Positions 1 to 64,000 of a DNA stretch of 64,000 nt are shown here, piece by piece (position 1 is the stretch's first letter; each line of letters opens with the position of its first letter). This stretch comes from Sneathiella sp. P13V-1 (lineage in GTDB: Bacteria; Pseudomonadota; Alphaproteobacteria; Sneathiellales; Sneathiellaceae). The notes under the pieces are model-generated. The model searched no databases. It was not told the origin of the DNA and saw only the letters and a list, made by a program, of their open reading frames with translations. Made by a program: the position numbers and the translations under genes. The stretch covers positions 62,001-126,000 of the forward strand of contig NZ_WYEU01000002.1 in NCBI RefSeq assembly GCF_015143595.1, read 5' to 3'.

Positions 1-1
1 C

Positions 2-679
2 TCCTTAAGGAGAAAAGCAAAACACATACTTGGGCCTATTGACTGGGAAGTTTCCGGGCGTGGCGTTACCATGTTGATGGGCCCCAATGGTGCCGGAAAA
101 TCTTCGCTGCTAAAAATGATCCATGGTTTGGAGCCGATACGCGAGGGAAAAATAGTCTGGCCATCAAATGCGACGGATTTCCGTGAACAACAATCCTTTG
201 TCTTCCAGTCCCCAATAATCATGCGAAGGACCGTATTTGAAAACCTGATTTATCCGCTCAGACTTCGAAAAATCTCTCCTGATGAGAGAACTAAACGAGG
301 GGAGTTTTGGCTGGAACGAATTGGCCTTGCCGATATGAGAAATGCGGATGCAATGTATCTTTCAGGCGGCGAGAAGCAGAAACTTGCATTGGCCCGCGCA
401 CTTATCATCAAACCGCAATTACTATTTCTGGATGAGCCGACAGCAAATCTGGATGGCGGATCTACTTTTCTGATTGAAAAGATTATCAAGGAGATCGCGG
501 ATCAAGATGTACGTGTCATTATGTCGACACATGATTTGATGCAAGGCAAACGCCTGGCGGATGAAGTAGTATTTTTAAATAAAGGGAATATAGTAGAAAT
601 AAGTCCCGGTACTGAGTTTTTTGAAAATCCCCGATCGGATCTTGCAAAAAGATTCTTAGACGGAGAAATATTAATATGA
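2..679 (+). CDS. tupC: Tungstate-type ABC transporter ATP-binding protein (5' end cut off by window)
   Basis: Likely ATPase of a TupABC-type tungstate importer, hydrolysing ATP on the cytoplasmic face to drive oxyanion uptake for tungsto- or molybdoenzymes. The frame is open back to base 2, so the start lies outside the window and the internal ATG at 71 is not the start. Walker A is GPNGAGKSS, just after that ATG. The signature is LSGGEKQK, Walker B is LLFLDEPTANLD, and the switch histidine is in STHD. The chain is short, with no C-terminal regulatory domain, as is usual for this subfamily. It overlaps the next gene, a TupA-like binding protein, by ATGA, which is the main reason for the substrate call. 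The permease gene is presumably upstream. The ABC ATPase call is certain; the substrate is inferred. Confidence 0.85.
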   Translation, partial: SLRRKAKHILGPIDWEVSGRGVTMLMGPNGAGKSSLLKMIHGLEPIREGKIVWPSNATDFREQQSFVFQSPIIMRRTVFENLIYPLRLRKISPDERTKRGEFWLERIGLADMRNADAMYLSGGEKQKLALARALIIKPQLLFLDEPTANLDGGSTFLIEKIIKEIADQDVRVIMSTHDLMQGKRLADEVVFLNKGNIVEISPGTEFFENPRSDLAKRFLDGEILI

Positions 680-1500
680 AACTCCTGCTTGCCCTTGTCG
701 GTTGGTGCCTTTCTCTTCTGATCGCAATGCCCTCTTGGGCTGATGAAATTAAACTGGCTGTGACGACCTCTTTTCATAACTCGGGTCTTGCTGATGAGCT
801 TCTCCCAGAGATTAAAAAGGATTTGAACCTGACCGTACATCTTCTTGTCGTTGGCACAGGTCAGGCCCTTAAATTGGGGCGGTCTGGAGATGTGGATGCG
901 ATATTGGTGCATTCAAAGAAGGCGGAAGAAAAGTTTGTCGCAGATGGCTTTGGCTGCTATCGCCGGGAGTTGATGTATAACGATTTTGTTTTGGCGGGTC
1001 CGAAGAATGATCCGGGCAAGATCGCCAGACTTTCTAAAGCAGTTGACGCCTTAAAAGTAATCGAGAAAAACAAACATCTTTTTGCCAGTCGCGGCGATGA
1101 TAGCGGTACCCACAAAAAGGAAATAAGCCTTTGGCGCTCAGCTGGGTTAAACCCGTTTGAATTTGACAGCGTCTGGTATCGCTCCGCCGGATCAGGGATG
1201 GGGGCGACACTCAATATTGCCAATGCGATGAATGCTTACGTATTGACGGACCGTGCAACTTGGCTGAATTTCAAGAACCGTGATGGACTGAAACTAATGC
1301 TCCAAGGAGACAAGGCACTCCATAATCAATATACCTTCATTCCCGTTTGCATAAAAAAACATCCTCATGTGAAGCGGGAGCTTGTGGCCAAGGTTGAGCA
1401 ATGGCTTGCTGGAGAAAAAGGGCAGGGCATCATTGGTGCCTACAAGTTGGCGGGGGAGCAATTATTCTTTCCCAATGCGAATAACAAGAACCTGAATTAG
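676..1500 (+). CDS. tupA: Tungstate ABC transporter substrate-binding protein
   Basis: Periplasmic oxyanion-binding protein of a TupABC-type importer. Residues 1-22 form a signal peptide ending around PSWADE. The mature chain opens with the TTS-x3-SGL segment that in this family sits at the oxyanion site. Further family features are VGTGQALKLGRSGDVDAI, and later a SRGDDSGTH loop in the middle of the protein. At 274 residues it has the usual length. The start codon overlaps the stop of the ATPase gene (ATGA), so the two are translationally coupled. Molybdate or another oxyanion cannot be excluded from sequence, but the lack of a ModA-like pattern and the TTS and SGDVDAI motifs favour tungstate. 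Confidence 0.88.
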   Translation: MKLLLALVGWCLSLLIAMPSWADEIKLAVTTSFHNSGLADELLPEIKKDLNLTVHLLVVGTGQALKLGRSGDVDAILVHSKKAEEKFVADGFGCYRRELMYNDFVLAGPKNDPGKIARLSKAVDALKVIEKNKHLFASRGDDSGTHKKEISLWRSAGLNPFEFDSVWYRSAGSGMGATLNIANAMNAYVLTDRATWLNFKNRDGLKLMLQGDKALHNQYTFIPVCIKKHPHVKRELVAKVEQWLAGEKGQGIIGAYKLAGEQLFFPNANNKNLN

Positions 1501-1512
1501 GTGGTCGGTTAA

Positions 1513-2142
1513 TTGGAGATTAGTCAGTTAATTAATATTCTCGATCTCGCAGGTGTTGCGGTTTTTGCAGCAAGTGGCAGTCTGGTCGCGAGCCGAAAAG
1601 AGATGGATCTTATCGGGTTCGGGTTAATGGCCGCGCTTACCGGGCTCGGTGGTGGGACCCTTCGTGATCTTATTTTGGGGCGTGAAGTTTTCTGGCTGCA
1701 AGCGGAGTGGTATGTGGCCGTATGCCTTGTCGTCGCTGCTGTGGTTTTCTTTGTTGCCCCTATGCTGCAAAGAAGATTTACCGCACTGCTATGGGCTGAT
1801 GCGGTTGGGCTTGCTGTTTTTGCCGTTATGGGAACTCATATAGCGATGGTGGAGCAGGTGCCGTGGATACAAGCCATGGTGTTTGGAATGATGACGGCGA
1901 CTTTTGGCGGATTGATGCGGGATGTTGTGGCAGGTGAACCGTCACTGTTTATGAAGCCCGAAGTTTATGTCAGTGCTGCATTTGTTGGCGGAGGCACCTA
2001 TCTTCTATTATTGGAACTCTCCCTTCTGCAGCCGGTCGCGGCTGTTATCGCTGTGGTCTGCAGTTTTTTGGTTCGTAGTGGCGGAATTATCTGGAAGTGG
2101 GAGCTTCCCCGCTACAAACCCAAGGCGGGTCGCGAATACTAA
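1513..2142 (+). CDS. TRIC / UPF0126 family membrane protein (YicG-like)
   Basis: Polytopic inner-membrane protein of 209 residues with about seven hydrophobic segments, arranged as two similar halves. The repeat markers are GLGGGTLRDLILGR in the first half and ATFGGLMRDVVAGE in the second. This is the pattern of bacterial trimeric intracellular cation channel homologues. Members have been shown to conduct cations, but the physiological role in bacteria is not settled. The start is TTG at 1513, chosen because AGGTGG at 1499-1504 sits eight bases upstream and no ATG is available. It follows tupA by 12 bases and may be read from the same transcript, without an obvious functional link. It ends in a 4-base convergent overlap with the next gene. 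Confidence 0.8.
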   Translation: MEISQLINILDLAGVAVFAASGSLVASRKEMDLIGFGLMAALTGLGGGTLRDLILGREVFWLQAEWYVAVCLVVAAVVFFVAPMLQRRFTALLWADAVGLAVFAVMGTHIAMVEQVPWIQAMVFGMMTATFGGLMRDVVAGEPSLFMKPEVYVSAAFVGGGTYLLLLELSLLQPVAAVIAVVCSFLVRSGGIIWKWELPRYKPKAGREY

Positions 2143-2675
2143 CTCACTTGCCGCACGGTTTGAGTGATTTCTCCACCTGTGTTGATTGCCATATAAGTTG
2201 GATAGGGAACTCGGTGAGATAGATCTATTTCCCGTTTGAGCCATTCTCTTTCTTCCAACGCACCAAGTGACTGGGATAATGCGCGGTCAGTAATCGTTCC
2301 AAGACTTGATTTAATCGCTGAGAAGCGGGCGGGTTGCCTAGTCACCGCAAGCACGGGCACCGTCCAGCTTTTTCGAACCAGATCAAACATCTCTTCCTGT
2401 GGGACGAGTTGGATAATTCGATCCGCCATGGAGGCGATGACTTTTCCTTTTACTGTTAAACGAAATTCAGGCCGCAAAGGGTGGCCGTGCCCCGGATTTT
2501 TTTCGATCAATTCAAGTTCATATAAGTGATTTAAGCTTGCGCCAAAGGAAGTTCTGCTTGCGCCCGTTGCGGCAACAAGCGGCGCTTGTTTTCCTGTGTG
2601 ACCTGAATAGAGGAGCGAGAGAATTTTCAGTGTCCATGCTTTGGATGTGAGCTTGACAAGCAGTTCTGTATTCAT
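2139..2675 (-). CDS. Winged-helix regulator with two HxlR-like halves
   Basis: Predicted DNA-binding regulator of 178 residues. It appears to contain two winged-helix units in tandem. Residues about 10-75 begin with SKAWTLKILSLLYSG, and residues about 98-165 begin with RKSWTVPVLAVTRQPARFSAI. The second reads like an HxlR domain (W-T-x2-VL, an RFSAIK segment, then a SQSLGALEERE recognition region). Ordinary HxlR proteins have one domain and work as dimers, so this could be a fused pair. No cysteine redox sensor of the YodB type is apparent. The start codon abuts a perfect palindrome shared with the divergent VOC gene at 2716, so it probably controls itself and that gene. The inducer is unknown. 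Confidence 0.72.
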   Translation of the reverse strand: MNTELLVKLTSKAWTLKILSLLYSGHTGKQAPLVAATGASRTSFGASLNHLYELELIEKNPGHGHPLRPEFRLTVKGKVIASMADRIIQLVPQEEMFDLVRKSWTVPVLAVTRQPARFSAIKSSLGTITDRALSQSLGALEEREWLKREIDLSHRVPYPTYMAINTGGEITQTVRQVS

Positions 2676-2696
2676 AAAGTATAGTTACTATACTTT
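2676..2696. promoter_or_regulatory. Perfect palindromic operator between HxlR-like and VOC genes
   Basis: Two 10-base half sites, AAAGTATAGT (2676-2685) and ACTATACTTT (2687-2696), are exact reverse complements around a single central T. The site abuts the regulator's start codon on the minus strand and lies 19 bases before the VOC start codon. A dimeric winged-helix protein bound here would block both genes. The perfect symmetry is seen; its use as an operator is inferred. Confidence 0.7.
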
Positions 2697-2715
2697 TGAT
2701 GCAAAGGGAAGCGAT

Positions 2716-3087
2716 ATGTCGGTAATTACAGTAGATGATCAGATAACGATCGCATTGTCAGTGCGTGATAGGCACGTTAGTGCTGAGTGGTATCAAAACA
2801 CTCTTGGCTTTCAGCTTGTCCATCATATCGATGAGGCTGGATGGAGCGAACTGCAAACAAATACACAAGGGGTGGCGCTAGGGTTGGGAGAGCAGGTGGA
2901 GCCTCAACCAGGTAATTCGGTCCCGGTTTTTGGCGTTGCTGATATCGGTGTTGCGCGCAAAGCGTTGGAAGAGGCGGACGTGCAATTTGATGGCGATACA
3001 GAAACGATTGAGGGCATGGTCAGTTTGGCAACATTCTATGACCCAGATGGAAATGCCTTGATGATCGCCCAAAATCTCGCGGTTTAG
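2716..3087 (+). CDS. VOC (glyoxalase/bleomycin-resistance fold) family protein
   Basis: Small 123-residue protein of the vicinal oxygen chelate superfamily. It shows the typical opening ALSVRDRHVSAEWYQN, where an early strand is followed by the ligand region, and a C-terminal ATFYDPDGNALMIAQ strand that carries a metal-ligand-type acidic position in many members. The substrate cannot be read from sequence; relatives include lactoylglutathione lyases, dioxygenases and resistance proteins. I start it at ATG 2716, with AAAGGGA seven bases upstream, rather than at an in-frame start 75 bases earlier inside the divergent regulator. It is divergent from the HxlR-like regulator across a perfect palindrome and is its most likely target. 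Confidence 0.82.
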   Translation: MSVITVDDQITIALSVRDRHVSAEWYQNTLGFQLVHHIDEAGWSELQTNTQGVALGLGEQVEPQPGNSVPVFGVADIGVARKALEEADVQFDGDTETIEGMVSLATFYDPDGNALMIAQNLAV

Positions 3088-3162
3088 GGGGGATTGCCCT
3101 TGTTGTGATGTGAATGGATTTCATATATTATCCAATTCTGTTGTTGAGGGAGGCCAACGGCT

Positions 3163-4227
3163 ATGCCGCATTACGGATGGTATTATCTGACTTATCTTTT
3201 GCCAGCACTTGTTGCTTGGGGAATTTATGCGGGTGGATGGCTGTTATGGCTTGCCCCGCTTTGGACATTTATTCTTGTGCCTATTTATGATCACCTTCGC
3301 GGTACAGAGCAGGGCAATGTAGAACCGGAGCAAGAAGCTGCGTATTCATCTGATATTGGATATAATCTGGTGGTATGGCTTTGGCCCTTTCTGCAAGCCG
3401 GGTTACTGGCGGCGGCGTTTGCGCGCATTTATGTTGGCGGCTTTGCGTTTTGGGAGTTGGTTGCAATGACCTTCTCTGTCGGTATCATTACAGGGGCTGT
3501 CGGGATTACATGGGCTCATGAGCTTTGTCACAGGACCAATGTTGTCGAGAGGGCCTTGGCCGAGATTACGTTATATATGGTGAGCTATCCGCACTTCGCA
3601 GTGGAGCATGTCTACGGTCACCACAAAAATGTAGCAACCCCAAAAGATCCAGCAACTTCAAGGCTTGGAGAGAGTTTTTATAAATTTTATTTCCGTTGTG
3701 TTTGGGGGAGTTTGCGAAGCGCCTGGCAAATTGAAGCCCAGCAAATGAAGAAAAAACGACGCGCCGTTTTACATTATTCAAATCGTATGGTGCGTTACTT
3801 GGTTGTGCAGGTTTTGCTATATGCGGCTGTTTACTACCTGTTTGGTGTAACAGGCCTTGTATTTTTTGCAGTGCAATCCATTGTCGCCTTTACCTTACTA
3901 GAGCTGATTAACTATCTGGAACATTACGGACTTCTTCGGAAAGTAAATGATCAGGGGCGCTATGAAACCGTACGCCCTTGGCACAGCTGGAATTCCAGCC
4001 ATATTGTTTCGAACCTGTCATTGATCAATCTTGCACGGCATTCTGATCATCATTTCCGGGCATCGCGGCGTTATCAGATCCTTCGTCATTTTGATGAGGC
4101 TCCGCAATTGCCTTCTGGCTATTCGGCGATGTTGGTTCTCGCGCTTGTTCCGCCCCTTTGGTTCCGAGTAATGAACCCGAGAGTGCGGGAGTGGCGCAAA
4201 ACCCATGAGGTACCTATTGAGGCGTAG
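3163..4227 (+). CDS. alkB: Alkane 1-monooxygenase (AlkB) family membrane hydroxylase
   Basis: Integral-membrane non-haem di-iron hydroxylase that would oxidise the terminal carbon of alkanes or related chains, using electrons from rubredoxin. The histidine clusters of the family are all visible. They are HELCH (H119, H123), EHVYGHH (H149, H153, H154), an NYLEHYGLLR segment, and RHSDHH (H293, H296, H297). About six hydrophobic segments surround them, and the length of 354 is slightly short of typical AlkB at about 380-400. No rubredoxin or rubredoxin reductase gene is beside it, so the electron donor must be encoded elsewhere. The start ATG 3163 follows a GAGGGAGG Shine-Dalgarno. Its end overlaps the convergent lipoprotein gene by 14 bases. 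The exact substrate is not determinable. Confidence 0.85.
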   Translation: MPHYGWYYLTYLLPALVAWGIYAGGWLLWLAPLWTFILVPIYDHLRGTEQGNVEPEQEAAYSSDIGYNLVVWLWPFLQAGLLAAAFARIYVGGFAFWELVAMTFSVGIITGAVGITWAHELCHRTNVVERALAEITLYMVSYPHFAVEHVYGHHKNVATPKDPATSRLGESFYKFYFRCVWGSLRSAWQIEAQQMKKKRRAVLHYSNRMVRYLVVQVLLYAAVYYLFGVTGLVFFAVQSIVAFTLLELINYLEHYGLLRKVNDQGRYETVRPWHSWNSSHIVSNLSLINLARHSDHHFRASRRYQILRHFDEAPQLPSGYSAMLVLALVPPLWFRVMNPRVREWRKTHEVPIEA

Positions 4228-4690
4228 GGCTTGGTGTCTTTAGACAGCTTTTGATCAATTCCGCGCAAAGGGCGCGGCTACCTTCTGACTGATCATTGGT
4301 GCGGTAGGATAAAGAGACAACCTTGTCATTTTCCAAAGTGAAAGTCGCTTTACAGCTTTGCTGCTTTGGAATTGTGACCGGATAATGATAAAAGCCGCCG
4401 ATCCCCCAGCTTCGATTGGGGCCAACTCTCACGGAAGGGTAAAATCCAGGTCCGGGATATGGGGGGAGGATATGGGCAATATTCTCTGCTTTATATGCGA
4501 CATATTCCCGACCTCGCTCATCCGTGCTTTCCTGATCCGGAAGTCCTGCGCACTCAAATAATTCGGATTTTGCCATACCAACAATTTCAGTTCTGGCGGT
4601 TTCAGCCTGCTCTAATGCTATATTCGCGCAGGAATTAAGTGAAAATCCGCACAGCAGCATAAATCCAATTTTAATGAGCGGCTTGCTCAT
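4214..4690 (-). CDS. Small predicted lipoprotein of unknown function
   Basis: Protein of 158 residues with an N-terminal hydrophobic stretch (FMLLCGFSLNSC) ending in a lipobox-like L-N-S-C, so probably a lipid-anchored envelope protein. The mature part contains a KSELFECAGLPDQES segment resembling the start of small outer-membrane lipoproteins of the SmpA/OmlA type, a Pro/Gly/Tyr-rich middle, and three further cysteines. I cannot name it further. I place the start at ATG 4690 because GGGAAGGA stands about eight bases before it; an in-frame start 54 bases upstream would bury the signal sequence. It converges on and overlaps alkB by 14 bases. Confidence 0.6.
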   Translation of the reverse strand: MSKPLIKIGFMLLCGFSLNSCANIALEQAETARTEIVGMAKSELFECAGLPDQESTDERGREYVAYKAENIAHILPPYPGPGFYPSVRVGPNRSWGIGGFYHYPVTIPKQQSCKATFTLENDKVVSLSYRTNDQSEGSRALCAELIKSCLKTPSPTPQ

Positions 4691-4760
4691 ATGAGGTGTC
4701 CTTCCCGTTATCCAATATAGATATTGTAGGGAAGAACACATCATTCAACGGTGATTTTGA

Positions 4761-5534
4761 TCAATCAGCGATGCTTCCATGGCGCCCAGATCCGGCTGCG
4801 AATTTTGCGGCACCTTGACTGGCTTCTTGTATGATTGCCTGACGTGCGCTTTGCCATTCTTCATACAGTGCGGCTTTTTCGTCTTTGCCAAATTGGGTGT
4901 AAATAGTTTCACGGTCCGCAAGCATGGCAATTGGCGGGAAGGTTGCTATTCTCTCCGCCAATTCAATGGCGTCTTTTTTAAGATCTTTGGATGTTGTCAG
5001 CCGAGTAACTAGACCTAGTTCAAAGGCGCGTTCAGCAGATACCGGATCTCCTGTTAGCATCATATCCATTGCGGGGCCGGTTCCAATAATGCGGGGCAAA
5101 CGCGTGGGTGTGCCATCGCTCATGGGGACGCCCCATCGCCTGCAGAAAATACCAAAAACAGCTGTTTCATCTGCAATTCGAATATCACAGTAAAGGGAGA
5201 TTCCAAGTCCCCCTGCAACGGCATAGCCTGAAATTGCACCAATCACAGGTTTACTTAAGGGGCGGTGTAGTGGCCCCTCAGGGTGCCCTGCCCAAGGTTT
5301 ATAGTCCGCCTTCTTGCTAACTTCTTTCAAGTCAGCCCCAGCACAGAAGTTGCCACCCGCGCCGATAAGAACTGCCACTTTTTGACTGTCATCCTGTTCA
5401 AAATCGAGAAAGGCTTTTGTGAGCAATTCTGTAGCTTCTTTATCAAGCGCGTTGCGGCTTTCTGGCCTGTTCAGCGTGATAACTGAAACAGGCCCATGAA
5501 TCTCGGTATAGATCTTTAATTGGTTCGGCATCAT
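4761..5534 (-). CDS. Crotonase (enoyl-CoA hydratase/isomerase) superfamily protein
   Basis: Cytosolic acyl-CoA enzyme of 257 residues with the crotonase fold. GGNFCAGADLKE carries the first oxyanion-hole region and AISGYAVAGGLGISLYCD the second. The two glutamates that activate water in true enoyl-CoA hydratases are not there. The first falls in FCRRWGVP, where the expected PE is replaced by arginines, and the second is an aspartate in AMDMMLTGD. A different crotonase reaction or a relaxed hydratase is therefore more likely. Two start codons lie side by side (ATGATG) after GAAAGG. It is 22 bases downstream of the small monooxygenase gene and on the same strand, so probably one operon. Confidence 0.8.
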   Translation of the reverse strand: MMPNQLKIYTEIHGPVSVITLNRPESRNALDKEATELLTKAFLDFEQDDSQKVAVLIGAGGNFCAGADLKEVSKKADYKPWAGHPEGPLHRPLSKPVIGAISGYAVAGGLGISLYCDIRIADETAVFGIFCRRWGVPMSDGTPTRLPRIIGTGPAMDMMLTGDPVSAERAFELGLVTRLTTSKDLKKDAIELAERIATFPPIAMLADRETIYTQFGKDEKAALYEEWQSARQAIIQEASQGAAKFAAGSGRHGSIAD

Positions 5535-5556
5535 GATTGCCTTTCAAATGAAAGAA

Positions 5557-5868
5557 CTATTCCGCAGCAGTTAGAATGTGGATGGCTTTATCTGCCACTA
5601 GGTCCTTGGTCTTTTTGCCGTATTCTTTCATATGATCTGAAACGGCGTGAGCCATCAGATCTTCCTGACTTTCCCACTTTTCAATAACCGCGAAGCTGTC
5701 CGGACCAAGCTTCGTTTGAAATGGTCCCATATCTGGCGCGTCGACTACAGCCGCATATTCAACGCAACCTTTTTCTGCATGAACAGCGGGAACATTGGCA
5801 TTAAATGCAGCCAATACTTCATCTCTTTTTCCGGGCTTAGCGGTAATAATTGCTACGATATTGAGCAT
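5557..5868 (-). CDS. ABM-fold quinol monooxygenase-like protein (YgiN type)
   Basis: Protein of 103 residues with the antibiotic-biosynthesis-monooxygenase ferredoxin-like fold. The pattern runs from IVAIITAKPGKRDEVLAAF through EKGCVEYAAV and FAVIEKWESQEDLMAHAVSDH to the final helix. Relatives act as cofactor-free oxygenases on quinols or as haem or aromatic-compound oxygenases; the substrate here is unknown. It leads a two-gene operon with the crotonase-like gene, which suggests a joint role in degrading an aromatic or acyl-CoA compound. The start ATG 5868 has GGAAG close upstream. Confidence 0.75.
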   Translation of the reverse strand: MLNIVAIITAKPGKRDEVLAAFNANVPAVHAEKGCVEYAAVVDAPDMGPFQTKLGPDSFAVIEKWESQEDLMAHAVSDHMKEYGKKTKDLVADKAIHILTAAE

Positions 5869-6109
5869 GGTGACTTCCTTTCATTTTATTATTTTTTGTC
5901 GTCTTTAAAATCGTAGCAGTTTTAGAGGATTTTCCAAATGATAATCACGCCTGTGTGTTAAGTGGCTGACATAGCAGGATTCTTTTTTATAGGTTGAATG
6001 AACTTCTTCGACTTTCAAATGCTTAAAAATTCTGAAAAATAAGTTTCATAAAAACGTCATTTGCTTTCATATGAAAATTTATCTACTCTTTCTGTAGGGA
6101 GAGAAATAA
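5869..6109. promoter_or_regulatory. Divergent intergenic region with DeoR-type operator candidate
   Basis: AT-rich region of 241 bases between the ABM gene and the divergent DeoR-type regulator, presumably carrying both promoters. At 6065-6076 there is a perfect 12-base palindrome, TTTCATATGAAA, 33 bases before the regulator start codon. TTTC/GAAA arms are typical of DeoR/GlpR-class operators. Related partial copies (CTTTCAAATG at 6016-6025, GTTTCATAAA around 6045) precede it. The palindrome is seen; regulator binding is inferred. Confidence 0.5.
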
Positions 6110-6886
6110 ATGAAACCGGAAGCAAGAAAAGCCGAGATAGCTGATCTGGTGCGCCGTGAAGGCTTCATTTCAGTGGAGGCTTTGGCAGACAAGTTCGCTG
6201 TTACAACTCAGACAATACGTAAAGATATCAATCAGTTGCATGAAGCTGGATTGGTGTTTCGGCGCCACGGTGGGGTGGAGCCAATTACTGTCATGGCGAA
6301 CCTTGCCTACGGTGTGCGTCAGGTTCTGAACTTGGATTTCAAACGGAAGCTCGCCTCTCTGGCGGCTGAATATATCGAAGATGGTTCGGTGCTGGCGTTC
6401 AGTATCGGAACCACACCTGAGCTTGTAGCGCAGTCACTTGCTGCAAAAGAAGATCTTACGGTTATTACCAATAACCTTGGGGTTGGGATGAGTTGTCTTG
6501 GCTTTAAAGGGTGTCGCGTTTTCATCGCAGGTGGCGAGATTAGAACATCTGACAGAGATATCGTCGGACCAGAAGCCGCAAATTTCTTCGGCAAATACAA
6601 GGTGGATATCGGGATTTTCGGTATTGGCGGGTTGGATCCAGAAGGGCATTTGCTTGACTTCCACGAAGAAGAGGTGATGGCCCGCAATTCAATTTTGGAA
6701 AACTGCCGGACATCGTTTTTGGTCATGGACCACACAAAAGTAAATAGGCCCGCTCATGTTCGGGGCGGACATATCACGGATGTCGACTACGTGTTTTGCG
6801 ATCGCGCGTTACCTGCCAACATTTCGCGCATGTTGGAGGAGGCAAACACGAAAGTCATCTATCCGAAAGAAAGCGAGAAAGTATGA
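6110..6886 (+). CDS. DeoR/GlpR-family transcriptional regulator
   Basis: Sugar-phosphate-responsive repressor of 258 residues. The N-terminal helix-turn-helix spans about residues 5-55 (QTIRKDINQLHEAGLVFRRH is the family signature). The C-terminal DeoRC effector domain has the isomerase-like fold, with FSIGTTPELVAQ, ITNNLGVG and the GIGGLDPEGHLLDFHEEEV loop. It is the first gene of a unit with a Ugp-like importer; its stop overlaps the ATPase start as ATGA. A GlpR-like response to glycerol 3-phosphate or another sugar phosphate fits this neighbourhood but is inferred. A TTTC-type palindrome upstream suggests autoregulation. Confidence 0.85.
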   Translation: MKPEARKAEIADLVRREGFISVEALADKFAVTTQTIRKDINQLHEAGLVFRRHGGVEPITVMANLAYGVRQVLNLDFKRKLASLAAEYIEDGSVLAFSIGTTPELVAQSLAAKEDLTVITNNLGVGMSCLGFKGCRVFIAGGEIRTSDRDIVGPEAANFFGKYKVDIGIFGIGGLDPEGHLLDFHEEEVMARNSILENCRTSFLVMDHTKVNRPAHVRGGHITDVDYVFCDRALPANISRMLEEANTKVIYPKESEKV

Positions 6887-7929
6887 GTAGTATTGTTGTT
6901 ACAGATCTTGTGAAACAGTTTGCAGACGCAGAACCTGTGGTAAAGGGTGTTTCCTTCACCGTGGAGGAAGGCACACTTACAGTGCTGCTCGGCGGGTCAG
7001 GTTGCGGTAAATCAACGATTCTACGGATGATTTCTGGTCTTGAAGATGTTTCAGGGGGGAGCATTAAAATCGGCGGTGAAGAAGTGTCAGGTACGGATGC
7101 TTCCAAACGTGGCGTATCGATGGTTTTCCAGAACTACGCACTATTTCCACACCTTAGCGTCGCTGAAAACATCCTGTTCGGCTTGAAAGTCCGAAAGGTT
7201 CCAACTGCCGAGAGAAACAAACGCCTTCAGGAAGCGGCGGAACTGGTTGGATTGTCAGAATATCTTGATAGAAAACCTGCGCAACTGTCCGGTGGGCAAA
7301 GGCAGCGTGTGGCGCTCGCACGAACTATTGTGGCGCGCCAGCCTGTCTGTTTAATGGATGAACCGTTATCCAACCTCGATGCTAAGCTAAGGGCCTCCAT
7401 GCGCGCTGAAATAAGGTCCCTGCAACAGCGTTTAGGGCTCACTATGATCTATGTGACCCATGATCAGATTGAGGCCATGACAATGGCAGATCAGGTGGTT
7501 CTATTGAATGATGGTGTGGTTGCACAGATGGCATCACCCGCTGATCTTTATGATGATCCGGCCGATACATATGTGGCGCGGTTTATTGGAAGTCCGCCCA
7601 TGAATGTACTTTCCGAATTCGCTGGGGCAGCTGAATTCATCGGTGACTGGCAAAAAGGGTGGACATTAGGTGTCCGCGCGGAGCACGTGAAAATTGCCAC
7701 CTCCGGCCTCAAAGGCAAAGTCGAAAATGTAGATTACCTCGGTTCGGAAACGGTTTTATGGCTCGATACCGATGGTCAAAAAATTGCCTGCAAATTGCAA
7801 GGCAGAACAAATCATCAGGTGGGTGACGAACTTTTCTATCAATGGGATCAGAAAGATACGCACTGGTTTGATGAAAATGGAGTAGGGCGAGACAGCGTGC
7901 AGGCTGCCCCGCCTTCTAACCGCATTTGA
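6883..7929 (+). CDS. CUT1-type sugar/glycerophosphate ABC transporter ATPase (UgpC/MalK-like)
   Basis: ATPase of 348 residues that energises the importer encoded by the next three genes. Walker A is GGSGCGKST, the Q-loop FQNYALFPH, the signature LSGGQRQR, Walker B LMDEPLSNLD and the switch THDQIEAM. A C-terminal TOBE-like domain (LGVRAEHVKIATSG onward) is shared with UgpC and MalK. I use ATG 6883, which overlaps the regulator stop as ATGA; an in-frame start 87 bases upstream lies inside the regulator and would add an unrelated extension. Such ATPases are often interchangeable, so the substrate rests on the binding protein. Confidence 0.88.
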   Translation: MSSIVVTDLVKQFADAEPVVKGVSFTVEEGTLTVLLGGSGCGKSTILRMISGLEDVSGGSIKIGGEEVSGTDASKRGVSMVFQNYALFPHLSVAENILFGLKVRKVPTAERNKRLQEAAELVGLSEYLDRKPAQLSGGQRQRVALARTIVARQPVCLMDEPLSNLDAKLRASMRAEIRSLQQRLGLTMIYVTHDQIEAMTMADQVVLLNDGVVAQMASPADLYDDPADTYVARFIGSPPMNVLSEFAGAAEFIGDWQKGWTLGVRAEHVKIATSGLKGKVENVDYLGSETVLWLDTDGQKIACKLQGRTNHQVGDELFYQWDQKDTHWFDENGVGRDSVQAAPPSNRI

Positions 7930-7950
7930 GTATGTCGCGGAAAGTAACCT

Positions 7951-7970
7951 GATGGTGCTTAAGCAGCATC
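7951..7970. repeat. Near-perfect palindrome between ATPase and binding-protein genes
   Basis: Core TGCTTAAGCA is a perfect 10-base palindrome, and the flanks GATG and CATC extend the symmetry to 20 bases with one mismatch per arm. It lies 35 bases before the binding-protein start. It could be an operator for an internal promoter that boosts the binding protein, or an RNA processing hairpin. Confidence 0.35.
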
Positions 7971-8004
7971 GTCAAACACCAAACAGGATAGAGGATTATA
8001 AACC

Positions 8005-9285
8005 ATGTCTTTTCTAAAACCAAAGAACTTGCTGGGCTTGGCAATGGGTGCCACGATGGCACTCAGCGCAGGTGTCGCAGCTGCTAAAACCAGTCTCACC
8101 ATGTATTATCCAGTTGCTGTGGGCGGACCGCTTACAAAAATCGTGGATGGTATTGTCGCTGATTTTGAAAAACAGAACCCGGATATTGATGTCAATGCGA
8201 TCTATGCCGGTAACTATAACGACGCCCGCATTAAAGCTCTTGCAGCTCTGAAAAGTGGTCAACCAGCGCAACTTTCTGTCATGTTCTCAATCGACATTTA
8301 TGATCTGATTGAGCAAGACGCCATTGTTGCATTTGATGATGTTGTCTCCACTGATGAAGAGAAAGCCTGGTTGAAATCCTTCTACCCAGCCTTGATGGAA
8401 AACGGGCAGACTTTGGGTAAAACCTGGGGTGTTCCGTTCCAGCGTTCCACAATCGTCATGTATTACAACAAAGACGCTTTCCGCGCAGCTGGTCTGGATG
8501 CCGAAAATCCACCAAAAACATGGGAAGAGTTGGTGGCCGCTGGTAAGAAACTGACCAAAAAAGATGGCTCCCAGTGGGGTATGATGATCCCATCTACTGG
8601 TTACCCATACTGGATGTTCGGTGCGCTCACAAAACAGAACGGCCAAGTTCTGATGAATGCAGACGGCACAGAAACATATTTCAACAATCCAAAAGTTGTT
8701 GAAGCTTTGTCCTTCTGGAAAGATCTGTCTCAGAAGCATGAAGTGATGCCAAAGGGTGCCATCGAATGGGGAACACTTCGTAAAAACTTCCTTGAGCAGA
8801 AAACAGCGATCATGTGGCACTCCACAGGTAACCTGACAACTGTGAAGAAAAACGCCAAGTTTGATTTTGGTGTTGCGATGCTCCCAGGAAACCCAAGCCG
8901 TGGTACGCCAACAGGTGGCGGTAACTTCTACATCTTCAAAAAATCAAGCGATGAAGAAAAGAAAGCCGCTCTTAAATTGATCAAATTCATGACCAGCCCA
9001 AAGAATGCGGCGAAATGGTCAATGGAAACTGGTTACATCGGTGTAAGTCCAGAAGCCTACAAAACGAAAGAGCTGAAGGAATATGCCAAATCCTTCCCAC
9101 CAGCTGCTGTGGCACGTGATCAGTTGAACTTTGCGACAGCTGAACTGTCTACATACCAGACAGGTCGTGTGCGCAAACTTCTCGACGACGCTCTGCAAGC
9201 TGCAATTGCTGGGGGTAAAACACCAGAAGAAGTTCTGAACGACGCGCAAGCACGCGCCACTCAGCTTCTGAAGCCATACAAATAA
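8005..9285 (+). CDS. Extracellular solute-binding protein, UgpB-like (CUT1)
   Basis: Periplasmic binding protein of 426 residues with a clear signal peptide ending near AAAKTS (about residue 28). The pattern follows E. coli UgpB: FEKQNPDIDVNAIYAGNY, PFQRSTIVMYYNKDAFRAAGLD, PPKTWEEL, TGYIGVSPEAY, and a C-terminus GGKTPEEVLNDA ... QLLKPY. UgpB binds glycerol 3-phosphate and glycerophosphocholine. A glycerophosphodiester or related substrate is the best guess, supported by the GlpR/DeoR-type regulator, but other sugars are possible. Codon choice looks more biased than in its neighbours, as expected for a highly expressed binding protein. It is followed by a stable hairpin. Confidence 0.85.
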   Translation: MSFLKPKNLLGLAMGATMALSAGVAAAKTSLTMYYPVAVGGPLTKIVDGIVADFEKQNPDIDVNAIYAGNYNDARIKALAALKSGQPAQLSVMFSIDIYDLIEQDAIVAFDDVVSTDEEKAWLKSFYPALMENGQTLGKTWGVPFQRSTIVMYYNKDAFRAAGLDAENPPKTWEELVAAGKKLTKKDGSQWGMMIPSTGYPYWMFGALTKQNGQVLMNADGTETYFNNPKVVEALSFWKDLSQKHEVMPKGAIEWGTLRKNFLEQKTAIMWHSTGNLTTVKKNAKFDFGVAMLPGNPSRGTPTGGGNFYIFKKSSDEEKKAALKLIKFMTSPKNAAKWSMETGYIGVSPEAYKTKELKEYAKSFPPAAVARDQLNFATAELSTYQTGRVRKLLDDALQAAIAGGKTPEEVLNDAQARATQLLKPYK

Positions 9286-9299
9286 GTATTATGTGATGG

Positions 9300-9329
9300 C
9301 CGGGGCGGGATGCCGCCCCGGTGATTTTT
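9300..9329 (+). terminator. Hairpin after the binding-protein gene (attenuator / mRNA stabiliser)
   Basis: A perfect 9-bp GC-rich stem, CCGGGGCGG (9300-9308) with CCGCCCCGG (9313-9321), loop GATG, followed by TGATTTTT. The short T tract makes it a weak or partial terminator. In binding-protein operons such hairpins keep the binding-protein message in excess over the permease message. The structure is seen; the role follows from that precedent. Confidence 0.7.
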
Positions 9330-9339
9330 GGAGTTTTGA

Positions 9340-10218
9340 ATGCGGATATCGGGTAATCGTCATATTTTGGGGTGGTTGTTAATTTCGCCAGCGGTAATTC
9401 TGTTGGTGACTTTTACGCATTACCCGTCTGTTTCCAGTTTTTTTTCCAGTTTGTTTAGTCGTGGCAATCCGATACGCCCCTCTAAATTTGTCGGTGCTGA
9501 CCAGTATACCGCCATGTTGGAAGACCCTGTCTTTTGGACAGTTCTGGAAAATAACCTGATTTACGCTGCCGGAACCATTCCGGCTTCAATTGGTTTAGCT
9601 TTGCTTATGGCCGTTTTGGTGGATCAGATGCTGCCCGGGCGTGCTTTTTTAAGGCTAGCCTATTTTACACCTACAATCTTGCCGATGATTGCCGTCGCAA
9701 ATATCTGGCTGTTTTTCTACACACCTGAAATAGGTCTTTTGGATCAAGTTCTAAGGCCTTTGGGAATTGATACCCCTAACTGGTTGGGGGATCCCAGCAC
9801 AGCTTTGTGGTCAATCATTTTCATAACCATCTGGAAAGAAGCAGGCTTCTTCATGATCTTTTATCTGGCAGCCTTGCAAACGCAGTCACCAGAGTTAAAA
9901 GAAGCCGCCAAGTTGGAAGGGGCAAGTGCGTTTACATTCTTCCGGAGGGTCACATTTCCTTTGTTGATGCCAACCACCTTATTCGTATTGGTGAACGCAG
10001 TATTGAATTCATTCAAGCTGGTGGATCATATTTTCATTCTGACCAAAGGTGGTCCAAATAACGCGAGTAGCTTGATCCTTTATTATATCTACGAAACAGC
10101 CTTTTCTTTCTTTGATACGCCGTATGCAGCGGCGCTGACCATTGTTCTTCTAGGCTTCCTTGCTCTGTTGGCATTTGTACAGTTTGGCCTGCTTGAAAAA
10201 AGGATCCACTACAGATGA
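9340..10218 (+). CDS. ABC transporter permease, UgpA-like (CUT1)
   Basis: Inner-membrane permease of 292 residues with six hydrophobic segments, one half of the transport channel. The cytoplasmic loop that docks on the ATPase is EAAKLEGASAFTFFRRVTFP, the EAA motif (here EAA-x3-G-A) of binding-protein-dependent permeases. Residues 1-20 hold the usual first helix after a short basic stretch. It pairs with the permease that starts in its stop codon (ATGA at 10215). The start ATG 9340 has TTGGAG upstream, just beyond the hairpin. Confidence 0.88.
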   Translation: MRISGNRHILGWLLISPAVILLVTFTHYPSVSSFFSSLFSRGNPIRPSKFVGADQYTAMLEDPVFWTVLENNLIYAAGTIPASIGLALLMAVLVDQMLPGRAFLRLAYFTPTILPMIAVANIWLFFYTPEIGLLDQVLRPLGIDTPNWLGDPSTALWSIIFITIWKEAGFFMIFYLAALQTQSPELKEAAKLEGASAFTFFRRVTFPLLMPTTLFVLVNAVLNSFKLVDHIFILTKGGPNNASSLILYYIYETAFSFFDTPYAAALTIVLLGFLALLAFVQFGLLEKRIHYR

Positions 10219-11027
10219 GGAACTTTATCCCTTACACCTTAACCAGTTTTGGGGCATGGGCACTGGCAATCTTGTGGATTTCGCCATTGGTTTTCGCTTT
10301 TTGGGCGGCATTCCACTATTCATCAGACGCCATTCATTTTGATTTGCTGGCGCCGCTTACTTTCGAGAATTTCCGCACCGTTTGGGAGCAGGCACCTTTC
10401 CCCCGATATATGTTCAATACTTTCGTGCTGGTGACAGGATTGTTGATCTCCCAATGCGTGCTGGCCACCTTGGCAGCGTTTGCATTTGCCAGAATGAATT
10501 TCTGGGGCGGCAGTGTTGCTTTTGCGTTGGTGTTGGTTCAGTTGATGGTAACCCCTGAGATTTTAATCGTAGAAAATTACGCAACCGTTTCTGCACTTGG
10601 CTATGCGGATAGCCTTGTTGGAATTGGACTGCCTTATGCAGCTTCAGCCTTCGGAATTTTCCTTCTTCGTCAGAGTTTTAAATCTATTCCGAAGGAGTTG
10701 GATGACGCCGCGCGGATGGAGGGGTGCTCAACACTCGGAATTTTGTGGCGGGTCTATGTTCCGTTGGCAATACCAACTTATCTTGCATACGGGCTTGTCT
10801 CCATTAGCCATCATTGGAACAACTTCCTGTGGCCCCTGGTGATTTCAAACTCGGTGGAAACAAGACCTTTGACTGTCGGTCTTGCTATATTTGGCGCGCC
10901 TGAATCTGGTGTGGAGTGGTCAGAGATCTCAGCGGCCACCCTTATATCGATTGCTCCGCTGCTAATTGCATTCCTTTTGTTCCAACGTCAGTTTATCAAA
11001 TCCTTCATGGCATCCGGCATAAAATAG
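10215..11027 (+). CDS. ABC transporter permease, UgpE-like (CUT1)
   Basis: Second permease half, 270 residues and six membrane segments. The ATPase-docking loop reads DDAARMEGCSTLGILWRVYV. The C-terminus, FQRQFIKSFMASGIK, is a near-universal ending for the MalG/UgpE group. Translation is coupled to the preceding gene by ATGA. It closes the regulator-ATPase-binding protein-permease-permease unit. No catabolic enzyme (for example a glycerophosphodiesterase, UgpQ) follows within the window. Confidence 0.88.
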   Translation: MRNFIPYTLTSFGAWALAILWISPLVFAFWAAFHYSSDAIHFDLLAPLTFENFRTVWEQAPFPRYMFNTFVLVTGLLISQCVLATLAAFAFARMNFWGGSVAFALVLVQLMVTPEILIVENYATVSALGYADSLVGIGLPYAASAFGIFLLRQSFKSIPKELDDAARMEGCSTLGILWRVYVPLAIPTYLAYGLVSISHHWNNFLWPLVISNSVETRPLTVGLAIFGAPESGVEWSEISAATLISIAPLLIAFLLFQRQFIKSFMASGIK

Positions 11028-11088
11028 TTGCCTGATATCAAGCGATAAAATTCAAAAATTAAGAACTGCGCAACTATTTGAAACTAAT

Positions 11089-11104
11089 CTTTCCTGCAGG
11101 AAAG
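11089..11104. repeat. 16-base perfect palindrome before the sensor kinase
   Basis: CTTTCCTGCAGGAAAG is an exact palindrome without a spacer, in the 154-base gap between the permease and the kinase gene. The lack of a loop and of a T tract argues against a terminator. A binding site for a dimeric regulator controlling the kinase gene is the simplest reading, not proven. Confidence 0.45.
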
Positions 11105-11181
11105 AAGTTTGAGTTTTGAGGGGGAGATGCGCAGGAAAGGCTGTTACTTTTCTGGTGCACTACTCGCATTTCGGGAAAAAG

Positions 11182-13086
11182 ATGGTCGCTGGTGAACTAA
11201 TACTGTTTCTGTGTTTGTTTACAGCCTTTGTTGTGTTGTTACGACAAAGGCTGAAATTCACGCGTGTTCATATCGGACCAAAGCTGGTTATTGTCGGGCT
11301 TGGCCTGGTTTCGCTAACCTCTTTTATTGATTTCCTGGTCGTTGGCCCCAATCATGTACTTCCAACCGGCATTCATGATGAAGAATTTATCGAGTTCTGG
11401 CGCATTTATGGCTATGTCCCCGGGATGATTTTCATCCTTTTGGGGATGGCTGGCTTTATCCCTGCAATGGGGGCATTGAACAAGGCTTACGATGTGCGTG
11501 AGGCTTCGGAACGGAAGCTGCTGCAGCAGGCCGTTGATCTGAACGAAGCCAAAATGCGTGCTGAAAAAGCAGAACTTATTTTGCGTGAGGCACTTGAATC
11601 AATTGCGGATGCCTTTGTTATCTTTGATGCAGAAGACAAACTGATTGCCTATAACAGTCAGTATAAAAAGCTCTTCCCAGATGTTGCTGATATATTGGAG
11701 CCAGGTGTTACCTTCGAGGAGCTTATTCGCTATCAGGCAATGACTTCGGATTTGCTGGAAAGTGACGAGGAGAAGGAAAACTGGGTGCAGCAACGCCTTG
11801 AGGAGCATCGAAACCCAGACGAAGCTAAAGAGCAGATTTTTAAAGACGGCCAGATTTATAGGCTGTCCGAGTTTAAAACCGCATCTGGCGGAACCGTTGC
11901 GGTTCGAACCAACATAACGGACCTTCGTAATCGCGAACGCGCCCTTATTCATCTCAATGAACGTCTGGAAGAAGCGCAATCAGTTGCCCATCTTGGTAGC
12001 TGGTCAAAAGAGCTTTCATCAAACAAGTTGGAATGGTCTGACGAAGTCAGCCGTATTATGGGATACGAACTTGGTACCATTCCGCATGAGTATAGTTACT
12101 ATACGGATCGCATTCACCCGGATGATATCGACGAGATGTTTGATATCGTACGCAGCGCCCTTAAAGAACAGGATGGATATCAGGTTGAATACCGAATGGT
12201 TCACCCTGATGGCAAAGTTGTTCATGTCAGGGAACTGGGTAAGGTGGTCAAGAACTCAGCCGGAGAGCCTGTCGCGCTACATGGTACCATGCAGGACATC
12301 ACTGCTGAGCAGGAGGTGGAGCAGGAGCTTCTTGAAGCCAAAAAGAAAGCGGAAGAGGGAACGAAGGCAAAATCAATGTTCCTGGCCAATATGAGTCATG
12401 AACTTCGAACTCCGTTAAATGCGATCATTGGTTTTGCAGAAGTCATTTCAAAAGAGATATTCGGCTCGATCAATAACGAGAAATATAAAGAATATTCTGA
12501 AAATATTCTCTCTTCCGGTCAGCACCTGTTGTCATTGATTAATGATATTCTGGATTATTCCAGACTTGAAGCAGGCAAGTTTGAATTGGATGAGGTTGAG
12601 GCCGAAATGAGGGAAATTCTGTCCTGGACAGAACTTCTGCTGCGGCCTCGTGCCCAGGAAAAACATATTGCCTTAAATGTGGATCTGGATACCGACCTTA
12701 TCTTTAGCGGTGATGAAAGAAAGATTAAACAGGTTCTGATCAACCTTGTGAATAACGCGGTTAAATTTACACCCCCAAATGGAGTGGTCGACGTCTTTGT
12801 CGAAGATAGCGATTTTGACCATGTGAGAATTGTTGTTCAGGACAATGGTTACGGAATCAGTGACGAAGATTTGAAACAAATCATGCGTCCCTTTGTGCGG
12901 ACAGTTAATTCGATGACCCGTTCAATTGAAGGAACGGGGCTTGGATTGCCGCTTTCCAAATCCATTGTCGAATTGCATGGCGGCAAACTGGAAATGCAGA
13001 GCAAACAAGGAATTGGAACACGTGTGGACGTGTTAATGCCGCGTCGCCGGTTTGAGAAAATGCAAACTCTCAAAAAAAAGGCTTGA
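11182..13086 (+). CDS. PAS-domain membrane sensor histidine kinase (orphan)
   Basis: Sensor kinase of about 634 residues. It has an N-terminal membrane region of about three helices (to about residue 100), a coiled segment, PAS domain 1 (ESIADAFVIFDAEDKLIAYN), and PAS domain 2 of the PAS_3 type (ending VRELGKVVKNSAGEPVALHG). A HisKA domain follows with phosphoacceptor H406 in NMSHELRTPLN. The HATPase domain has N box VNNAVKF, G1 DNGYGISDEDL and G2 GTGLGLPLSKS. There is no receiver domain and no response regulator next door, so its partner is elsewhere. The start is uncertain: I take ATG 11182 (GGGAAA just upstream), but the frame is open to TTG 11116. The stimulus is unknown. Confidence 0.85.
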   Translation: MVAGELILFLCLFTAFVVLLRQRLKFTRVHIGPKLVIVGLGLVSLTSFIDFLVVGPNHVLPTGIHDEEFIEFWRIYGYVPGMIFILLGMAGFIPAMGALNKAYDVREASERKLLQQAVDLNEAKMRAEKAELILREALESIADAFVIFDAEDKLIAYNSQYKKLFPDVADILEPGVTFEELIRYQAMTSDLLESDEEKENWVQQRLEEHRNPDEAKEQIFKDGQIYRLSEFKTASGGTVAVRTNITDLRNRERALIHLNERLEEAQSVAHLGSWSKELSSNKLEWSDEVSRIMGYELGTIPHEYSYYTDRIHPDDIDEMFDIVRSALKEQDGYQVEYRMVHPDGKVVHVRELGKVVKNSAGEPVALHGTMQDITAEQEVEQELLEAKKKAEEGTKAKSMFLANMSHELRTPLNAIIGFAEVISKEIFGSINNEKYKEYSENILSSGQHLLSLINDILDYSRLEAGKFELDEVEAEMREILSWTELLLRPRAQEKHIALNVDLDTDLIFSGDERKIKQVLINLVNNAVKFTPPNGVVDVFVEDSDFDHVRIVVQDNGYGISDEDLKQIMRPFVRTVNSMTRSIEGTGLGLPLSKSIVELHGGKLEMQSKQGIGTRVDVLMPRRRFEKMQTLKKKA

Positions 13087-13345
13087 TTTCATTCCGAAAT
13101 AAATTCATATGGGCTTCGAAGACGTAATGGCGCACGTGCCACGACGCTTGTCTCCATAATGGATTGTACGGGCAACGACGCAAATCGTCCTTTCTTGGTT
13201 TTCTGGTGTTTCACCAGTAGGATTGATTGAGGGGTTTGCCGTAGATGAACTGAAATCCGTAATTGTATTCCCTCCAATTGAAATTGCCGCGAACCGCTAA
13301 TGGTTTGTATTATTTTCTTTTGGAGAAATCTGTCTTGCTTCTTGA
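13087..13345. other. Gap without a recognised gene, upstream of the polyamine leader
   Basis: About 260 bases between the kinase and the structured leader. A minus-strand open frame (stop at 13089) runs across it into the decarboxylase gene, but it has no recognisable domain and overlaps a conserved gene, so I do not call it. The stretch AT-rich around 13300-13325 may hold the promoter of the polyamine operon. I see no clear -35/-10 pair. Confidence 0.4.
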
Positions 13346-13394
13346 ACGTTGAGGAGCGGAACGTAATGGCACCCGAAATTGAGCGATGAGGTGC
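13346..13394 (+). promoter_or_regulatory. Structured leader upstream of the ornithine decarboxylase gene
   Basis: Two inverted repeats in succession: ACGTT (13346-13350) with AACGT (13360-13364), loop of nine bases GAGGAGCGG; then GCACC (13369-13373, extendable by wobble pairs) with GGTGC (13390-13394). The first loop presents a strong Shine-Dalgarno sequence for a seven-codon reading frame that is almost exactly enclosed by the second repeat. Alphaproteobacterial ornithine decarboxylase genes are known to carry a conserved RNA leader, the speF motif (Rfam). Whether this is an instance needs a covariance-model search. Confidence 0.45.
13366..13389 (+). CDS. Putative leader peptide MAPEIER upstream of the decarboxylase
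   Basis: Seven-codon frame ATG to TGA preceded at nine bases by GAGGAG (13351-13356), a better ribosome site than the one before the decarboxylase itself. The peptide is in a different frame from the decarboxylase, which starts 41 bases later. The peptide resembles the first residues of many alphaproteobacterial ornithine decarboxylases, so it could also be a fossil start cut by a stop. A regulatory uORF sensing arginine, ornithine or polyamines is possible; enterobacterial speF uses an ornithine-sensing leader peptide, unrelated in sequence. No direct evidence of translation. Confidence 0.35.
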   Translation: MAPEIER

Positions 13395-13429
13395 TGTCTG
13401 ACAACATTCTAATAATTGGATTAAAGCCC

Positions 13430-14617
13430 ATGCAAATTGCTCTACAAAAAAAAGCATTAACCCTGGGGGAGTATGAAACTTCGTCATTGGGATTGAGAGC
13501 TTACAATGACGAAGCGACAGCGCTTTCACTAGAGAATTGTGCAGATGCAGTACATTTTCTGTATCCGGAAATTCTGACTGGCAATCTCGCAAAATTTACA
13601 ACTTCCTTCGCTGGGACAACCCTGTACGCGATTAAAGCCAACCCACATCCATCACTGCTAACCTTTATGTGGAAGCATGGGATTAGAAGTTTTGAAGCTG
13701 CCTCCATCCGGGAGATACGTTTCATTTTGTCACTCCTGCCCGATGCAGAAATCTATTACATGCACCCTGTGAAAAGCAGGCAGTCTATTCGCGAAGCCTA
13801 CCAACTGGGTGTAAGAGCGTTCGCCTTCGACTGTGCTGAAGAGCTCTACAAAATTGAAACTGGAACAGATCATGCTGAGGATCTAAGCCTTTTCCTGAGA
13901 TTGCATATGGATCAAGCTGATGCCCGGTATCCACTCAATGACAAATTTGGGCTGTCGCTAAATGAAGCGCCACTTATCCTTCAACGGATGCAGTCTTCTG
14001 CAAATAAATTGGGTGTTACTTTCCATGTTGGATCTCAATGCATGAACCCTGATGCCTACCGTCATGCGCTTTCACAGGTCAGAATGGTGGTTGATCAGGC
14101 TGGTGTTGACATTCATGCTATCGATGTTGGTGGTGGGTTCCCTGTTTCTTATCCGGGTATGGATAACATCGACCTGGCGCCCTATTTTGATACAATTAAA
14201 CAGGCAATTGCCGAGTTTGATTTTGGTGATGTTGATCTGCTGTGTGAGCCGGGAAGAGCGCTTTCAGGAAATGCAGGCGCGGTCGCGGTCCGTGTCGAAC
14301 TTAAAAAGTCGTCGAACCTGTATCTGAATGACGGAACTTACGGTGCCTTATTTGATGCAGGAATTTCGAACTGGAAATATCCTTTGTCTGTTGTGACTTC
14401 GGATGGACGCACGCTGGACCCATCAGAAAGTGACTATAAGTTCTATGGTCCAACTTGTGATAGCCTGGATATGATGGCGGGCCCTTATAAATTGCCTGCG
14501 GATATTGAGGAAGGTGATTGGATTATCTTCCATCACCTTGGCGCATATGGTTATGCCATGCAGACAAAATTTAACGGATTTTATTCTGACACCGTTGTCG
14601 AGATTTCGGCTTTGTGA
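13430..14617 (+). CDS. Ornithine/lysine decarboxylase family (fold type III PLP enzyme)
   Basis: Cytosolic PLP decarboxylase of 395 residues, most likely making putrescine from ornithine. K69 in YAIKAN is the PLP lysine. HVGSQ, DVGGGFP and CEPGR form the phosphate-binding part of the barrel. The C-terminal barrel has LNDGTYGALFD and C343 in PTCDSLD, the catalytic cysteine region contributed by the partner subunit. The start is uncertain: ATG 13430 has only a weak GGA upstream, and in-frame GTG/TTG codons back to 13379 exist. The structured leader supports control at translation initiation. It begins a three-gene polyamine unit, 23 bases before the next gene. Ornithine versus lysine preference is not decided by sequence here. 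Confidence 0.85.
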   Translation: MQIALQKKALTLGEYETSSLGLRAYNDEATALSLENCADAVHFLYPEILTGNLAKFTTSFAGTTLYAIKANPHPSLLTFMWKHGIRSFEAASIREIRFILSLLPDAEIYYMHPVKSRQSIREAYQLGVRAFAFDCAEELYKIETGTDHAEDLSLFLRLHMDQADARYPLNDKFGLSLNEAPLILQRMQSSANKLGVTFHVGSQCMNPDAYRHALSQVRMVVDQAGVDIHAIDVGGGFPVSYPGMDNIDLAPYFDTIKQAIAEFDFGDVDLLCEPGRALSGNAGAVAVRVELKKSSNLYLNDGTYGALFDAGISNWKYPLSVVTSDGRTLDPSESDYKFYGPTCDSLDMMAGPYKLPADIEEGDWIIFHHLGAYGYAMQTKFNGFYSDTVVEISAL

Positions 14618-14640
14618 TCAGTGACGTGTAGGTTTTTAAA

Positions 14641-15678
14641 ATGAACGATCAGACTGTAAATATTGAAAAAACGGATTTGCTGACCAAAAAGGTTGAGCAT
14701 ATCGATATCAAAAGCTTCGATGCGCGCCCAATTGTTGAGGCGATGAGCAAGATGTCTTTTTCTTCCCGCGATTTGGCCCGCGCAACTGAGATTTTTAACA
14801 AATCAGTTGCGGACCCTGACTGCGCGGTGATCTTGACACTTGCAGGCTCAACATCAGCAGGTGGATGTATGCATGTATATCGGGATATGGTCGAGTGCGG
14901 CATGGTCGATGCGATTGTATCAACCGGTGCCTCCATCGTTGATATGGATTTCTTTGAGGCATTGGGTTTTTCTCATTATCAAGGTGATCCTTTCATGGAT
15001 GATCGGAAATTGCGGGATCTGTATATTGATCGCATTTACGATACTTACATTGATGAAGAAGAGCTTCAGTCCTGTGATGAAACCACTAAAATCATCGCGG
15101 ATAGTCTGGAAAAACGCCCGTATTCTTCGCGGGAGTTTATTTATGAAATGGGTCGTTGGCTCAAAGACAATGCGGTCAAGAAAGGGAGCTTGATCGAAAC
15201 CTGCTATGATCACAATGTTCCGATTTTTGTACCTGCATTCTCCGACTGCTCCGCAGGGTTTGGTCTGGTGAAACATCAGGTGGAAAATCCGGATCAGCAT
15301 ATGAGCATCGACAGTGTAGCTGATTTCCGTGAACTTACAGAAATCAAGATGGCGGCAGGTACAACAGGTTTGCTGATGATTGGTGGCGGGGTGCCCAAAA
15401 ACTTTGTACAGGATACCGTTGTTTGTGCAGAAATCCTCGGTAAAGAGGTGGAAATGCACAAATATGCTGTTCAGATTACTGTTGCAGATGTACGTGATGG
15501 TGCCTGCTCTTCCTCAACGCTGAAAGAAGCGTCAAGTTGGGGGAAGGTTGACACAGTATATGAGCAGATGGTTTACGCGGAAGCAACAACTGTTGTTCCT
15601 CTGTTGGCATCTGACGCTTACCATCAGGGAGCTTGGAAAGACCGTCCACGCCGAAACTTCTCAAACCTGTTTAAGTGA
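14641..15678 (+). CDS. Deoxyhypusine synthase-like protein (probable polyamine aminobutyl transferase)
   Basis: NAD-dependent enzyme family that moves a 4-aminobutyl group from a polyamine to an amine. Members in eukaryotes and archaea modify eIF5A, which bacteria lack, so bacterial copies act on small polyamines (homospermidine synthase or related). The active-site lysine is present at K302 in EASSWGKV, matching the SWGK of human enzyme. Also conserved are LTLAGSTSAGG near the N-terminus, VSTGASIVDMD, and MIGGGVPKNFVQD. Length 345 is normal. It sits between the decarboxylase and an arginase-family gene, six bases from the latter. Likely product homospermidine from putrescine or a guanidinylated analogue; the exact reaction is inferred. 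Confidence 0.82.
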   Translation: MNDQTVNIEKTDLLTKKVEHIDIKSFDARPIVEAMSKMSFSSRDLARATEIFNKSVADPDCAVILTLAGSTSAGGCMHVYRDMVECGMVDAIVSTGASIVDMDFFEALGFSHYQGDPFMDDRKLRDLYIDRIYDTYIDEEELQSCDETTKIIADSLEKRPYSSREFIYEMGRWLKDNAVKKGSLIETCYDHNVPIFVPAFSDCSAGFGLVKHQVENPDQHMSIDSVADFRELTEIKMAAGTTGLLMIGGGVPKNFVQDTVVCAEILGKEVEMHKYAVQITVADVRDGACSSSTLKEASSWGKVDTVYEQMVYAEATTVVPLLASDAYHQGAWKDRPRRNFSNLFK

Positions 15679-15684
15679 TAACGG

Positions 15685-16593
15685 ATGCAGGATCTGAAAA
15701 GTAGAGTTTTGCCTTCTGAAGAGGGGTTCTTAGGCCTCTCTCCAGAAGATGCAATGCCTTTTGAAGAGGCCAAAGTTGTTATTGTACCTTTTGGTCTGGA
15801 AGCCTCTGTTAGTTATGGAGGAGGGACGTCCAAAGGCCCTGCGGCGCTTATTGAAGCGAGCCATCAGGTTGAGCTTTTTGATGAAGAGTTTTGGACTGAA
15901 CCCTTTCGTGAGTATGGTGTTACGACGCTGACTGATGAAGCGGTAGATGGCTCCGATATTCCTGCGGCACTGGATCAGTTGGCAGCTATCAATTCTACCC
16001 TCCTTGCAGCGGGCAAATTTCCGCTGGTGGTGGGTGGTGAGCATTCCATTACCCCAGGTGCTATCAGACCTTTTCTGGAAAAATACCCTGATCTGGCAAT
16101 TTTGCATTTTGATGCTCACGCCGATTTGCGTGATGGGTATGAAGGGGAGCATTATTCTCATGCGGCGGCCATCCGCAGAGTGTTAGATCATCCGACAGTT
16201 CCGATAGTTTCTGTCGGGATTAGAAATATCTCTGCTGAGGAAATTCCGTTTCTGGAAGAGAATAGGGACCGTATTCAAATTCACTGGGCTTATCAGAAAG
16301 ACACTTGGGATGTTGAGGAAATTGTGAGACCTCTTAAAGGGCGTCCAATTTATCTGACTTTTGATTTGGATGGATTTGATAGTTCCCTGATGCCCGCCAC
16401 AGGAACACCAGAGCCTGGGGGGCTGTTTTGGGATGATGCGCTGAAAATTATCCGCAGGGCTGCTGTTGTAGGGAATATCGTAGGCGCAGATGTCAATGAG
16501 TTGGCACCAATGGAAAGTTTTCATGCACCAGACTTCCTGGCTGCGAAACTCGTCTACAAGATATTAAACCATACATTTTGCGATCCCGTTTAG
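15685..16593 (+). CDS. Arginase-family ureohydrolase (agmatinase-like)
   Basis: Binuclear manganese hydrolase of 302 residues removing urea from a guanidino compound. All metal ligands are visible: H120 in GGEHS, D143/H145/D147 in DAHAD, and D227/D229 in FDLDGFD. The GEHYSHAAAIRR segment and the PATGTPEPGG loop are closer to agmatinase than arginase. With a decarboxylase and deoxyhypusine synthase-like gene in the same unit, it probably supplies putrescine or removes guanidino groups from a longer polyamine. No arginine decarboxylase is present in the window to make agmatine. After the stop, a weak CCCT/AGGG repeat near 16624-16634 is not a convincing terminator. Confidence 0.85.
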   Translation: MQDLKSRVLPSEEGFLGLSPEDAMPFEEAKVVIVPFGLEASVSYGGGTSKGPAALIEASHQVELFDEEFWTEPFREYGVTTLTDEAVDGSDIPAALDQLAAINSTLLAAGKFPLVVGGEHSITPGAIRPFLEKYPDLAILHFDAHADLRDGYEGEHYSHAAAIRRVLDHPTVPIVSVGIRNISAEEIPFLEENRDRIQIHWAYQKDTWDVEEIVRPLKGRPIYLTFDLDGFDSSLMPATGTPEPGGLFWDDALKIIRRAAVVGNIVGADVNELAPMESFHAPDFLAAKLVYKILNHTFCDPV

Positions 16594-16646
16594 AGATATC
16601 GTCACAATATTGCCCGAAAATAACCCTTTTAGGGCTATCAAATTGG

Positions 16647-16674
16647 CATAATTCCTCGTCATCGTGGAATTATG
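16647..16674. repeat. Inverted repeat covering the start codon of the small ORF at 16672
   Basis: CATAATTCC (16647-16655) and GGAATTATG (16666-16674) are exact reverse complements with a ten-base spacer. The right arm includes the ATG of the following small frame. In RNA the hairpin would hide the start codon; in DNA it could be an operator. Confidence 0.5.
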
Positions 16675-16911
16675 AAAAAACCTACTTTTGAAAAATACAC
16701 ATGGTTTGAAACCTTTAGGTTCCTTCACCCAACCTACACAGGGTGGGGGTTTCTGGTTCGCGTGTTGATAGTTTTAAATTTTGTAGGTGGCCTTGGCGCG
16801 GCGATTTTGCTTTTGAATGAACGTCCTACTCATTCAATTGCAGCCGATGAATGTCGCTATTGCTCAAACCTGCAGAAGCCATTAGAAAGCCAAAGTCGGT
16901 TCGTTGGTTAA
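16672..16911 (+). CDS. Hypothetical small membrane protein
   Basis: Frame of 79 codons, not recognised. Residues about 28-48 (LVRVLIVLNFVGGLGAAILL) form one good transmembrane helix after an aromatic, charged N-terminus (FEKYTWFETFRFLHP). The C-terminal tail holds a CRYC pair. The ribosome site is weak and the start codon lies in an inverted repeat. It may be a real small inner-membrane protein or a chance frame; the hydrophobic segment and ordinary codon use make me favour a gene slightly less than evenly. Confidence 0.4.
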   Translation: MKKPTFEKYTWFETFRFLHPTYTGWGFLVRVLIVLNFVGGLGAAILLLNERPTHSIAADECRYCSNLQKPLESQSRFVG

Positions 16912-16978
16912 TTAACCATAGTTCATTTTCCTGTTTATTTAAATTTAAGCCTTGTTTTTTATCAAAAGAGGGTGCGTC

Positions 16979-17020
16979 ATGAATATGCCATGGTTGCTGT
17001 CTAATTTGCTCGACCAATAG
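16979..17020 (+). CDS. Putative 13-residue upstream reading frame before uppP
   Basis: Frame MNMPWLLSNLLDQ with AAGAGGG about eight bases upstream of the ATG, ending 27 bases before the uppP start. Leucine makes up four of 13 residues. The ribosome site is stronger than chance would suggest in this AT-rich stretch, but I see no obvious terminator/antiterminator pair. It may be a leader peptide or nothing. Confidence 0.25.
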   Translation: MNMPWLLSNLLDQ

Positions 17021-17047
17021 GGCGTACCTATCGTGTGAGGGGAAAAA

Positions 17048-17854
17048 TTGGCTTTTTTTCATTTGTTTGTTTTGGCGGTTATTCAGGGGATAACCGAGTT
17101 TTTGCCAATTTCCTCTAGTGGGCATCTTGCTCTGGTTCCAATTTTAACAGATTGGCAAGACCAAGGGCTGCAACTTGATATTGCCACACATGTTGGAACA
17201 CTTTTGGCAGTTGTCCTCTATTTTCGATCCGATATCATTTTTATGATCAAGGGACTGGCTGGTCGCGGGAATGCAACTGATGTCATTTTCGGGCGTCAGC
17301 TGTTCTTTCATACAGTCATTGGATCCATACCCGCCGTCTTAGCGGGGGCTGCCATATACTTCGTGTTGGAGGCAGAGCTTCGATCCCTGCTTATGATTGC
17401 CGTGATGACGTTGTTCTTTGGTATTATTCTTGGCGCGGCGGATCTTTTCTTTAAGGGTGATAGGGATTTGCGGGCCATGAACAGCTGGGATGCGCTGTTT
17501 ATTGGGATTTTCCAGATTTTTGCTTTGTTTCCGGGAACCAGTCGTTCTGGTGTTACGATGACTGCAGGTTTGCTACGTGGAATGGATCGTAAAGCAGCAG
17601 CTCATTTTTCCATGCTGTTATCTATCCCGATTATATTTGGGGCAGGGGTAGCTGGCACAGGAAAAATTATTGCAAATGGTCAGGTCGAAGTTGGTCTAAG
17701 CGCACTAATCGCTGCTTTTGCAGCATTTGTGGTTGCCTATCTCGTTATTAAGCTGCTGATGGATTGGATCGCGAAGATTGGATATATGCCCTTTGTGATT
17801 TATCGTTTGGTGCTGGGTATTCTCCTGCTGATAGTATTTTCAGTAAGCGGTTGA
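17048..17854 (+). CDS. uppP: Undecaprenyl-diphosphate phosphatase
   Basis: Integral-membrane phosphatase (UppP/BacA) of 268 residues that recycles the lipid carrier for peptidoglycan and other envelope polymers; overproduction gives bacitracin resistance in known cases. Family motifs are GITEFLPISSSGH near the N-terminus and FPGTSRSGVTMTAGLLRGMDRKAAAHFS in the second half (each broken here by me into its known catalytic stretch). About eight hydrophobic segments are visible. The start is TTG 17048, chosen because GAGGGG stands six bases upstream and no ATG fits the family's N-terminus. Confidence 0.92.
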   Translation: MAFFHLFVLAVIQGITEFLPISSSGHLALVPILTDWQDQGLQLDIATHVGTLLAVVLYFRSDIIFMIKGLAGRGNATDVIFGRQLFFHTVIGSIPAVLAGAAIYFVLEAELRSLLMIAVMTLFFGIILGAADLFFKGDRDLRAMNSWDALFIGIFQIFALFPGTSRSGVTMTAGLLRGMDRKAAAHFSMLLSIPIIFGAGVAGTGKIIANGQVEVGLSALIAAFAAFVVAYLVIKLLMDWIAKIGYMPFVIYRLVLGILLLIVFSVSG

Positions 17855-17864
17855 TCTTGAAAAA

Positions 17865-17898
17865 GACATTGTTCTTTCCTATTTATTAGGGCAATGTC
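17865..17898. repeat. Nested inverted repeats between uppP and the DUF3108 gene
   Basis: GACATTG (17865-17871) pairs with CAATGTC (17892-17898), enclosing a smaller CCTA/TAGG pair around TTTAT. There is no T tract, so this is not a classic terminator. It may be a weak terminator or an operator. Confidence 0.3.
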
Positions 17899-17916
17899 AA
17901 TTAAGGCGGTGGGTCA

Positions 17917-18723
17917 ATGTCTATTCGAAATATTGCATTAGGAACGCTGGTAGCTGTCGGCACTGTTGGAGTGGCTAAAGCTGAGACCCTAAATATGACC
18001 CATTCCGTTTATCTTGGCGGGTTCTTTATGGGCACCTTCCAAACCGAATTTAACCAACTCAATGATAGCTATTCCATTAAAGCCGTTGCGAAAAGCAACA
18101 GGAAACTGGATTGGTTTTTCACTTGGGATGCAGTAGCCTCTAGCGAAGGTAAACTTAGCGGCAACAAAATCCTACCTTCAGAACACCGCTATCAGAGCAA
18201 ATGGAAAGATGAACAGCGCGGCGCTGAAATTCTTTTTCAGACTGCCGCCCCTCCTAAATATGAACTTACGGGAAAAAAACCCAACAATCCGAAGAAATCC
18301 ACACCGCTTAAACATGTTGAGCTGATGAAGGCCGTTGATCCGCTAACGGCGATCATGGCGGCGACTTTCAAACTGGAAAGTGATGGCAAGTGTAATGGGC
18401 AGTATCCGGTTTTTGATGGACGTCGTCATTACGAAATCAATCTGAAGGACATTGGTGTCGCCTCTTTTAAGAAGTCAAATTATTCAGTTTTTAAGGGTGA
18501 GGCAAAAGGTTGCCGTATTACCTATAACAAACTTGGCGGTTTTAAGAAAAACTCTAATTTTGAACTTGAAGATGATTTGGATATCTACATGGCAGCTCCT
18601 GTGCCGGGAGGGCGTATCGTGCCTGTTCGTATGAGTGTGGATACCGAATTGGGTGGGTTTGAGTTACATCTGGAACGTTACAAATTCCGTGATGTCCAAC
18701 TCGCGAGCCGTAACGCGAAGTAA
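17917..18723 (+). CDS. DUF3108 domain-containing exported protein
   Basis: Protein of 268 residues with a signal peptide cleaved near KAETLN (about residue 22) and a DUF3108 domain through the rest. Typical elements are a VYLGGFFMGTFQTEF opening, LDWFFTWDAVASSEG, EHRYQSKWKDEQRG, and a VDPLTAIMA segment in the middle. The family is periplasmic or outer-membrane-associated with a mostly beta structure; its function is unknown. AAGGCGGTGGG is the ribosome site before ATG 17917. It is followed at 29 bases by an M15 peptidase gene in the same direction, so the pair may act together on the cell envelope. Confidence 0.8.
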   Translation: MSIRNIALGTLVAVGTVGVAKAETLNMTHSVYLGGFFMGTFQTEFNQLNDSYSIKAVAKSNRKLDWFFTWDAVASSEGKLSGNKILPSEHRYQSKWKDEQRGAEILFQTAAPPKYELTGKKPNNPKKSTPLKHVELMKAVDPLTAIMAATFKLESDGKCNGQYPVFDGRRHYEINLKDIGVASFKKSNYSVFKGEAKGCRITYNKLGGFKKNSNFELEDDLDIYMAAPVPGGRIVPVRMSVDTELGGFELHLERYKFRDVQLASRNAK

Positions 18724-18752
18724 GTTTTCCAAACAACTTGAGGAGTTAAGCT

Positions 18753-19205
18753 GTGAATGTTACAGAGCACTTTACCTTGCGTGAATTAACCCATAGCGAT
18801 GTGGCCTTGCGGCAAGGTATTGATAATACACCCTCCCCAGAGGTGGCAGACGCGCTCACCAAATTAGCAGCACATATTCTTGAACCGGTCCGGCAACATT
18901 TCGTGACCCCTTTTTCACCAAGCAGCGGATACCGCTGTATCAAACTTAACCGGTTAATAGGATCAAATGATAATTCGCAGCATGTTAAAGGGCAGGCTGT
19001 GGATTTTAAAATTCCAGGAAATGATAATTACGATATCGCTTTTTGGATTTATCAAAACCTGGATTTTGATCAGATCATTTTGGAATGCTATACACCGGGT
19101 GACCCGCAAAGCGGATGGGTCCACTGCTCATATGTGGAGACAGGAAACCGAAAAGATGTGCTGACCTATACGGGGCGGGAATATCTGCACGGATTAATCA
19201 GTTAG
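18753..19205 (+). CDS. M15-family D-Ala-type peptidase (endolysin-like)
   Basis: Predicted zinc peptidase of 150 residues resembling the M15A peptidases seen in phage lysis proteins. The zinc-site pattern is SQHVKGQAVDF (H and D ligands) followed by GWVHCSY (third ligand). SPSSGYRCIKLNRLIG is the usual substrate-binding stretch. It has no signal peptide, so it is cytosolic unless exported by an unseen route. No other phage gene is near, so this is a domesticated or stand-alone copy. The start is GTG 18753 with GAGGAG eight bases upstream. It ends in an 8-base overlap with the convergent Lrp-type gene. Confidence 0.8.
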   Translation: MNVTEHFTLRELTHSDVALRQGIDNTPSPEVADALTKLAAHILEPVRQHFVTPFSPSSGYRCIKLNRLIGSNDNSQHVKGQAVDFKIPGNDNYDIAFWIYQNLDFDQIILECYTPGDPQSGWVHCSYVETGNRKDVLTYTGREYLHGLIS

Positions 19206-19668
19206 CGAGTAGCGGTAATGATCCGCTTGATTTTATGTCCTTCAGAACAATGTTGGATTTAACATGAGCGATACCCGGTAATCTGAAAATAAACTCATCC
19301 AGAAATTTGTTAAATTCAGCAATGTTTCTCACGACGACCCTTAAGTGATAATCCGCATCTCCGGTTGTGGCATAACAATCCAATATTTCCGGCCGCTCAT
19401 TAATGGCGTCAATAAAAGCCTGCACATTCTCTTCTTTTTGACGAGACAAGCTGACATGCAGGATCGCGGAAAATTCAAATCCCGCAGCGCTTCTATCCAG
19501 TTGCGCTCTATATCCTTCTATAAGGCCAATCTCTTCAAGGCTTTTGACCCGCCTCCAACAGGAGGAAGGGGATATAGAGAGATTGCTAGCGAGCTGTGCG
19601 TTTGTCGCTCTACAGTCCTCTTGCAACAGGTTCAAGAGTTTTAGGTCAATATCATCAAGCATTCCCAT
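19198..19668 (-). CDS. Lrp/AsnC-family transcriptional regulator
   Basis: Amino-acid-responsive regulator of 156 residues. The N-terminal helix-turn-helix is about residues 3-60 (LDDIDLKLLNLLQEDCRATN, then LSISPSSCWRRVKSLEEIGLI). The RAM effector domain follows, with AFIDAINERPEILDCYATTGDADYHL broken over its ligand-binding turn. It is divergent from the indolepyruvate oxidoreductase gene across 154 AT-rich bases, so control of branched or aromatic amino-acid breakdown by its own substrate amino acids is likely. Confidence 0.88.
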   Translation of the reverse strand: MGMLDDIDLKLLNLLQEDCRATNAQLASNLSISPSSCWRRVKSLEEIGLIEGYRAQLDRSAAGFEFSAILHVSLSRQKEENVQAFIDAINERPEILDCYATTGDADYHLRVVVRNIAEFNKFLDEFIFRLPGIAHVKSNIVLKDIKSSGSLPLLAN

Positions 19669-19822
19669 ATTTTATATAATGTGGAATTATTTTTCAAAAA
19701 TAAAATACAGAATAAAAAATATAGTCATTATTTCGGGAAATGCGGATTAAGACTGGTAAGAGTTTTCAGAAGCGGCGTGATAAAATCTAATCAGGTTGAG
19801 CTGTGGAGCGAGGAGAGTATCT

Positions 19823-22800
19823 ATGTCCAGCAATGAGAATATCGAAATCAGGGACTATGAACTGAAAGATCGGTATTTCCAAAAGACGGGGCGGGTCTTT
19901 TTGACGGGTACGCAAGCACTGGCGCGAATTCCATTAATGCAAAAGCAGCTTGATAAAGACAAAGGTCTGAAAACAGCCGGGTTTATTGCCGGATACCGTG
20001 GCTCGCCGCTCGCGACCCTTGATAAAGAGCTTTGGACATTGAAAGAGACGCTCAAGGAAGAGCAAATCGAGTTTATCCCTGCTGTAAATGAGGAGCTTGC
20101 TGCGACAGCGGTTCTTGGATCGCAGCAGGTCGAAACGGATCCTGAAAAAGAAGTGCAGGGCGTTTTTGGCATGTGGTACGGCAAGGGGCCTGGGATTGAT
20201 CGTGCAGGTGACGCGTTAAAGCATGGCAATGCCTATGGATCCTCACCCACGGGCGGCGTTCTTGTGGTAGCTGGCGACGATCATGGAAGCGTGTCTTCCT
20301 CCATGCCGCATCAGTCTGATGTGGCGTTTATGACATTCTTTATGCCAATTCTAAATCCTGCCAATGTTGCGGAATATCTGGAATTTGGGGAATATGGCTA
20401 CGCCCTGTCCCGCTACAGTGGCATGTGGGTAGGCTTTAAAGCGGCCACTGAAACTGTTGAAAGTGGTATGAGTGTAGAGTTGAAAGCGCCGCGAGAGTTT
20501 AAAGTGCCTGACTTTACGCCGCCACCTTCAGGGCTTCACTATCGGTGGCCAGATCTGCCGGGCCCCCAGATTGAGGAGCGCTTGGAGGCTAAAAAACATG
20601 CGGTACTTGCCTTTGCAGAGGCTAATCCAATTGACCGTCATATCTATGATGTGGCGGAGGCTAAGTTTGGTATTGTGACAACCGGTAAGGCGCATTTGGA
20701 TCTGATGGAAGCGCTTCGACTTCTCGAAATTGGGGAAAAAGAGGCTCGCGAAATCGGTATCGACATTTACAAGATCGGAATGGTTTGGCCGCTCGCTAAA
20801 AAGTCATCATTGGATTTTGTGAAAGGCAAGGAAGAGGTGCTTGTCGTTGAAGAAAAGCGCGGCATTATTGAAAGTCAGTTTAAAGAATATTTCTACGATC
20901 ATCCGGGTACAAAGCCGCTCAGAATGGTTGGGAAGAATGACGAGTTTGGCGCACGCCTTATTCCGTGGATTGGTGAACTCAGCCCACGTCAACTGGCGGT
21001 CATCGTTGCCAAAAGACTTCAAGGTGTCTTTCCAGATTTGAAACTGGAAGAAAAAGTAACCGCCTTGATGGCAGAAGATGCCGTTTGTCTTCAAGTGGAA
21101 GGCGCAACACGTAGTCCCTACTTCTGTTCGGGGTGTCCGCATAACCGGTCCACAAAAGTTCCAGAAGGGTCAAAAGCTCTTGCCGGTATTGGCTGTCACT
21201 TTATGGCGAGCTGGATGAACCGAGACACCAACTATCTTATCCAGATGGGCGGCGAAGGGGTGAATTGGGTAGCCAATTCACGTTTCAACGGAAACAAGCA
21301 TGTATTCCAGAATCTAGGAGATGGGACCTATTATCACTCAGGCATTCTCGCTATTCGTCAGGCTATCGCTGCGAATACAAATATCACCTACAAAATCCTG
21401 TTCAACGATGTAACGGCGATGACCGGAGGGCAACCTGCGGATGGCCCTGTGGATGTTGTCTCCATTGCTCATTCGTTACGTGCGGAAGGTATTGAACGGA
21501 TTGCACTTTTATCCGATGATATTGGAAAATTTGATCCAGCTGACTTTCCTAAAGGGGTGACTTTTGACGATCGGATTGCTCTGAACAACATTCAGAAAGA
21601 GCTGCGTGAAATCCCTGGTGTGACAGCCCTCATTTACGATCAGGCTTGCGCAACAGAGAAGCGCCGTCGTCGCAAAAGAGGATTGATAGAAGATCCAGCC
21701 AAATTCGCTTTTATCAATCCGGATGTTTGTGAAGGGTGCGGCGATTGTTCTGTAGCCTCAAACTGCCTGTCCGTAGAGCCATATGAAACAGAGTTTGGTC
21801 GGAAAAGGCGAATTAATCAGAACGCCTGTAATAAGGATTTCTCCTGCCTTGAAGGCTTCTGCCCGAGTTTTGTGACGATTGAAGGCGGGCAGCGTGCGAA
21901 ACCAAAAGTGAAAGACCTAACGGCAGTTTTGGAAGAGCAACTTTCTAAGCTGGATACGCCTTTCGTGAAGGCGCTGGATCGTCCTCATAGCCTAGTTGTT
22001 ACCGGTGTTGGCGGGACAGGTGTTATTACGGTGGGGCAGCTCATCACAATGGCCGCTCATTTGGAAAATAAAGGGGCATCGGTTCTTGATTTTATGGGAT
22101 TTGCCCAGAAATTTGGCCCAGTAATCAGTTATGTACGCCTTGCAGAAGACCCTGATCAGATAAATCAGGTACGCATTGATGATAACTCAGCCGATGCGCT
22201 TATCGGGTGCGATATTGTTGTAAGTACATCCCCGAAGGCGTCAGCGACCTACCAGCGCGGTGTAACGCAAGGGGTAGTCAACACGGCGAATATGCCAACA
22301 GGCGATTTTACCCTTAACCCAGATGCAGACCTGAAGTCGGATCAACGATTTGAGTTGCTCGACGCTACGTTGGGGGCAGAGCATCTGTCAGGTGTAGATG
22401 CCAATCGGGCAGCAGAAAAACTTCTGGGGGACAGTGTGTTCGCCAATGTTTTGATGCTGGGTGCCGCCTGGCAAAAGGGACTGGTTCCCCTTTCGTTCAG
22501 AGCTCTGATGCGCGCAATTGAGTTAAATGGCGTTGCGATTGAAAAAAATATGCAAGCCTTCAAATGGGGGCAAGTGCTTGCAGCGAAACCTCTATTGCTG
22601 GAAGAGCTGACGGATAGGGAAAAAGCAGCGCTCGAAAAGACAACCGCAGAAATCATCGACGATCACGTTAAGTTTTTGACGCAATATCAAAACATAGCAT
22701 GGTCTCAAAAGTACAGGGATTTTCTTGAGGAAGTTCGGAGTGACGTCTCTGATGATGAGCTTGTCCTCATTGCGAAAAGCTTGTTCAAACTGATGAGCTA

Positions 22801-23239
22801 TAAGGATGAATATGAAGTTGCACGGCTTCATTCCTCTCGTGACTTTGAAAATAGAATTGCCGATCAGTTTGAAGGTGATTTTAAAATTATTCATCATCTT
22901 GCGCCGCCACTCTTGGCAAGAGGTGAAGACAGCCGTGGTCGTCCAAAGAAAATCAAATTCGGACAATGGATCCGGGGAGCCTTTCCGGTACTTGCAAAGA
23001 TGAAATCCGTGCGGGGAACTCCATTCGATATTTTCGGATATCATTCTGAGCGTAAAATGGAACGCGAGTTGATCGAATGGTACAAGAGTGCTGTCCGCGG
23101 TGTGCTCTCCGATCCTGACACGGTCGGAAGTGATCGCAGAATTTCCGTCTTCACCCTGCCGCAGGAGATAAGAGGCTTCGGTCCTGTGAAGGTGCAAGCT
23201 GTTGAAAAGGCAAAAGAAAAACTGAATAAACTGAGTTAA
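19823..23239 (+). CDS. Fused indolepyruvate:ferredoxin oxidoreductase
   Basis: Large cytosolic enzyme of 1138 residues that oxidatively decarboxylates aryl or branched 2-oxo acids from amino-acid transamination to acyl-CoA, passing electrons to ferredoxin. The N-terminal part is a pyrimidine-binding TPP domain (GFIAGYRGSPLATLD). Next is a TPP-binding core with CSGCPHNRST and later MGGEGVNWV. A 4Fe-4S region follows with C636, C639, C642 and C648 (CEGCGDCSVASNC). The C-terminal 2-oxoacid gamma domain begins at VVTGVGGTGVITVGQL. In archaea these are two subunits, iorA and iorB; here they are one chain, as in many proteobacteria. ATG 19823 with GAGGAGA upstream is the start; an earlier in-frame codon at 19796 has no ribosome site. 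Confidence 0.9.
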   Translation: MSSNENIEIRDYELKDRYFQKTGRVFLTGTQALARIPLMQKQLDKDKGLKTAGFIAGYRGSPLATLDKELWTLKETLKEEQIEFIPAVNEELAATAVLGSQQVETDPEKEVQGVFGMWYGKGPGIDRAGDALKHGNAYGSSPTGGVLVVAGDDHGSVSSSMPHQSDVAFMTFFMPILNPANVAEYLEFGEYGYALSRYSGMWVGFKAATETVESGMSVELKAPREFKVPDFTPPPSGLHYRWPDLPGPQIEERLEAKKHAVLAFAEANPIDRHIYDVAEAKFGIVTTGKAHLDLMEALRLLEIGEKEAREIGIDIYKIGMVWPLAKKSSLDFVKGKEEVLVVEEKRGIIESQFKEYFYDHPGTKPLRMVGKNDEFGARLIPWIGELSPRQLAVIVAKRLQGVFPDLKLEEKVTALMAEDAVCLQVEGATRSPYFCSGCPHNRSTKVPEGSKALAGIGCHFMASWMNRDTNYLIQMGGEGVNWVANSRFNGNKHVFQNLGDGTYYHSGILAIRQAIAANTNITYKILFNDVTAMTGGQPADGPVDVVSIAHSLRAEGIERIALLSDDIGKFDPADFPKGVTFDDRIALNNIQKELREIPGVTALIYDQACATEKRRRRKRGLIEDPAKFAFINPDVCEGCGDCSVASNCLSVEPYETEFGRKRRINQNACNKDFSCLEGFCPSFVTIEGGQRAKPKVKDLTAVLEEQLSKLDTPFVKALDRPHSLVVTGVGGTGVITVGQLITMAAHLENKGASVLDFMGFAQKFGPVISYVRLAEDPDQINQVRIDDNSADALIGCDIVVSTSPKASATYQRGVTQGVVNTANMPTGDFTLNPDADLKSDQRFELLDATLGAEHLSGVDANRAAEKLLGDSVFANVLMLGAAWQKGLVPLSFRALMRAIELNGVAIEKNMQAFKWGQVLAAKPLLLEELTDREKAALEKTTAEIIDDHVKFLTQYQNIAWSQKYRDFLEEVRSDVSDDELVLIAKSLFKLMSYKDEYEVARLHSSRDFENRIADQFEGDFKIIHHLAPPLLARGEDSRGRPKKIKFGQWIRGAFPVLAKMKSVRGTPFDIFGYHSERKMERELIEWYKSAVRGVLSDPDTVGSDRRISVFTLPQEIRGFGPVKVQAVEKAKEKLNKLS

Positions 23240-23338
23240 CCTTTGTAACTTCAATGTCAAAAATCATTGGAATGCCGCAACGTAACGCTTATATAATGCG
23301 AAACGCGGGTTGGACCGAGCTAGGTCAAGGGGAAGCCA

Positions 23339-24718
23339 ATGGTAGACGCAGTATTGCCGAAGGTCAGCGAGCGCAGTGATAAGGAGGCGTCTCCAGACGA
23401 GCTTGCCTCCAATCAATTTCTTGAAGAAGCGCTTAAAGAGAATAAACGAGAAGGGCTTGTTCTTGCTGTCAAGGCGCGAACCATAGCCCTTTCTGTTGTT
23501 GGCGTTTTCCTTTTCTTTATGGTTGGGGATTGGAGTTTTCTCTACTATGAGGCGCTGATTGGCGCCTTTATGCTGAACGGCTATGCTCAGTTGAAGCTAG
23601 GTCGAGTTGGCCGCTCCAGAATTGAGCTCCTTCTGCTGGCGCTTGATTTGGCATTGATGACAGTAACACTAGTTGTTCCAAATCCTTTTTCTCATCAAGA
23701 TTGGACTGTAGCGCTTCAATATCGGATCAGCAATTTTTCCTACTTCTATATTTTGCTGGCAGGGGCAGCACTTGCCTATTCCTGGAAAACCATGTTCGCA
23801 GTTACATGGTATACGGCACTTCTGTGGGCGATCGCTTATTACTGGGCTATTCAGCAGCCAGGTTTTGATACATACATCTCTGAGCAGATATCAGAATTGC
23901 TAGGCCATAAACCAGAGATTTTGGAACTGCTTCATCCGGATTCGAATCTTTTACATATGCGCTTTGAGGAGATCCTCATTTTCGCGATTGTTGCGGGAAT
24001 TTTGGCATTGAACAGTTGGCGTTCCAATAGGTTGTTGATGCGTCAGGCTGAAGCAGCGAGAGAACGTGCCAATCTGGCTAGATACTTCGCTCCGAGCATG
24101 GTTGAGCATCTCGCTGGGCGGGATCATCCGTTGCGTGACGTGAGATCCCAGTCGGTTGTGGTGATGTTCGTGGATATTGTTGGCTTCACCAAGATGGCGG
24201 AAACAGCATCTCCGAACGAGACAGTGATGTTGCTTCGAGAATTTCATAATCTGATGGAGAAGGCTGTCTTTGATAATAACGGGACACTGGATAAATTCCT
24301 CGGGGATGGTTTGATGGTCACTTTTGGTACCCCGATCCCCAGTAAAGATGATGCAAAGAACGCTATAAATTGTGTACTGCAAATGCAGACAGATGTGAAA
24401 AGCTGGAATGAGAAAAGGAAATCACACGGCCTCCCGGAAGTGAAAGCTTCAATTGGTGTTCATGCGGGTGAAGTGGTTCTAGGTGATATTGGATCAGAGC
24501 GGCGATTGGAATTTGCAGTGCTCGGGGACGCCGTGAACGTTTGTAGCCGACTAGAAGCCCTGACACGCGAATTGGCTGTGAAGGCAGTTGTAAGTTCAGC
24601 TGTTGTAGAGCAGGCAGGTGGTTCTGACTTTGCGGTTGAGAAGGGATTTGCTCATCACGGCCCAGTAGAGCTTAGAGGCCGCAATGAGGCTGTTGATATC
24701 TGGACGCGGCGGGATTAA
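23339..24718 (+). CDS. Class III adenylate/guanylate cyclase with membrane domain
   Basis: Cyclase of 459 residues. Six hydrophobic helices span about residues 45-235 and are followed by a short linker coil and a class III catalytic domain. Metal-binding D279 (VMFVDIVGFTKM) and D323 (KFLGDGLMVTFG) are present. SIGVHAGEVVLGDIGS and FAVLGDAVNVCSRLEALT carry the transition-state region, with an aspartate where adenylate cyclases place the base-selecting residue. This favours cAMP as product. The membrane part resembles no named sensor, so the signal is unknown. It stands 99 bases after the oxidoreductase and overlaps the convergent MBL gene by four bases. Confidence 0.87.
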   Translation: MVDAVLPKVSERSDKEASPDELASNQFLEEALKENKREGLVLAVKARTIALSVVGVFLFFMVGDWSFLYYEALIGAFMLNGYAQLKLGRVGRSRIELLLLALDLALMTVTLVVPNPFSHQDWTVALQYRISNFSYFYILLAGAALAYSWKTMFAVTWYTALLWAIAYYWAIQQPGFDTYISEQISELLGHKPEILELLHPDSNLLHMRFEEILIFAIVAGILALNSWRSNRLLMRQAEAARERANLARYFAPSMVEHLAGRDHPLRDVRSQSVVVMFVDIVGFTKMAETASPNETVMLLREFHNLMEKAVFDNNGTLDKFLGDGLMVTFGTPIPSKDDAKNAINCVLQMQTDVKSWNEKRKSHGLPEVKASIGVHAGEVVLGDIGSERRLEFAVLGDAVNVCSRLEALTRELAVKAVVSSAVVEQAGGSDFAVEKGFAHHGPVELRGRNEAVDIWTRRD

Positions 24719-25359
24719 CCGAAATTAAGGTCTGCGACAAACGGATTGGATTGTTTTTCCTGCCCAAAGGTCGACATGTTTCCATGGCCGGAGACAAAAG
24801 CTATATCATCACCGAGAGGGAACAGCTTTTCACGTATGGAACTGATCAGCTGGTCGTGGTTCCCCTGTGGAAAATCAGTGCGGCCAATTGATCCCTGAAA
24901 AAGCACATCACCGACAAATGCAATTTTTTGATCTTTGTTGATAAATACAACATGACCCGGAGTGTGACCCGGACAATGCAGCACGTCCAATGTTTCGTTG
25001 CCGACAGTTACAGTGTCTCCATCATGAAGCCAGCGCTCAGGTGTAAATGCAAAGGATGGGGGAAAGCCGTATCGAGAACATTGTTCCGGTAGTTGATCGA
25101 TCCAGAATTTGTCTGCTTCATGCGGTCCTTCAACAGGCACACTGAGGCGTGTTTTGAGCTCTTCCGTTCCGCCCGCGTGGTCAAGGTGGCCGTGGGTGAT
25201 CAGAATCTTTTCAATTTCCACGCCTTGGTCTTCGGCGGTTTTGACAATGTGGTCCAGGTCTCCACCCGGGTCGATCACGGCGGCTTTTTTTGTCTCTTCG
25301 CACCAGATCAATGTGCAATTCTGGGCAAAAGGTGTGACTGGTATAATTACGGCTTTCAT
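24715..25359 (-). CDS. MBL-fold metallo-hydrolase (glyoxalase II-like, YcbL type)
   Basis: Cytosolic zinc hydrolase of 214 residues. THGHLDHAGG is the canonical metal motif. HCPGHTPGHV supplies another histidine, FVGDVLFQGSIGRTDF the bridging aspartate, and SGHG the last ligand. The pattern and short length match the YcbL group of glyoxalase II-like enzymes, which hydrolyse lactoylglutathione or other thioesters; the C-terminal substrate domain of full-length GloB is missing. Substrate therefore uncertain. Its gene overlaps the cyclase by four convergent bases. Confidence 0.85.
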   Translation of the reverse strand: MKAVIIPVTPFAQNCTLIWCEETKKAAVIDPGGDLDHIVKTAEDQGVEIEKILITHGHLDHAGGTEELKTRLSVPVEGPHEADKFWIDQLPEQCSRYGFPPSFAFTPERWLHDGDTVTVGNETLDVLHCPGHTPGHVVFINKDQKIAFVGDVLFQGSIGRTDFPQGNHDQLISSIREKLFPLGDDIAFVSGHGNMSTFGQEKQSNPFVADLNFG

Positions 25360-25424
25360 CTTGCTCCGATCGGCGGCATGGCCGCATCAATTCTTGTTTG
25401 TTGAGGCTTATATAGCAAAGTTAG

Positions 25425-26327
25425 TCAAGTCTGACCACTCTCCTCAGCATGTCCCGCCTCTTCCAATAACCAGTTTTTTAAGTGCTCGATGTTCGGATTG
25501 CGCCGGGAAGAGGTAGAGGTGACAACATGAAACGGGTGAGTTGAGGGGCGTTCAAGATCGAATAACTTAACAAGACGGCCGTTCTTGATGTCCTCTCGGA
25601 TGAGAATGTCGATCCCAATGACAACCCCGATCCCTTCAATAGCTGCGTGAAGGGCCATGTCAGCGCTTTCGAAATTCATGCCACCATTTGCGTTGATTTT
25701 ACTCGCACCAGCATACTCACACCATCTAGGCCAGTCAGTTGGTCGAGGGCTCTCATGAAGAAGAGGGAATTTGTTCAAGTCTTCGAAAGATCTAATTTCT
25801 TTCGCGAGAGTTGGGCTGCAAACTGGGAAAGTTTTTACATCCAGTAATTTGTCAATGTTAAACCCACGCTGTGAATAACCTTCCTTGAGCACTTGGATGG
25901 ACATATCAAAGCCGTCTTCCAGGTAGTCTGCCGCATTTAAGGAAGTTGTCAGTTGGATATTGAGATCTGGGAAATCTTCATGGAGTTTCGCCCAGCGGGG
26001 TATGAGCCATCTGACAGCAAAAGAAGGGTAGGTGCAGATAGACAGTGTGTTGTTTTGCGATGTGGTTCTAATTCTGTCGGAAGCGGCTGAAATCTTCTGT
26101 AGAGGTTGGGAAATTTCCGCGTGATATTGGCGGCCGATTGCTGTGAGCTCAACCTTCTTGTGGTGACGATGAAACAGTGTTTTCCCTAAAAACTCTTCAA
26201 GGCTCTGTATTTGCCGGCTCACTGCCCCGGGAGTGACATTCAGCTCTTCTGCAGCTTTATTAAAACTCAAGTGACGAGCGGCTGATTCGAAAGATTTTAA
26301 ACCTGAGTTACTTGGAATAATTAGCAT
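25425..26327 (-). CDS. LysR-family transcriptional regulator (GcvA-like)
   Basis: Regulator of 300 residues. The N-terminal winged helix reads LKSFESAARHLSFNKAAEEL then NVTPGAVSRQIQSLEE, the pattern of the GcvA/AmpR branch. A periplasmic-binding-type effector domain follows from about residue 90. ATG 26327 is chosen because it gives the N-terminus usual for this branch; a TTG in frame at 26357 would add ten residues. No good ribosome site precedes either. It is divergent from the first acyl-CoA dehydrogenase gene with a LysR-type inverted repeat between them, so it probably activates that pair. The inducer is unknown. Confidence 0.85.
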   Translation of the reverse strand: MLIIPSNSGLKSFESAARHLSFNKAAEELNVTPGAVSRQIQSLEEFLGKTLFHRHHKKVELTAIGRQYHAEISQPLQKISAASDRIRTTSQNNTLSICTYPSFAVRWLIPRWAKLHEDFPDLNIQLTTSLNAADYLEDGFDMSIQVLKEGYSQRGFNIDKLLDVKTFPVCSPTLAKEIRSFEDLNKFPLLHESPRPTDWPRWCEYAGASKINANGGMNFESADMALHAAIEGIGVVIGIDILIREDIKNGRLVKLFDLERPSTHPFHVVTSTSSRRNPNIEHLKNWLLEEAGHAEESGQT

Positions 26328-26339
26328 TTTAAATATTTT

Positions 26340-26360
26340 TGATTGAGTAATTATCAATCA
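26340..26360. promoter_or_regulatory. LysR-type binding site (T-N11-A) upstream of acyl-CoA dehydrogenases
   Basis: Arms TGATTGA (26340-26346) and TCAATCA (26354-26360) are exact reverse complements with a seven-base spacer, containing the T-N11-A core of LysR sites. It lies 13 bases upstream of the LysR start codon and 80 bases before the acyl-CoA dehydrogenase start at 26440. Autoregulation plus activation is the usual arrangement. It is not an FNR site: the inner arms are one base too far apart. Confidence 0.65.
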
Positions 26361-26439
26361 TAATCAGAAGTTTTTTCGTTTGTCCAGTGTAGATGGATTT
26401 CGCACACTTAGCTGCAAATGCAATGCAGGAGATGATGCG

Positions 26440-28227
26440 ATGAACTTCTATAATAAAAACAATGAATTTAACCCTGAAAGTCTATCGGATTGGGTCGCCC
26501 CTGATTGTCATGGTCTGAATTTCTATGACATCGATCATTCTTTTCAGGATGTGGCGACAGTTTACATGCCTGAAGAGCTGCAGGCTTTTTTGGCGCCTCA
26601 TTATCGGGATTTGGGAGAAATTTCAGGAAATGATCTGGATGTGTGGTCTCGTGATGCAGATCGCCATATCCCGCAACTTCACAATCGTGATGCAAAAGGC
26701 CGCGATGAAGACTGGATCGAATTTCATCCGTCTTACCGAAAAATGGAAAATGTGGCGTTTGGAAAGTTTGGTCTTCACGCCATGAGTAACCGCCCTGGCG
26801 TTTTGGGGTGGGACGAGAAAATTCCGCCTGTTGGAAAATACGGCTTTCAGTATTTGTTCGGCCAATCAGAATTTGGTCAACTTTGCCCGATTTCAGCAAC
26901 TGAAAGTACGGCGATGCTGATTTCCCGTTATGCAGATGAGGAAACGAAAGCTCTGTTCCTTGATCGGATGCTTTCACAGGATATGGACGATATCCTGAAA
27001 GGTGGTCAGTTCATGACTGAGAAAACAGGAGGGTCGGACGTTTCAAATATCGCGCTGCAAGCGCGGGAAGAAAATGGAGAATGGCGCCTATATGGTGAAA
27101 AATGGTTCTGCTCCTGCGCGGACGCAGATGTGATCCTTCTCCTCGCTCGTCCAGAAGGTGCACCGGGGGGGAATGCAGGCCTTGGACTGTTTGCATTGCC
27201 GCGCCATCTGGAAGACGGTAGCCGCAACAGTTACCGGATTGTTCGCTTAAAGAACAAGATGGGTAGTAAATCCATGGCTTCGGGAGAAATCATTTTTGAT
27301 GGCGCGCGGGTGTATCCGTTGGGTGAGGTTGGACCTCATGCCAATCGCGGGCTGAAAATGATGATGGACCAGGTGAATATTTCCAGAATTTCACATGGTG
27401 TGAGAGCGGCGTCCATGATGCGTCGTTGCCTGAACGAAGCCTTGGCTGTTGCGGGCTACCGTCGTGCGTTTGGTAGTCGTTTGGTTGAAAAACCGCTGCT
27501 ACGTAGGCAGTTGTTGAAACTAATGGTGCCTACGGAGCAGGCGCTTTCCATGTTTATGTATACGGCCACAATGATGGAAAAAGGGGATGCTGGTGATCAA
27601 CACGCAGCAAACGTAACCCGTATTCTAACACCGCTTCTGAAATACAGAACTGCACGTGATAACGTGAAAGTTGCAACGGGCGCCATGGAGGTCCGGGGCG
27701 GCAACGGTTACATCGAAGATTTTGTGAACCCTCGCCTTGTCCGGGATGCGCATTTAGGTGTTCTTTGGGAGGGGACTTCCAACATTAATTCTATTGATGT
27801 GATCACGCGCGCAGTTGCCCGTGTTGGTGCCCATGAAAATCTCCGCGATGACCTGACCAAGATCGTAGAAGATAATAACACGATCCCTGGTCAGTTCGCA
27901 GGGCAGTTGAAATCGGTTGTGGACCAGAGTGTTGATTTCGCGGACGCGGTCGCACGGGAAGGGCGTGAGCCACTTTATCGTAAAGCGGCAAGTGCGCTTT
28001 ACCACACAACAACATCCGTGCTGTTAGCGGATGAGGGATCCAAACTTGGCAAGCAAGGTGGGGATGCAAGGCGTCTTCTGTTATCTCGAATGGTGTTGGA
28101 GCATAAACTTGGTCAAAGTAATCCGTTTGGCATGGAAAATGACCAGTTTGAAGAGAAAGCGAGTGCAGCGCTTCTTGATGGCGGGGCAGTGAACTTTGAA
28201 GAAGTTTCTGATATATTGAGTTTGTAA
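26440..28227 (+). CDS. AidB-like acyl-CoA dehydrogenase, copy 1
   Basis: FAD enzyme of 595 residues in the large acyl-CoA dehydrogenase group that includes AidB. Family patterns are MTEKTGGSDVSN (flavin/substrate region), WFCSCADADVILLLARPEG, MEVRGGNGYIEDF, and LWEGTSNINSID, the position of the catalytic-base region in isovaleryl-CoA dehydrogenase relatives. It is longer than ordinary 380-residue enzymes because of N- and C-terminal additions. I start at ATG 26440 with AGGAG about ten bases upstream rather than at 26380. Copy 2 follows 28 bases later. LysR control is likely. AidB itself is linked to DNA-alkylation response, but the substrate of this branch is unknown; fatty-acid or branched-chain acyl-CoA oxidation is equally possible. 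Confidence 0.83.
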   Translation: MNFYNKNNEFNPESLSDWVAPDCHGLNFYDIDHSFQDVATVYMPEELQAFLAPHYRDLGEISGNDLDVWSRDADRHIPQLHNRDAKGRDEDWIEFHPSYRKMENVAFGKFGLHAMSNRPGVLGWDEKIPPVGKYGFQYLFGQSEFGQLCPISATESTAMLISRYADEETKALFLDRMLSQDMDDILKGGQFMTEKTGGSDVSNIALQAREENGEWRLYGEKWFCSCADADVILLLARPEGAPGGNAGLGLFALPRHLEDGSRNSYRIVRLKNKMGSKSMASGEIIFDGARVYPLGEVGPHANRGLKMMMDQVNISRISHGVRAASMMRRCLNEALAVAGYRRAFGSRLVEKPLLRRQLLKLMVPTEQALSMFMYTATMMEKGDAGDQHAANVTRILTPLLKYRTARDNVKVATGAMEVRGGNGYIEDFVNPRLVRDAHLGVLWEGTSNINSIDVITRAVARVGAHENLRDDLTKIVEDNNTIPGQFAGQLKSVVDQSVDFADAVAREGREPLYRKAASALYHTTTSVLLADEGSKLGKQGGDARRLLLSRMVLEHKLGQSNPFGMENDQFEEKASAALLDGGAVNFEEVSDILSL

Positions 28228-28255
28228 GCACCAAATCAAGAACAAGGAATAAGGC

Positions 28256-30046
28256 GTGTTTCTGAATAATGTACTGAAAAAGAAAGAAGAGCGGGAGCTG
28301 GAGGATTGGATCTCTCCCGATTGCAGCGGGTTGAATTTCTTTGAAATTGACCCAAACCTACAGGACCTGCTGCATATATATCTTCCTGATGACTTGAGGG
28401 AGCATATGACCCCCTTGTTTCACAAGTTAGGTGAAATTGCAGGGGGGAGGCTTGATGAGCTTTCCCGTGTCAGTGACAAACGCACGCCTATTCTTCATCA
28501 CCGTGATGCGCGGGGGAGAGACGAGGACTGGGTGGAATACCACCCAGCCTATCGCGAGATGGAGAAAATCGCTTATGGGGATTTTGGGATCCATTGCATG
28601 TCCCATGTCAGCGGCGTTCATGGCTGGCCTGAAAAAGTGCCGCCAATGGCAAAATATGTTTTCACCTATCTATTTACACAATCTGAATTTGGCCTGATGT
28701 GCCCGATTTCGATGACGGACACGTCATATGGGTTGCTGGCAAAACATGGACCTAAAGATTTTCTGGAAACCTATGGCAAGAAAATGATGTCGCAAGACAT
28801 GGGTGAGCTGCTCACCGGCGCCCAATTTATGACCGAGAAAATTGGGGGATCAGAGGTTGCCAATCTGGCTGTGACAGCGCGCGAAGAAGGTGGTGTTTGG
28901 CGGCTTTATGGAGATAAATGGTTCTGTTCAAATATTGGGGCAGGGGTTACCCTTGTGCTTGCCCGCCCAGAAGGGGCACCAGAGGGGAACAAAGGCCTTG
29001 CCATCTTTGCGGTTCCCAGGAATCTGGAAGATGGAAGTCGCAACAAATACCGCACTGTCAGGTTAAAGGATAAACTTGGAACGAAATCAATGCCGTCGGG
29101 TGAAGTGATTTTTGAAGGGGCTGTCGGCTATCCTTTTGGTGATGTAGGGGCAAAGCCAAATAATGGTTTGCGCCAAATGATGGATCAGGTCGTTATGTCG
29201 CGATTGTCCCATGGCGTAAGAGCAGCCGGTATGATGCGCCGGTGCCTGAACGAGGCGTTGATGGCGTCTCAAAACAGGGAAGTGTTTAGCGAGCCAGTCA
29301 TCCAGAAACCGTTGATGCGCAGGCAGTTGCTGAAACTTATGATCCCGACCGAACAGGCTTTGTCCATGTTTATGAATGTTTCTGTGAAACTTCATCAGTC
29401 AAATCAAGGAGATAGGGACGCTGAGCGCCTCAATCGTATTCTGACTCCACTTCTTAAATTCAGAACATGCCGTGATAACGTAGATGTCGCAGGTGGGGCG
29501 CTAGAGGTGCGCGGTGGTGTCGGCTTCATTGAAGACTGGATCAACCCACGCCTTGTAAGAGATGCTTATACGGGCCTTCTTTGGGAGGGGACATCTAATA
29601 TCAATGCGCTGGATATTACAGGAAGGGCTGTGGCAAAGGTTCGCGCTCATGATGATTTGCAAGATCATTTGCTTGGTAGGATTTCTGCGAAAACCGAAAT
29701 TCCGGGCCAGTATGCTGGCGAACTGAGCGGACTTTTAAAACGCGCGCATGATTATGCGGATGAAGTAGCGCAAAGCGGAAATGAAACCTTGTCCCGTCAG
29801 GCCGCCAATGCGCTCTATCATTCAACCACAGCAGCCTACATGGCGGAAGAAGGAGCCCGCCTTGGTGCAATGGGCAGAGATGCGCGCAGGTTGCTTATGT
29901 CACGCATCGTGGTGGATACGAAACTAAAGCCAAGTGATCCGTTGGGGGCTCCTGAAACCTCCTTTGAAGTGGCGGCCGGGAATCGGTTGCTGGACACCAC
30001 TCCAGTAACACTTGATGAAGCATCAGAACTGCTTCGTTTGGCCTGA
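28256..30046 (+). CDS. AidB-like acyl-CoA dehydrogenase, copy 2
   Basis: Paralogue of the preceding gene, 596 residues, similar from end to end (WISPDCSGLNFFEID against WVAPDCHGLNFYDID near the N-terminus). It keeps MTEKIGGSEVAN, WFCSNIGAGVTLVLARPEG, LEVRGGVGFIEDW and LWEGTSNINALD. Sequence drift between the copies shows an old duplication rather than a recent one. The start is GTG 28256 after AAGG. Both would act together, possibly as a heteromeric enzyme or with different chain-length preferences. After its stop a hairpin at 30067-30094 separates it from the fnrL promoter. Confidence 0.83.
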   Translation: MFLNNVLKKKEERELEDWISPDCSGLNFFEIDPNLQDLLHIYLPDDLREHMTPLFHKLGEIAGGRLDELSRVSDKRTPILHHRDARGRDEDWVEYHPAYREMEKIAYGDFGIHCMSHVSGVHGWPEKVPPMAKYVFTYLFTQSEFGLMCPISMTDTSYGLLAKHGPKDFLETYGKKMMSQDMGELLTGAQFMTEKIGGSEVANLAVTAREEGGVWRLYGDKWFCSNIGAGVTLVLARPEGAPEGNKGLAIFAVPRNLEDGSRNKYRTVRLKDKLGTKSMPSGEVIFEGAVGYPFGDVGAKPNNGLRQMMDQVVMSRLSHGVRAAGMMRRCLNEALMASQNREVFSEPVIQKPLMRRQLLKLMIPTEQALSMFMNVSVKLHQSNQGDRDAERLNRILTPLLKFRTCRDNVDVAGGALEVRGGVGFIEDWINPRLVRDAYTGLLWEGTSNINALDITGRAVAKVRAHDDLQDHLLGRISAKTEIPGQYAGELSGLLKRAHDYADEVAQSGNETLSRQAANALYHSTTAAYMAEEGARLGAMGRDARRLLMSRIVVDTKLKPSDPLGAPETSFEVAAGNRLLDTTPVTLDEASELLRLA

Positions 30047-30066
30047 TATTTCTGTTTAATTTGAAT

Positions 30067-30094
30067 GTCATAGCTCGATTTATCGAGCTGTGAC
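30067..30094 (+). terminator. Hairpin after the acyl-CoA dehydrogenase pair
   Basis: Twelve-base-pair stem with one G-T pair, GTCATAGCTCGA (30067-30078) with TCGAGCTGTGAC (30083-30094), loop TTTA. No T tract follows, so termination would need Rho, or the hairpin serves as an RNA 3' end protector. It lies 20 bases after the stop codon. Confidence 0.55.
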
Positions 30095-30142
30095 AAAATG
30101 TCGCTTAACTAGTTTCGTTTGCGACTTTTTCTGATTAAGTAA

Positions 30143-30156
30143 TTGATTTCAATCAA
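30143..30156. promoter_or_regulatory. Perfect FNR box upstream of fnrL
   Basis: TTGATTTCAATCAA matches the FNR/Anr consensus TTGAT-N4-ATCAA in all ten fixed positions. It stands 134 bases before the fnrL start codon. If the site is centred near -41.5, transcription would start around 30191. It suggests the regulator controls its own gene. The match is seen; binding is inferred. Confidence 0.82.
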
Positions 30157-30290
30157 ATATTATATTTTTCTGTAATTCTGTGCTACCCTCCTAAAAGGGA
30201 TGTGCGACATCCGGACGCATTGTTCCTTGCCTGCCCTTTCGCTTTGATCGGAGCATGGAGAACTAAGGTGACTTAGGAAGGATGGAGAAG

Positions 30291-31103
30291 ATGGCTTTGA
30301 ATGCTGAAAACACAACTGCGCAAAATGGCGGTTCAGTAGCAAATGAGGGTGGATGCCAACGTTTCAATTCCATGCCGGGGAATGGCGCTCAGCCAAAAAC
30401 AAATTACTGTAGTGCGTGTGCGGCCCATAAAACGGCGCTATGCGCAAAACTTTCAGGTGAAGAACTTGCAGAATTTGGGGCGCTAAGTCAGCACAAAACT
30501 TTTGCCCCTGGACAAACACTTTTCAACGAGTTTGATGAGGCACGCTATTATTACACTGTCGTCTCTGGTGATGTACGCTTGTCTCGGATGCTGGATGACG
30601 GTCGCCGTCAAATCACTGGTTTCAAATCCAAGGGTGATTTTATTGGTCTGGGAACTGACGGACACTTCTCGTCTGATGCCGAAGCGATTAACGAAGTTGT
30701 GGTTTGTCAATTTACCGTGTCCAACATGAACCACTCCTTAGAAAACTTTTCTGCAGTTCAGGGGCGATTGATGGAAATGATGCAGCACGAAGTGATTGCG
30801 TTGCAGGATCATATGTTGCTGCTGGGACGCAAAACACCTGTTGAGAAAATTGCTAATTTCTTATGCGAGAGGGCCAAAAAGTATGCCGGTGTACATCCAG
30901 AGGATGAAATGGTTCAGGAAGTTGATGTCTTCCTTCCAATGAGCCGTACAGATGTTGCAGATTTCCTTGGTCTTACCATTGAAACTGTAAGCCGGACGAT
31001 TACCAAACTTCGCAAAGCGGGCGTCATCGAGTTGGAAACAGCGCAGCATGTCGTCGTTAAGGACTTTGAAGAGCTGTCAATGATTGCAGACGGCGAAGTG
31101 TAA
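30291..31103 (+). CDS. fnrL: Fnr-type oxygen-sensing regulator (Crp/Fnr family)
   Basis: Global regulator of 270 residues that senses oxygen through a 4Fe-4S cluster. Cluster cysteines are present at C40, C43, C51 (C-x2-C-x7-C) and C139. A cyclic-nucleotide-binding-like domain follows, and a C-terminal HTH with MSRTDVADFLGLTIETVSRT, whose E-T-V-S-R core recognises TTGAT half sites. This matches the perfect FNR boxes before this gene and before ccoN. I prefer ATG 30291 because AGGAAGG sits nine bases upstream; the ATG at 30282 touches that site. It is followed at ten bases by hemN. The unusually long leader before the cysteines (39 residues) is a mild oddity. Confidence 0.9.
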   Translation: MALNAENTTAQNGGSVANEGGCQRFNSMPGNGAQPKTNYCSACAAHKTALCAKLSGEELAEFGALSQHKTFAPGQTLFNEFDEARYYYTVVSGDVRLSRMLDDGRRQITGFKSKGDFIGLGTDGHFSSDAEAINEVVVCQFTVSNMNHSLENFSAVQGRLMEMMQHEVIALQDHMLLLGRKTPVEKIANFLCERAKKYAGVHPEDEMVQEVDVFLPMSRTDVADFLGLTIETVSRTITKLRKAGVIELETAQHVVVKDFEELSMIADGEV

Positions 31104-31113
31104 GAGGCCCGTT

Positions 31114-32463
31114 ATGGTTACCGATCTAGCCAAAAAATACGCGGCTCCTGTGCCGCGTTACACAAGTTATCCAACGGCACCACATTTTGCACCTTTCTCT
31201 GATAAAGAGATTTATGGCCACTGGCTGAACGAATTGGATCCTTCAAAGCCTGTATCGCTCTATCTGCACGTCCCCTTTTGTAATCAGATGTGTTGGTACT
31301 GTGGGTGTCATACCAAAATCACTAAGAAATATCAGCCGATTGCTGAATATGCAGATGCAATGCGGGCTGAAATTCGCACTGTGGTGAAAGCCTTGCCTGA
31401 AAACATGAAGGTTGGCCATATTCACTGGGGCGGCGGAACGCCAAGTATTCTTTCTGGTGAAGATTTCAAGTCCATCATGGAATTGATTGATGCCCATTTT
31501 GAAATGACACCAAATGCTGAAAGGGCAATTGAAATTGATCCGCGCACTGTTGATGCGGATAAAATTCAGGCTTTGGCCGAAGCCGGCATTAATCGCGCCA
31601 GCTTAGGAGTACAAGACTTTAATCTGGTTGTTCAAGAAGCAATCAACCGGGTACAATCCTACGAAATGACAGCTGAGGTAGTGCGTCTGCTGCGCGAAAA
31701 CGGGATTAACAGCATCAATTTTGATCTGATGTACGGCTTGCCACTTCAAAGCGTGCAGGATGTCATCAAAACCGTTGAACTGTCACATGAGTTGCGCCCC
31801 GACCGGGTTGCTCTTTTTGGGTATGCCCATGTTCCATGGATGAAAACTCATATGAAAATGATAAATGATGAGGATCTTCCAGGTACGGAGCAACGGGTTG
31901 CTCAGGCAATGGGGGCATCCAACCGTCTGAATGAGCTTGGTTATGAGCAAATCGGTTTGGATCATTTTGCAAGCCCTGATGATGAAATGGCAATTGCTTT
32001 GAAAGAGCAAAAATTGCACAGAAATTTTCAGGGTTATACGACAGACGAAGCGGATACTCTGATCGGCATTGGAGCTTCTTCGATCGGTAGTCTGCCGCAA
32101 GGGTATGTTCAGAATACAGTCCCAATCGGCGACTATAAAAAGCAGGTGTTGAATAACGGTTTCGCAGTGGCCAAAGGTATTGCGGTGACAACCGACGATA
32201 AAATGCGGCGGGATGTTATTGAGCGCCTGATGTGTGATTTGACAGTAGATCTTGCAGAGCTAACAGCGCGCCATCACCAATCAGCAGACACCTTTGATGA
32301 AGAATTGCAACGTCTTGTCTCATTCGAACAAGACGGCCTCGTGAAACTGGATGAAAAGCGTATTACAGTCACAGAAGATGGGCGATATCTCGTTCGAACC
32401 ATCTGTGCCGTGTTTGACACTTATCTCAAGAAAGGGGTAGGCAAACATTCCCGCGCTGTATAA
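31114..32463 (+). CDS. hemN: Oxygen-independent coproporphyrinogen III dehydrogenase
   Basis: Radical-SAM enzyme of 449 residues that decarboxylates coproporphyrinogen III to protoporphyrinogen IX without oxygen, supplying haem at low oxygen. The cluster motif is C56-x3-C60-x2-C63-x-C65. IHWGGGTPSIL, ASLGVQDFN and NFDLMYGLPLQ are the SAM-binding barrel motifs, and a HemN C-terminal domain follows. The N-terminal YTSYPTAPHF is diagnostic of true HemN rather than HemW. ATG 31114 is used, with AAGAGG upstream. The gene is probably cotranscribed with fnrL, so FnrL and haem supply rise together ahead of the haem-rich cbb3 oxidase. Confidence 0.93.
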   Translation: MVTDLAKKYAAPVPRYTSYPTAPHFAPFSDKEIYGHWLNELDPSKPVSLYLHVPFCNQMCWYCGCHTKITKKYQPIAEYADAMRAEIRTVVKALPENMKVGHIHWGGGTPSILSGEDFKSIMELIDAHFEMTPNAERAIEIDPRTVDADKIQALAEAGINRASLGVQDFNLVVQEAINRVQSYEMTAEVVRLLRENGINSINFDLMYGLPLQSVQDVIKTVELSHELRPDRVALFGYAHVPWMKTHMKMINDEDLPGTEQRVAQAMGASNRLNELGYEQIGLDHFASPDDEMAIALKEQKLHRNFQGYTTDEADTLIGIGASSIGSLPQGYVQNTVPIGDYKKQVLNNGFAVAKGIAVTTDDKMRRDVIERLMCDLTVDLAELTARHHQSADTFDEELQRLVSFEQDGLVKLDEKRITVTEDGRYLVRTICAVFDTYLKKGVGKHSRAV

Positions 32464-32559
32464 TTTCACTAAAAGTTATAGTACTTTAGTTCATTAAGGA
32501 TAGATATTCTGACTATCCTGAGTAGTTGTAAAAAATTGTTTTGAACCACCCTAGTTGGA

Positions 32560-32573
32560 TTGACTCAAGTCAA
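32560..32573. promoter_or_regulatory. Perfect FNR box upstream of ccoN
   Basis: TTGACTCAAGTCAA is a perfectly symmetric FNR site (TTGAC-N4-GTCAA), 113 bases before the ccoN start at 32687. Centred at 32566.5, it would place a class II start near 32608. Control of cbb3 oxidase by Fnr/Anr-type proteins is established in alphaproteobacteria; the regulator gene lies just upstream. Confidence 0.82.
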
Positions 32574-32686
32574 TGCGACAAAGGGGGGTACGAATAGGTT
32601 CAGGCTGGGGGTAACCCTGCCTGAATGAAAAGCCAATTCTGGCTTTGCACTCTAGCGATGTAACAAACAACAAACGGAAGACTGGT

Positions 32687-34309
32687 ATGAACCTGTTGTG
32701 GATAGCCTTTTCGATCATCGGAGCTGTCCTTGGCCTTTTGCTTTCTGCCAAAGCACAAGATCAAGGAATGATGATCCATGGCATGGTCTTCGCGGCCGCA
32801 TCTGTATTGGCGGCCTACGCGTTGATCTCTCGTCACTATCGTTCCAGACCTGCTGAAGCTGCGGGGCCGGGCGGTATCGTCTATAATACGGAAATTGTAA
32901 AATATGGTGTGATTGCATCAACATTCTGGGGGGTCGTTGGCTTCCTGGTTGGTGTTGTAATTGCATTCCAACTTGCATTTCCTGTACTTAACCTTGACCT
33001 ACCTTGGACTAGCTTTGGACGTCTTCGTCCTTTGCATACGTCAGCGGTGATTTTTGCCTTTGGTGGTAACATCCTGCTGACAACATCTTTCCACGTGGTG
33101 CAGCGGACATCCCGCGCGCGTCTGGCTGGTGATGTTGCTCCTTGGTTTGTATTCTGGGGCTATCAGCTGTTTATCGTGCTGGCCGCAACAGGGTATCTAC
33201 TCGGTATTACTCAGGGTAAAGAATATGCCGAACCTGAATGGTATGTTGACCTCTGGCTGACAGTTGTCTGGGTCGTATATCTTCTGGTGTTCCTGGTAAC
33301 GCTCTGGAAGCGTCAGGAAAAACATATTTATGTGGCGAACTGGTTCTACCTTGCGTTTATCGTGACCGTTGCGATGCTTCACATCGTCAATGCGCTCTCT
33401 ATGCCTGTTAGCATTACCGGCGTGAAGAGTTATTCACTCTTCTCTGGTGTGCAGGATGCGTTGACACAGTGGTGGTACGGCCACAATGCTGTGGGCTTCT
33501 TCCTGACAGCTGGTTTCTTGGCTATCATGTATTACTTTGTGCCAAAACGCGCTGAACGTCCGGTTTACTCATACCGTTTGTCTATTATCCACTTCTGGGC
33601 ACTGATCTTCTTATATATATGGGCTGGTCCTCACCACCTGCATTACACAGCGCTTCCTGACTGGTCACAGACACTTGGTATGACATTCTCCGTTATGCTC
33701 TGGATGCCTTCCTGGGGTGGTATGATCAATGGTCTGATGACCCTGTCTGGTGCTTGGGATAAACTGAGAACTGACCCTGTGATCCGCTTCCTGGTGACAT
33801 CTGTTGCCTTCTACGGAATGAGCACATTCGAAGGTCCGCTGATGTCTATTAAAGCTGTGAACGCTTTGAGCCATTACACAGACTGGACAATTGGTCACGT
33901 TCACTCTGGTGCCCTTGGTTGGGTTGCTTACGTGAGCTTTGGTGCCCTTTATTTCCTTGTTCCAGTGGTTTGGAACCGCAAGTCACTTTATTCCGACAAG
34001 CTAGTTTCCTTGCACTTCTGGGTCTCTACCGTTGGTATCCTGCTGTATATCACAGCGATGTGGGTATCCGGTATCCTGCAAGGTCTGATGTGGCGCGCAT
34101 ATGATAGCTTCGGCTTCCTGGAATATTCTTTCAGTGAAACTGTAGAAGCGATGCATCCATTCTACGTAATCCGTGCCCTTGGCGGTGTTCTGTTCCTGAT
34201 CGGCTCGCTAATTATGGCATACAACCTGTGGCGTACAGCCCGCGGTGATGTCAAAGAAGCTGAATCAGAAACTCTGATTGCCAATCCAGAATTTGCGGCA
34301 GGGAGGTAA
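32687..34309 (+). CDS. ccoN: cbb3-type cytochrome c oxidase subunit I
   Basis: Catalytic subunit of 540 residues, a 12-plus-helix inner-membrane protein that reduces oxygen to water at a haem b3-CuB centre and pumps protons. Haem and copper ligands are visible: [23 protein letters not shown] (CuB), [10 protein letters not shown] (CuB pair) and [10 protein letters not shown] (haem pair). The N-terminus has two extra helices before [14 protein letters not shown] use ATG 32687 with CGGAAG upstream; an in-frame TTG 42 bases earlier has no ribosome site. First gene of ccoNOQP, behind an FNR box. Confidence 0.95.
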
Positions 34310-34314
34310 GGAAA

Positions 34315-35040
34315 ATGATCAGTCATAAAGTCATTGAGAAAAATTCCATTCTGATGGTGATCCTGACACTTGTTGTTGTCTCCATCGGTGGCCTCGTTGA
34401 AATCGTGCCGCTTTTCTATCTGGAAAGCACAATCGAGAAAGTTAAAGGCGTTCGCCCGTACAGCCCATTGGAGCTTGCTGGTCGTAACATCTACATCCGT
34501 GAAGGTTGCTATAACTGCCATAGCCAGATGGTTCGTCCACTTCGTGATGAAGCAGAACGTTATGGTCACTACAGCCTTGCTGCGGAAAGTATGTATGACC
34601 ACCCATTCCAGTGGGGTTCAAAGCGTACTGGTCCTGATCTTGCCCGTGTTGGTGGTCGCTATTCTGATGAATGGCATGTCACTCATATGCGCCGCCCTCA
34701 GGATGTTGTGCCGGAATCTGTAATGCCATCTTATTCATGGTTGGAACAGAACGAACTGAGCGTTCCTGATATTGCAGCGGAACTAGTTGCAAACCGCCGT
34801 GTTGGGGTTCCTTACTCTGACGAAATGATCACGAAAGCCGAGCAAGACCTGAAAACTCAGGTTAATCCGGATGCGGACGAAGTTGATGAACTTCTCGCTC
34901 GTTATCCAAAAGCTCAGGTTCGCGATTTTGACGGCAACCCAGAGCGCCTGTCCGAACTTGATGCGTTGATTGCTTACCTGCAAATGCTGGGTACGCTTGT
35001 GGACTTCCAGTCCTATGACGAAAAAGCAGGCCAGAGATAG
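34315..35040 (+). CDS. ccoO: cbb3-type cytochrome c oxidase subunit II (monohaem cytochrome c)
   Basis: Membrane-anchored cytochrome c of 241 residues that passes electrons from CcoP to CcoN. One N-terminal helix (about residues 12-34) and one haem site, C65-x2-C68-H69 in [13 protein letters not shown]. The methionine ligand is probably in [11 protein letters not shown] 34315 follows GGGAGG five bases after ccoN stops, so it is translated from the same message. Confidence 0.95.
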
Positions 35041-35048
35041 GAGGAGAT

Positions 35049-35201
35049 ATGGATTATCAAGACGTTTCCTATTTCGCGCAGACATATGGTCTATTGTACC
35101 TGTTTGGTCTGTTCATCATCGTAGTTGCTTATGCACTGTGGCCAAAGAACAAGGAAAAGTTCGATCACGCAGCGCATATCCCACTTGAGGAGGATAAATA
35201 A
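35049..35201 (+). CDS. ccoQ: cbb3-type oxidase small subunit CcoQ
   Basis: A 50-residue single-helix protein between ccoO and ccoP, easily missed because it is so short. The helix is about residues 15-31 (LYLFGLFIIVVAYALW). The tail (PKNKEKFDHAAHIPLEEDK) is charged. CcoQ stabilises the interaction of CcoP with the CcoNO core in studied bacteria. GAGGAG precedes ATG 35049, and the stop overlaps the ccoP start as TAATG. Confidence 0.9.
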   Translation: MDYQDVSYFAQTYGLLYLFGLFIIVVAYALWPKNKEKFDHAAHIPLEEDK

Positions 35202-36067
35202 TGTCCAAAGTGGAAAGAGACGAACACTCAGGCACAGAAACAACTGGTCATGAGTGGGATGGCATTAAGGAGCTTGATACTCCGATGCCTCGCTGGTGGC
35301 TGTGGTCCTTTTACGCATGTATTGTTTGGTCCATCGGTTACTGGATTGTAATGCCAGCCTGGCCTCTGGTCAGTGACTATACCCGCGGTATGTTGGGGTA
35401 TTCTTCACGTGCGCTGGTGACAGAAGAGCTGGCTACTGTGGCGGCTGGGCGTGCTGAGGTTACCAAAGCGCTTCAGGAAACAGAGCTTGCTGACGTGAAG
35501 AATAATCAGGAACTGTACCAGTTTGCAGTTTCCGGTGGTCGTTCTCACTACGCAGTGAACTGTTCACAATGCCATGGTTCAGGTGCGCAAGGTGGCCCAG
35601 GCTTCCCTAACCTGAACGACGACGACTGGCTATGGGGTGGTAAGGTTGATGAGATCTACGCCACTATCCAGTACGGTATTCGTTCCGATCATGATGAAAC
35701 ACGCACAGGTGAAATGCCTGCCTTCCTTAAAGACGAGATCTTGGAAAAAGGTCAAGTCAATGATGTGACGGAATATGTTCTGTCTCTGTCTCAGGAAGGG
35801 CGTGACGCAGAGGCTGTTGCACGCGGTAAAGAAGTCTTCATGAACGAATGTGCTTCTTGCCACGGTGAAAATGCTAAAGGTGGCCGTGAGTTCGGCGCAC
35901 CAAATCTTACAGATGCAATTTGGTTCTATGGCGGTGACAAAGAAACCGTTCAGAAAACTATCGCGAATGGCCGTCAAAACGTGATGCCTGCTTGGGCTGA
36001 TCGTTTGGACGACACCGTTATTCGTCAGATTGCACTCTATGTACATTCTTTGGGCGGTGGTGAGTAA
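35201..36067 (+). CDS. ccoP: cbb3-type cytochrome c oxidase subunit III (dihaem cytochrome c)
   Basis: Membrane-anchored dihaem cytochrome c of 288 residues, the entry point for electrons from soluble or membrane cytochromes. An N-terminal helix covers about residues 33-55 (WWLWSFYACIVWSIGYWIV). The haem sites are C121-x2-C124-H125 and C217-x2-C220-H221. Each domain has a methionine region (GEMPAF and VMPAWADR). The start shares one base with the ccoQ stop. A strong hairpin lies in the 83-base gap to ccoG. Confidence 0.95.
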   Translation: MSKVERDEHSGTETTGHEWDGIKELDTPMPRWWLWSFYACIVWSIGYWIVMPAWPLVSDYTRGMLGYSSRALVTEELATVAAGRAEVTKALQETELADVKNNQELYQFAVSGGRSHYAVNCSQCHGSGAQGGPGFPNLNDDDWLWGGKVDEIYATIQYGIRSDHDETRTGEMPAFLKDEILEKGQVNDVTEYVLSLSQEGRDAEAVARGKEVFMNECASCHGENAKGGREFGAPNLTDAIWFYGGDKETVQKTIANGRQNVMPAWADRLDDTVIRQIALYVHSLGGGE

Positions 36068-36107
36068 TTGCCCAAAGAAACTAGTTGTTGTTTGATGCTA
36101 GAAATGT

Positions 36108-36132
36108 GGTGCGCTGAGTCGCTCAGCGCACC
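36108..36132 (+). terminator. Strong hairpin between ccoP and ccoG
   Basis: Perfect 11-bp stem GGTGCGCTGAG (36108-36118) with CTCAGCGCACC (36122-36132), loop TCG. No T tract follows, so it is not a full intrinsic terminator. A likely role is protecting the abundant ccoNOQP message while the assembly genes are made at a lower level; inferred. Confidence 0.65.
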
Positions 36133-36150
36133 GCTTATGGAGCTAGAGAC

Positions 36151-37608
36151 GTGTCAAATTCCCCCGTTGAAAAAATTGACGTCCAAGCGGTAAATAAAAA
36201 AGAAAACCGCTCCCTATATGTCAGTCGTAAGAAAATCCATCCCAAACGTGCCGAAGGGACGTTTCGGCGCCTCAAGTGGATTATCATGGGGATTACGCTG
36301 GCCATTTATTATGTAAGCCCTTGGATCCGTTGGGATCGTGGGCCACTGGCTCCTGATCAGGCGATCCTGATCGATCTGGAGCATAACAGATTTTATTTCT
36401 TCTTTATCGAGCTGTGGCCTCAGGAAGTCTACTATATCACTGGTATATTGATCCTGGCGGCTCTTGGCCTTTTCATGGTTACGTCTTTGTTTGGCCGCGC
36501 ATGGTGTGGATATTCTTGCCCCCAAACAGTTTGGACTGACCTGTTTATCGTTGTTGAACGTGCGATCGAGGGGGATCGAAACGCGCGCCTGAAACTTGAT
36601 AAAGCACCAATGTCCTTTTCTAAACTTATGAAAAGGGTTTCAAAGCACACCAGTTGGCTCATCATTGGATTGCTGACAGGCGGTGCCTGGATTTTCTATT
36701 TCGCTGATGCGCCGACCCTTATTCAGGAAGTTCTAACCGGCGAAGCCCGCAGTGTCGCTTATTCTACGATCGGTGTTCTGACGGCAACCACCTATGTATT
36801 TGGCGGTTTAATGCGTGAACAGGTATGCACTTATATGTGTCCATGGCCACGGATTCAGGGCGCTATGGTGGACGAACATTCATTGACCGTGACATACCAT
36901 ACGGCGCGTGGTGAACCTCGCGGGCCTCACAAGAAAAACGATACATGGGACGGGCGGGGCCATTGTATTGATTGTAACCAGTGTGTCGCGGTTTGTCCGA
37001 TGGGTATTGATATTCGCGATGGTGCACAACTTGAATGCATTAGTTGCGCTTTGTGTATTGATGCATGTGATGCTGTGATGGAAAAAGTCGGCCTTCCAAA
37101 AGGCCTGATAAGTTATGACACCCATATTGGCCGTGTATCGAAAGAGCCAATTACAAAACTAGATGTTCCGTTTATTCGACCACGGACAATAGCCTACGCA
37201 GTTCTACTGACCTTGGTTGGATCGATAATGCTCTATGCCTTGCTGACACGCTCTGCACTTGATGTGAACGTGATCCGGGATCGTAACCCACTTTTTGTTC
37301 AATTGTCTGATGGCACGATCCGAAACGGATACACTGTTAAAATTCTGAACAAGGTACATGATGTTCGACGCTTCCAGGTGACGATTGATGGACTAGAGAA
37401 TGCCAAGGCGTGGAACCAGAGTGAAGGTCCGCAATTTGAGCATATCGTCGTTCCTGTTCCTGGAGATACACTGTCTGCGATTAAACTCTTTATTGCAGCG
37501 CCAAGGAGTGAGCTGGAAAGCGGAAGTATGGATATCACTATCATTGTTAAAGACCTTGTTAGCGGTTTGACCGAGAAACAAAGTACAACGTTTAAAGGGC
37601 CGAAGTGA
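36151..37608 (+). CDS. ccoG: cbb3 oxidase maturation protein CcoG (FixG)
   Basis: Membrane iron-sulfur protein of 485 residues, linked to cupric-ion reduction during cbb3 assembly. About five membrane helices surround GYSCPQTVW. A ferredoxin-like pair of clusters is formed by C272-x2-C275-x2-C278-x3-C282 and C296-x2-C299-x2-C302-x3-C306. A C-terminal periplasmic immunoglobulin-like domain follows from about residue 380. The start is GTG 36151; a GGAG is upstream. It shares bases with the ccoH start. Confidence 0.92.
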   Translation: MSNSPVEKIDVQAVNKKENRSLYVSRKKIHPKRAEGTFRRLKWIIMGITLAIYYVSPWIRWDRGPLAPDQAILIDLEHNRFYFFFIELWPQEVYYITGILILAALGLFMVTSLFGRAWCGYSCPQTVWTDLFIVVERAIEGDRNARLKLDKAPMSFSKLMKRVSKHTSWLIIGLLTGGAWIFYFADAPTLIQEVLTGEARSVAYSTIGVLTATTYVFGGLMREQVCTYMCPWPRIQGAMVDEHSLTVTYHTARGEPRGPHKKNDTWDGRGHCIDCNQCVAVCPMGIDIRDGAQLECISCALCIDACDAVMEKVGLPKGLISYDTHIGRVSKEPITKLDVPFIRPRTIAYAVLLTLVGSIMLYALLTRSALDVNVIRDRNPLFVQLSDGTIRNGYTVKILNKVHDVRRFQVTIDGLENAKAWNQSEGPQFEHIVVPVPGDTLSAIKLFIAAPRSELESGSMDITIIVKDLVSGLTEKQSTTFKGPK

Positions 37609-38102
37609 TGGAGGCTGTAGTGGAGAAAAAACTCGAAGGCAAACATGTATTTATGATTTTGCTGGCGTTTTTTGGAGTGATGTTTGCCGTCAATGGCGTG
37701 TTTGTTTATGTGGCTTTGACCAGTTTTTCTGGGGTGACCGAAAAGGACGCCTATGTGAAAGGGTTAAACTATAACCGCGCCATTGAAGAAAATCTGGAGC
37801 AGCGGGCAAGAAATTGGCTGGTGCTTCTGGATACTGAAAATCTGGGGCAGAGTTCTTCTATTCTGACGTTGAGTGCGAAAGATCGAAACGGCGAAGATCT
37901 GTTTTTTGATGACGTCACAATGGTATTGAAGCGCCCTGCTCAGGAAGATCTCGATTTTGAGGTTACTTTGACCAAGGAAGCGGAAAAATTTGTGGCTACT
38001 GTGGAATTTCCACTTCCTGGGCAATGGGATGTCATTGTTTTGGCCAATGGCGCGGGGTATGACAAACCGTACCGTCTGGAGAAAAGGCTATGGGTCAAGT
38101 AA
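37608..38102 (+). CDS. ccoH: cbb3 oxidase assembly protein CcoH (FixH)
   Basis: FixH-family protein of 164 residues with one N-terminal helix (about residues 13-35, VFMILLAFFGVMFAVNGVFVY) and a periplasmic beta domain. The YVKGLNYNRAIEEN segment is the family hallmark. It is needed for stable assembly of the oxidase in model organisms. ATG 37608 overlaps the ccoG stop by one base (TGATG); a GTG three bases earlier is an alternative. Its end overlaps ccoI by 13 bases. Confidence 0.88.
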   Translation: MEAVVEKKLEGKHVFMILLAFFGVMFAVNGVFVYVALTSFSGVTEKDAYVKGLNYNRAIEENLEQRARNWLVLLDTENLGQSSSILTLSAKDRNGEDLFFDDVTMVLKRPAQEDLDFEVTLTKEAEKFVATVEFPLPGQWDVIVLANGAGYDKPYRLEKRLWVK

Positions 38103-40411
38103 TTCAGCCAACAGATAGTCCGCAATTTAGCGGTGTGCGCCGTGACCTCAGCGGTAACTGTTGTTCCGGTGGTGCCATTGCACTGGCCGATGCCAACAGC
38201 CCGATTGCAGATTTCCAGAACTTTATTGCCTCTGATCCATCGGCTTTTGTGGACACGGATGAAGATGGCAATGCGGTCCTTCATCTGTTGGTGGAAAACA
38301 TGCATTGCGCCAACTGCATTCAATCCATCGAGAAAACGCTAAGATCTGCGGAAGGCGTTAAAGAGGCACGTGTGAATTTTTCAACACGTCGCCTGTTGGT
38401 GCGTTGGGATCAGGACAAAATAAGCGCCGCAGACCTTGTGAAGCCGGTTATCGATCTGGGATATCCGCTTACACCCTATAATGCTGCCATGATGCAATCC
38501 GCATCGGAAGAAGAAAACAAACGTCTCCTGAAGGCACTTGGTGTCGCAGGATTTGCAGCGGCAAATGTGATGCTGTTGTCAGTCTCCGTCTGGGCCGGGA
38601 TCTTTTCAGAAGACATGGGGCCATCAACCCGTGACTTCATGCATTGGGTGTCGGCCTTGATTGCCATGCCGGCTGTAGCATATTCCGGTCAGGTTTTCTT
38701 TAAATCCGCCATCGGGGCCCTTAAGAATGGCCGGCTTAACATGGATGTGCCAATTTCTTTGGCCGTTATTCTGGCCGTTGGTATGAGCTTGTCTGAAACC
38801 ATTCAAAGTGGGCATTACGCGTATTTTGATGCGGCGGTAACACTTCTGTTTTTCCTGTTGATCGGTCGTTATCTGGATAGTCAGGCACGAAGCAAAGCCA
38901 GATCAGCGGCGGAACGCTTGTTGTTGATGAAAGCGGTTGCGGCAACTGTTGTTGAAGCTGACGGTACCCATCGCTCTATCCCAGTGGACAATGTCACACC
39001 CGGCACAACTGTCCATGTGGCTGTTGGCGATCGGTTCCCTGTTGATGGTGAAATCCTGGAAGGCCGGACCAGTGTGGATAACAGTTTGGTAACGGGGGAA
39101 AGTCTGCCCGTAGACGCCTCAGTTGGTAACGCAGTGTTTGCGGGTACCTTGAACTTGTCCGCTCCTATTAAAGTGAAAGCGACAAACACAGGCGATAATA
39201 CACTGTTGGGTGATATTGTTCGTCTGATGGAAAATGCGGAGCAGGGGCGCGCAAAATACGTTCGGATCGCTGATCGCATCGCTGAATATTATGCGCCTGC
39301 GGTTCATATTTTGTCAGCACTGACTTTTGCAGGTTGGTGGTTACTTGGTTTTGACTGGCAGGTGGCCCTTCTGCAAGGTGTGGCTGTTCTTATTGTGACA
39401 TGTCCATGTGCACTTGGGTTGGCCGTTCCAGTCGTTCAGGTGGTTGCAAGCGGAAGATTGCTCCATCGCGGTATCCTTGTGAAAGCCGCGGATGGACTGG
39501 AGCGCCTTGCCGTTGTTGACACAATTGTCTTCGACAAAACAGGAACGATTACGGAAGGCCGCCTTGATCTCATAAACAAAGCGGATATCTCAGAAAGCTC
39601 ATTGGTTTTGGCTGCGAAAATGGCCAGATCCAGCCGCCATCCACTTGCCCAAGCTGTGGTTCGTGCCGCTGGTGGTGTGAGCGGAGAGCTTGCTGGTGTG
39701 GAAGAACATCCCGGTCTAGGGCTTAGCGTCCAGACAGATGCCGGTGAAATACGTTTGGGTAGTCGTAGCTGGTGCAGTGCTGAAGAGCTGGATGGTGCAG
39801 AAAATGCTGGGCCTGAAATGTGGCTCAGCGAACCAGGAAAGGCACCTGTTCAGTTCCTGTTTGAAGATACAATGCGCCCTGACGCTTTTGAAACAGTTGA
39901 AGCGTTGAAGAAACTTGGAATGCATGTGGAACTGCTGTCCGGTGACCGGAAGAATGTTGCAGAAAATGTGGCGAGAGAGGCGGGCATCGACCACTGGAAC
40001 GCTGAAATGCGTCCTGAACAGAAGGTCCAACATCTGGAAGCTCTAAAAGCACAAGGACGTAATGTTCTGATGGTTGGCGATGGTCTGAATGATGCGCCTG
40101 CGCTTACTGCTGCTAATGTGTCTTTATCTCCTGCCTCTGCCGCAGATGTGAGCCAAACTGCCGCAGATTTTGTTTTCCAGGGAAGAAGTCTTTCTGCGGT
40201 TCTTGAAACTGTTGAGGTTGCGAGGTTCTCTCATCGTCTGGTAAAGCAGAATTTTGGTCTCGCCTTCGGTTACAACGCGATTGCGGTGCCGTTAGCGGTC
40301 CTCGGGTTTGTAACCCCGTTGTTTGCGGCTATTGCCATGTCAGCTTCTTCATTGGTAGTGTGCGCTAATTCCATGCGGTTGCGGAAATCCAGAAAAGGAA
40401 TGAATGCATGA
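38090..40411 (+). CDS. ccoI: Copper-transporting P1B-type ATPase for cbb3 assembly (CcoI/FixI)
   Basis: Copper exporter of 773 residues supplying CuB for the oxidase. An extra N-terminal C24-C25 pair (NCCSGGAIALAD) is followed by a heavy-metal domain with C73-x2-C76 in MHCANC. The membrane metal site is C438-P-C440 in TCPCALGLAV. The phosphorylation site is D482 in DKTGT, and the hinge is GDGLNDAP. All key residues are intact, as expected for CcoI rather than a bulk CopA. It starts inside ccoH and overlaps ccoS by ATGA. Confidence 0.93.
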   Translation: MGQVIQPTDSPQFSGVRRDLSGNCCSGGAIALADANSPIADFQNFIASDPSAFVDTDEDGNAVLHLLVENMHCANCIQSIEKTLRSAEGVKEARVNFSTRRLLVRWDQDKISAADLVKPVIDLGYPLTPYNAAMMQSASEEENKRLLKALGVAGFAAANVMLLSVSVWAGIFSEDMGPSTRDFMHWVSALIAMPAVAYSGQVFFKSAIGALKNGRLNMDVPISLAVILAVGMSLSETIQSGHYAYFDAAVTLLFFLLIGRYLDSQARSKARSAAERLLLMKAVAATVVEADGTHRSIPVDNVTPGTTVHVAVGDRFPVDGEILEGRTSVDNSLVTGESLPVDASVGNAVFAGTLNLSAPIKVKATNTGDNTLLGDIVRLMENAEQGRAKYVRIADRIAEYYAPAVHILSALTFAGWWLLGFDWQVALLQGVAVLIVTCPCALGLAVPVVQVVASGRLLHRGILVKAADGLERLAVVDTIVFDKTGTITEGRLDLINKADISESSLVLAAKMARSSRHPLAQAVVRAAGGVSGELAGVEEHPGLGLSVQTDAGEIRLGSRSWCSAEELDGAENAGPEMWLSEPGKAPVQFLFEDTMRPDAFETVEALKKLGMHVELLSGDRKNVAENVAREAGIDHWNAEMRPEQKVQHLEALKAQGRNVLMVGDGLNDAPALTAANVSLSPASAADVSQTAADFVFQGRSLSAVLETVEVARFSHRLVKQNFGLAFGYNAIAVPLAVLGFVTPLFAAIAMSASSLVVCANSMRLRKSRKGMNA

Positions 40412-40560
40412 GTGTGCTTGTATATCTGATACCGATTGCTTTGTTGTTAGGCGGCCTTGGACTGGTGGCCTTTCTGTGGAGTCTTAAGAGTGGGCAATAT
40501 GAGGATCTTGACGGGGCTGCTCAGCGTATCCTGATTGATGATGACGAGCCACTTGCCTGA
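40408..40560 (+). CDS. ccoS: cbb3 oxidase assembly protein CcoS (FixS)
   Basis: A 50-residue, single-helix protein (about residues 4-26, LVYLIPIALLLGGLGLVAF) followed by WSLKSGQYEDLDGAAQRIL, the CcoS signature. It is required for inserting haem and copper into CcoN in studied systems. Start overlaps the ccoI stop as ATGA. It closes the operon; an intrinsic terminator follows at 40575. Confidence 0.92.
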   Translation: MSVLVYLIPIALLLGGLGLVAFLWSLKSGQYEDLDGAAQRILIDDDEPLA

Positions 40561-40574
40561 TTGGTTGTAAGCTC

Positions 40575-40606
40575 AAAAAAAAGCCGCCCGGTGTGGGCGG
40601 CTTTTT
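40575..40606. terminator. Bidirectional intrinsic terminator between ccoS and the MFS gene
   Basis: Stem AAGCCGCCC (40581-40589) with GGGCGGCTT (40595-40603), loop GGTGT, flanked by an A run on the left and a T run on the right. It can therefore stop transcripts from both directions: ccoS rightward and the convergent MFS gene leftward. Confidence 0.9.
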
Positions 40607-40607
40607 G

Positions 40608-41822
40608 CTAGGAACTTGCCTTTTCCATCAGCGCTTCTTCTTCTGGAAAACGTGGCCCTTTTATAGTTTCATTTCCAGGCTCCGGTGCAAACGGGATGTT
40701 CAGTGAGCACAGAAGCGACATCGCCGCCATTGCAGCCCCTGCGAGGAAAACGCTGGCAGGTGAGGTCAGCCAGAGAATACCAAAGACTACGGGGATCACC
40801 ACCGCTGCAATGTGATTGATCGTAAAGCTCACGCTGGCTGTAGAGGCCATGTCTTTCGGGTCCGCAATCTTCTGGAAATAGCTTTTGATGCCAATGGCAA
40901 ACGCAAAGAAGAGATGATCGATGATATAGAGGGCTGCGGCCATCACGGCACTTTCCACAAAGGCGTAGCCGGTGAACACAAAAAACAGACCGACATACTC
41001 AAACACGAGGGCTTTTCTCTCTCCCCAATGTGCGATTAGACGACCAATACGGGGGGCAAGAAAAATATTGATGGCGTGGTTCACCAGATATAGCGCAGTA
41101 ATGGTGGAAACGTCATAGCCAAATTTCTCCACCATCATAAAACCAGCGAAGACCATAAAAATCTGTCGTCGCGCCCCGGATAAGAAGGTCAGCGCATAAT
41201 AGAGCCAGTATCTTTTTCGAAGGACGATTTTCTTTGTTTGCGGGACCGCGGCCTTAAACATTGGATAGGCAGACCAACAAAAGAGGGCTACAAACACGGA
41301 GATCGCGCCACCTGTTGCGTACATCACGGCGTAATCCAGATCCGCAAGCTTTGTCGCCGCGAAGATCAAACCGTACGCCGCTAACGACGCAAAAGCCTGC
41401 GCCGATATCTGACGCCCCATGACCAGAGGGGCTCTCTCTTTTGATACCAATTGAAGTGTTAGAGATTGACGCAAGGTTTCATGATAGTGAAAGCCAATCG
41501 ACATCAGAATGGTCGTAAGATAGAAGCCAATTTCAGAAGGAAAGAAACCGGTAAGCGCAACGCCAACTCCAAAAACAAGTAATGACAACATTAAAAGTCT
41601 TTGTTCTGCAATGATCAGCAGGGCGAAGACAACCGTGAACGCCAGAAAGCCCGGAATTTCGCGTAAAGATTGGAGGATACCGATTTCCTTACCTGTGAAA
41701 TTCACCATATCCACAGCGAAATTGTTAAGCAGAGCCATCCAGGTTGCCCAGCCTAATCCCCAGCCAGCAGCGGTGATCATCAGCAGGACTTCTGGGTTTT
41801 CTTTCCAGGATTTCTTTATCAT
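40608..41822 (-). CDS. Major facilitator superfamily transporter
   Basis: Twelve-helix membrane transporter of 404 residues. Recognisable parts are a first helix with GWGLGWATWMALLNN, ETLRQSLTLQLVSKERAPLVMGR in the loop between helices 4 and 5 (split here at its basic end), and a second half after KKIVLRKRYWLYYALTFL. The substrate cannot be read from sequence. It is convergent with the cco locus, and no functional link is evident. The start ATG 41822 has a weak ribosome site. Confidence 0.72.
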   Translation of the reverse strand: MIKKSWKENPEVLLMITAAGWGLGWATWMALLNNFAVDMVNFTGKEIGILQSLREIPGFLAFTVVFALLIIAEQRLLMLSLLVFGVGVALTGFFPSEIGFYLTTILMSIGFHYHETLRQSLTLQLVSKERAPLVMGRQISAQAFASLAAYGLIFAATKLADLDYAVMYATGGAISVFVALFCWSAYPMFKAAVPQTKKIVLRKRYWLYYALTFLSGARRQIFMVFAGFMMVEKFGYDVSTITALYLVNHAINIFLAPRIGRLIAHWGERKALVFEYVGLFFVFTGYAFVESAVMAAALYIIDHLFFAFAIGIKSYFQKIADPKDMASTASVSFTINHIAAVVIPVVFGILWLTSPASVFLAGAAMAAMSLLCSLNIPFAPEPGNETIKGPRFPEEEALMEKASS

Positions 41823-42003
41823 TGACGGGGGCCTTAATTAGAGGTGTCTGGTGTCATCTTATCGCCCCTTTTGTTGTATAGCAAACTATCAGCAATTCAT
41901 TCACCTTATCATCGGAATTGATAGGGTTCATTTAAGATTGGTTGTTAATTATCTGTTTTGGCTGATATACTTGGGTTGAACAACCGTCGATTAAGAGAAA
42001 ATC

Positions 42004-42744
42004 ATGGCAATTTGGGGTAAAATTCTAGGAAGTGCAGCGGGTTTGTTGCTGGGCGGTCCTCTTGGCGCATTAATGGGCGGTGTCGCAGGGCACGTTGTCG
42101 ATAAATATCGTGATACGGATGAGGAAACCGAAGGTGAAGAAGCGCCGACAGGACTAAAACAAGTCGCTTTTACAATCGCGGTTGTTGCTCTTGGTGCCAA
42201 GCTGGCGAAAGCTGACGGTGTTGTTACCCGTGATGAAGTCGACGCTTTTAAACGCGTGTTCCGTATCCCGCCCGAAGAGGAAAAGAACTTTGGTAAGGTC
42301 TTTGATCAGGCGCGAAAAAATGCCGCTGGGTATGAGGCGTATGCGAAACAGGTTGCGCGGATGTTTAAAAACAGCCCTCAAGTGATGGAAGATTTGCTCC
42401 ACGGTTTGTTTTCAATTGCCATGGCCGACGGCGTTTTGCATCCCGATGAAGACGAATATCTTCGGAATATTGCTGAAATCTTCGGTTTCGATGAACATGC
42501 TTACGATCGCTTTAGAAGTTATCATTCTGGTGCTGAAGCGCGAGATCCATATCGAATTTTGGGGGTGTCACCTGAAATCTCAAATGAGGAATTGAAGAAA
42601 GCCTATCGTGCGCTAATTCGCGAAAATCACCCGGATAAAGTGATCGCAGAAGGATTGCCGCAAGAATTTGTTGAACTTGCAAATGAAAAAATCGCAAAGA
42701 TTAATGCCGCTTATGATGAGGTAAGTAGCAAGCGAGGTATGTGA
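42004..42744 (+). CDS. DjlA-like membrane co-chaperone (TerB-like plus J domain)
   Basis: Protein of 246 residues. A Gly-rich hydrophobic N-terminus (about residues 8-30, GSAAGLLLGGPLGALMGGVA) anchors it in the membrane. A TerB-like alpha domain covers about residues 55-165, and a C-terminal J domain has H209-P210-D211 in ENHPDK. That order is the DjlA arrangement, a membrane partner that stimulates DnaK. E. coli DjlA affects capsule signalling. Its stop is followed one base later by the amidase start, so the two genes are coupled and may share an envelope-stress role. Confidence 0.85.
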   Translation: MAIWGKILGSAAGLLLGGPLGALMGGVAGHVVDKYRDTDEETEGEEAPTGLKQVAFTIAVVALGAKLAKADGVVTRDEVDAFKRVFRIPPEEEKNFGKVFDQARKNAAGYEAYAKQVARMFKNSPQVMEDLLHGLFSIAMADGVLHPDEDEYLRNIAEIFGFDEHAYDRFRSYHSGAEARDPYRILGVSPEISNEELKKAYRALIRENHPDKVIAEGLPQEFVELANEKIAKINAAYDEVSSKRGM

Positions 42745-42745
42745 G

Positions 42746-43432
42746 GTGCCTGTTGAGGTTACACATACACCGTCTCCAAACTTCAATGATCGCAATGAAG
42801 GCGCGGTGCCTACTGTGTTGGTGGTGCATTATACAGGGATGGTTACTGCAGAGGCTGCGTTGCGGCGCCTTTGCGATCCAAGGGCCGAGGTAAGTGCACA
42901 TTATCTTGTCATGGAAGATGGAGAGGTTCATCAACTTGTATCAGAAGACAAGCGTGCATGGCATGCGGGTGTGGGTGTTTGGCGCGGTATCACCGATTTG
43001 AACTCAGCATCAATCGGCGTTGAGATTGTTAATCCTGGGCATGAGTTCGGGTATGTCGATTTTGCTGAAGAACAGATGAAGAGTGTTGCTCTTCTTGCAG
43101 AAGAGATTGTGCGGCGCCACGACATAAAGCCTTGGAATGTTATTGGGCATTCAGATCTGGCTCCTGAGCGAAAAGAAGACCCGGGAGAGAAGTTTAACTG
43201 GAAGCTCTTAGCGTCAATGGGCATTGGGATGTGGCCCACGAAAAAACTGGGAGAGGCAAGGGGGGAAGCGCAGTTAATAGAAGATTTGAAACAGATCGGT
43301 TACGACTGTTCAAATTTACAGAAAACCATTCTCGCTTTCCAGCGTCATTGGCGCCCTAATATCCTGAGTGGCCTGCCCGATGAAGAAACTCAGCGGATTG
43401 CAAGAACCCTCTGTCTGCAGTTGTCCTCTTGA
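42746..43432 (+). CDS. N-acetylmuramoyl-L-alanine amidase (AmpD-like, amidase_2)
   Basis: Zinc amidase of 228 residues that cleaves the bond between MurNAc and the stem peptide in peptidoglycan fragments. Metal ligands match AmpD: H28 (VVHYTG), H135 and D145 (GHSDLAPERKEDPG). No signal peptide, so a cytosolic recycling enzyme. A short C-terminal extension (about residues 160-228) resembles a peptidoglycan-binding helical repeat. It starts with GTG one base after djlA. Its stop codon lies in the rnpB promoter. Confidence 0.85.
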   Translation: MPVEVTHTPSPNFNDRNEGAVPTVLVVHYTGMVTAEAALRRLCDPRAEVSAHYLVMEDGEVHQLVSEDKRAWHAGVGVWRGITDLNSASIGVEIVNPGHEFGYVDFAEEQMKSVALLAEEIVRRHDIKPWNVIGHSDLAPERKEDPGEKFNWKLLASMGIGMWPTKKLGEARGEAQLIEDLKQIGYDCSNLQKTILAFQRHWRPNILSGLPDEETQRIARTLCLQLSS

Positions 43433-43457
43433 CCTGATATCACATGAAGCGTAAATC
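43429..43457 (+). promoter_or_regulatory. Sigma-70-type promoter of rnpB
   Basis: TTGACC (43429-43434) and TAAATC (43452-43457) are separated by 17 bases, close to the housekeeping consensus. The first base of the P1 helix of RNase P RNA is at 43464, seven bases after the -10, exactly where transcription should begin. The -35 overlaps the amidase stop codon. Confidence 0.75.
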
Positions 43458-43463
43458 AGTTTT

Positions 43464-43844
<381 letters not shown>

Positions 43845-43972
43845 GCGTATTCCAGGCATGCCTTTAATGGCCTTGTCATATTAGATGGATATTTGAAAAG
43901 ACTTTCCGTTAAACCAAGTTGTTTAATAGGTTAAAGTTAGTCGCAGAGCTTTGATTTGGTGAAGGGAAAAGA

Positions 43973-45850
43973 GTGGGGTATCGGTTCAAAAAGAGCAGCA
44001 TGGACGCTCTAACTATGTTCTTGCTGTTTGCAGTGACATTACTGTTTCCCACACCAGCATTAGCCGCCGGAGTGGCGCTGCCACCATTGGTGTATGATAT
44101 TGGTATCTGCCTTTTTGTGGCAAGTGTTATCGGTATTGTCGCTGTTCGTGTAGGAATGCCCAGCATCGCAGCTTTTTTGATTGCCGGGATACTTGTTGGA
44201 CCGATTGGTTTTGGGCTTATTACAGAGCCAAAAAACATCGACACCATCGCTGAACTGGGCTTCATTTTGCTGTTATTCATGATTGGACTTGAGATCGATG
44301 TCCGAAAGATCATGAGTAGCGGCAAGATTATAATTATCTCGGGAGTTTTTCAGTATCCACTCACCGTTCTTTTAGGGATCGGGGTCGTCAAACTTTGCTT
44401 GTTCTTAGGATTGGATGGCCTGTTTCCTGGAAACTACGACGCTTTATACTTCGGAATTTTCCTCGCTGGCTCTTCTACCCTGCTTGTGATCAAACTGTTT
44501 CAGGAACGGTTTGAATTGGGAACAGAAAGCGGCCGTTTGGCCCTTGGATTGCTGGTGTTTCAGGACATCTGGGCGATTATCGTGCTTGTCCTTCAGCCTA
44601 CATTCCATGCTCCTGAATTAAGCTCTGCGCTGATTTCATTTTTCGGTATGTTTATACTGGTGGCAATTTCTGTGGCGTTGGCGCGAGGTGTTGTGGTCCG
44701 AGCCTTCAAATGGCTCGCTAAAGAACCACAGATGATTTTTGTGGGTGCTATCGGCTGGTGTTTTACAATCGTATTTGTTGGCAGTAGTTTGGACTATGTG
44801 GCTGGTTATCTGTTCGAGTTGCCAACTTCATTGTCCGTGGGATCCGGCATGAGTGCCTTGATTGCCGGGATGACCATTGCCACATTGCCTTATAGCCGGG
44901 ACATTATTGCCAAAGTAGGGATCGTCCGCGACTTTTTCATTGTTTTGTTCTTTGTCGGATTGGGAATGAGTATTCCTGAAATTCAGGATTATTCCGTAGT
45001 AATCGTCGCGGTGATGCTGGTGTTCTTCGGCCTACTTGCAAGGCAACTTATCTTCTTTCCTCTTTTTTATTATTCAGGTGGGGATAGGCGACATGCCCAG
45101 ACATCAGCAATTCGTTTGGCGCAGCTGTCTGAGTTTGGTTTGGTGATTGCGTTTCTTGGGATACAGCAGGGTCATTTGTCCAAGGAATTCGGAAGTACGA
45201 TCATTTTTGCGTTTATCGCAACGGCCTTGTTGACACCTTTTAACTTTAAGAATGCATATAAAATATACGGTTGGCTTGCACCGGCGCTTGAAAAGTTGGG
45301 CTTTAAAGAACCACCCGCCGAAATTGAAGATGAAGAGGTGGAAACTGACATCGTCCTTCTTGGTTTCCATCGTGTCGCGTCGTCATTGCTGCATGAAGTG
45401 TCCGTCCATCGTCCCGAATTGATGAAGCGTATTCTTGTGATTGATTTCAATGTGCAAATTCACCCTGCAATTCGAAAAATGGGTGCCTCTGTAAAGTACG
45501 GAGATCTCGCCAGTGAGCAGACCCTGCGCCACGCGGGTGTGGATCGGGCTAGTGTGATTGTCGCAACCATTCCGGATGAAATCTTGCGGGGAACTAACAA
45601 TCGAACGTTGGTGCACGATCTCAGGGCAATGAATGAAAATGCAGTGATTATCGTAAATGCTGAGAAACCTAAAGCTGCGGACGAGCTATATGAAGCTGGC
45701 GCGGACTACGTTTATTTGACGCGCGTGCATACGGCGAGGGCGTTGGATAAGCTCATAGAGCGGACACTCGATGGAAGTTTGTCCTCCTATCGCGATGAAC
45801 AAGAAAAAACCCACGGAAAAATACAGGAGCGTTGGGAAGTTCTGGATTAA
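43973..45850 (+). CDS. Monovalent cation:proton antiporter, KefB/C-like (CPA2)
   Basis: Membrane antiporter of 625 residues. After a signal-like first helix (TMFLLFAVTLLFPTPALAAG) come twelve or so transmembrane helices of the CPA2 fold, including GFILLLFMIGLEIDVRKI and LALGLLVFQDIWAII. The C-terminal RCK/TrkA-N domain begins at about residue 455 (TDIVLLGFHRVASSLL) with VIDFNVQIHPAI as the nucleotide-binding strand, though the usual GxGxxG is replaced by GFHRVA. Potassium/proton exchange controlled by nucleotide or thiol compounds is the likely role. GTG 43973 with GAAGGGA upstream is the start. A terminator follows. Confidence 0.85.
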   Translation: MGYRFKKSSMDALTMFLLFAVTLLFPTPALAAGVALPPLVYDIGICLFVASVIGIVAVRVGMPSIAAFLIAGILVGPIGFGLITEPKNIDTIAELGFILLLFMIGLEIDVRKIMSSGKIIIISGVFQYPLTVLLGIGVVKLCLFLGLDGLFPGNYDALYFGIFLAGSSTLLVIKLFQERFELGTESGRLALGLLVFQDIWAIIVLVLQPTFHAPELSSALISFFGMFILVAISVALARGVVVRAFKWLAKEPQMIFVGAIGWCFTIVFVGSSLDYVAGYLFELPTSLSVGSGMSALIAGMTIATLPYSRDIIAKVGIVRDFFIVLFFVGLGMSIPEIQDYSVVIVAVMLVFFGLLARQLIFFPLFYYSGGDRRHAQTSAIRLAQLSEFGLVIAFLGIQQGHLSKEFGSTIIFAFIATALLTPFNFKNAYKIYGWLAPALEKLGFKEPPAEIEDEEVETDIVLLGFHRVASSLLHEVSVHRPELMKRILVIDFNVQIHPAIRKMGASVKYGDLASEQTLRHAGVDRASVIVATIPDEILRGTNNRTLVHDLRAMNENAVIIVNAEKPKAADELYEAGADYVYLTRVHTARALDKLIERTLDGSLSSYRDEQEKTHGKIQERWEVLD

Positions 45851-45852
45851 AG

Positions 45853-45878
45853 AAGAGAGGCTGGAGGCCTCTCTTTTT
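45853..45878 (+). terminator. Intrinsic terminator after the antiporter gene
   Basis: Nine-base stem AAGAGAGGC (45853-45861) with GCCTCTCTT (45867-45875), loop TGGAG, running into a T5 tract (45874-45878). It begins three bases after the antiporter stop and faces the convergent dps gene. Confidence 0.9.
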
Positions 45879-45889
45879 GTTTGTCGGGG

Positions 45890-46357
45890 TTAGAGCAGGG
45901 AGCGAAGCATCCAGGCAGTTTTTTCATGGATGCGCATTCGGTCAGATACAAGCGCTGCCGTTGACTCGTCATCTGCATCCTGCGCAATTTTCAATACATC
46001 CCGGCAGGTTCTGACCACCGTTTCGTGGCTGGCTGTCAGGATACGAACCATATCATCTGCTGAGGGTATGTCTTCAACCTCTTTAATGCTGCTTAAGCCT
46101 GCAAACGCTTTGTAGGTTCCTGGTGCGACAACACCCAGGGTTCGAATGCGTTCGGCGATTTCATCCACAGCCAGAGCCAGTTCGTTGTAATGCTCTTCGA
46201 ACATCAAGTGCAAGTCTCGGAATTTGGGGCCTGTTACATTCCAATGGAAATTATGAGTTTGCAGATAGAGGGTGTAGCTATCCGCAAGCAGATGCTTCAG
46301 GCCGTCTGCAATTTTGTGCATATCGTCTTGTGGAATGCCGATGTTGATCTCGCTCAT
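45890..46357 (-). CDS. dps: Dps-family DNA-protection ferritin
   Basis: Twelve-subunit mini-ferritin of 155 residues that binds and oxidises iron with peroxide, protecting DNA. The ferroxidase site lies in the pattern [20 protein letters not shown] then [20 protein letters not shown] (each a known Dps stretch). The first histidines and D/E residues of the inter-subunit site are intact. The N-terminal tail is short and has few lysines, so direct DNA binding through the tail is doubtful. GGAAGGAA precedes the ATG. Confidence 0.92.
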
Positions 46358-46643
46358 GATTTCCTTCCTTTTTTAGAATTATTCAAATGTAGTGAGTTTT
46401 GGCAGAATTTAAAGAGGGAACACGCTCAAATTTCACAAGTTTATTTTTAAGGCGTCTTCTTCTGCAGGCAAAGATCGAAATCAAATCAATGTAGAACAAA
46501 AGATGAACATAATAAAATATAAGAAGAAAATTCTATAGGTAAGTCCTCGATGAGTGGGCCGAAAATATGATTAAGAAAAGCTTAAGAATTTATCCAATTA
46601 TCTCCATTAGAACTTGTTGAAAACCCAAGGAAAACAAGCGTTC
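46358..46643. other. Gap between dps and the MraZ boxes
   Basis: About 285 AT-rich bases with no gene. It presumably holds the dps promoter on the minus strand near 46380-46420 and the dcw promoter on the plus strand around 46550-46640. I do not see a convincing -35/-10 pair. No repeats or hairpins stand out. Confidence 0.4.
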
Positions 46644-46699
46644 CTCCATTGACTCCCAAGAAAATCCATGTTATCCCAGAATATCCCATAAATGCTCCA
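46644..46699. promoter_or_regulatory. Array of MraZ-binding repeats upstream of mraZ
   Basis: Pentamers on a ten-base period: CTCCA (46644-46648), TCCCA (46654-46658), ATCCA (46664-46668), TCCCA (46674-46678), TCCCA (46684-46688) and CTCCA one base out of phase (46695-46699). Read on the other strand they are TGGGA-like. MraZ is known to bind direct TGGG-type repeats spaced by five bases ahead of its own operon. The array lies 62 bases before the mraZ start, so the whole dcw cluster is probably under MraZ autorepression. Confidence 0.75.
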
Positions 46700-46760
46700 G
46701 ATTAATCTGGAAGATGAGGGGCGCAGTCTAACGCGAGGGAAATAGAGGGGTTTTTGGGCT

Positions 46761-47225
46761 ATGGCCCTATTTCTGTCTACGGTTCAAAACAAGATCGATA
46801 AGAAGGGGCGGGTTTCTGTGCCGGCTCGCTTTCGCTCGATTCTGGCTGAGCGTGGGCATGCGTCCGTTGTTCTGTTTCCAAGTTTTGAGGGTGATGCCAT
46901 CAACGCCTGCGATATGGGTGTGATGGAAGGTCTTCTTGAAAAAATTGGTGGCTTTGATCCTTTCTCTGAAGATCGTGAATCTGATGCTGATGCTTTGATG
47001 GCTGAGGCAATTGAGTTGCCCATCGATGGGGATGGCCGAATTACGATCCCGCTAGCCTTGTCCGAAGAGGTGGGAATTGATGATAAGTGCGTGTTTGTTG
47101 GACGTGGCGACAGTTTCCAGATTTGGGCGCCAGAAAAATTCGAAGCCCGCATGAAGGCAGTGAAGGAACGGGCGCGATTGAAACGGGCTAGGGGTTCCAA
47201 TATTGCGGGGCGGGATAATGACTAA
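46761..47225 (+). CDS. mraZ: Transcriptional regulator MraZ
   Basis: DNA-binding protein of 154 residues with two AbrB-like SpoVT folds. DKKGRVSVPARFR is in the first and DGDGRITIPLALSEEVG in the second; the D-x-x-G-R pairs are the DNA-contacting signature. It forms a ring-shaped multimer in studied species and represses the dcw operon, whose repeats lie just upstream. First gene of the cluster. It overlaps rsmH by eight bases. The ribosome site AGAGGGG is a little far from ATG 46761. Confidence 0.93.
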   Translation: MALFLSTVQNKIDKKGRVSVPARFRSILAERGHASVVLFPSFEGDAINACDMGVMEGLLEKIGGFDPFSEDRESDADALMAEAIELPIDGDGRITIPLALSEEVGIDDKCVFVGRGDSFQIWAPEKFEARMKAVKERARLKRARGSNIAGRDND

Positions 47226-48168
47226 AGTGCCGCATATTTCTGTTCTGTTGAAAGAGGTTCTTGATGTGCTTTCCCCGAAAGATGGGGAGGTGTTTGTGGA
47301 TGGAACCTTCGGAGCGGGTGGTTATAGTCGCGCTATTCTGGAGGCGGCTAACTGCACGCTTTATGGCATTGATCGCGATCCTCGTGCGAAGGTGGCGGGT
47401 GATCGGTTGGCTGCTGATTATCCGGGACGCTTCAAGCTATTGAACGGGTGCTTTGGTGATATGCAATCTTTGCTTTTGGCAGAAGGTGTGTCGAAAGTGG
47501 ATGGTATTGCGCTGGATATTGGTGTGTCCTCCATGCAAATTGATGAGGCTGAGAGGGGTTTCTCTTTTATGCAGGACGGACCGCTTGATATGCGAATGTC
47601 GTCAGATGGGCGCACAGCGGCGGATGTGGTGAATGAAGAGGGTGAGCAGGAGCTTGCGAGAATTCTCTTTCACTATGGGGAAGAAAGAAAATCCAGAGCG
47701 ATCGCAAAAGCAATCGTAGCGCGGCGTGAAGAGAAACCGTTCGAGCGGACAGTGGAGCTTGCGGATCTGATTTCTTCGATCGTCAAAGTGACAGGTAAAG
47801 GTATTCACCCGGCGACGCGCTCCTTTCAGGCGCTCCGCATTTACGTAAATGATGAGCTTGGAGAGTTGCATTCCGCATTGGAGGCTTCGGTTGATTTGTT
47901 AAAATCAGGCGGACGGTTGGCGGTTGTCTCTTTCCATAGCCTTGAAGATCGTATGGTGAAGAAGTTCCTTGCAGATCGCTCTGAGGCGCGCGGTAATCCA
48001 TCGCGTCACATGCCTGATGTGGAGGCGAGAGAAGAGCTTCTGTTTAATCTGGTCAAGCGTGGTGCAATCAAGGCGACAAAGGATGAGATTGATCAAAATC
48101 CCCGCTCACGTTCAGCGCGGTTGAGAGGGGCAATTCGTACACAAGCCGGTCAGGAGCTGTTCTTATGA
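47218..48168 (+). CDS. rsmH: 16S rRNA (cytosine1402-N4)-methyltransferase
   Basis: SAM-dependent enzyme of 316 residues that methylates C1402 in the ribosomal P site. FVDGTFGAGGYSRAIL holds the SAM-binding loop, GIALDIGVSSMQID the next motif, and RGFSFMQDGPLDMRM and HPATRSFQALRIYVND are family hallmarks. ATG 47218 is used; an earlier in-frame GTG/TTG lies inside mraZ. The stop overlaps ftsL as ATGA. Formerly called MraW. Confidence 0.94.
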   Translation: MTKVPHISVLLKEVLDVLSPKDGEVFVDGTFGAGGYSRAILEAANCTLYGIDRDPRAKVAGDRLAADYPGRFKLLNGCFGDMQSLLLAEGVSKVDGIALDIGVSSMQIDEAERGFSFMQDGPLDMRMSSDGRTAADVVNEEGEQELARILFHYGEERKSRAIAKAIVARREEKPFERTVELADLISSIVKVTGKGIHPATRSFQALRIYVNDELGELHSALEASVDLLKSGGRLAVVSFHSLEDRMVKKFLADRSEARGNPSRHMPDVEAREELLFNLVKRGAIKATKDEIDQNPRSRSARLRGAIRTQAGQELFL

Positions 48169-48596
48169 AATGGCAGCTTACAGCAGCTTCGTTGTCTCTT
48201 GTTGTTGGTGTTTCCTATGGCCTCTATCAACTTTCATATGAGGTGCAGACGCTTGAAGGTGAGCTGGCCGAATTGAACGGCAAAATTCGTGAAAATGAGC
48301 AGGCGACAGAAATTCTCAAGGCGGAATGGGCTTACCAAAACCGTCCTGAAAATATTCAGGCTTTGACAGCCAAGTATCTTCCGCTTCTTTTGGTAGCGCC
48401 TTATCAAGTGGCGGGGTTGAACGATTTGCCGGAACGGACGCTGGATTCAAATGCGCTTGCAAAACTGACAGATCCGGTGCCGCGTCAAAAGCCACGATTT
48501 AATTGGGTGTATGAAATCGACGGTGTTGAGGTTGGGCCTAGTTACACGCTCGCGTCTTTTGGTTTGTCTTCAGGGGTTGAAGGTGATGACAAATGA
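48165..48596 (+). CDS. ftsL: Cell division protein FtsL
   Basis: Bitopic division protein of 143 residues. One membrane helix (about residues 4-22) is followed by a coiled-coil of about residues 26-60 (YEVQTLEGELAELNGKI) and a WAYQNRPENIQALTAKYLPL segment typical of alphaproteobacterial FtsL. It recruits and activates FtsW-FtsI through FtsQLB. Recognition rests on position between rsmH and ftsI plus topology, since the sequence is poorly conserved. ATGA overlaps at both ends. Confidence 0.85.
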   Translation: MKWQLTAASLSLVVGVSYGLYQLSYEVQTLEGELAELNGKIRENEQATEILKAEWAYQNRPENIQALTAKYLPLLLVAPYQVAGLNDLPERTLDSNALAKLTDPVPRQKPRFNWVYEIDGVEVGPSYTLASFGLSSGVEGDDK

Positions 48597-50383
48597 AACG
48601 GCAGTCTTCAGTTCAGATTAAGGTTGTCGACCAGCCTGTGGTTGCCAGGGTTGGCTTAAAGCCCAAGAAGCAGGGTGCTTTCTTGCATTTGGAGGGAAGT
48701 GCAAAAGAGACCTTGGAGCAGGGGCGCAACCGTTTGGTCGTTGCGGGTGTTCTGTTTGCTTTTTGTTTTGTCGTATTGGCGGGGCGGCTTGTTGGTCTTG
48801 CTATTAGCGGTTCTGAGAATGAACTGGCTCAGGAAAATGTCCAAACGCAGTCGGTTGCCACGGCGCAGACGTTGGACAAACGCGCCCCTATTTATGACCG
48901 GAACGGTAATCTTCTGGCGGTAACGTTGGATGCGGTTTCTTTATTTGCTGATCCTCGAAAAATAATGGATGCAGACGAAGCTGCGAAGAAGCTCACCAGT
49001 GTTCTGACTGATCTTGAGCCCGCCGCCCTAAAAGCGAAATTATCCCTGCGACGTAATTTTGTATGGGTGAAACGGCATCTTACGCCGCAGCAGCAAAAAT
49101 CAGTGAATGATCTAGGAATACCGGGGCTTTTTTTCAGAAATGAGGAGCGTCGTGTATATCCTGTTGGGAATTTGGCGGCGCATCTTGTCGGATATACCGA
49201 TATTGATGGAAAAGGGATTGCCGGAATTGAACGGTATTTCGATGAGCGCCTTAAAGGGGTGAATTCCACAGATACCGGCCCTGTGCAACTTTCGATCGAT
49301 ACGCGGATACAATACGCATTGAGGGATGAGTTGAGCCGATCCATGTCCATCTTCCGGGCTATCGGTGCCTCGGGTATGGTGATGGATGTGAAAACAGGTG
49401 AAGTGTTGGGGATGGTATCGTTGCCGGATTTTGATCCAAATCGTCCCAATGATTATCCAAAAGACAATAAGTTTAACAAGGTTACCCTTGGTGTTTATGA
49501 AATGGGGTCGACTTTTAAAACCTTTACCACCGCAATGGCGTTGGATCTAAAATCGGTTTCCCTAAGAAGTGGGTATGATGCCACGAACCCCATTCGAATT
49601 GCTGGCTTCAGAATTCGTGATGATCACCCTAAAAAGCGTTGGTTATCCGTGCCTGAGATCTTCATGTATTCGTCCAATATTGGAACGGCGAAGATGGCGG
49701 ATGCCATAGGCCCAAAACGTCAAAAAGCTTTCTTAAAGAAAATTGGTTTGTTGGATCGACCGATTATCGAATTACCTGAAGTGGGTGCCCCAATTTTGCC
49801 GCCACGTTGGAATACGCTTGAGACCATGACGATTTCATATGGGCATGGCCTGTCGGTAAGCCCGTTGCAGTTGGGGACAGCAATTAGTTCAATGGTAAAT
49901 GGTGGCGTATTCCGTAATCCAACCGTAATTAAGCAGGATGCGGAAGTTGATGTCGAAGGTCGCAGGGTTATCCGGGAGGAGACCTCAGATACAGTTCGGC
50001 GTCTGATGCGTCTGGTTGTGAAAAGCGGTACAGGTAAAAATGCTGACGCGAAAGGGTATCTCGTTGGGGGTAAAACAGGAACTGCTGAGAAAGCTGTGAA
50101 TGGACGGTACAAGCGAGACGCGCTTGTAACCTCTTTTGTGAGTGCGTTCCCGATGCATGATCCGCGTTATGTTGTCCTTGCTATGCTGGACGAGCCTAAA
50201 GGAAATGCGTCTACGCATGGGTTTAGAAGTGCAGGTTGGACAACTGCCCCAATTGTGAGCCGCCTCGTCGCGCGTGTTGCGCCTTTGTTGGGTGTCCAAC
50301 CTGAAGACGAGGAAAGCAAGTCAATTCAGAAAGCTTTGCATATCCCTGTTTACTCTCGGGAGAAGAAAAATGCTTCTTTCTGA
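48593..50383 (+). CDS. ftsI: Peptidoglycan D,D-transpeptidase FtsI (PBP3)
   Basis: Septal transpeptidase of 596 residues with an N-terminal anchor (about residues 47-66) and a pedestal domain with KRAPIYDRNGNLLAVTL. The penicillin-binding domain has S306-x2-K309 (GSTFKTF), S360-S361-N362 and K494-T495-G496. FtsW, the matching glycosyltransferase, is further down the cluster. The start overlaps ftsL by ATGA; the end overlaps murE by 14 bases. The basic N-terminal tail of about 46 residues is slightly long. Confidence 0.95.
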   Translation: MKRQSSVQIKVVDQPVVARVGLKPKKQGAFLHLEGSAKETLEQGRNRLVVAGVLFAFCFVVLAGRLVGLAISGSENELAQENVQTQSVATAQTLDKRAPIYDRNGNLLAVTLDAVSLFADPRKIMDADEAAKKLTSVLTDLEPAALKAKLSLRRNFVWVKRHLTPQQQKSVNDLGIPGLFFRNEERRVYPVGNLAAHLVGYTDIDGKGIAGIERYFDERLKGVNSTDTGPVQLSIDTRIQYALRDELSRSMSIFRAIGASGMVMDVKTGEVLGMVSLPDFDPNRPNDYPKDNKFNKVTLGVYEMGSTFKTFTTAMALDLKSVSLRSGYDATNPIRIAGFRIRDDHPKKRWLSVPEIFMYSSNIGTAKMADAIGPKRQKAFLKKIGLLDRPIIELPEVGAPILPPRWNTLETMTISYGHGLSVSPLQLGTAISSMVNGGVFRNPTVIKQDAEVDVEGRRVIREETSDTVRRLMRLVVKSGTGKNADAKGYLVGGKTGTAEKAVNGRYKRDALVTSFVSAFPMHDPRYVVLAMLDEPKGNASTHGFRSAGWTTAPIVSRLVARVAPLLGVQPEDEESKSIQKALHIPVYSREKKNASF

Positions 50384-51809
50384 GGTTCTGAAAATCAAAG
50401 AGCATCTGGATAATGATCCAAATGTTGTCGGGATTACAGCTGACAGTCGGCGGGTAAAAGCAGGTTACATTTTTGCGGCATTGCCTGGGTCTGTAACAGA
50501 TGGCCGGAAATTCATTCCGCAAGCTTTAAGCAATGGTGCTGTCGCAATATTGACTGACCGCCATTACGCAGAGGTGATTGATGCGGTTTGTATTCAGGTC
50601 GATGATCCAAGGCGGGAATTGGCTTTTGCGGCCCAGAAGTTGGCTGGCCCCGTACCGGATATGGTTGCTGCCGTCACGGGGACAAATGGCAAGACGTCTG
50701 TTGCTCATTTCTTGCGTCAGATATGGCAGGCATGCGGATATTCGTCGGCAAGTCTTGGAACGCTAGGTGTCGTGACCGCCGATGGGGCGCGGGACATTCA
50801 TTACACGACTCCTGATCCCGAAATTATGCATGAAGAGCTGTCTGCATTGGTTGCCCATGGTGTGGATCATGTGGTGCTTGAAGCATCCAGTCATGGTTTG
50901 GATCAGCGACGCTTGGATGCTGTGGGTGTTCAGGTTGGGGGCTTTACCAACCTGACCCGCGATCACCTGGATTATCATAAAGATTTTGAAACCTATCTGG
51001 CAGCGAAGCTGGGGCTGGTCACGCGTGCGATCAAAGACGGCGGTTCTATCGTTTTAAATGCAGATAGTGATGTGTTCGGCGCTTTTAAAAAAGCTGCTGA
51101 TGCGCGGGGTCTTAGAGTCATATCCTATGGCGAAAGCGGAACTGACCTCAAGTTACTGGATGCGAGACCTCATAGCGGCGGTCAGCATTTAGAATTTGAG
51201 TATTCAGGCAATTCATTTGTCCTCGATCTTCCGCTTGTCGGAACATTCCAGTCCGCGAATATCCTATGTGCACTTGGGATGGCGGTTGCTTCTGGCCTTG
51301 AAATGGATCAGGCCGTTCAGGGACTTCATGATATTTCCAATGTTCCGGGTCGAATGGAATTGATGGGAAAATCTAATGCTGGTTCAAACGTTTATGTGGA
51401 TTATGCCCACACTCCAGACGCCTTGAAAACGGTTCTCGAAGCTGCACGGCCTCACACATCTGGTCGTTTGATCGTGGTATTCGGATGTGGGGGGGATCGT
51501 GACAAAGGTAAACGCCCTGAAATGGGCAAGATAGCTGCGAATTCTGCCGACATCGCCATCGTGACAGATGATAATCCGCGAAGTGAAGACGCTTCTGTTA
51601 TCCGGTCTGAAATTATGATCGCATGTCCAGAAGCGCTGGAAATTGGGGATCGTCGGTCCGCTATTACAGAAGCCATTCGGGTGGGCAAGGAAGGCGACCT
51701 TATTCTTGTTGCAGGTAAAGGTCATGAAGAAGGCCAGGTTGTGAAAGGGGAAACGCTCCCCTTCAGTGATCGTGACGTTTGCAAGGAACTGTTGGGGGGG
51801 ACGCAATGA
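50370..51809 (+). CDS. murE: UDP-MurNAc-L-Ala-D-Glu:meso-diaminopimelate ligase
   Basis: Mur ligase of 479 residues adding the third amino acid to the peptidoglycan precursor. The ATP site is TGTNGKTS. DDNPRSED carries the D-N-P-R signature for meso-diaminopimelate rather than lysine. I start at ATG 50370 (GGGAGAAG upstream); earlier in-frame codons fall inside ftsI. ATGA overlap with murF. Confidence 0.95.
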   Translation: MLLSEVLKIKEHLDNDPNVVGITADSRRVKAGYIFAALPGSVTDGRKFIPQALSNGAVAILTDRHYAEVIDAVCIQVDDPRRELAFAAQKLAGPVPDMVAAVTGTNGKTSVAHFLRQIWQACGYSSASLGTLGVVTADGARDIHYTTPDPEIMHEELSALVAHGVDHVVLEASSHGLDQRRLDAVGVQVGGFTNLTRDHLDYHKDFETYLAAKLGLVTRAIKDGGSIVLNADSDVFGAFKKAADARGLRVISYGESGTDLKLLDARPHSGGQHLEFEYSGNSFVLDLPLVGTFQSANILCALGMAVASGLEMDQAVQGLHDISNVPGRMELMGKSNAGSNVYVDYAHTPDALKTVLEAARPHTSGRLIVVFGCGGDRDKGKRPEMGKIAANSADIAIVTDDNPRSEDASVIRSEIMIACPEALEIGDRRSAITEAIRVGKEGDLILVAGKGHEEGQVVKGETLPFSDRDVCKELLGGTQ

Positions 51810-53236
51810 CCTCACCGCTTTGGACTGCAGAAAATATCATAGCTGCCACAGCAGGTGAATGCGCTGAAACAGATTGGACTGTAAACGGTATTGTTATTGA
51901 TAACCGCGCTGTTTCACCCGGTGATTTGTTCATTGCCATTGTCGGGCCGAATAACGACGGACACAATTATGTGGAAGCCGCAATGGAGGCGGGAGCGGTC
52001 GCAGCGATAGTCTCAAAACCAGTGCAAGCAGTCGCGGATAAAATTCCTCTGGTAATGGTTGAAGATACGCAGGTCGCTATGGAAGCCTTGGGAAAAGCAT
52101 CCCGTTCCAGAAGTAATGCGAAAATAATCGCGGTAACGGGTAGCGTTGGCAAAACCGGCACGAAAGAAGCCTTGGCTCATGTTTTGTCAGCACAGGGTAA
52201 AACCCATTGGAGCGTGGGAAGTTTCAACAACCATTGGGGTGTGCCGCTTTCATTAAGCCGGATGCCGATTGACGCTGAATATGCGATTTTTGAGCTGGGA
52301 ATGAACCATGCGGGGGAGCTTACACCTCTTTCGCAAATGGTTAAGCCACATGTTGCAATCGTGACAACCGTGGCGGCTGCGCATATGGAGTTCTTTGAAA
52401 GTGTCGAAGATATCGCCAGGGCAAAGGCGGAGATTTTTAACGGCCTTCAATCGAGTGGTGTTGCCATCATAAATGCTGACATTCCCTACACAGATTTGCT
52501 TGTCGCCGAGGCGAAAAAGGTGTCGGGCGCGGATGTCCAGTTATTTGGAGAAAACACGAGCGCACAAATTCACCTTGATGACGTCACCGTCAATCCTCAA
52601 TCCAGTGAAGTTTCTGCCACAATTGATGGGCATAAAGCTGACTTCACACTTCCTGTTCCCGGTAGGCATTGGGTTCAGAATATTCTGGCAGTACTGGGTG
52701 CAGTAAAGGCTGTGGGTGCAGATGTTGATAAGGCAATTGAAACGCTGAAGACATTGAATGCTCCCTCAGGGCGTGGTGTTCAGATTGAACTTGAAACGGT
52801 TGGGGGATCATACCGGCTTATCGACGAAAGCTACAACGCAAGCCCCATTGCAATGCAAGCAGCTTTTGAGGTTCTTGGAAATCTGGAAATAAAGGGGCAG
52901 GGGCGCCGTATTGCCGTGTTGGGTGATATGCGTGAACTTGGAGAAGATGCGCCAGAAATTCACAGGTCTTTGGCAAATGATCTGTTGGAAAATGGTGTGG
53001 ATATGGTATATGCGTGCGGGCCTCATATGAGAGAGCTTTATGAGGCATTGCCCCAAAAAATGAAAGCAGCCTACGCGGCCAGTTCAGACGAATTGGTGGA
53101 GAGCGTTTTGGGTGCTGTGAGATGTGACGATGCTGTCCTGATTAAAGGATCATTGGGCAGCCGAATGAAGGTGATTTTGGACGCGCTTTTGGATCAGTCT
53201 AAGGGTCTTGGTATGGCGTCCGGATCGGAGGAATAA
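51806..53236 (+). CDS. murF: UDP-MurNAc-tripeptide:D-Ala-D-Ala ligase
   Basis: Mur ligase of 476 residues completing the pentapeptide. ATP-binding [14 protein letters not shown] and [14 protein letters not shown] are the family motifs, with DESYNASP and [10 protein letters not shown] in the central and C-terminal domains. ATG 51806 overlaps the murE stop. The end is four bases before mraY. Confidence 0.95.
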
Positions 53237-53240
53237 GAGT

Positions 53241-54329
53241 ATGTTATACAATCTACTTTTCCCACTGGCGGAGGATTTCTCTATCTTCAACCTGTTCAGG
53301 TACCTAACCTTCAGAACGGGCGGCGCGATTATGACGGCTTTGCTGATCAGTTTTATCTTCGGTCCGACTGTCATCAACTGGCTTAAAAGCAAACAGCACC
53401 GCGGGCAACCAATCCGCGATGATGGACCTCAGTCCCATATTATCGCCAAACAGGGCACCCCAACTATGGGGGGCTTTCTGATCCTCATCGCGCTGGGGGT
53501 AGCCACCGTTCTGTGGGCGGATCTCACAAACCGCTATGTCTGGTCCGTGCTTCTGGTGACCCTTGGCTTTGGTGCTGTCGGGTTCATTGACGATTATCTG
53601 AAGGTGAGCCGTCACAATACACGCGGTATTCCCGGTAAGATGAAGTTACTGCTGCAGGTGGTTATTTCCCTAGCGGCAACGATGTGGATTGTCAGCGCCA
53701 CAAATCCGGAACTCGCAACCAGCCTTACAATACCGTTTCTGAAAGATGTGTTGCTGGATCTCGGATGGTTCTACGTCCCCTTTGCCATGTTCGTTATGGT
53801 TGGTGCATCAAACGCCGTGAACTTGACAGATGGACTGGATGGTCTTGCCATTGTTCCTGTGATGATTGCGGGCGCTTCCTTTGGTCTGATTGCCTATTTG
53901 GTGGGTAACACGGTTTTCGCTGAATATCTTCAAATTCAATCTGTGCCGGGATCTGGTGAACTGCTGGTTTTCTGTGGGGCTCTTATTGGTGCAAGCCTGG
54001 GGTTCCTTTGGTTTAATGCCCCGCCTGCCATGGTCTTTATGGGGGATACCGGATCGCTTGCCATGGGCGGTGCGCTTGGCTCCATCAGTGTAGTGACGCG
54101 TCACGAAATCACCCTCGCTATTATCGGGGGCCTGTTTGTGCTGGAAACCGTCTCAGTGATCGTGCAGGTCGCGTCGTTTAAATTGACGGGTAAGCGCGTT
54201 TTCCGAATGGCGCCGCTTCACCACCATTATGAACAAAAAGGCTGGCAGGAGCCTACAATCGTTATTCGTTTTTGGATCATTGCGGTCATTCTGGCACTCG
54301 TCGGGTTGGCAACACTGAAACTAAGGTAG
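53241..54329 (+). CDS. mraY: Phospho-MurNAc-pentapeptide transferase
   Basis: Integral-membrane enzyme of 362 residues that makes lipid I from undecaprenyl phosphate and UDP-MurNAc-pentapeptide. About ten helices. The catalytic and magnesium-binding acidic motifs are [10 protein letters not shown] and [11 protein letters not shown], with PLHHHYE near the C-terminus. [13 protein letters not shown] is a family signature near residue 70. ATG 53241 is used rather than an in-frame start inside murF. Confidence 0.95.
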
Positions 54330-54333
54330 AAGT

Positions 54334-55701
54334 ATGGAAAGCCGCGCCTATCAAAATAAGGGAATTGCTGTTTTCGGCCTCGGTAAAAGTGGGCTGAGCA
54401 CGGCTAAGCACCTTCATGATGGCGGCGCGCGTGTTGTAGCGTGGGATGATAATCAAGATCGCCAACAGCAAGCCAAAGATATTGGCTTAACGGTGAAAGA
54501 GATCACTGCGGGGCTTATGGCCGAATGTGACTTTCTTCTGCTAAGCCCTGGTGTACCCTTGACCCATCCTGCCCCTCATCCTGTTGTTGAACTTGCGCAT
54601 GCTGCAGGTGTTCAAATTATTGGGGATATCGAAGTTTTCCTGAAAGAAAAAACGGCAGGTAAGGTTATCGGTATTACGGGCACAAATGGAAAGTCTACAA
54701 CCACATCCCTGATCCATCACATGCTGAAACATGCTGGACGGGATGTTGCCATGGGCGGGAATATTGGCACGCCGGTTCTGGAGCTCCCCAGACTATCTGA
54801 AAATGGCTTTTATGTTCTGGAACTCTCCTCCTACCAGTTGGATTTAACACCTTCTTGGCACGGAGATGCTGCTGTTCTTTTAAACGTCACACCGGATCAT
54901 CTGGACCGACATGGCGACATGGCGGGATATGCGGCGGTAAAGAAAAAGATTTTCCAAAATCAATCTTCTGCAGATATTGCTGTAATAAATCACGACAATG
55001 TGGTTTGCGCAGCGATTGTTAATGATCTGGGTGGCGTTGATCAAGCGGTATTGGTCGAGATATCGACGGAGCAAAATCTTGAAAGTGGGATCTTTGCGAA
55101 AGAGGAAACCATCACTGACAATAGCCCCGGCGGAAATGGTGCGGAGTTCTCACTCGCCGGTGTCGAAGCACTGCGTGGAAAGCATAATCGGGAAAATGCC
55201 GCAGCTGCGGTTGCCGTATGTCGGGCAATGGGGCTTACGGACATTGAAATTGCTAGTGGTCTTCTTTCTTTTGGTGGGCTTTCCCATCGTATGGAAATGG
55301 TGGCTATCAAGAACGGTGTTCGTTATGTAAATGATAGCAAGGCGACAAATGCAGATGCTGCTGAAAAATCTCTAGCTACCTATGAAAATATCTTCTGGAT
55401 AGCGGGCGGTCTTGGTAAAGCTGGCGGGATTAAGCCTCTGGTCCCATACTTTGATCGCATTACTCACGCCTTTTTGATTGGCAAAGATGCTACTGAATTT
55501 GCTCTTACATTGGAAGGTCATGTTCCTTATACAGTTTGCGGAACCCTGGATAAAGCTGTTGAACAGGCACGTCAGCAGGCGGTTCAAAGCAAAAATGCGA
55601 CTGTCTTATTAGCCCCTGCGGCTGCAAGTTTTGATCAGTTTCCAAGTTTCGAAGCGCGGGGAGATAGGTTCCGCCAACTGGTTGAGGAGGAGGCTGCATG
55701 A
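54334..55701 (+). CDS. murD: UDP-MurNAc-L-alanine:D-glutamate ligase
   Basis: Mur ligase of 455 residues adding D-glutamate. FGLGKSGLSTAKHL is the N-terminal UDP-binding turn. ITGTNGKSTTT is the ATP site, LELSSYQLDL and NVTPDHLDRHG follow, and NDSKATNADAAEKSL is the hallmark of the C-terminal domain. It overlaps ftsW as ATGA. Confidence 0.95.
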   Translation: MESRAYQNKGIAVFGLGKSGLSTAKHLHDGGARVVAWDDNQDRQQQAKDIGLTVKEITAGLMAECDFLLLSPGVPLTHPAPHPVVELAHAAGVQIIGDIEVFLKEKTAGKVIGITGTNGKSTTTSLIHHMLKHAGRDVAMGGNIGTPVLELPRLSENGFYVLELSSYQLDLTPSWHGDAAVLLNVTPDHLDRHGDMAGYAAVKKKIFQNQSSADIAVINHDNVVCAAIVNDLGGVDQAVLVEISTEQNLESGIFAKEETITDNSPGGNGAEFSLAGVEALRGKHNRENAAAAVAVCRAMGLTDIEIASGLLSFGGLSHRMEMVAIKNGVRYVNDSKATNADAAEKSLATYENIFWIAGGLGKAGGIKPLVPYFDRITHAFLIGKDATEFALTLEGHVPYTVCGTLDKAVEQARQQAVQSKNATVLLAPAAASFDQFPSFEARGDRFRQLVEEEAA

Positions 55702-56819
55702 CCACTTTCTCACGTCTTGACAGATCTGTTGTTGGACGCTGGTGGTGGACAGTTGACCGCTGGACTTTGCTTGCCGTTATCCTGCTGTTGTGTATTGGGG
55801 GCGTGATGGTTTTGGCTGCAAGCCCTGCTGTTGCCAACAGAATTGGCCTTGATAATTTCCATTTTGTACGCCGTCAGCTTTTGTACCTTCCAATGGCTTT
55901 GATGATCATCCTTGGAATATCGTTAATGTCGCCCTTATGGGTTCGCCGGATGGCGGTTATTCTGTTCGGTGGTTGTATTTTCCTAACTTTGCTAACCCTG
56001 TTGATAGGCCCGGAAGTTAAGGGCGCGCAGCGTTGGTTGCAGTTTGGTAGTTTTACGTTGCAGCCTACTGAATTTCTGAAACCTGCCTTTGCTGTTGTCG
56101 CCGCGTGGATGTTTGCAGAACAACGTAAAGGCGCTGAAATTCCTGGAAATCTGATTTCCATTGGTTTGTATGTGGTTGTTGTCAGCCTTCTTCTTATGCA
56201 GCCGGATGTGGGTATGACCTTGGTGGTTTCTGCCGTTTGGTTTGCGCAGTTTTTCCTTGCAGGCTTACCGATCATGTGGGTGGTTGGATTTCTGGTTTTG
56301 GGAATTGTCGGTGCCGCGGGCGCATATGTTTTCTTCCCCCATGTGACGAAGCGCGTGGATCGTTTCCTCAATCCTGAGGGCGGTGATAACTATCAGATTG
56401 AACGCGCAATGGAAGCCTTTCAAACAGGCGGGTTCTTTGGTGTGGGGCCGGGTGATGGATCTGTTAAAACTGTCCTTCCTGATGCCCATACGGATTTTAT
56501 CTTCGCTGTAGTTGGTGAAGAGTTCGGCGTTATATTCTGTCTAATTCTTCTTGGGTTGTTTACTTTTGTCGTCCTGCGCGGGTTTAGCCGTTTGCTGGTG
56601 GAAAAGAACTTCTTTGTTGTTTTGGCTGCAGCGGGACTTCTCACCCAGTTTGGTTTGCAGTCCATTATCAATATCGGTGTGAACTTACGCCTCATGCCTA
56701 CCAAAGGCATGACTTTGCCATTTATCTCCTATGGTGGTTCTTCCATGTTGGCGCTTGCAATCCTTATGGGGATGCTGCTCGCCCTCAGCCGCCGCCGAGC
56801 CGGAACGGGAGAGTTGTAA
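55698..56819 (+). CDS. ftsW: Peptidoglycan glycosyltransferase FtsW
   Basis: SEDS-family polymerase of 373 residues with ten helices, making septal glycan strands with FtsI. The FGVGPGDGSVKTVLPDAHTD and FAVVGEEFG segments form the large periplasmic loop; the catalytic aspartate of SEDS proteins lies in the former stretch. NIGVNLRLMPTKGMTLPF is the C-terminal signature. Its TAA shares one base with the murG ATG. Confidence 0.95.
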   Translation: MTTFSRLDRSVVGRWWWTVDRWTLLAVILLLCIGGVMVLAASPAVANRIGLDNFHFVRRQLLYLPMALMIILGISLMSPLWVRRMAVILFGGCIFLTLLTLLIGPEVKGAQRWLQFGSFTLQPTEFLKPAFAVVAAWMFAEQRKGAEIPGNLISIGLYVVVVSLLLMQPDVGMTLVVSAVWFAQFFLAGLPIMWVVGFLVLGIVGAAGAYVFFPHVTKRVDRFLNPEGGDNYQIERAMEAFQTGGFFGVGPGDGSVKTVLPDAHTDFIFAVVGEEFGVIFCLILLGLFTFVVLRGFSRLLVEKNFFVVLAAAGLLTQFGLQSIINIGVNLRLMPTKGMTLPFISYGGSSMLALAILMGMLLALSRRRAGTGEL

Positions 56820-57961
56820 TGGTAGAAACTTATGGACACTTTATTTTGGCGAGTGGTGGCACCGGCGGCCATGTATTCCCGGCCCGCGCACTGGCGCAGG
56901 AGTTGCTAAAGGCGGGACACAAGGTATCACTGGTAACAGATCAGCGCGGCGAGAAATATGAAGCCATGTTCCCAGGGGTTCATATCCTGCAGGTGCACTC
57001 TGCTTCGCCCTCAGTTGGTGGATTGCTCGGCAAAGTAAAGGCTGCGATCAAACTTGGACATGGTGTCTTGCAATCCATTGGGTTGTTGCGCCGATTAAAG
57101 CCGCAGGCTGTAATCGGATTTGGTGGGTATCCTTCCATGCCTCCTTGTATGGCGGCTGGATTGTTAGGTATTCCTCTCATCCTGCATGAACAAAACTCCA
57201 TTTTGGGGCGGGTCAATAAACTGCTGGCAGGTAAAGCCACATATATTGCGACTTCCTTTAAGGAAACCTATTCAGATACTGGTGCTATTACACAAAAAAT
57301 GGTCTTCACAGGTAATCCTGTTAGACAGGAAATCCTGGCAAAAACGGCGACGCCGTATGACACCTCTGAACCTGGGCAAACGTTTAACTTGCTGGTTTTG
57401 GGGGGAAGCCAAGGGGCAACTGTTTTGTCTGATACGGTCCCGGCTGCGCTCATCTCCCTGCCGGAGCATATTCAAAAACGGTTGAGCGTGACGCAGCAAT
57501 GTCGCCCGGAAGATATAGGACGTGTTGAAGCAGCTTACAGAGAAAGTGAAATCAAAGTAGAGCTATCTTCCTTTTTTGAGAATGTACCAGAGCTGATCTC
57601 GGACGCGCATCTAGTCATCGCCAGATCCGGGGCGTCTACAATGGCAGAAGTAGATGTGATCGGTAGGCCTGCGATTTACGTGCCTTACAAATTCGCCATG
57701 GACAATCATCAGCTTAAAAATGCTGAAAGCAGTGTCTCTGCAGGTGCAGCGAAAGTAATTGAACAGGACGACTTTAAACCAGAGAAGTTGAAAGAAATCC
57801 TACTGGAGCTGATGGATAACAGCCAACTGTTGCAGGATATGGCCATGAAGGCATTCGGTCAGGCAGATCCTCATGCAGCTGAGAAATTGGCAGAGCTGGT
57901 GATTGCCAGCTGCAATTTACAAAACACAGAAATGAAAACCCCTGGAAAGGTAGAGGAATGA
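56819..57961 (+). CDS. murG: UDP-GlcNAc:lipid I N-acetylglucosaminyltransferase
   Basis: Membrane-associated GT28 enzyme of 380 residues that makes lipid II. The N-terminal glycine loop is [22 protein letters not shown] and [12 protein letters not shown] are acceptor-side motifs. LVLGGSQGA and [10 protein letters not shown] bind the donor nucleotide. ATGA overlap with murC. Confidence 0.95.
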
Positions 57962-59385
57962 GAGCCTTACCACTTGATATTGGTCTTGTGCATTTTGTCG
58001 GTATTGGCGGTATCGGGATGAGCGGTATTGCAGAAGTGATGCACACGCTTGGCTATCAGGTTCAGGGATCTGATCTTTCCAGAAATGCCAACGTCGAGCG
58101 ACTTGAAAAGCTGGGTGTTAAAGTCTTTACCGGGCATGATGCAGAGAACTTGGGGGAAACCCGGGTTGTTGTCATTTCTTCTGCGGTGAAAGCGGATAAC
58201 CCAGAAGTGAAGGAAGCACGGGCGAATATGATCCCGGTGGTGCGCCGAGCTGAGATGTTGGCAGAGCTGATGCGGCTTCGCTGGGCCATCGCGGTTGGCG
58301 GGACACATGGAAAAACCACGACAACCTCACTGTTGGCGAGTTTGTTAGATGCAGCCAATATGGAACCAACGGTTATCAATGGCGGTATCATCAATGCCTA
58401 TGGCACAAATGCGCGTCTTGGAAATGGCGATTGGATGGTGGTGGAAGCGGATGAGTCCGATGGTAGCTTTACCAAACTCCCTGCAACCATTGCCATTGTA
58501 ACGAATATTGATCCGGAACATCTTGACTTTTATGGTGATTTTGACGGTGTGCGGAAAGCTTTCCATACCTTTGTAGAGAATATTCCTTTTTATGGGTTTG
58601 CCGCCTTATGCATTGATCACCCTGAGGTGCAGGCCTTGATCGGGCGTGTGTCTGATCGGCGATTGATCACATACGGAATGTCCCCACAAGCAGACTATCG
58701 TGCCGTTGATGTCACTTTTGAAGCCGGCGGTGCGCGATTTAACGTAGCGGTAAGTGATCGCTTGGGCGGGGAGACCCGCACGATGAAAGGGTTCGAATTA
58801 CCTATGCCAGGTGCTCACAATGTGCTGAACGCAATGGCGTCTGTTGCTGTTGGTGCGGAAATGGGATTTGACGAAGTTGTCCTTAAAAAAGGGCTGCGTG
58901 AATTTGGCGGCGTGAAGCGCCGTTTCACCAAAACAGGAACGGTTGGTGGTGTTACCATAATTGATGATTATGGTCACCATCCTGTAGAGATTTCTTCTGT
59001 TCTCGCGGCGGCGCGTCAAGCCTATGACGGTAAAGTAATTGCTGTGGTGCAACCTCATCGTTACAGCCGCCTTAATGATCTGTTCGAAGAGTTTTGTACC
59101 TGCTTCAACGATGCGGACACGGTAATTGTTGCGGATATTTTTGCTGCGGGAGAACAGCCGATTGAAGGTGTTAATCAGGAAAGTTATGTGGAAGGTTTAC
59201 GTACCCGTGGGCATCGCCATGTCCTTCCGCTTAAAGGTCCTGAATATCTGGCTGATATGGTCTTGGATGAAACATCCGATGGCGATGTAGTTGTCTGTCT
59301 TGGTGCTGGTTCCATTTCTCTTTGGGCAAATAACTTGCCTTCTGAACTGGCAGCACGCAAAGACACCGATGGAGGCGATGACTGA
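57958..59385 (+). CDS. murC: UDP-MurNAc:L-alanine ligase
   Basis: First Mur ligase of the pathway, 475 residues. [19 protein letters not shown] is the UDP-binding N-terminus. The ATP site is [11 protein letters not shown], and [21 protein letters not shown] and [10 protein letters not shown] are conserved motifs of the other domains. It is followed by murB; bases 59383-59403 hold its stop and the murB ribosome site. Confidence 0.95.
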
Positions 59386-59402
59386 TGGGAGAGGGAGGCA
59401 AT

Positions 59403-60311
59403 ATGAAATTGCTGGATCGTTTGCCTGAAGTCGAAGGTCGCCTTCGCGAAGATGCAAACCTCTCTAAGGTCACCTGGTTTCAAGTAGGTGGCCCTGCGGA
59501 TGTCCTGTTCAAACCCAAAGGCGAAGGTGATCTTTCGAACTTTTTGAAAAATACACCAGCAGACATCCCGGTTTTTGTTTTGGGTGTTGGCTCAAACCTG
59601 CTGGTTCGGGATGGAGGATATCGGGGCGTTGTTGTGCGTTTGGGACGTGATTTCACGGGCATGGATGTGCTGGATGGACATAAAGTCCGTGTGGGCGCGG
59701 GGGCGCTTGATGGAAATGTTGCCCGGTTCGTGGCGAGCCATTCTTTAACGGGGGCTGAGTTTCTGATTGGTATCCCTGGTTCTATCGGCGGTGCCCTTCG
59801 TATGAACGCAGGTGCCTATGGCTCTGAGGTCAAAGATATCTTTGTAAGCGCCGTTGCCTTAGATCGACAGGGCATGCGCCATGAGCTTACAGCGGCAGAT
59901 ATGGCGTTTTCTTATCGCCATTGCGGTATTCCAAAAGATTGGATTTTCACGGAAGCAGTATTTCAATTGCATCCGGGCGATGAAGTGGAAATATCCAAAG
60001 CCATGCAGGAAATAGCTAAGAACCGCGAAGATAGCCAACCCGTTAAAAGCCGTACAGGGGGGTCTACATTTGCAAACCCTGAGGGTAAGAAAGCGTGGGA
60101 GTTAGTGGACTCTGTGGGTGGCCGTGGCCTAACCATTGGTGGCGCACAAGTCTCTGAAAAGCATTGCAATTTCCTGATCAACAATGGTGATGCAACGGCA
60201 AGAGACCTGGAGGCTGTTGGGGAAGAAGTTCGACGTCGGGTTTTTAAGGAGCACGACACACTGCTCCGTTGGGAGATTGTTCGAATTGGCGAAGAAGGTA
60301 GCGTAGAATGA
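59403..60311 (+). CDS. murB: UDP-N-acetylenolpyruvoylglucosamine reductase
   Basis: FAD enzyme of 302 residues that reduces enolpyruvyl-UDP-GlcNAc to UDP-MurNAc. TWFQVGGPADVLFKP, LGVGSNLLVRDGGYRGVV and GIPGSIGGALRMNAGAYG are FAD-binding motifs. SRTGGSTFANPEGKKAWELV holds the catalytic serine, as in the type II, shorter enzyme. ATG 59403 is chosen over ATG 59385 because GAGGGAGG sits six bases before it and the extra six residues are not conserved. ATGA overlap with ddl. Confidence 0.94.
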   Translation: MKLLDRLPEVEGRLREDANLSKVTWFQVGGPADVLFKPKGEGDLSNFLKNTPADIPVFVLGVGSNLLVRDGGYRGVVVRLGRDFTGMDVLDGHKVRVGAGALDGNVARFVASHSLTGAEFLIGIPGSIGGALRMNAGAYGSEVKDIFVSAVALDRQGMRHELTAADMAFSYRHCGIPKDWIFTEAVFQLHPGDEVEISKAMQEIAKNREDSQPVKSRTGGSTFANPEGKKAWELVDSVGGRGLTIGGAQVSEKHCNFLINNGDATARDLEAVGEEVRRRVFKEHDTLLRWEIVRIGEEGSVE

Positions 60312-61216
60312 CCCATGTAGCAGTATTGATGGGAGGCTGGTCAGCTGAGCGGGAAGTGTCCCTCTCAAGTGGCGAGGCATGTGCAAATGCACTTGAGCGA
60401 GTTGGCTATAAAGTTAGCCGTGTCGACGTTTCCCAGAATATTGCTGCCGTTCTGACTGAGCTGCGACCTGATGTCTGTTTCAACGCTTTGCATGGCAGAT
60501 ATGGTGAAGATGGCACCGTTCAGGGGCTTCTGGAAATTCTGGGTATTCCTTATACACACTCTGGGGTTCTCGCATCCGCGCTTGCCATGGACAAGCCAAT
60601 TGCCAAAGAGATTTTTGCAGCTCATGGTATGGATGTGGCAAAGGGGCGGACTTTTACCCGCCAACAGATCCTTGAAGGGGAAGATTATCCGCTACCGCTG
60701 GTCATTAAACCGCTGAACGAAGGATCCAGTGTGGGGGTTACCATTTTGCTTGAAAATGAAAATCGCAAAATGGTGGACATTCCTTGGACCTTTGGCAATG
60801 AAGTGCTTGTTGAAACCTACATCCCTGGCCGTGAAATCCAGGTGGCTGTTATGGGAGATCAGGCGTTGGGTGCAGTAGAAATTCGCCCTCTCGGTCGTTT
60901 CTACGATTATGAAGCCAAATACACTTCTGGCAAGGCGGAACATCTCATGCCAGCACCGCTATCCCCTGAACAATATGAAGAAGTGCTGGAGTTAGGGCTA
61001 CGGGCTCATCAAGCGCTTGGATGTCGGGGGGTGAGTCGAAGCGATTTCCGTCTTGATGACTCCGAAACGGGAGATGGAAAATTCATCATTCTGGAGACGA
61101 ACACTCAGCCCGGAATGACAGAATTGAGTCTGGTGCCGGAGATTGCACAACATGCCGGGATCAGTTTTGAGGAACTGGTTCGTTGGATTGTGGAGGATGC
61201 CTCATGCGACCGATAA
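60308..61216 (+). CDS. ddl: D-alanine:D-alanine ligase
   Basis: ATP-grasp ligase of 302 residues supplying D-Ala-D-Ala to MurF. LMGGWSAEREVSLSSG is the N-terminal substrate loop. NALHGRYGEDGTVQGLLE, KPLNEGSSVGV and LETNTQPGMT carry the nucleotide, serine loop and magnesium sites. Location between murB and ftsQ is usual in alphaproteobacteria. Ends 13 bases inside ftsQ. Confidence 0.95.
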   Translation: MTHVAVLMGGWSAEREVSLSSGEACANALERVGYKVSRVDVSQNIAAVLTELRPDVCFNALHGRYGEDGTVQGLLEILGIPYTHSGVLASALAMDKPIAKEIFAAHGMDVAKGRTFTRQQILEGEDYPLPLVIKPLNEGSSVGVTILLENENRKMVDIPWTFGNEVLVETYIPGREIQVAVMGDQALGAVEIRPLGRFYDYEAKYTSGKAEHLMPAPLSPEQYEEVLELGLRAHQALGCRGVSRSDFRLDDSETGDGKFIILETNTQPGMTELSLVPEIAQHAGISFEELVRWIVEDASCDR

Positions 61217-62205
61217 AAGTTGATCAAAATGATCGGCCCGTCCAAAATGCGCGCGCAACGAAGAAGAAACGAGTGCGTAATAAAAAAAGGTCACCAAATC
61301 AGGCCAGTATTTTGACAAAGCTAAAGTCATTTTCCATTCCGTTGAATTTCAAGTTTTGGAAAAGTTCAACCCAGAAAAAACGCACATCTGGCAAAGTGAA
61401 ACGGCGTGTTGCCCCTTCTTGGGGAAGGTTTGCTGTGATTGGGGGATCATTAGCTGCTTTGGCTGTTTTAACCGGTTTTGTCGGATACCTGATGGTGCGT
61501 GACGCCTGGATTTCAAAAACCGGTATCTGGTTGGATGAACAACGGACTGCCGTCATCAAAGGAGCCGGGCTGGTACTTGCTGAAGTAAGTGTCGTTGGAC
61601 GCAATAGAACAGATGCATCGGATCTTCTTGCCGCCTTGCAAATTGACCAAGGAGACAACCTTGTAGATTTCGACCCGGCGGAAGCCCGCCTTCGCGTTGA
61701 AAAACTGGGGTGGGTGGAAGAAGCAGCAGTTATGCGGAAATTCCCTGACGAGATTTTTATCCGCATACAGGAGCGTAGGCCTTTTGCAAGATGGCAAATG
61801 GATGGAAAAACTGCTGTCATCGACAGAAAAGGGGTTGTCGTTTCCCGAAAAACAGAAGCTGAGTTCGCGCACCTTCCAAAAGTTGTTGGCGAAGGGGCCA
61901 ATGAACAGGCTGCTGAGCTTTTTGATATGCTAGCAGAAAAACCTGCCCTTTTCACACGGCTTCAATATGCCGTGCGGGTTCGAGATCGCCGCTGGAATCT
62001 GGAATTTGATAACGGCGTAAAAGTGCTTCTTCCCGAGGAGGGGACGGTTGCCGCCTGGACGCAATTGCATGAATTGCAGCAATCGCGAAAAATTCTGAAT
62101 AAAGGTGTACTCGCGATTGATCTCAGGGCATCTGACCGGATGTTTGTCCGCCTTCGTGAAGGGGACGCTGAATTTTTGAGAACTGCGGATAGCGGAAGTA
62201 GCTAA
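61204..62205 (+). CDS. ftsQ: Cell division protein FtsQ
   Basis: Bitopic division protein of 333 residues. A long, very basic cytoplasmic tail (to about residue 75) with KKKRVRNKKR is followed by one helix (about residues 80-102) and then the POTRA domain (VSVVGRNRTDASDLLAALQI) and a beta domain ending in IDLRASDRMFVRL. It anchors the FtsQLB complex. ATG 61204 is used; the frame is open 21 bases further up within ddl. Confidence 0.9.
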   Translation: MRPIKVDQNDRPVQNARATKKKRVRNKKRSPNQASILTKLKSFSIPLNFKFWKSSTQKKRTSGKVKRRVAPSWGRFAVIGGSLAALAVLTGFVGYLMVRDAWISKTGIWLDEQRTAVIKGAGLVLAEVSVVGRNRTDASDLLAALQIDQGDNLVDFDPAEARLRVEKLGWVEEAAVMRKFPDEIFIRIQERRPFARWQMDGKTAVIDRKGVVVSRKTEAEFAHLPKVVGEGANEQAAELFDMLAEKPALFTRLQYAVRVRDRRWNLEFDNGVKVLLPEEGTVAAWTQLHELQQSRKILNKGVLAIDLRASDRMFVRLREGDAEFLRTADSGSS

Positions 62206-62240
62206 GTAGAAAACGGCTATAGAGAAGGTAATTTAAGGAA

Positions 62241-63482
62241 ATGGCCACAGGACGTAACGGACCTATTGCAGCGCTGGATGTGGGAACAACCAAAATTGGT
62301 TGTTTTGTAGCTGTGGAAGAAACCGGTGGTTTGCGCATCAAGGGCGTTGGGCATCAGGTCGCTCGCGGGATGCGGGCGGGGTCTATTACAAATATGGAAA
62401 TGGCCGAGGATTCCATTCGCTCCGCCGTTGATGCTGCTGAGCGTATGGCCGGAGAGACTATTCGTGAAGTCTATGTCAGTGTGACAGCTGGGCAACCAGC
62501 ATCGCAAACTGTTGAAGTCGAAATGTCCATTGGGGGACAGGAAATTGGCGACAAGGATCTAATTAAAACCCTGAAAGAAGCGCAAACCGGATATAAACCT
62601 GAAAACCGGACTGTTATTCATGCGTTGCCTGTTGGGTACAATGTTGATGGCAATAAAGGGATCAGGGATCCGCGGGGCATGTTTGGCGATCAATTCGGGG
62701 TCAGCATGCACATGGTTTCAGTCTTGAACAATCATGTTCGGAACCTCACCACTTGTGTTGAGCGATGCCATCTTGGTGTGGCGGGGCTTGTATCTGCCCC
62801 CTATGCAGCAGGACTTGCCTCGCTGGTTCAGGATGAAATGGACCTTGGCGTGACCGTTATTGATCTTGGGGGCGGTTCAACCTCATTTGCAGTCTTCTAT
62901 GACGGTGAGATGGTTTACAACGAGACAATTCCAGTTGGCGGTACCCATGTCAGCAATGATATTGCAAGAGGATTGTCAACGACACTTGCCAATGCTGAAC
63001 GTATGAAGACTCTCTATGGTAGTGCGCTCGTTAGTTCATCAGATGAAAAAGAGATCATTGATGTCCCCTTGATTGGGGAGGCAGAACACCATGTTGCCAA
63101 CCATGTTCCGCGCTCGATGCTGGTTGGTATTATCCGCCCAAGAATAGAGGAAATACTGGAAATTGTCCGTGATCGATTGCTTGCGTCGGGCTTTGCAAAA
63201 GTAGCCGGAAGGCGTGCAGTAATCGTTGGCGGGGCTTCTCAACTGGCAGGCGTACAGGAGCTTGCCGGACGTATCCTGGACAAGCAAGTTCGGATCGGTA
63301 AACCAATACGAGTAAAATCTCTTCCTGATGCTACCGAAGGCCCCGCCTTCGCTGTAGCCGCGGGGTTATTGTCCTTTGCGGTCAAAGAAAATTTCAATGA
63401 GCAGCTGAGCGGCAATTTATTAGAGAAAACCCCGAAAAATCGGCTTTTACGAATCGGAAACTGGTTCAAAGAGAACTTTTAG
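62241..63482 (+). CDS. ftsA: Cell division protein FtsA
   Basis: Actin-like ATPase of 413 residues tethering FtsZ to the membrane. ALDVGTTKIGCFVA and DLGGGSTSFAVFYDG bind nucleotide phosphates, and GGASQLAGVQELAGR is the adenosine motif. The C-terminal tail, RLLRIGNWFKENF, is the amphipathic membrane-targeting helix. It starts 35 bases after ftsQ with AAGGAA, the first appreciable gap in the cluster, so it may have its own promoter or ribosome control. Confidence 0.95.
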   Translation: MATGRNGPIAALDVGTTKIGCFVAVEETGGLRIKGVGHQVARGMRAGSITNMEMAEDSIRSAVDAAERMAGETIREVYVSVTAGQPASQTVEVEMSIGGQEIGDKDLIKTLKEAQTGYKPENRTVIHALPVGYNVDGNKGIRDPRGMFGDQFGVSMHMVSVLNNHVRNLTTCVERCHLGVAGLVSAPYAAGLASLVQDEMDLGVTVIDLGGGSTSFAVFYDGEMVYNETIPVGGTHVSNDIARGLSTTLANAERMKTLYGSALVSSSDEKEIIDVPLIGEAEHHVANHVPRSMLVGIIRPRIEEILEIVRDRLLASGFAKVAGRRAVIVGGASQLAGVQELAGRILDKQVRIGKPIRVKSLPDATEGPAFAVAAGLLSFAVKENFNEQLSGNLLEKTPKNRLLRIGNWFKENF

Positions 63483-63484
63483 CG

Positions 63485-63539
63485 GATAAAAAAATCTAAT
63501 TTTTTTATCTATATGTAATAAGAAGGGTTCCATTACATA
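63485..63539. promoter_or_regulatory. Stacked inverted repeats in the ftsA-ftsZ gap
   Basis: Two perfect repeats follow the ftsA stop. GATAAAAAAAT (63485-63495) pairs with ATTTTTTTATC (63499-63509), loop CTA. TATGTAAT (63512-63519) pairs with ATTACATA (63532-63539) around 12 bases. A third short one, CAATA/TATTG, starts at about 63540. The first, with its T tract inside the right arm, could work as a weak terminator for ftsA messages. The second could be an operator for an ftsZ promoter. Cell-cycle control of ftsZ is expected in alphaproteobacteria, but no CtrA half sites stand out. Confidence 0.45.
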
Positions 63540-63589
63540 CAATATTTGGTATTGTTGGTGTAGCCTGCGTTTTTTAGGAGGGACGTGCT

Positions 63590-64000
63590 GTGGGGATTAA
63601 TTTATCAGTACCAGACCAAACTGAGCTTAAGCCTAAAATCCTTGTATTAGGAGTAGGCGGAGCCGGTGGGAATGCCGTAAACAACATGATCCGCTCCGAA
63701 CTACAAGGGGTTGAATTTGTTGTGGCCAATACGGATGCGCAAGCGCTGAAGCAAAATTTGGCCGAGTCCCGAATTCAACTAGGAGCTGAACTGACTGAAG
63801 GGTTGGGCGCAGGATCCAAGCCACATATCGGTGCGAATGCTGCGGAAGAAGCGGCCGAAGAAATCAACGCCCACATGAAAGGCGTTCATATGTGTTTCAT
63901 CACCGCCGGCATGGGCGGTGGGACGGGAACCGGTGCTGCCCCAATCGTTGCCAAGGCTGCGAAGGAGCAAGGTATCCTCACTGTTGGTGTTGTAACCAAA
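63590..64000 (+). CDS. ftsZ: Cell division GTPase FtsZ (3' end cut off by window)
   Basis: First 137 codons of the tubulin-like GTPase that forms the Z ring. [15 protein letters not shown] is the N-terminal nucleotide loop. ANTDAQAL and the tubulin signature GGGTGTG (in [17 protein letters not shown]) are intact. The start is GTG 63590 with AGGAGGGA six bases upstream; no ATG is available. The rest lies beyond 64000. Confidence 0.95.

Follow-up and report, generated by a model that had tools for sequence, protein, structure and literature searches.

A conserved speF/ar45-like leader RNA upstream of the polyamine gene cluster of Sneathiella

Upstream of the ornithine decarboxylase gene speF of Escherichia and Salmonella lies the leader peptide speFL (ORF34), an arrest-peptide system of gammaproteobacteria. 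The speF RNA element (RF00518), which is found upstream of genes of the ornithine decarboxylase family in alphaproteobacteria, was described by Corbino et al. in 2005 in an extended form, in which a stem close to the transcription start precedes a long, bulged stem-loop of ~80 nt (PMC1273637). In that article, in-line probing of the Agrobacterium tumefaciens speF RNA is reported to have revealed no binding of ornithine, putrescine, cadaverine, spermidine, lysine or diaminopimelate, and the word homospermidine does not occur in the text (PMC1273637); a survey from 2013 still lists speF with unknown ligand (PMC3766115). A second element, ar45 (RF02347), is reported to be expressed in Bartonella separately from the speF leader located immediately downstream, and the ar45-type RNA of Sinorhizobium meliloti is said there to co-precipitate with Hfq (PMC7717549). 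In another study, smrC45 appears as a candidate independently transcribed small RNA (PMC2573895).

The stretch of DNA analyzed here (hereinafter, the window) comprises 64,000 nucleotides of the genome of Sneathiella sp. P13V-1 and encompasses a predicted polyamine gene cluster that starts with a putative ornithine decarboxylase gene (Table 1), the best solved relatives of the encoded protein being lysine/ornithine decarboxylases. The gene order in 13430-16593 suggests an agmatine route to homospermidine, and the "ornithine" decarboxylase might use arginine. The start codon of this gene at 13430 is correct: in the closest relative (L031, from a Sneathiella metagenome-assembled genome, on a contig shared with G023; 63% protein identity), the protein begins with MQIA at the same place and the in-frame stretch upstream contains a stop codon. 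Elsewhere in the window, at 43465-43847, a bacterial RNase P RNA of class A was detected (327 bits).

Table 1. Features of the leader region and of the polyamine gene cluster in the window
Feature	Position	Strand	Comment
TTGATT, -35-like hexamer	13083..13088	+	Overlaps the stop codon of the upstream histidine kinase gene; would imply that transcription begins close to the 5' end of the RNA
Conserved leader RNA, speF/ar45-like	13119..13247	+	Comprises P0, P1, P2, Shine-Dalgarno sequence and first ATG
P0, 5' arm (GACG)	13121..13124	+	Partner 13186-13189; forms when 13119-13190 is folded alone
P1 (CGCACGUGCC ... GCAACGACG)	13131..13180	+	Near-invariant core
P0, 3' arm (CGUC, then CUUUCUUGG)	13186..13189	+	Overlaps the 5' side of P2
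P2, long bulged hairpin	13180..13239	+	GCAAAU...CCUU pairs with GAGGGGUUUGC; masks the ribosome site
Shine-Dalgarno-like GAGGGG in the 3' arm of P2	13229..13234	+	Invariant in the five Sneathiella copies
First start codon after the RNA (ATG AAC TGA)	13245..13253	+	Two-codon frame
Terminator-like hairpin with U-rich tail (GCGAACC..GGUUUGU, AUUAUUUU)	13289..13316	+	Possible attenuation point
MAPEIER* frame in 8-bp stem	13366..13397	+	Stem, not codons, kept in one relative; function doubtful
PLP-dependent decarboxylase of the ornithine/arginine/diaminopimelate family, putative ornithine decarboxylase	13430..14617	+	Pfam PF02784/PF00278
1,9-bis(guanidino)-5-aza-nonane synthase (deoxyhypusine-synthase-like)	14641..15678	+	NF002699, 591 bits (cut-off 500)
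Agmatinase, third gene	15685..16593	+	TIGR01230, 211 bits (cut-off 174)

The initial annotation of this DNA proposed a leader of the speF kind before the decarboxylase gene, at 13346-13394, around a seven-codon frame, MAPEIER. This proposal was right in kind but wrong in place: comparison of the window with L031 showed that a different region, 13119-13247, about 100 bases upstream of the MAPEIER frame, is much better conserved, and the Rfam speF model is blind to it. Among 60 relatives searched, the conserved block was found at the equivalent place before the same gene in four Sneathiella genomes (G023, G011, G004 and G012). The five copies, the window included, align over 130-139 nt, share 18 consecutive invariant bases (GCGCACGUGCCACGACGC) and retain pairing at the hairpin apex where the sequence varies, with compensatory changes in the apical stem of P2. 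Six pairs are changed on both sides, a number reached by 3 of 500 shuffles, and none of 500 shuffles reached the covariation score. The comparison identifies a conserved and structured leader at 13119-13247, ahead of the polyamine gene cluster. Within the genus, the element is present in 5 of the 24 genomes and the decarboxylase in 20. Inspection by eye of four Sneathiella loci that lack the element (L004-L007; genomes G005, G009, G018 and G007) showed a -35-like stretch, CTTGATTT, kept before the same gene, and leaders that differ from the element and are alike in two pairs.

A covariance model built from the five Sneathiella copies (R1), which by construction scores these copies at 137-147 bits, yielded no further strong copy in the 24 genomes of the genus, the four remaining matches being weak (E 0.01-0.3). 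At E 0.1 or better, R1 matched 28 of 385 alphaproteobacterial genomes, including the window genome and G012, and at 15 of the 18 new loci (L109-L126) a decarboxylase of the same family is encoded downstream. The alignment of 15 of these 18 loci (A5), with no Sneathiella sequence among them, was used to build a second model (R2); R1 and R2 are not independent because the training loci of R2 were found with R1, and the last three positions of R2 correspond to the ATG of the training set, which favors matches with ATG there. R2 matched the window with 35.7 bits (E 2e-6), the sole match listed for this genome; the four remaining Sneathiella copies were each recovered at E 1e-4 or better. With a threshold of E 0.01, matches were found in 67 of the 385 genomes (15 of these 67 are training genomes) and in 47 of 276 genera. 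All 11 positive genomes in a sample of 249 genomes of the phylum belong to the class of the window genome, the output not showing the share of the sample that lies outside this class. A search of plasmids gave nothing. The family is not visible from primary sequence alone because a 15-base pattern, searched across the 385 genomes, matched only the window genome and G012, and it was the covariance models that revealed it.

The structure was further examined in a single alignment of 88 copies (A6), fitted to the model, which consists of 85 of the 86 R2 matches in the class together with the copies of G023, G011 and G004; the match left out (L123, from G202) has a decarboxylase gene downstream. 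In this alignment, 94.2% of the cells pair, 21 of the 28 pairs are doubly changed, and the covariation score was matched by none of 500 shuffles. P0, with the consensus GACG(C)/(G)CGUC, has copies changed on both sides for all five modeled pairs, although in an alignment that was fitted to the model. In P2, the pyrimidine tract (CCUUU) that follows P0 pairs with the Shine-Dalgarno sequence of the first downstream frame. Predicted folding of the window sequence gave unusual stability for P2 (z -3.08, 2 of 200 shuffles as stable) and ordinary stability for P0/P1 alone (z -0.34) and for the whole 157 nt (z -0.58). GCAAAU/GUUUGC lengthens P2 in Sneathiella, and some of these bases are also required for P0; in the predicted folds, P0 forms when the 3' arm of P2 is omitted and P2 wins when this arm is included. 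Given that GCAAAUCGUC serves both, P0/P1 and the long P2 are predicted to exclude each other in Sneathiella, the window included.

The Rfam models miss the relationship of this RNA to the described families. The search with the Rfam speF model that was recommended in the initial annotation returned nothing at this place: in the window, neither speF nor ar45 reached its gathering score (37 and 40 bits, respectively), and neither produced any match up to E 10 across 12900-13700, while at lax thresholds the window and four relatives gave no speF or ar45 match, just chance-level matches to unrelated families. Three speF matches in the window genome are all sub-threshold and away from the gene. Among the 385 genomes, 12 contain an Rfam speF match over the cut-off, and only G052 and G248 are shared with the R2 list, that is, the two models mostly pick out different genomes. 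When R2 was applied to 14 Rfam speF loci (12 of these over the cut-off), 8 were matched at E <0.001, 10 at <0.03 and 12 at <0.2, L211 and L217 giving no match; the matches run from an ar45-like stem into the 5' start of the speF match. In G052, ar45 and speF are separate Rfam matches, eight bases apart, with ar45 directly upstream.

The window element resembles speF in its location upstream of an ornithine-decarboxylase-family gene of an alphaproteobacterium and in its layout, namely a 5' stem and then a long bulged stem-loop, with a spacer before the start codon; unlike in speF, P2 carries in Sneathiella the GCAAAU/GUUUGC extension that competes with P0, and the conserved 3' blocks of speF (GAAGAGGC...UUGCC..GUGCGG) are absent (by eye, against L208-L220). 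With ar45 it shares a 5' stem that a short terminal helix closes and that contains the core GCACGUGCC...GCAACGACG, located in the window at 13132-13140 and 13172-13180 within P0, whereas the P1 loop and the terminal stem differ and the U tract of the window is interrupted. Because R2 matches most of the speF loci and the layout is the one described by Corbino et al., we conclude from these sequence comparisons that the element in the window is related to the speF/ar45 leader, distantly and in a divergent form, and that it falls outside the Rfam definition of either family. Several of the canonical speF leaders (L208-L220) contain, by eye, an extra small hairpin with CCUCC in the loop (e.g., GCGCCUCCAUCGCGC) that could mask a ribosome site. 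Behind P2, the canonical speF loci do not preserve a reading frame, as an indel distinguishes L212 from L214 in the run TTGCCC(C)ACGTGCGG.

Polyamine genes follow the element in 83 of the 88 copies, and 3 of the other 5 (L164, L170 and L191) end at contig ends. In 75 copies, the alignment of the decarboxylase starts within 447 nt. In seven (L160, L207, L176, L163, L150, L153 and L194), the next gene is homospermidine-synthase-like, and in four of these seven loci a decarboxylase gene is located ~1.62-1.67 kb after the element. The L160 protein contains Pfam domains of the saccharopine dehydrogenase type, L160 and L150 have no NCBIfam match, and the other five were judged by sequence alone; the name homospermidine synthase was assigned to these genes by no model. 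In L189, the RNA precedes speD-speE (TIGR03330 and NF002010, both above cut-off), and this locus also has an 8-codon leader frame with the stop codon in a GGGGC/GCCCC tetraloop. In L140, it precedes a gene for a class I glutamine amidotransferase, the first frame running for 294 amino acids into the respective domain; this is possibly a polyamine-related enzyme. The remaining locus, L162, has no clear target. That one RNA precedes, depending on the genome, the decarboxylase gene, a homospermidine-synthase-like gene or speD-speE makes the cellular polyamine state the probable signal.

The first ribosome site after P2 was analyzed in 87 of the 88 copies, L191 being left out because it runs off the contig end. 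An SD-like 4-mer ends the P2 arm in 84 of the 87, and an ATG is located +4 to +14 nt from the 3' end of this arm in 80, compared to 6/87, 12/87, 6/87, 4/87 and 7/85 in five equally wide control windows; with the 15 training loci excluded, the respective numbers are 69/72 for the SD-like motif and 65/72 for the ATG (4-10 of 70-72 in the controls). The decarboxylase gene itself is the first frame in 17 of the 88 copies; in 61 the first frame is short (8-59 codons), and 10 copies have neither, among them the window and L031 (ATG TTT TGA in the latter), where the model ends P2 early. Direct action of the element on the decarboxylase gene is therefore possible, and the 17 copies suggest that the element needs no leader peptide.

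Codon constraint in the short leader frames was assessed in 24 matched pairs. The mismatches are distributed over the three codon positions as 111/90/148 (p 0.0006), with the L128/L136 pair as the largest single contributor (13/12/31) and the remaining pairs at 98/78/117 (p 0.02). Of the 23 remaining pairs, 8 were, in our grouping, unlike frames aligned under protein guidance, a procedure that favors third-position changes; the 15 like-frame pairs without L128/L136 gave 74/59/75 (p 0.31). The candidate role of a leader peptide as a general mechanism is weakened by this result for the like-frame pairs, and coding constraint appears clear in one lineage only (..GRENPLSSQ). The leader frames of L128, L136, L141 and L130 end in ..G R (E/K) N P L S S.., and the peptides of L128 and L136, ending in GRENPLSSQ(H/R), are apparently under selection in this lineage. 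The speFL system of gammaproteobacteria is similar in having a short frame upstream of an ornithine decarboxylase, but codon constraint of the frames studied here is confined as just described, and the comparison showed no homology to speFL.

In 37 of the 88 sequences, the DNA available 5' of the element is long enough for a promoter comparison, and TTG was counted 32 times between -38 and -34. Only this position is conserved: the full sigma-70 score (-35/-10) of the upstream DNA does not exceed that of shuffles (7.11 vs 7.04), and a consensus promoter scan called none at 13083-13088. The spacer between the element and the decarboxylase gene contains one terminator-like and two promoter-like sites, near the chance number. 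The terminator scan found one site, 13289-13316, with 0.6 expected in shuffles (hairpin z -2.41, 3 of 200); a promoter-like match at 13284-13313, with 0.9 expected by chance in the region, overlaps this hairpin and, if real, could give transcripts that bypass the element.

Taken together, we propose, with a probability of roughly 0.7, that 13119-13247 is a divergent leader of the speF/ar45 type and that it regulates polyamine genes by exposing or masking a ribosome site. Transcription would start near 13119 and P0/P1 would form first; the outcome of the competition between P0 and P2 would then set the first ribosome site open or hidden, such that in one state P0/P1 would be closed and the site free, and in the other the long P2 would form and the site would be hidden. 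In genomes of the G004 and G012 type, such a switch would set translation of the decarboxylase directly. The site in the window leads only into a two-codon frame, with the start of the decarboxylase gene ~180 nt further on, so that control would have to act via transcription or coupling, that is, through transcription attenuation at the 13289-13316 hairpin or through coupling over the spacer, and hiding the site of the two-codon frame need not affect the decarboxylase. Separate ar45 transcripts would fit premature ending after P0/P1; against such ending in the window itself, no terminator was called inside the element and the U tract after P0 is interrupted (CUUUCUUGG).

A variant that is compatible with this proposal, and to which we give somewhat less than an even chance, is that an RNA-binding protein or the ribosome lands on the leader, which would then not be a metabolite-binding riboswitch. 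The core of the element is short and almost invariant, as in protein-binding sites, and the in-line probing of the A. tumefaciens speF RNA gave no ligand (PMC1273637). Conversely, two conserved stems combined with a switchable ribosome site are typical of riboswitches, and only six small molecules are named as tested, with homospermidine not in the text (PMC1273637).

It seems improbable that 13119-13247 is mainly a trans-acting small RNA of the ar45 kind that lies upstream of the decarboxylase gene by chance. Separate expression in Bartonella and co-precipitation with Hfq in S. meliloti, as reported (PMC7717549), and the candidate status of smrC45 (PMC2573895) would be in line with such a function, but a prematurely terminated leader would look like a separate small RNA too, and the 83 of 88 copies followed by polyamine genes, the 84 of 87 with an SD-like 4-mer in the P2 arm and the 17 of 88 with direct fusion to the decarboxylase argue against it.

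About as little can be said for the reading put forward in the initial annotation, that MAPEIER is translated as a leader peptide and acts on the decarboxylase, together with the hairpins, via coupling or attenuation. The sequence elements on which this reading was built do exist: the frame ATG GCA CCC GAA ATT GAG CGA TGA occupies 13366-13389 (stop codon at 13387-13389), GAGGAG, a good Shine-Dalgarno sequence, is located at 13351-13356, 9 nt 5' of the ATG, a second stem surrounds the frame, and the decarboxylase starts in a different frame, 40 nt after the TGA. GAGGAG, which had been placed in the loop of an inverted repeat, is indeed flanked by a 5-bp repeat (13346-13350/13360-13364), but the preferred fold is a longer, 11-bp hairpin (13335-13345/13349-13359) with GAGGAG in its 3' arm, in which the site could be hidden; this hairpin is somewhat above chance (z -1.80, 13 of 200 shuffles as good; z -0.11 for a fold restricted to 13340-13369, where part of the 5' arm is missing). 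The 8-bp stem 13366-13373/13390-13397, with two G-U pairs, encloses the frame as had been noted, but its stability is chance-like (z -0.57, 54 of 200 shuffles), and neither 13300-13460 nor 13330-13440 is more stable than shuffles (z +0.83 and +0.63, respectively). A repeat finder with an exact seed of 6 reported one imperfect palindrome in the MAPEIER region.

Among the relatives read, the region is retained only in L031, as TGGCAC-CGAAA--GAGCGATGAGGTGC, with TTG in place of the start codon and with the GAGGAG stretch unalignable and the motif absent. Codon 3 is changed from CCC to CTC and codon 5 from ATT to AAC, both changes being non-synonymous with no synonymous one, whereas by hand count all 8 pairs of the stem are still possible, one of them changed on both sides and three on one side. 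Constraint on the region as a stem rather than as codons is suggested, and no more than suggested, by the two sequences compared. In this one relative, the conserved frame with synonymous bias expected of a leader-peptide attenuator was not found.

The other leader frames provide some parallels. The stop codon of MAPEIER lies in a stem, and structure at the stop codons of other leader frames exceeds that in shuffled sequences (mean z -0.83, sem 0.18, for the 59 of 61 frames that could be folded, kinship being ignored), but the same signal is seen at +20 (-0.81) and +80 (-0.61) and so is not unique to the stop codon. Four of the 61 frames (L160, L170, L207 and L200, three of these being close relatives) end in ..RIER*, reminiscent of the ..EIER* of MAPEIER; against this, leader frames elsewhere begin right after P2 and not 119 nt on. 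The seven-codon frame is probably incidental and probably does not encode a regulatory peptide. The further suggestion that MAPEIER is the remnant of an older decarboxylase start is very improbable: it lies just upstream and the frame from the TTG at 13379 is open into the gene, but the frames differ, none of the N-termini of relatives compared resembles MAPEIER, and L031 has a stop codon in that upstream frame together with the same MQIA start.

Returning to the leader at 13119-13247 as a divergent member of the speF/ar45 type, a broader reading, which we offer tentatively and consider rather doubtful as a whole, is that ar45 and speF are both parts of a single RNA class that is widespread in alphaproteobacteria and exceeds the present annotation several-fold. 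By masking the ribosome site of the first frame, this RNA would govern a polyamine regulon (decarboxylase, homospermidine synthase and speD-speE), and it would sense an untried polyamine, such as homospermidine, and the "ar45 sRNA" would be its prematurely ended product. In the open literature as far as it was covered, neither the occurrence of this RNA before homospermidine synthase or speD-speE nor a hidden ribosome site in it has been reported. Since 2005, the speF element has stood as a candidate riboswitch that lacks a ligand; the R2 model adds the homospermidine-synthase-like gene and speD-speE to the targets, which points to polyamine sensing, and the natural short versions (G004, G012, L142, L157 and L183), in which the RNA sits directly on the start of the decarboxylase gene, would be the simplest constructs for tests of ligand and mechanism.
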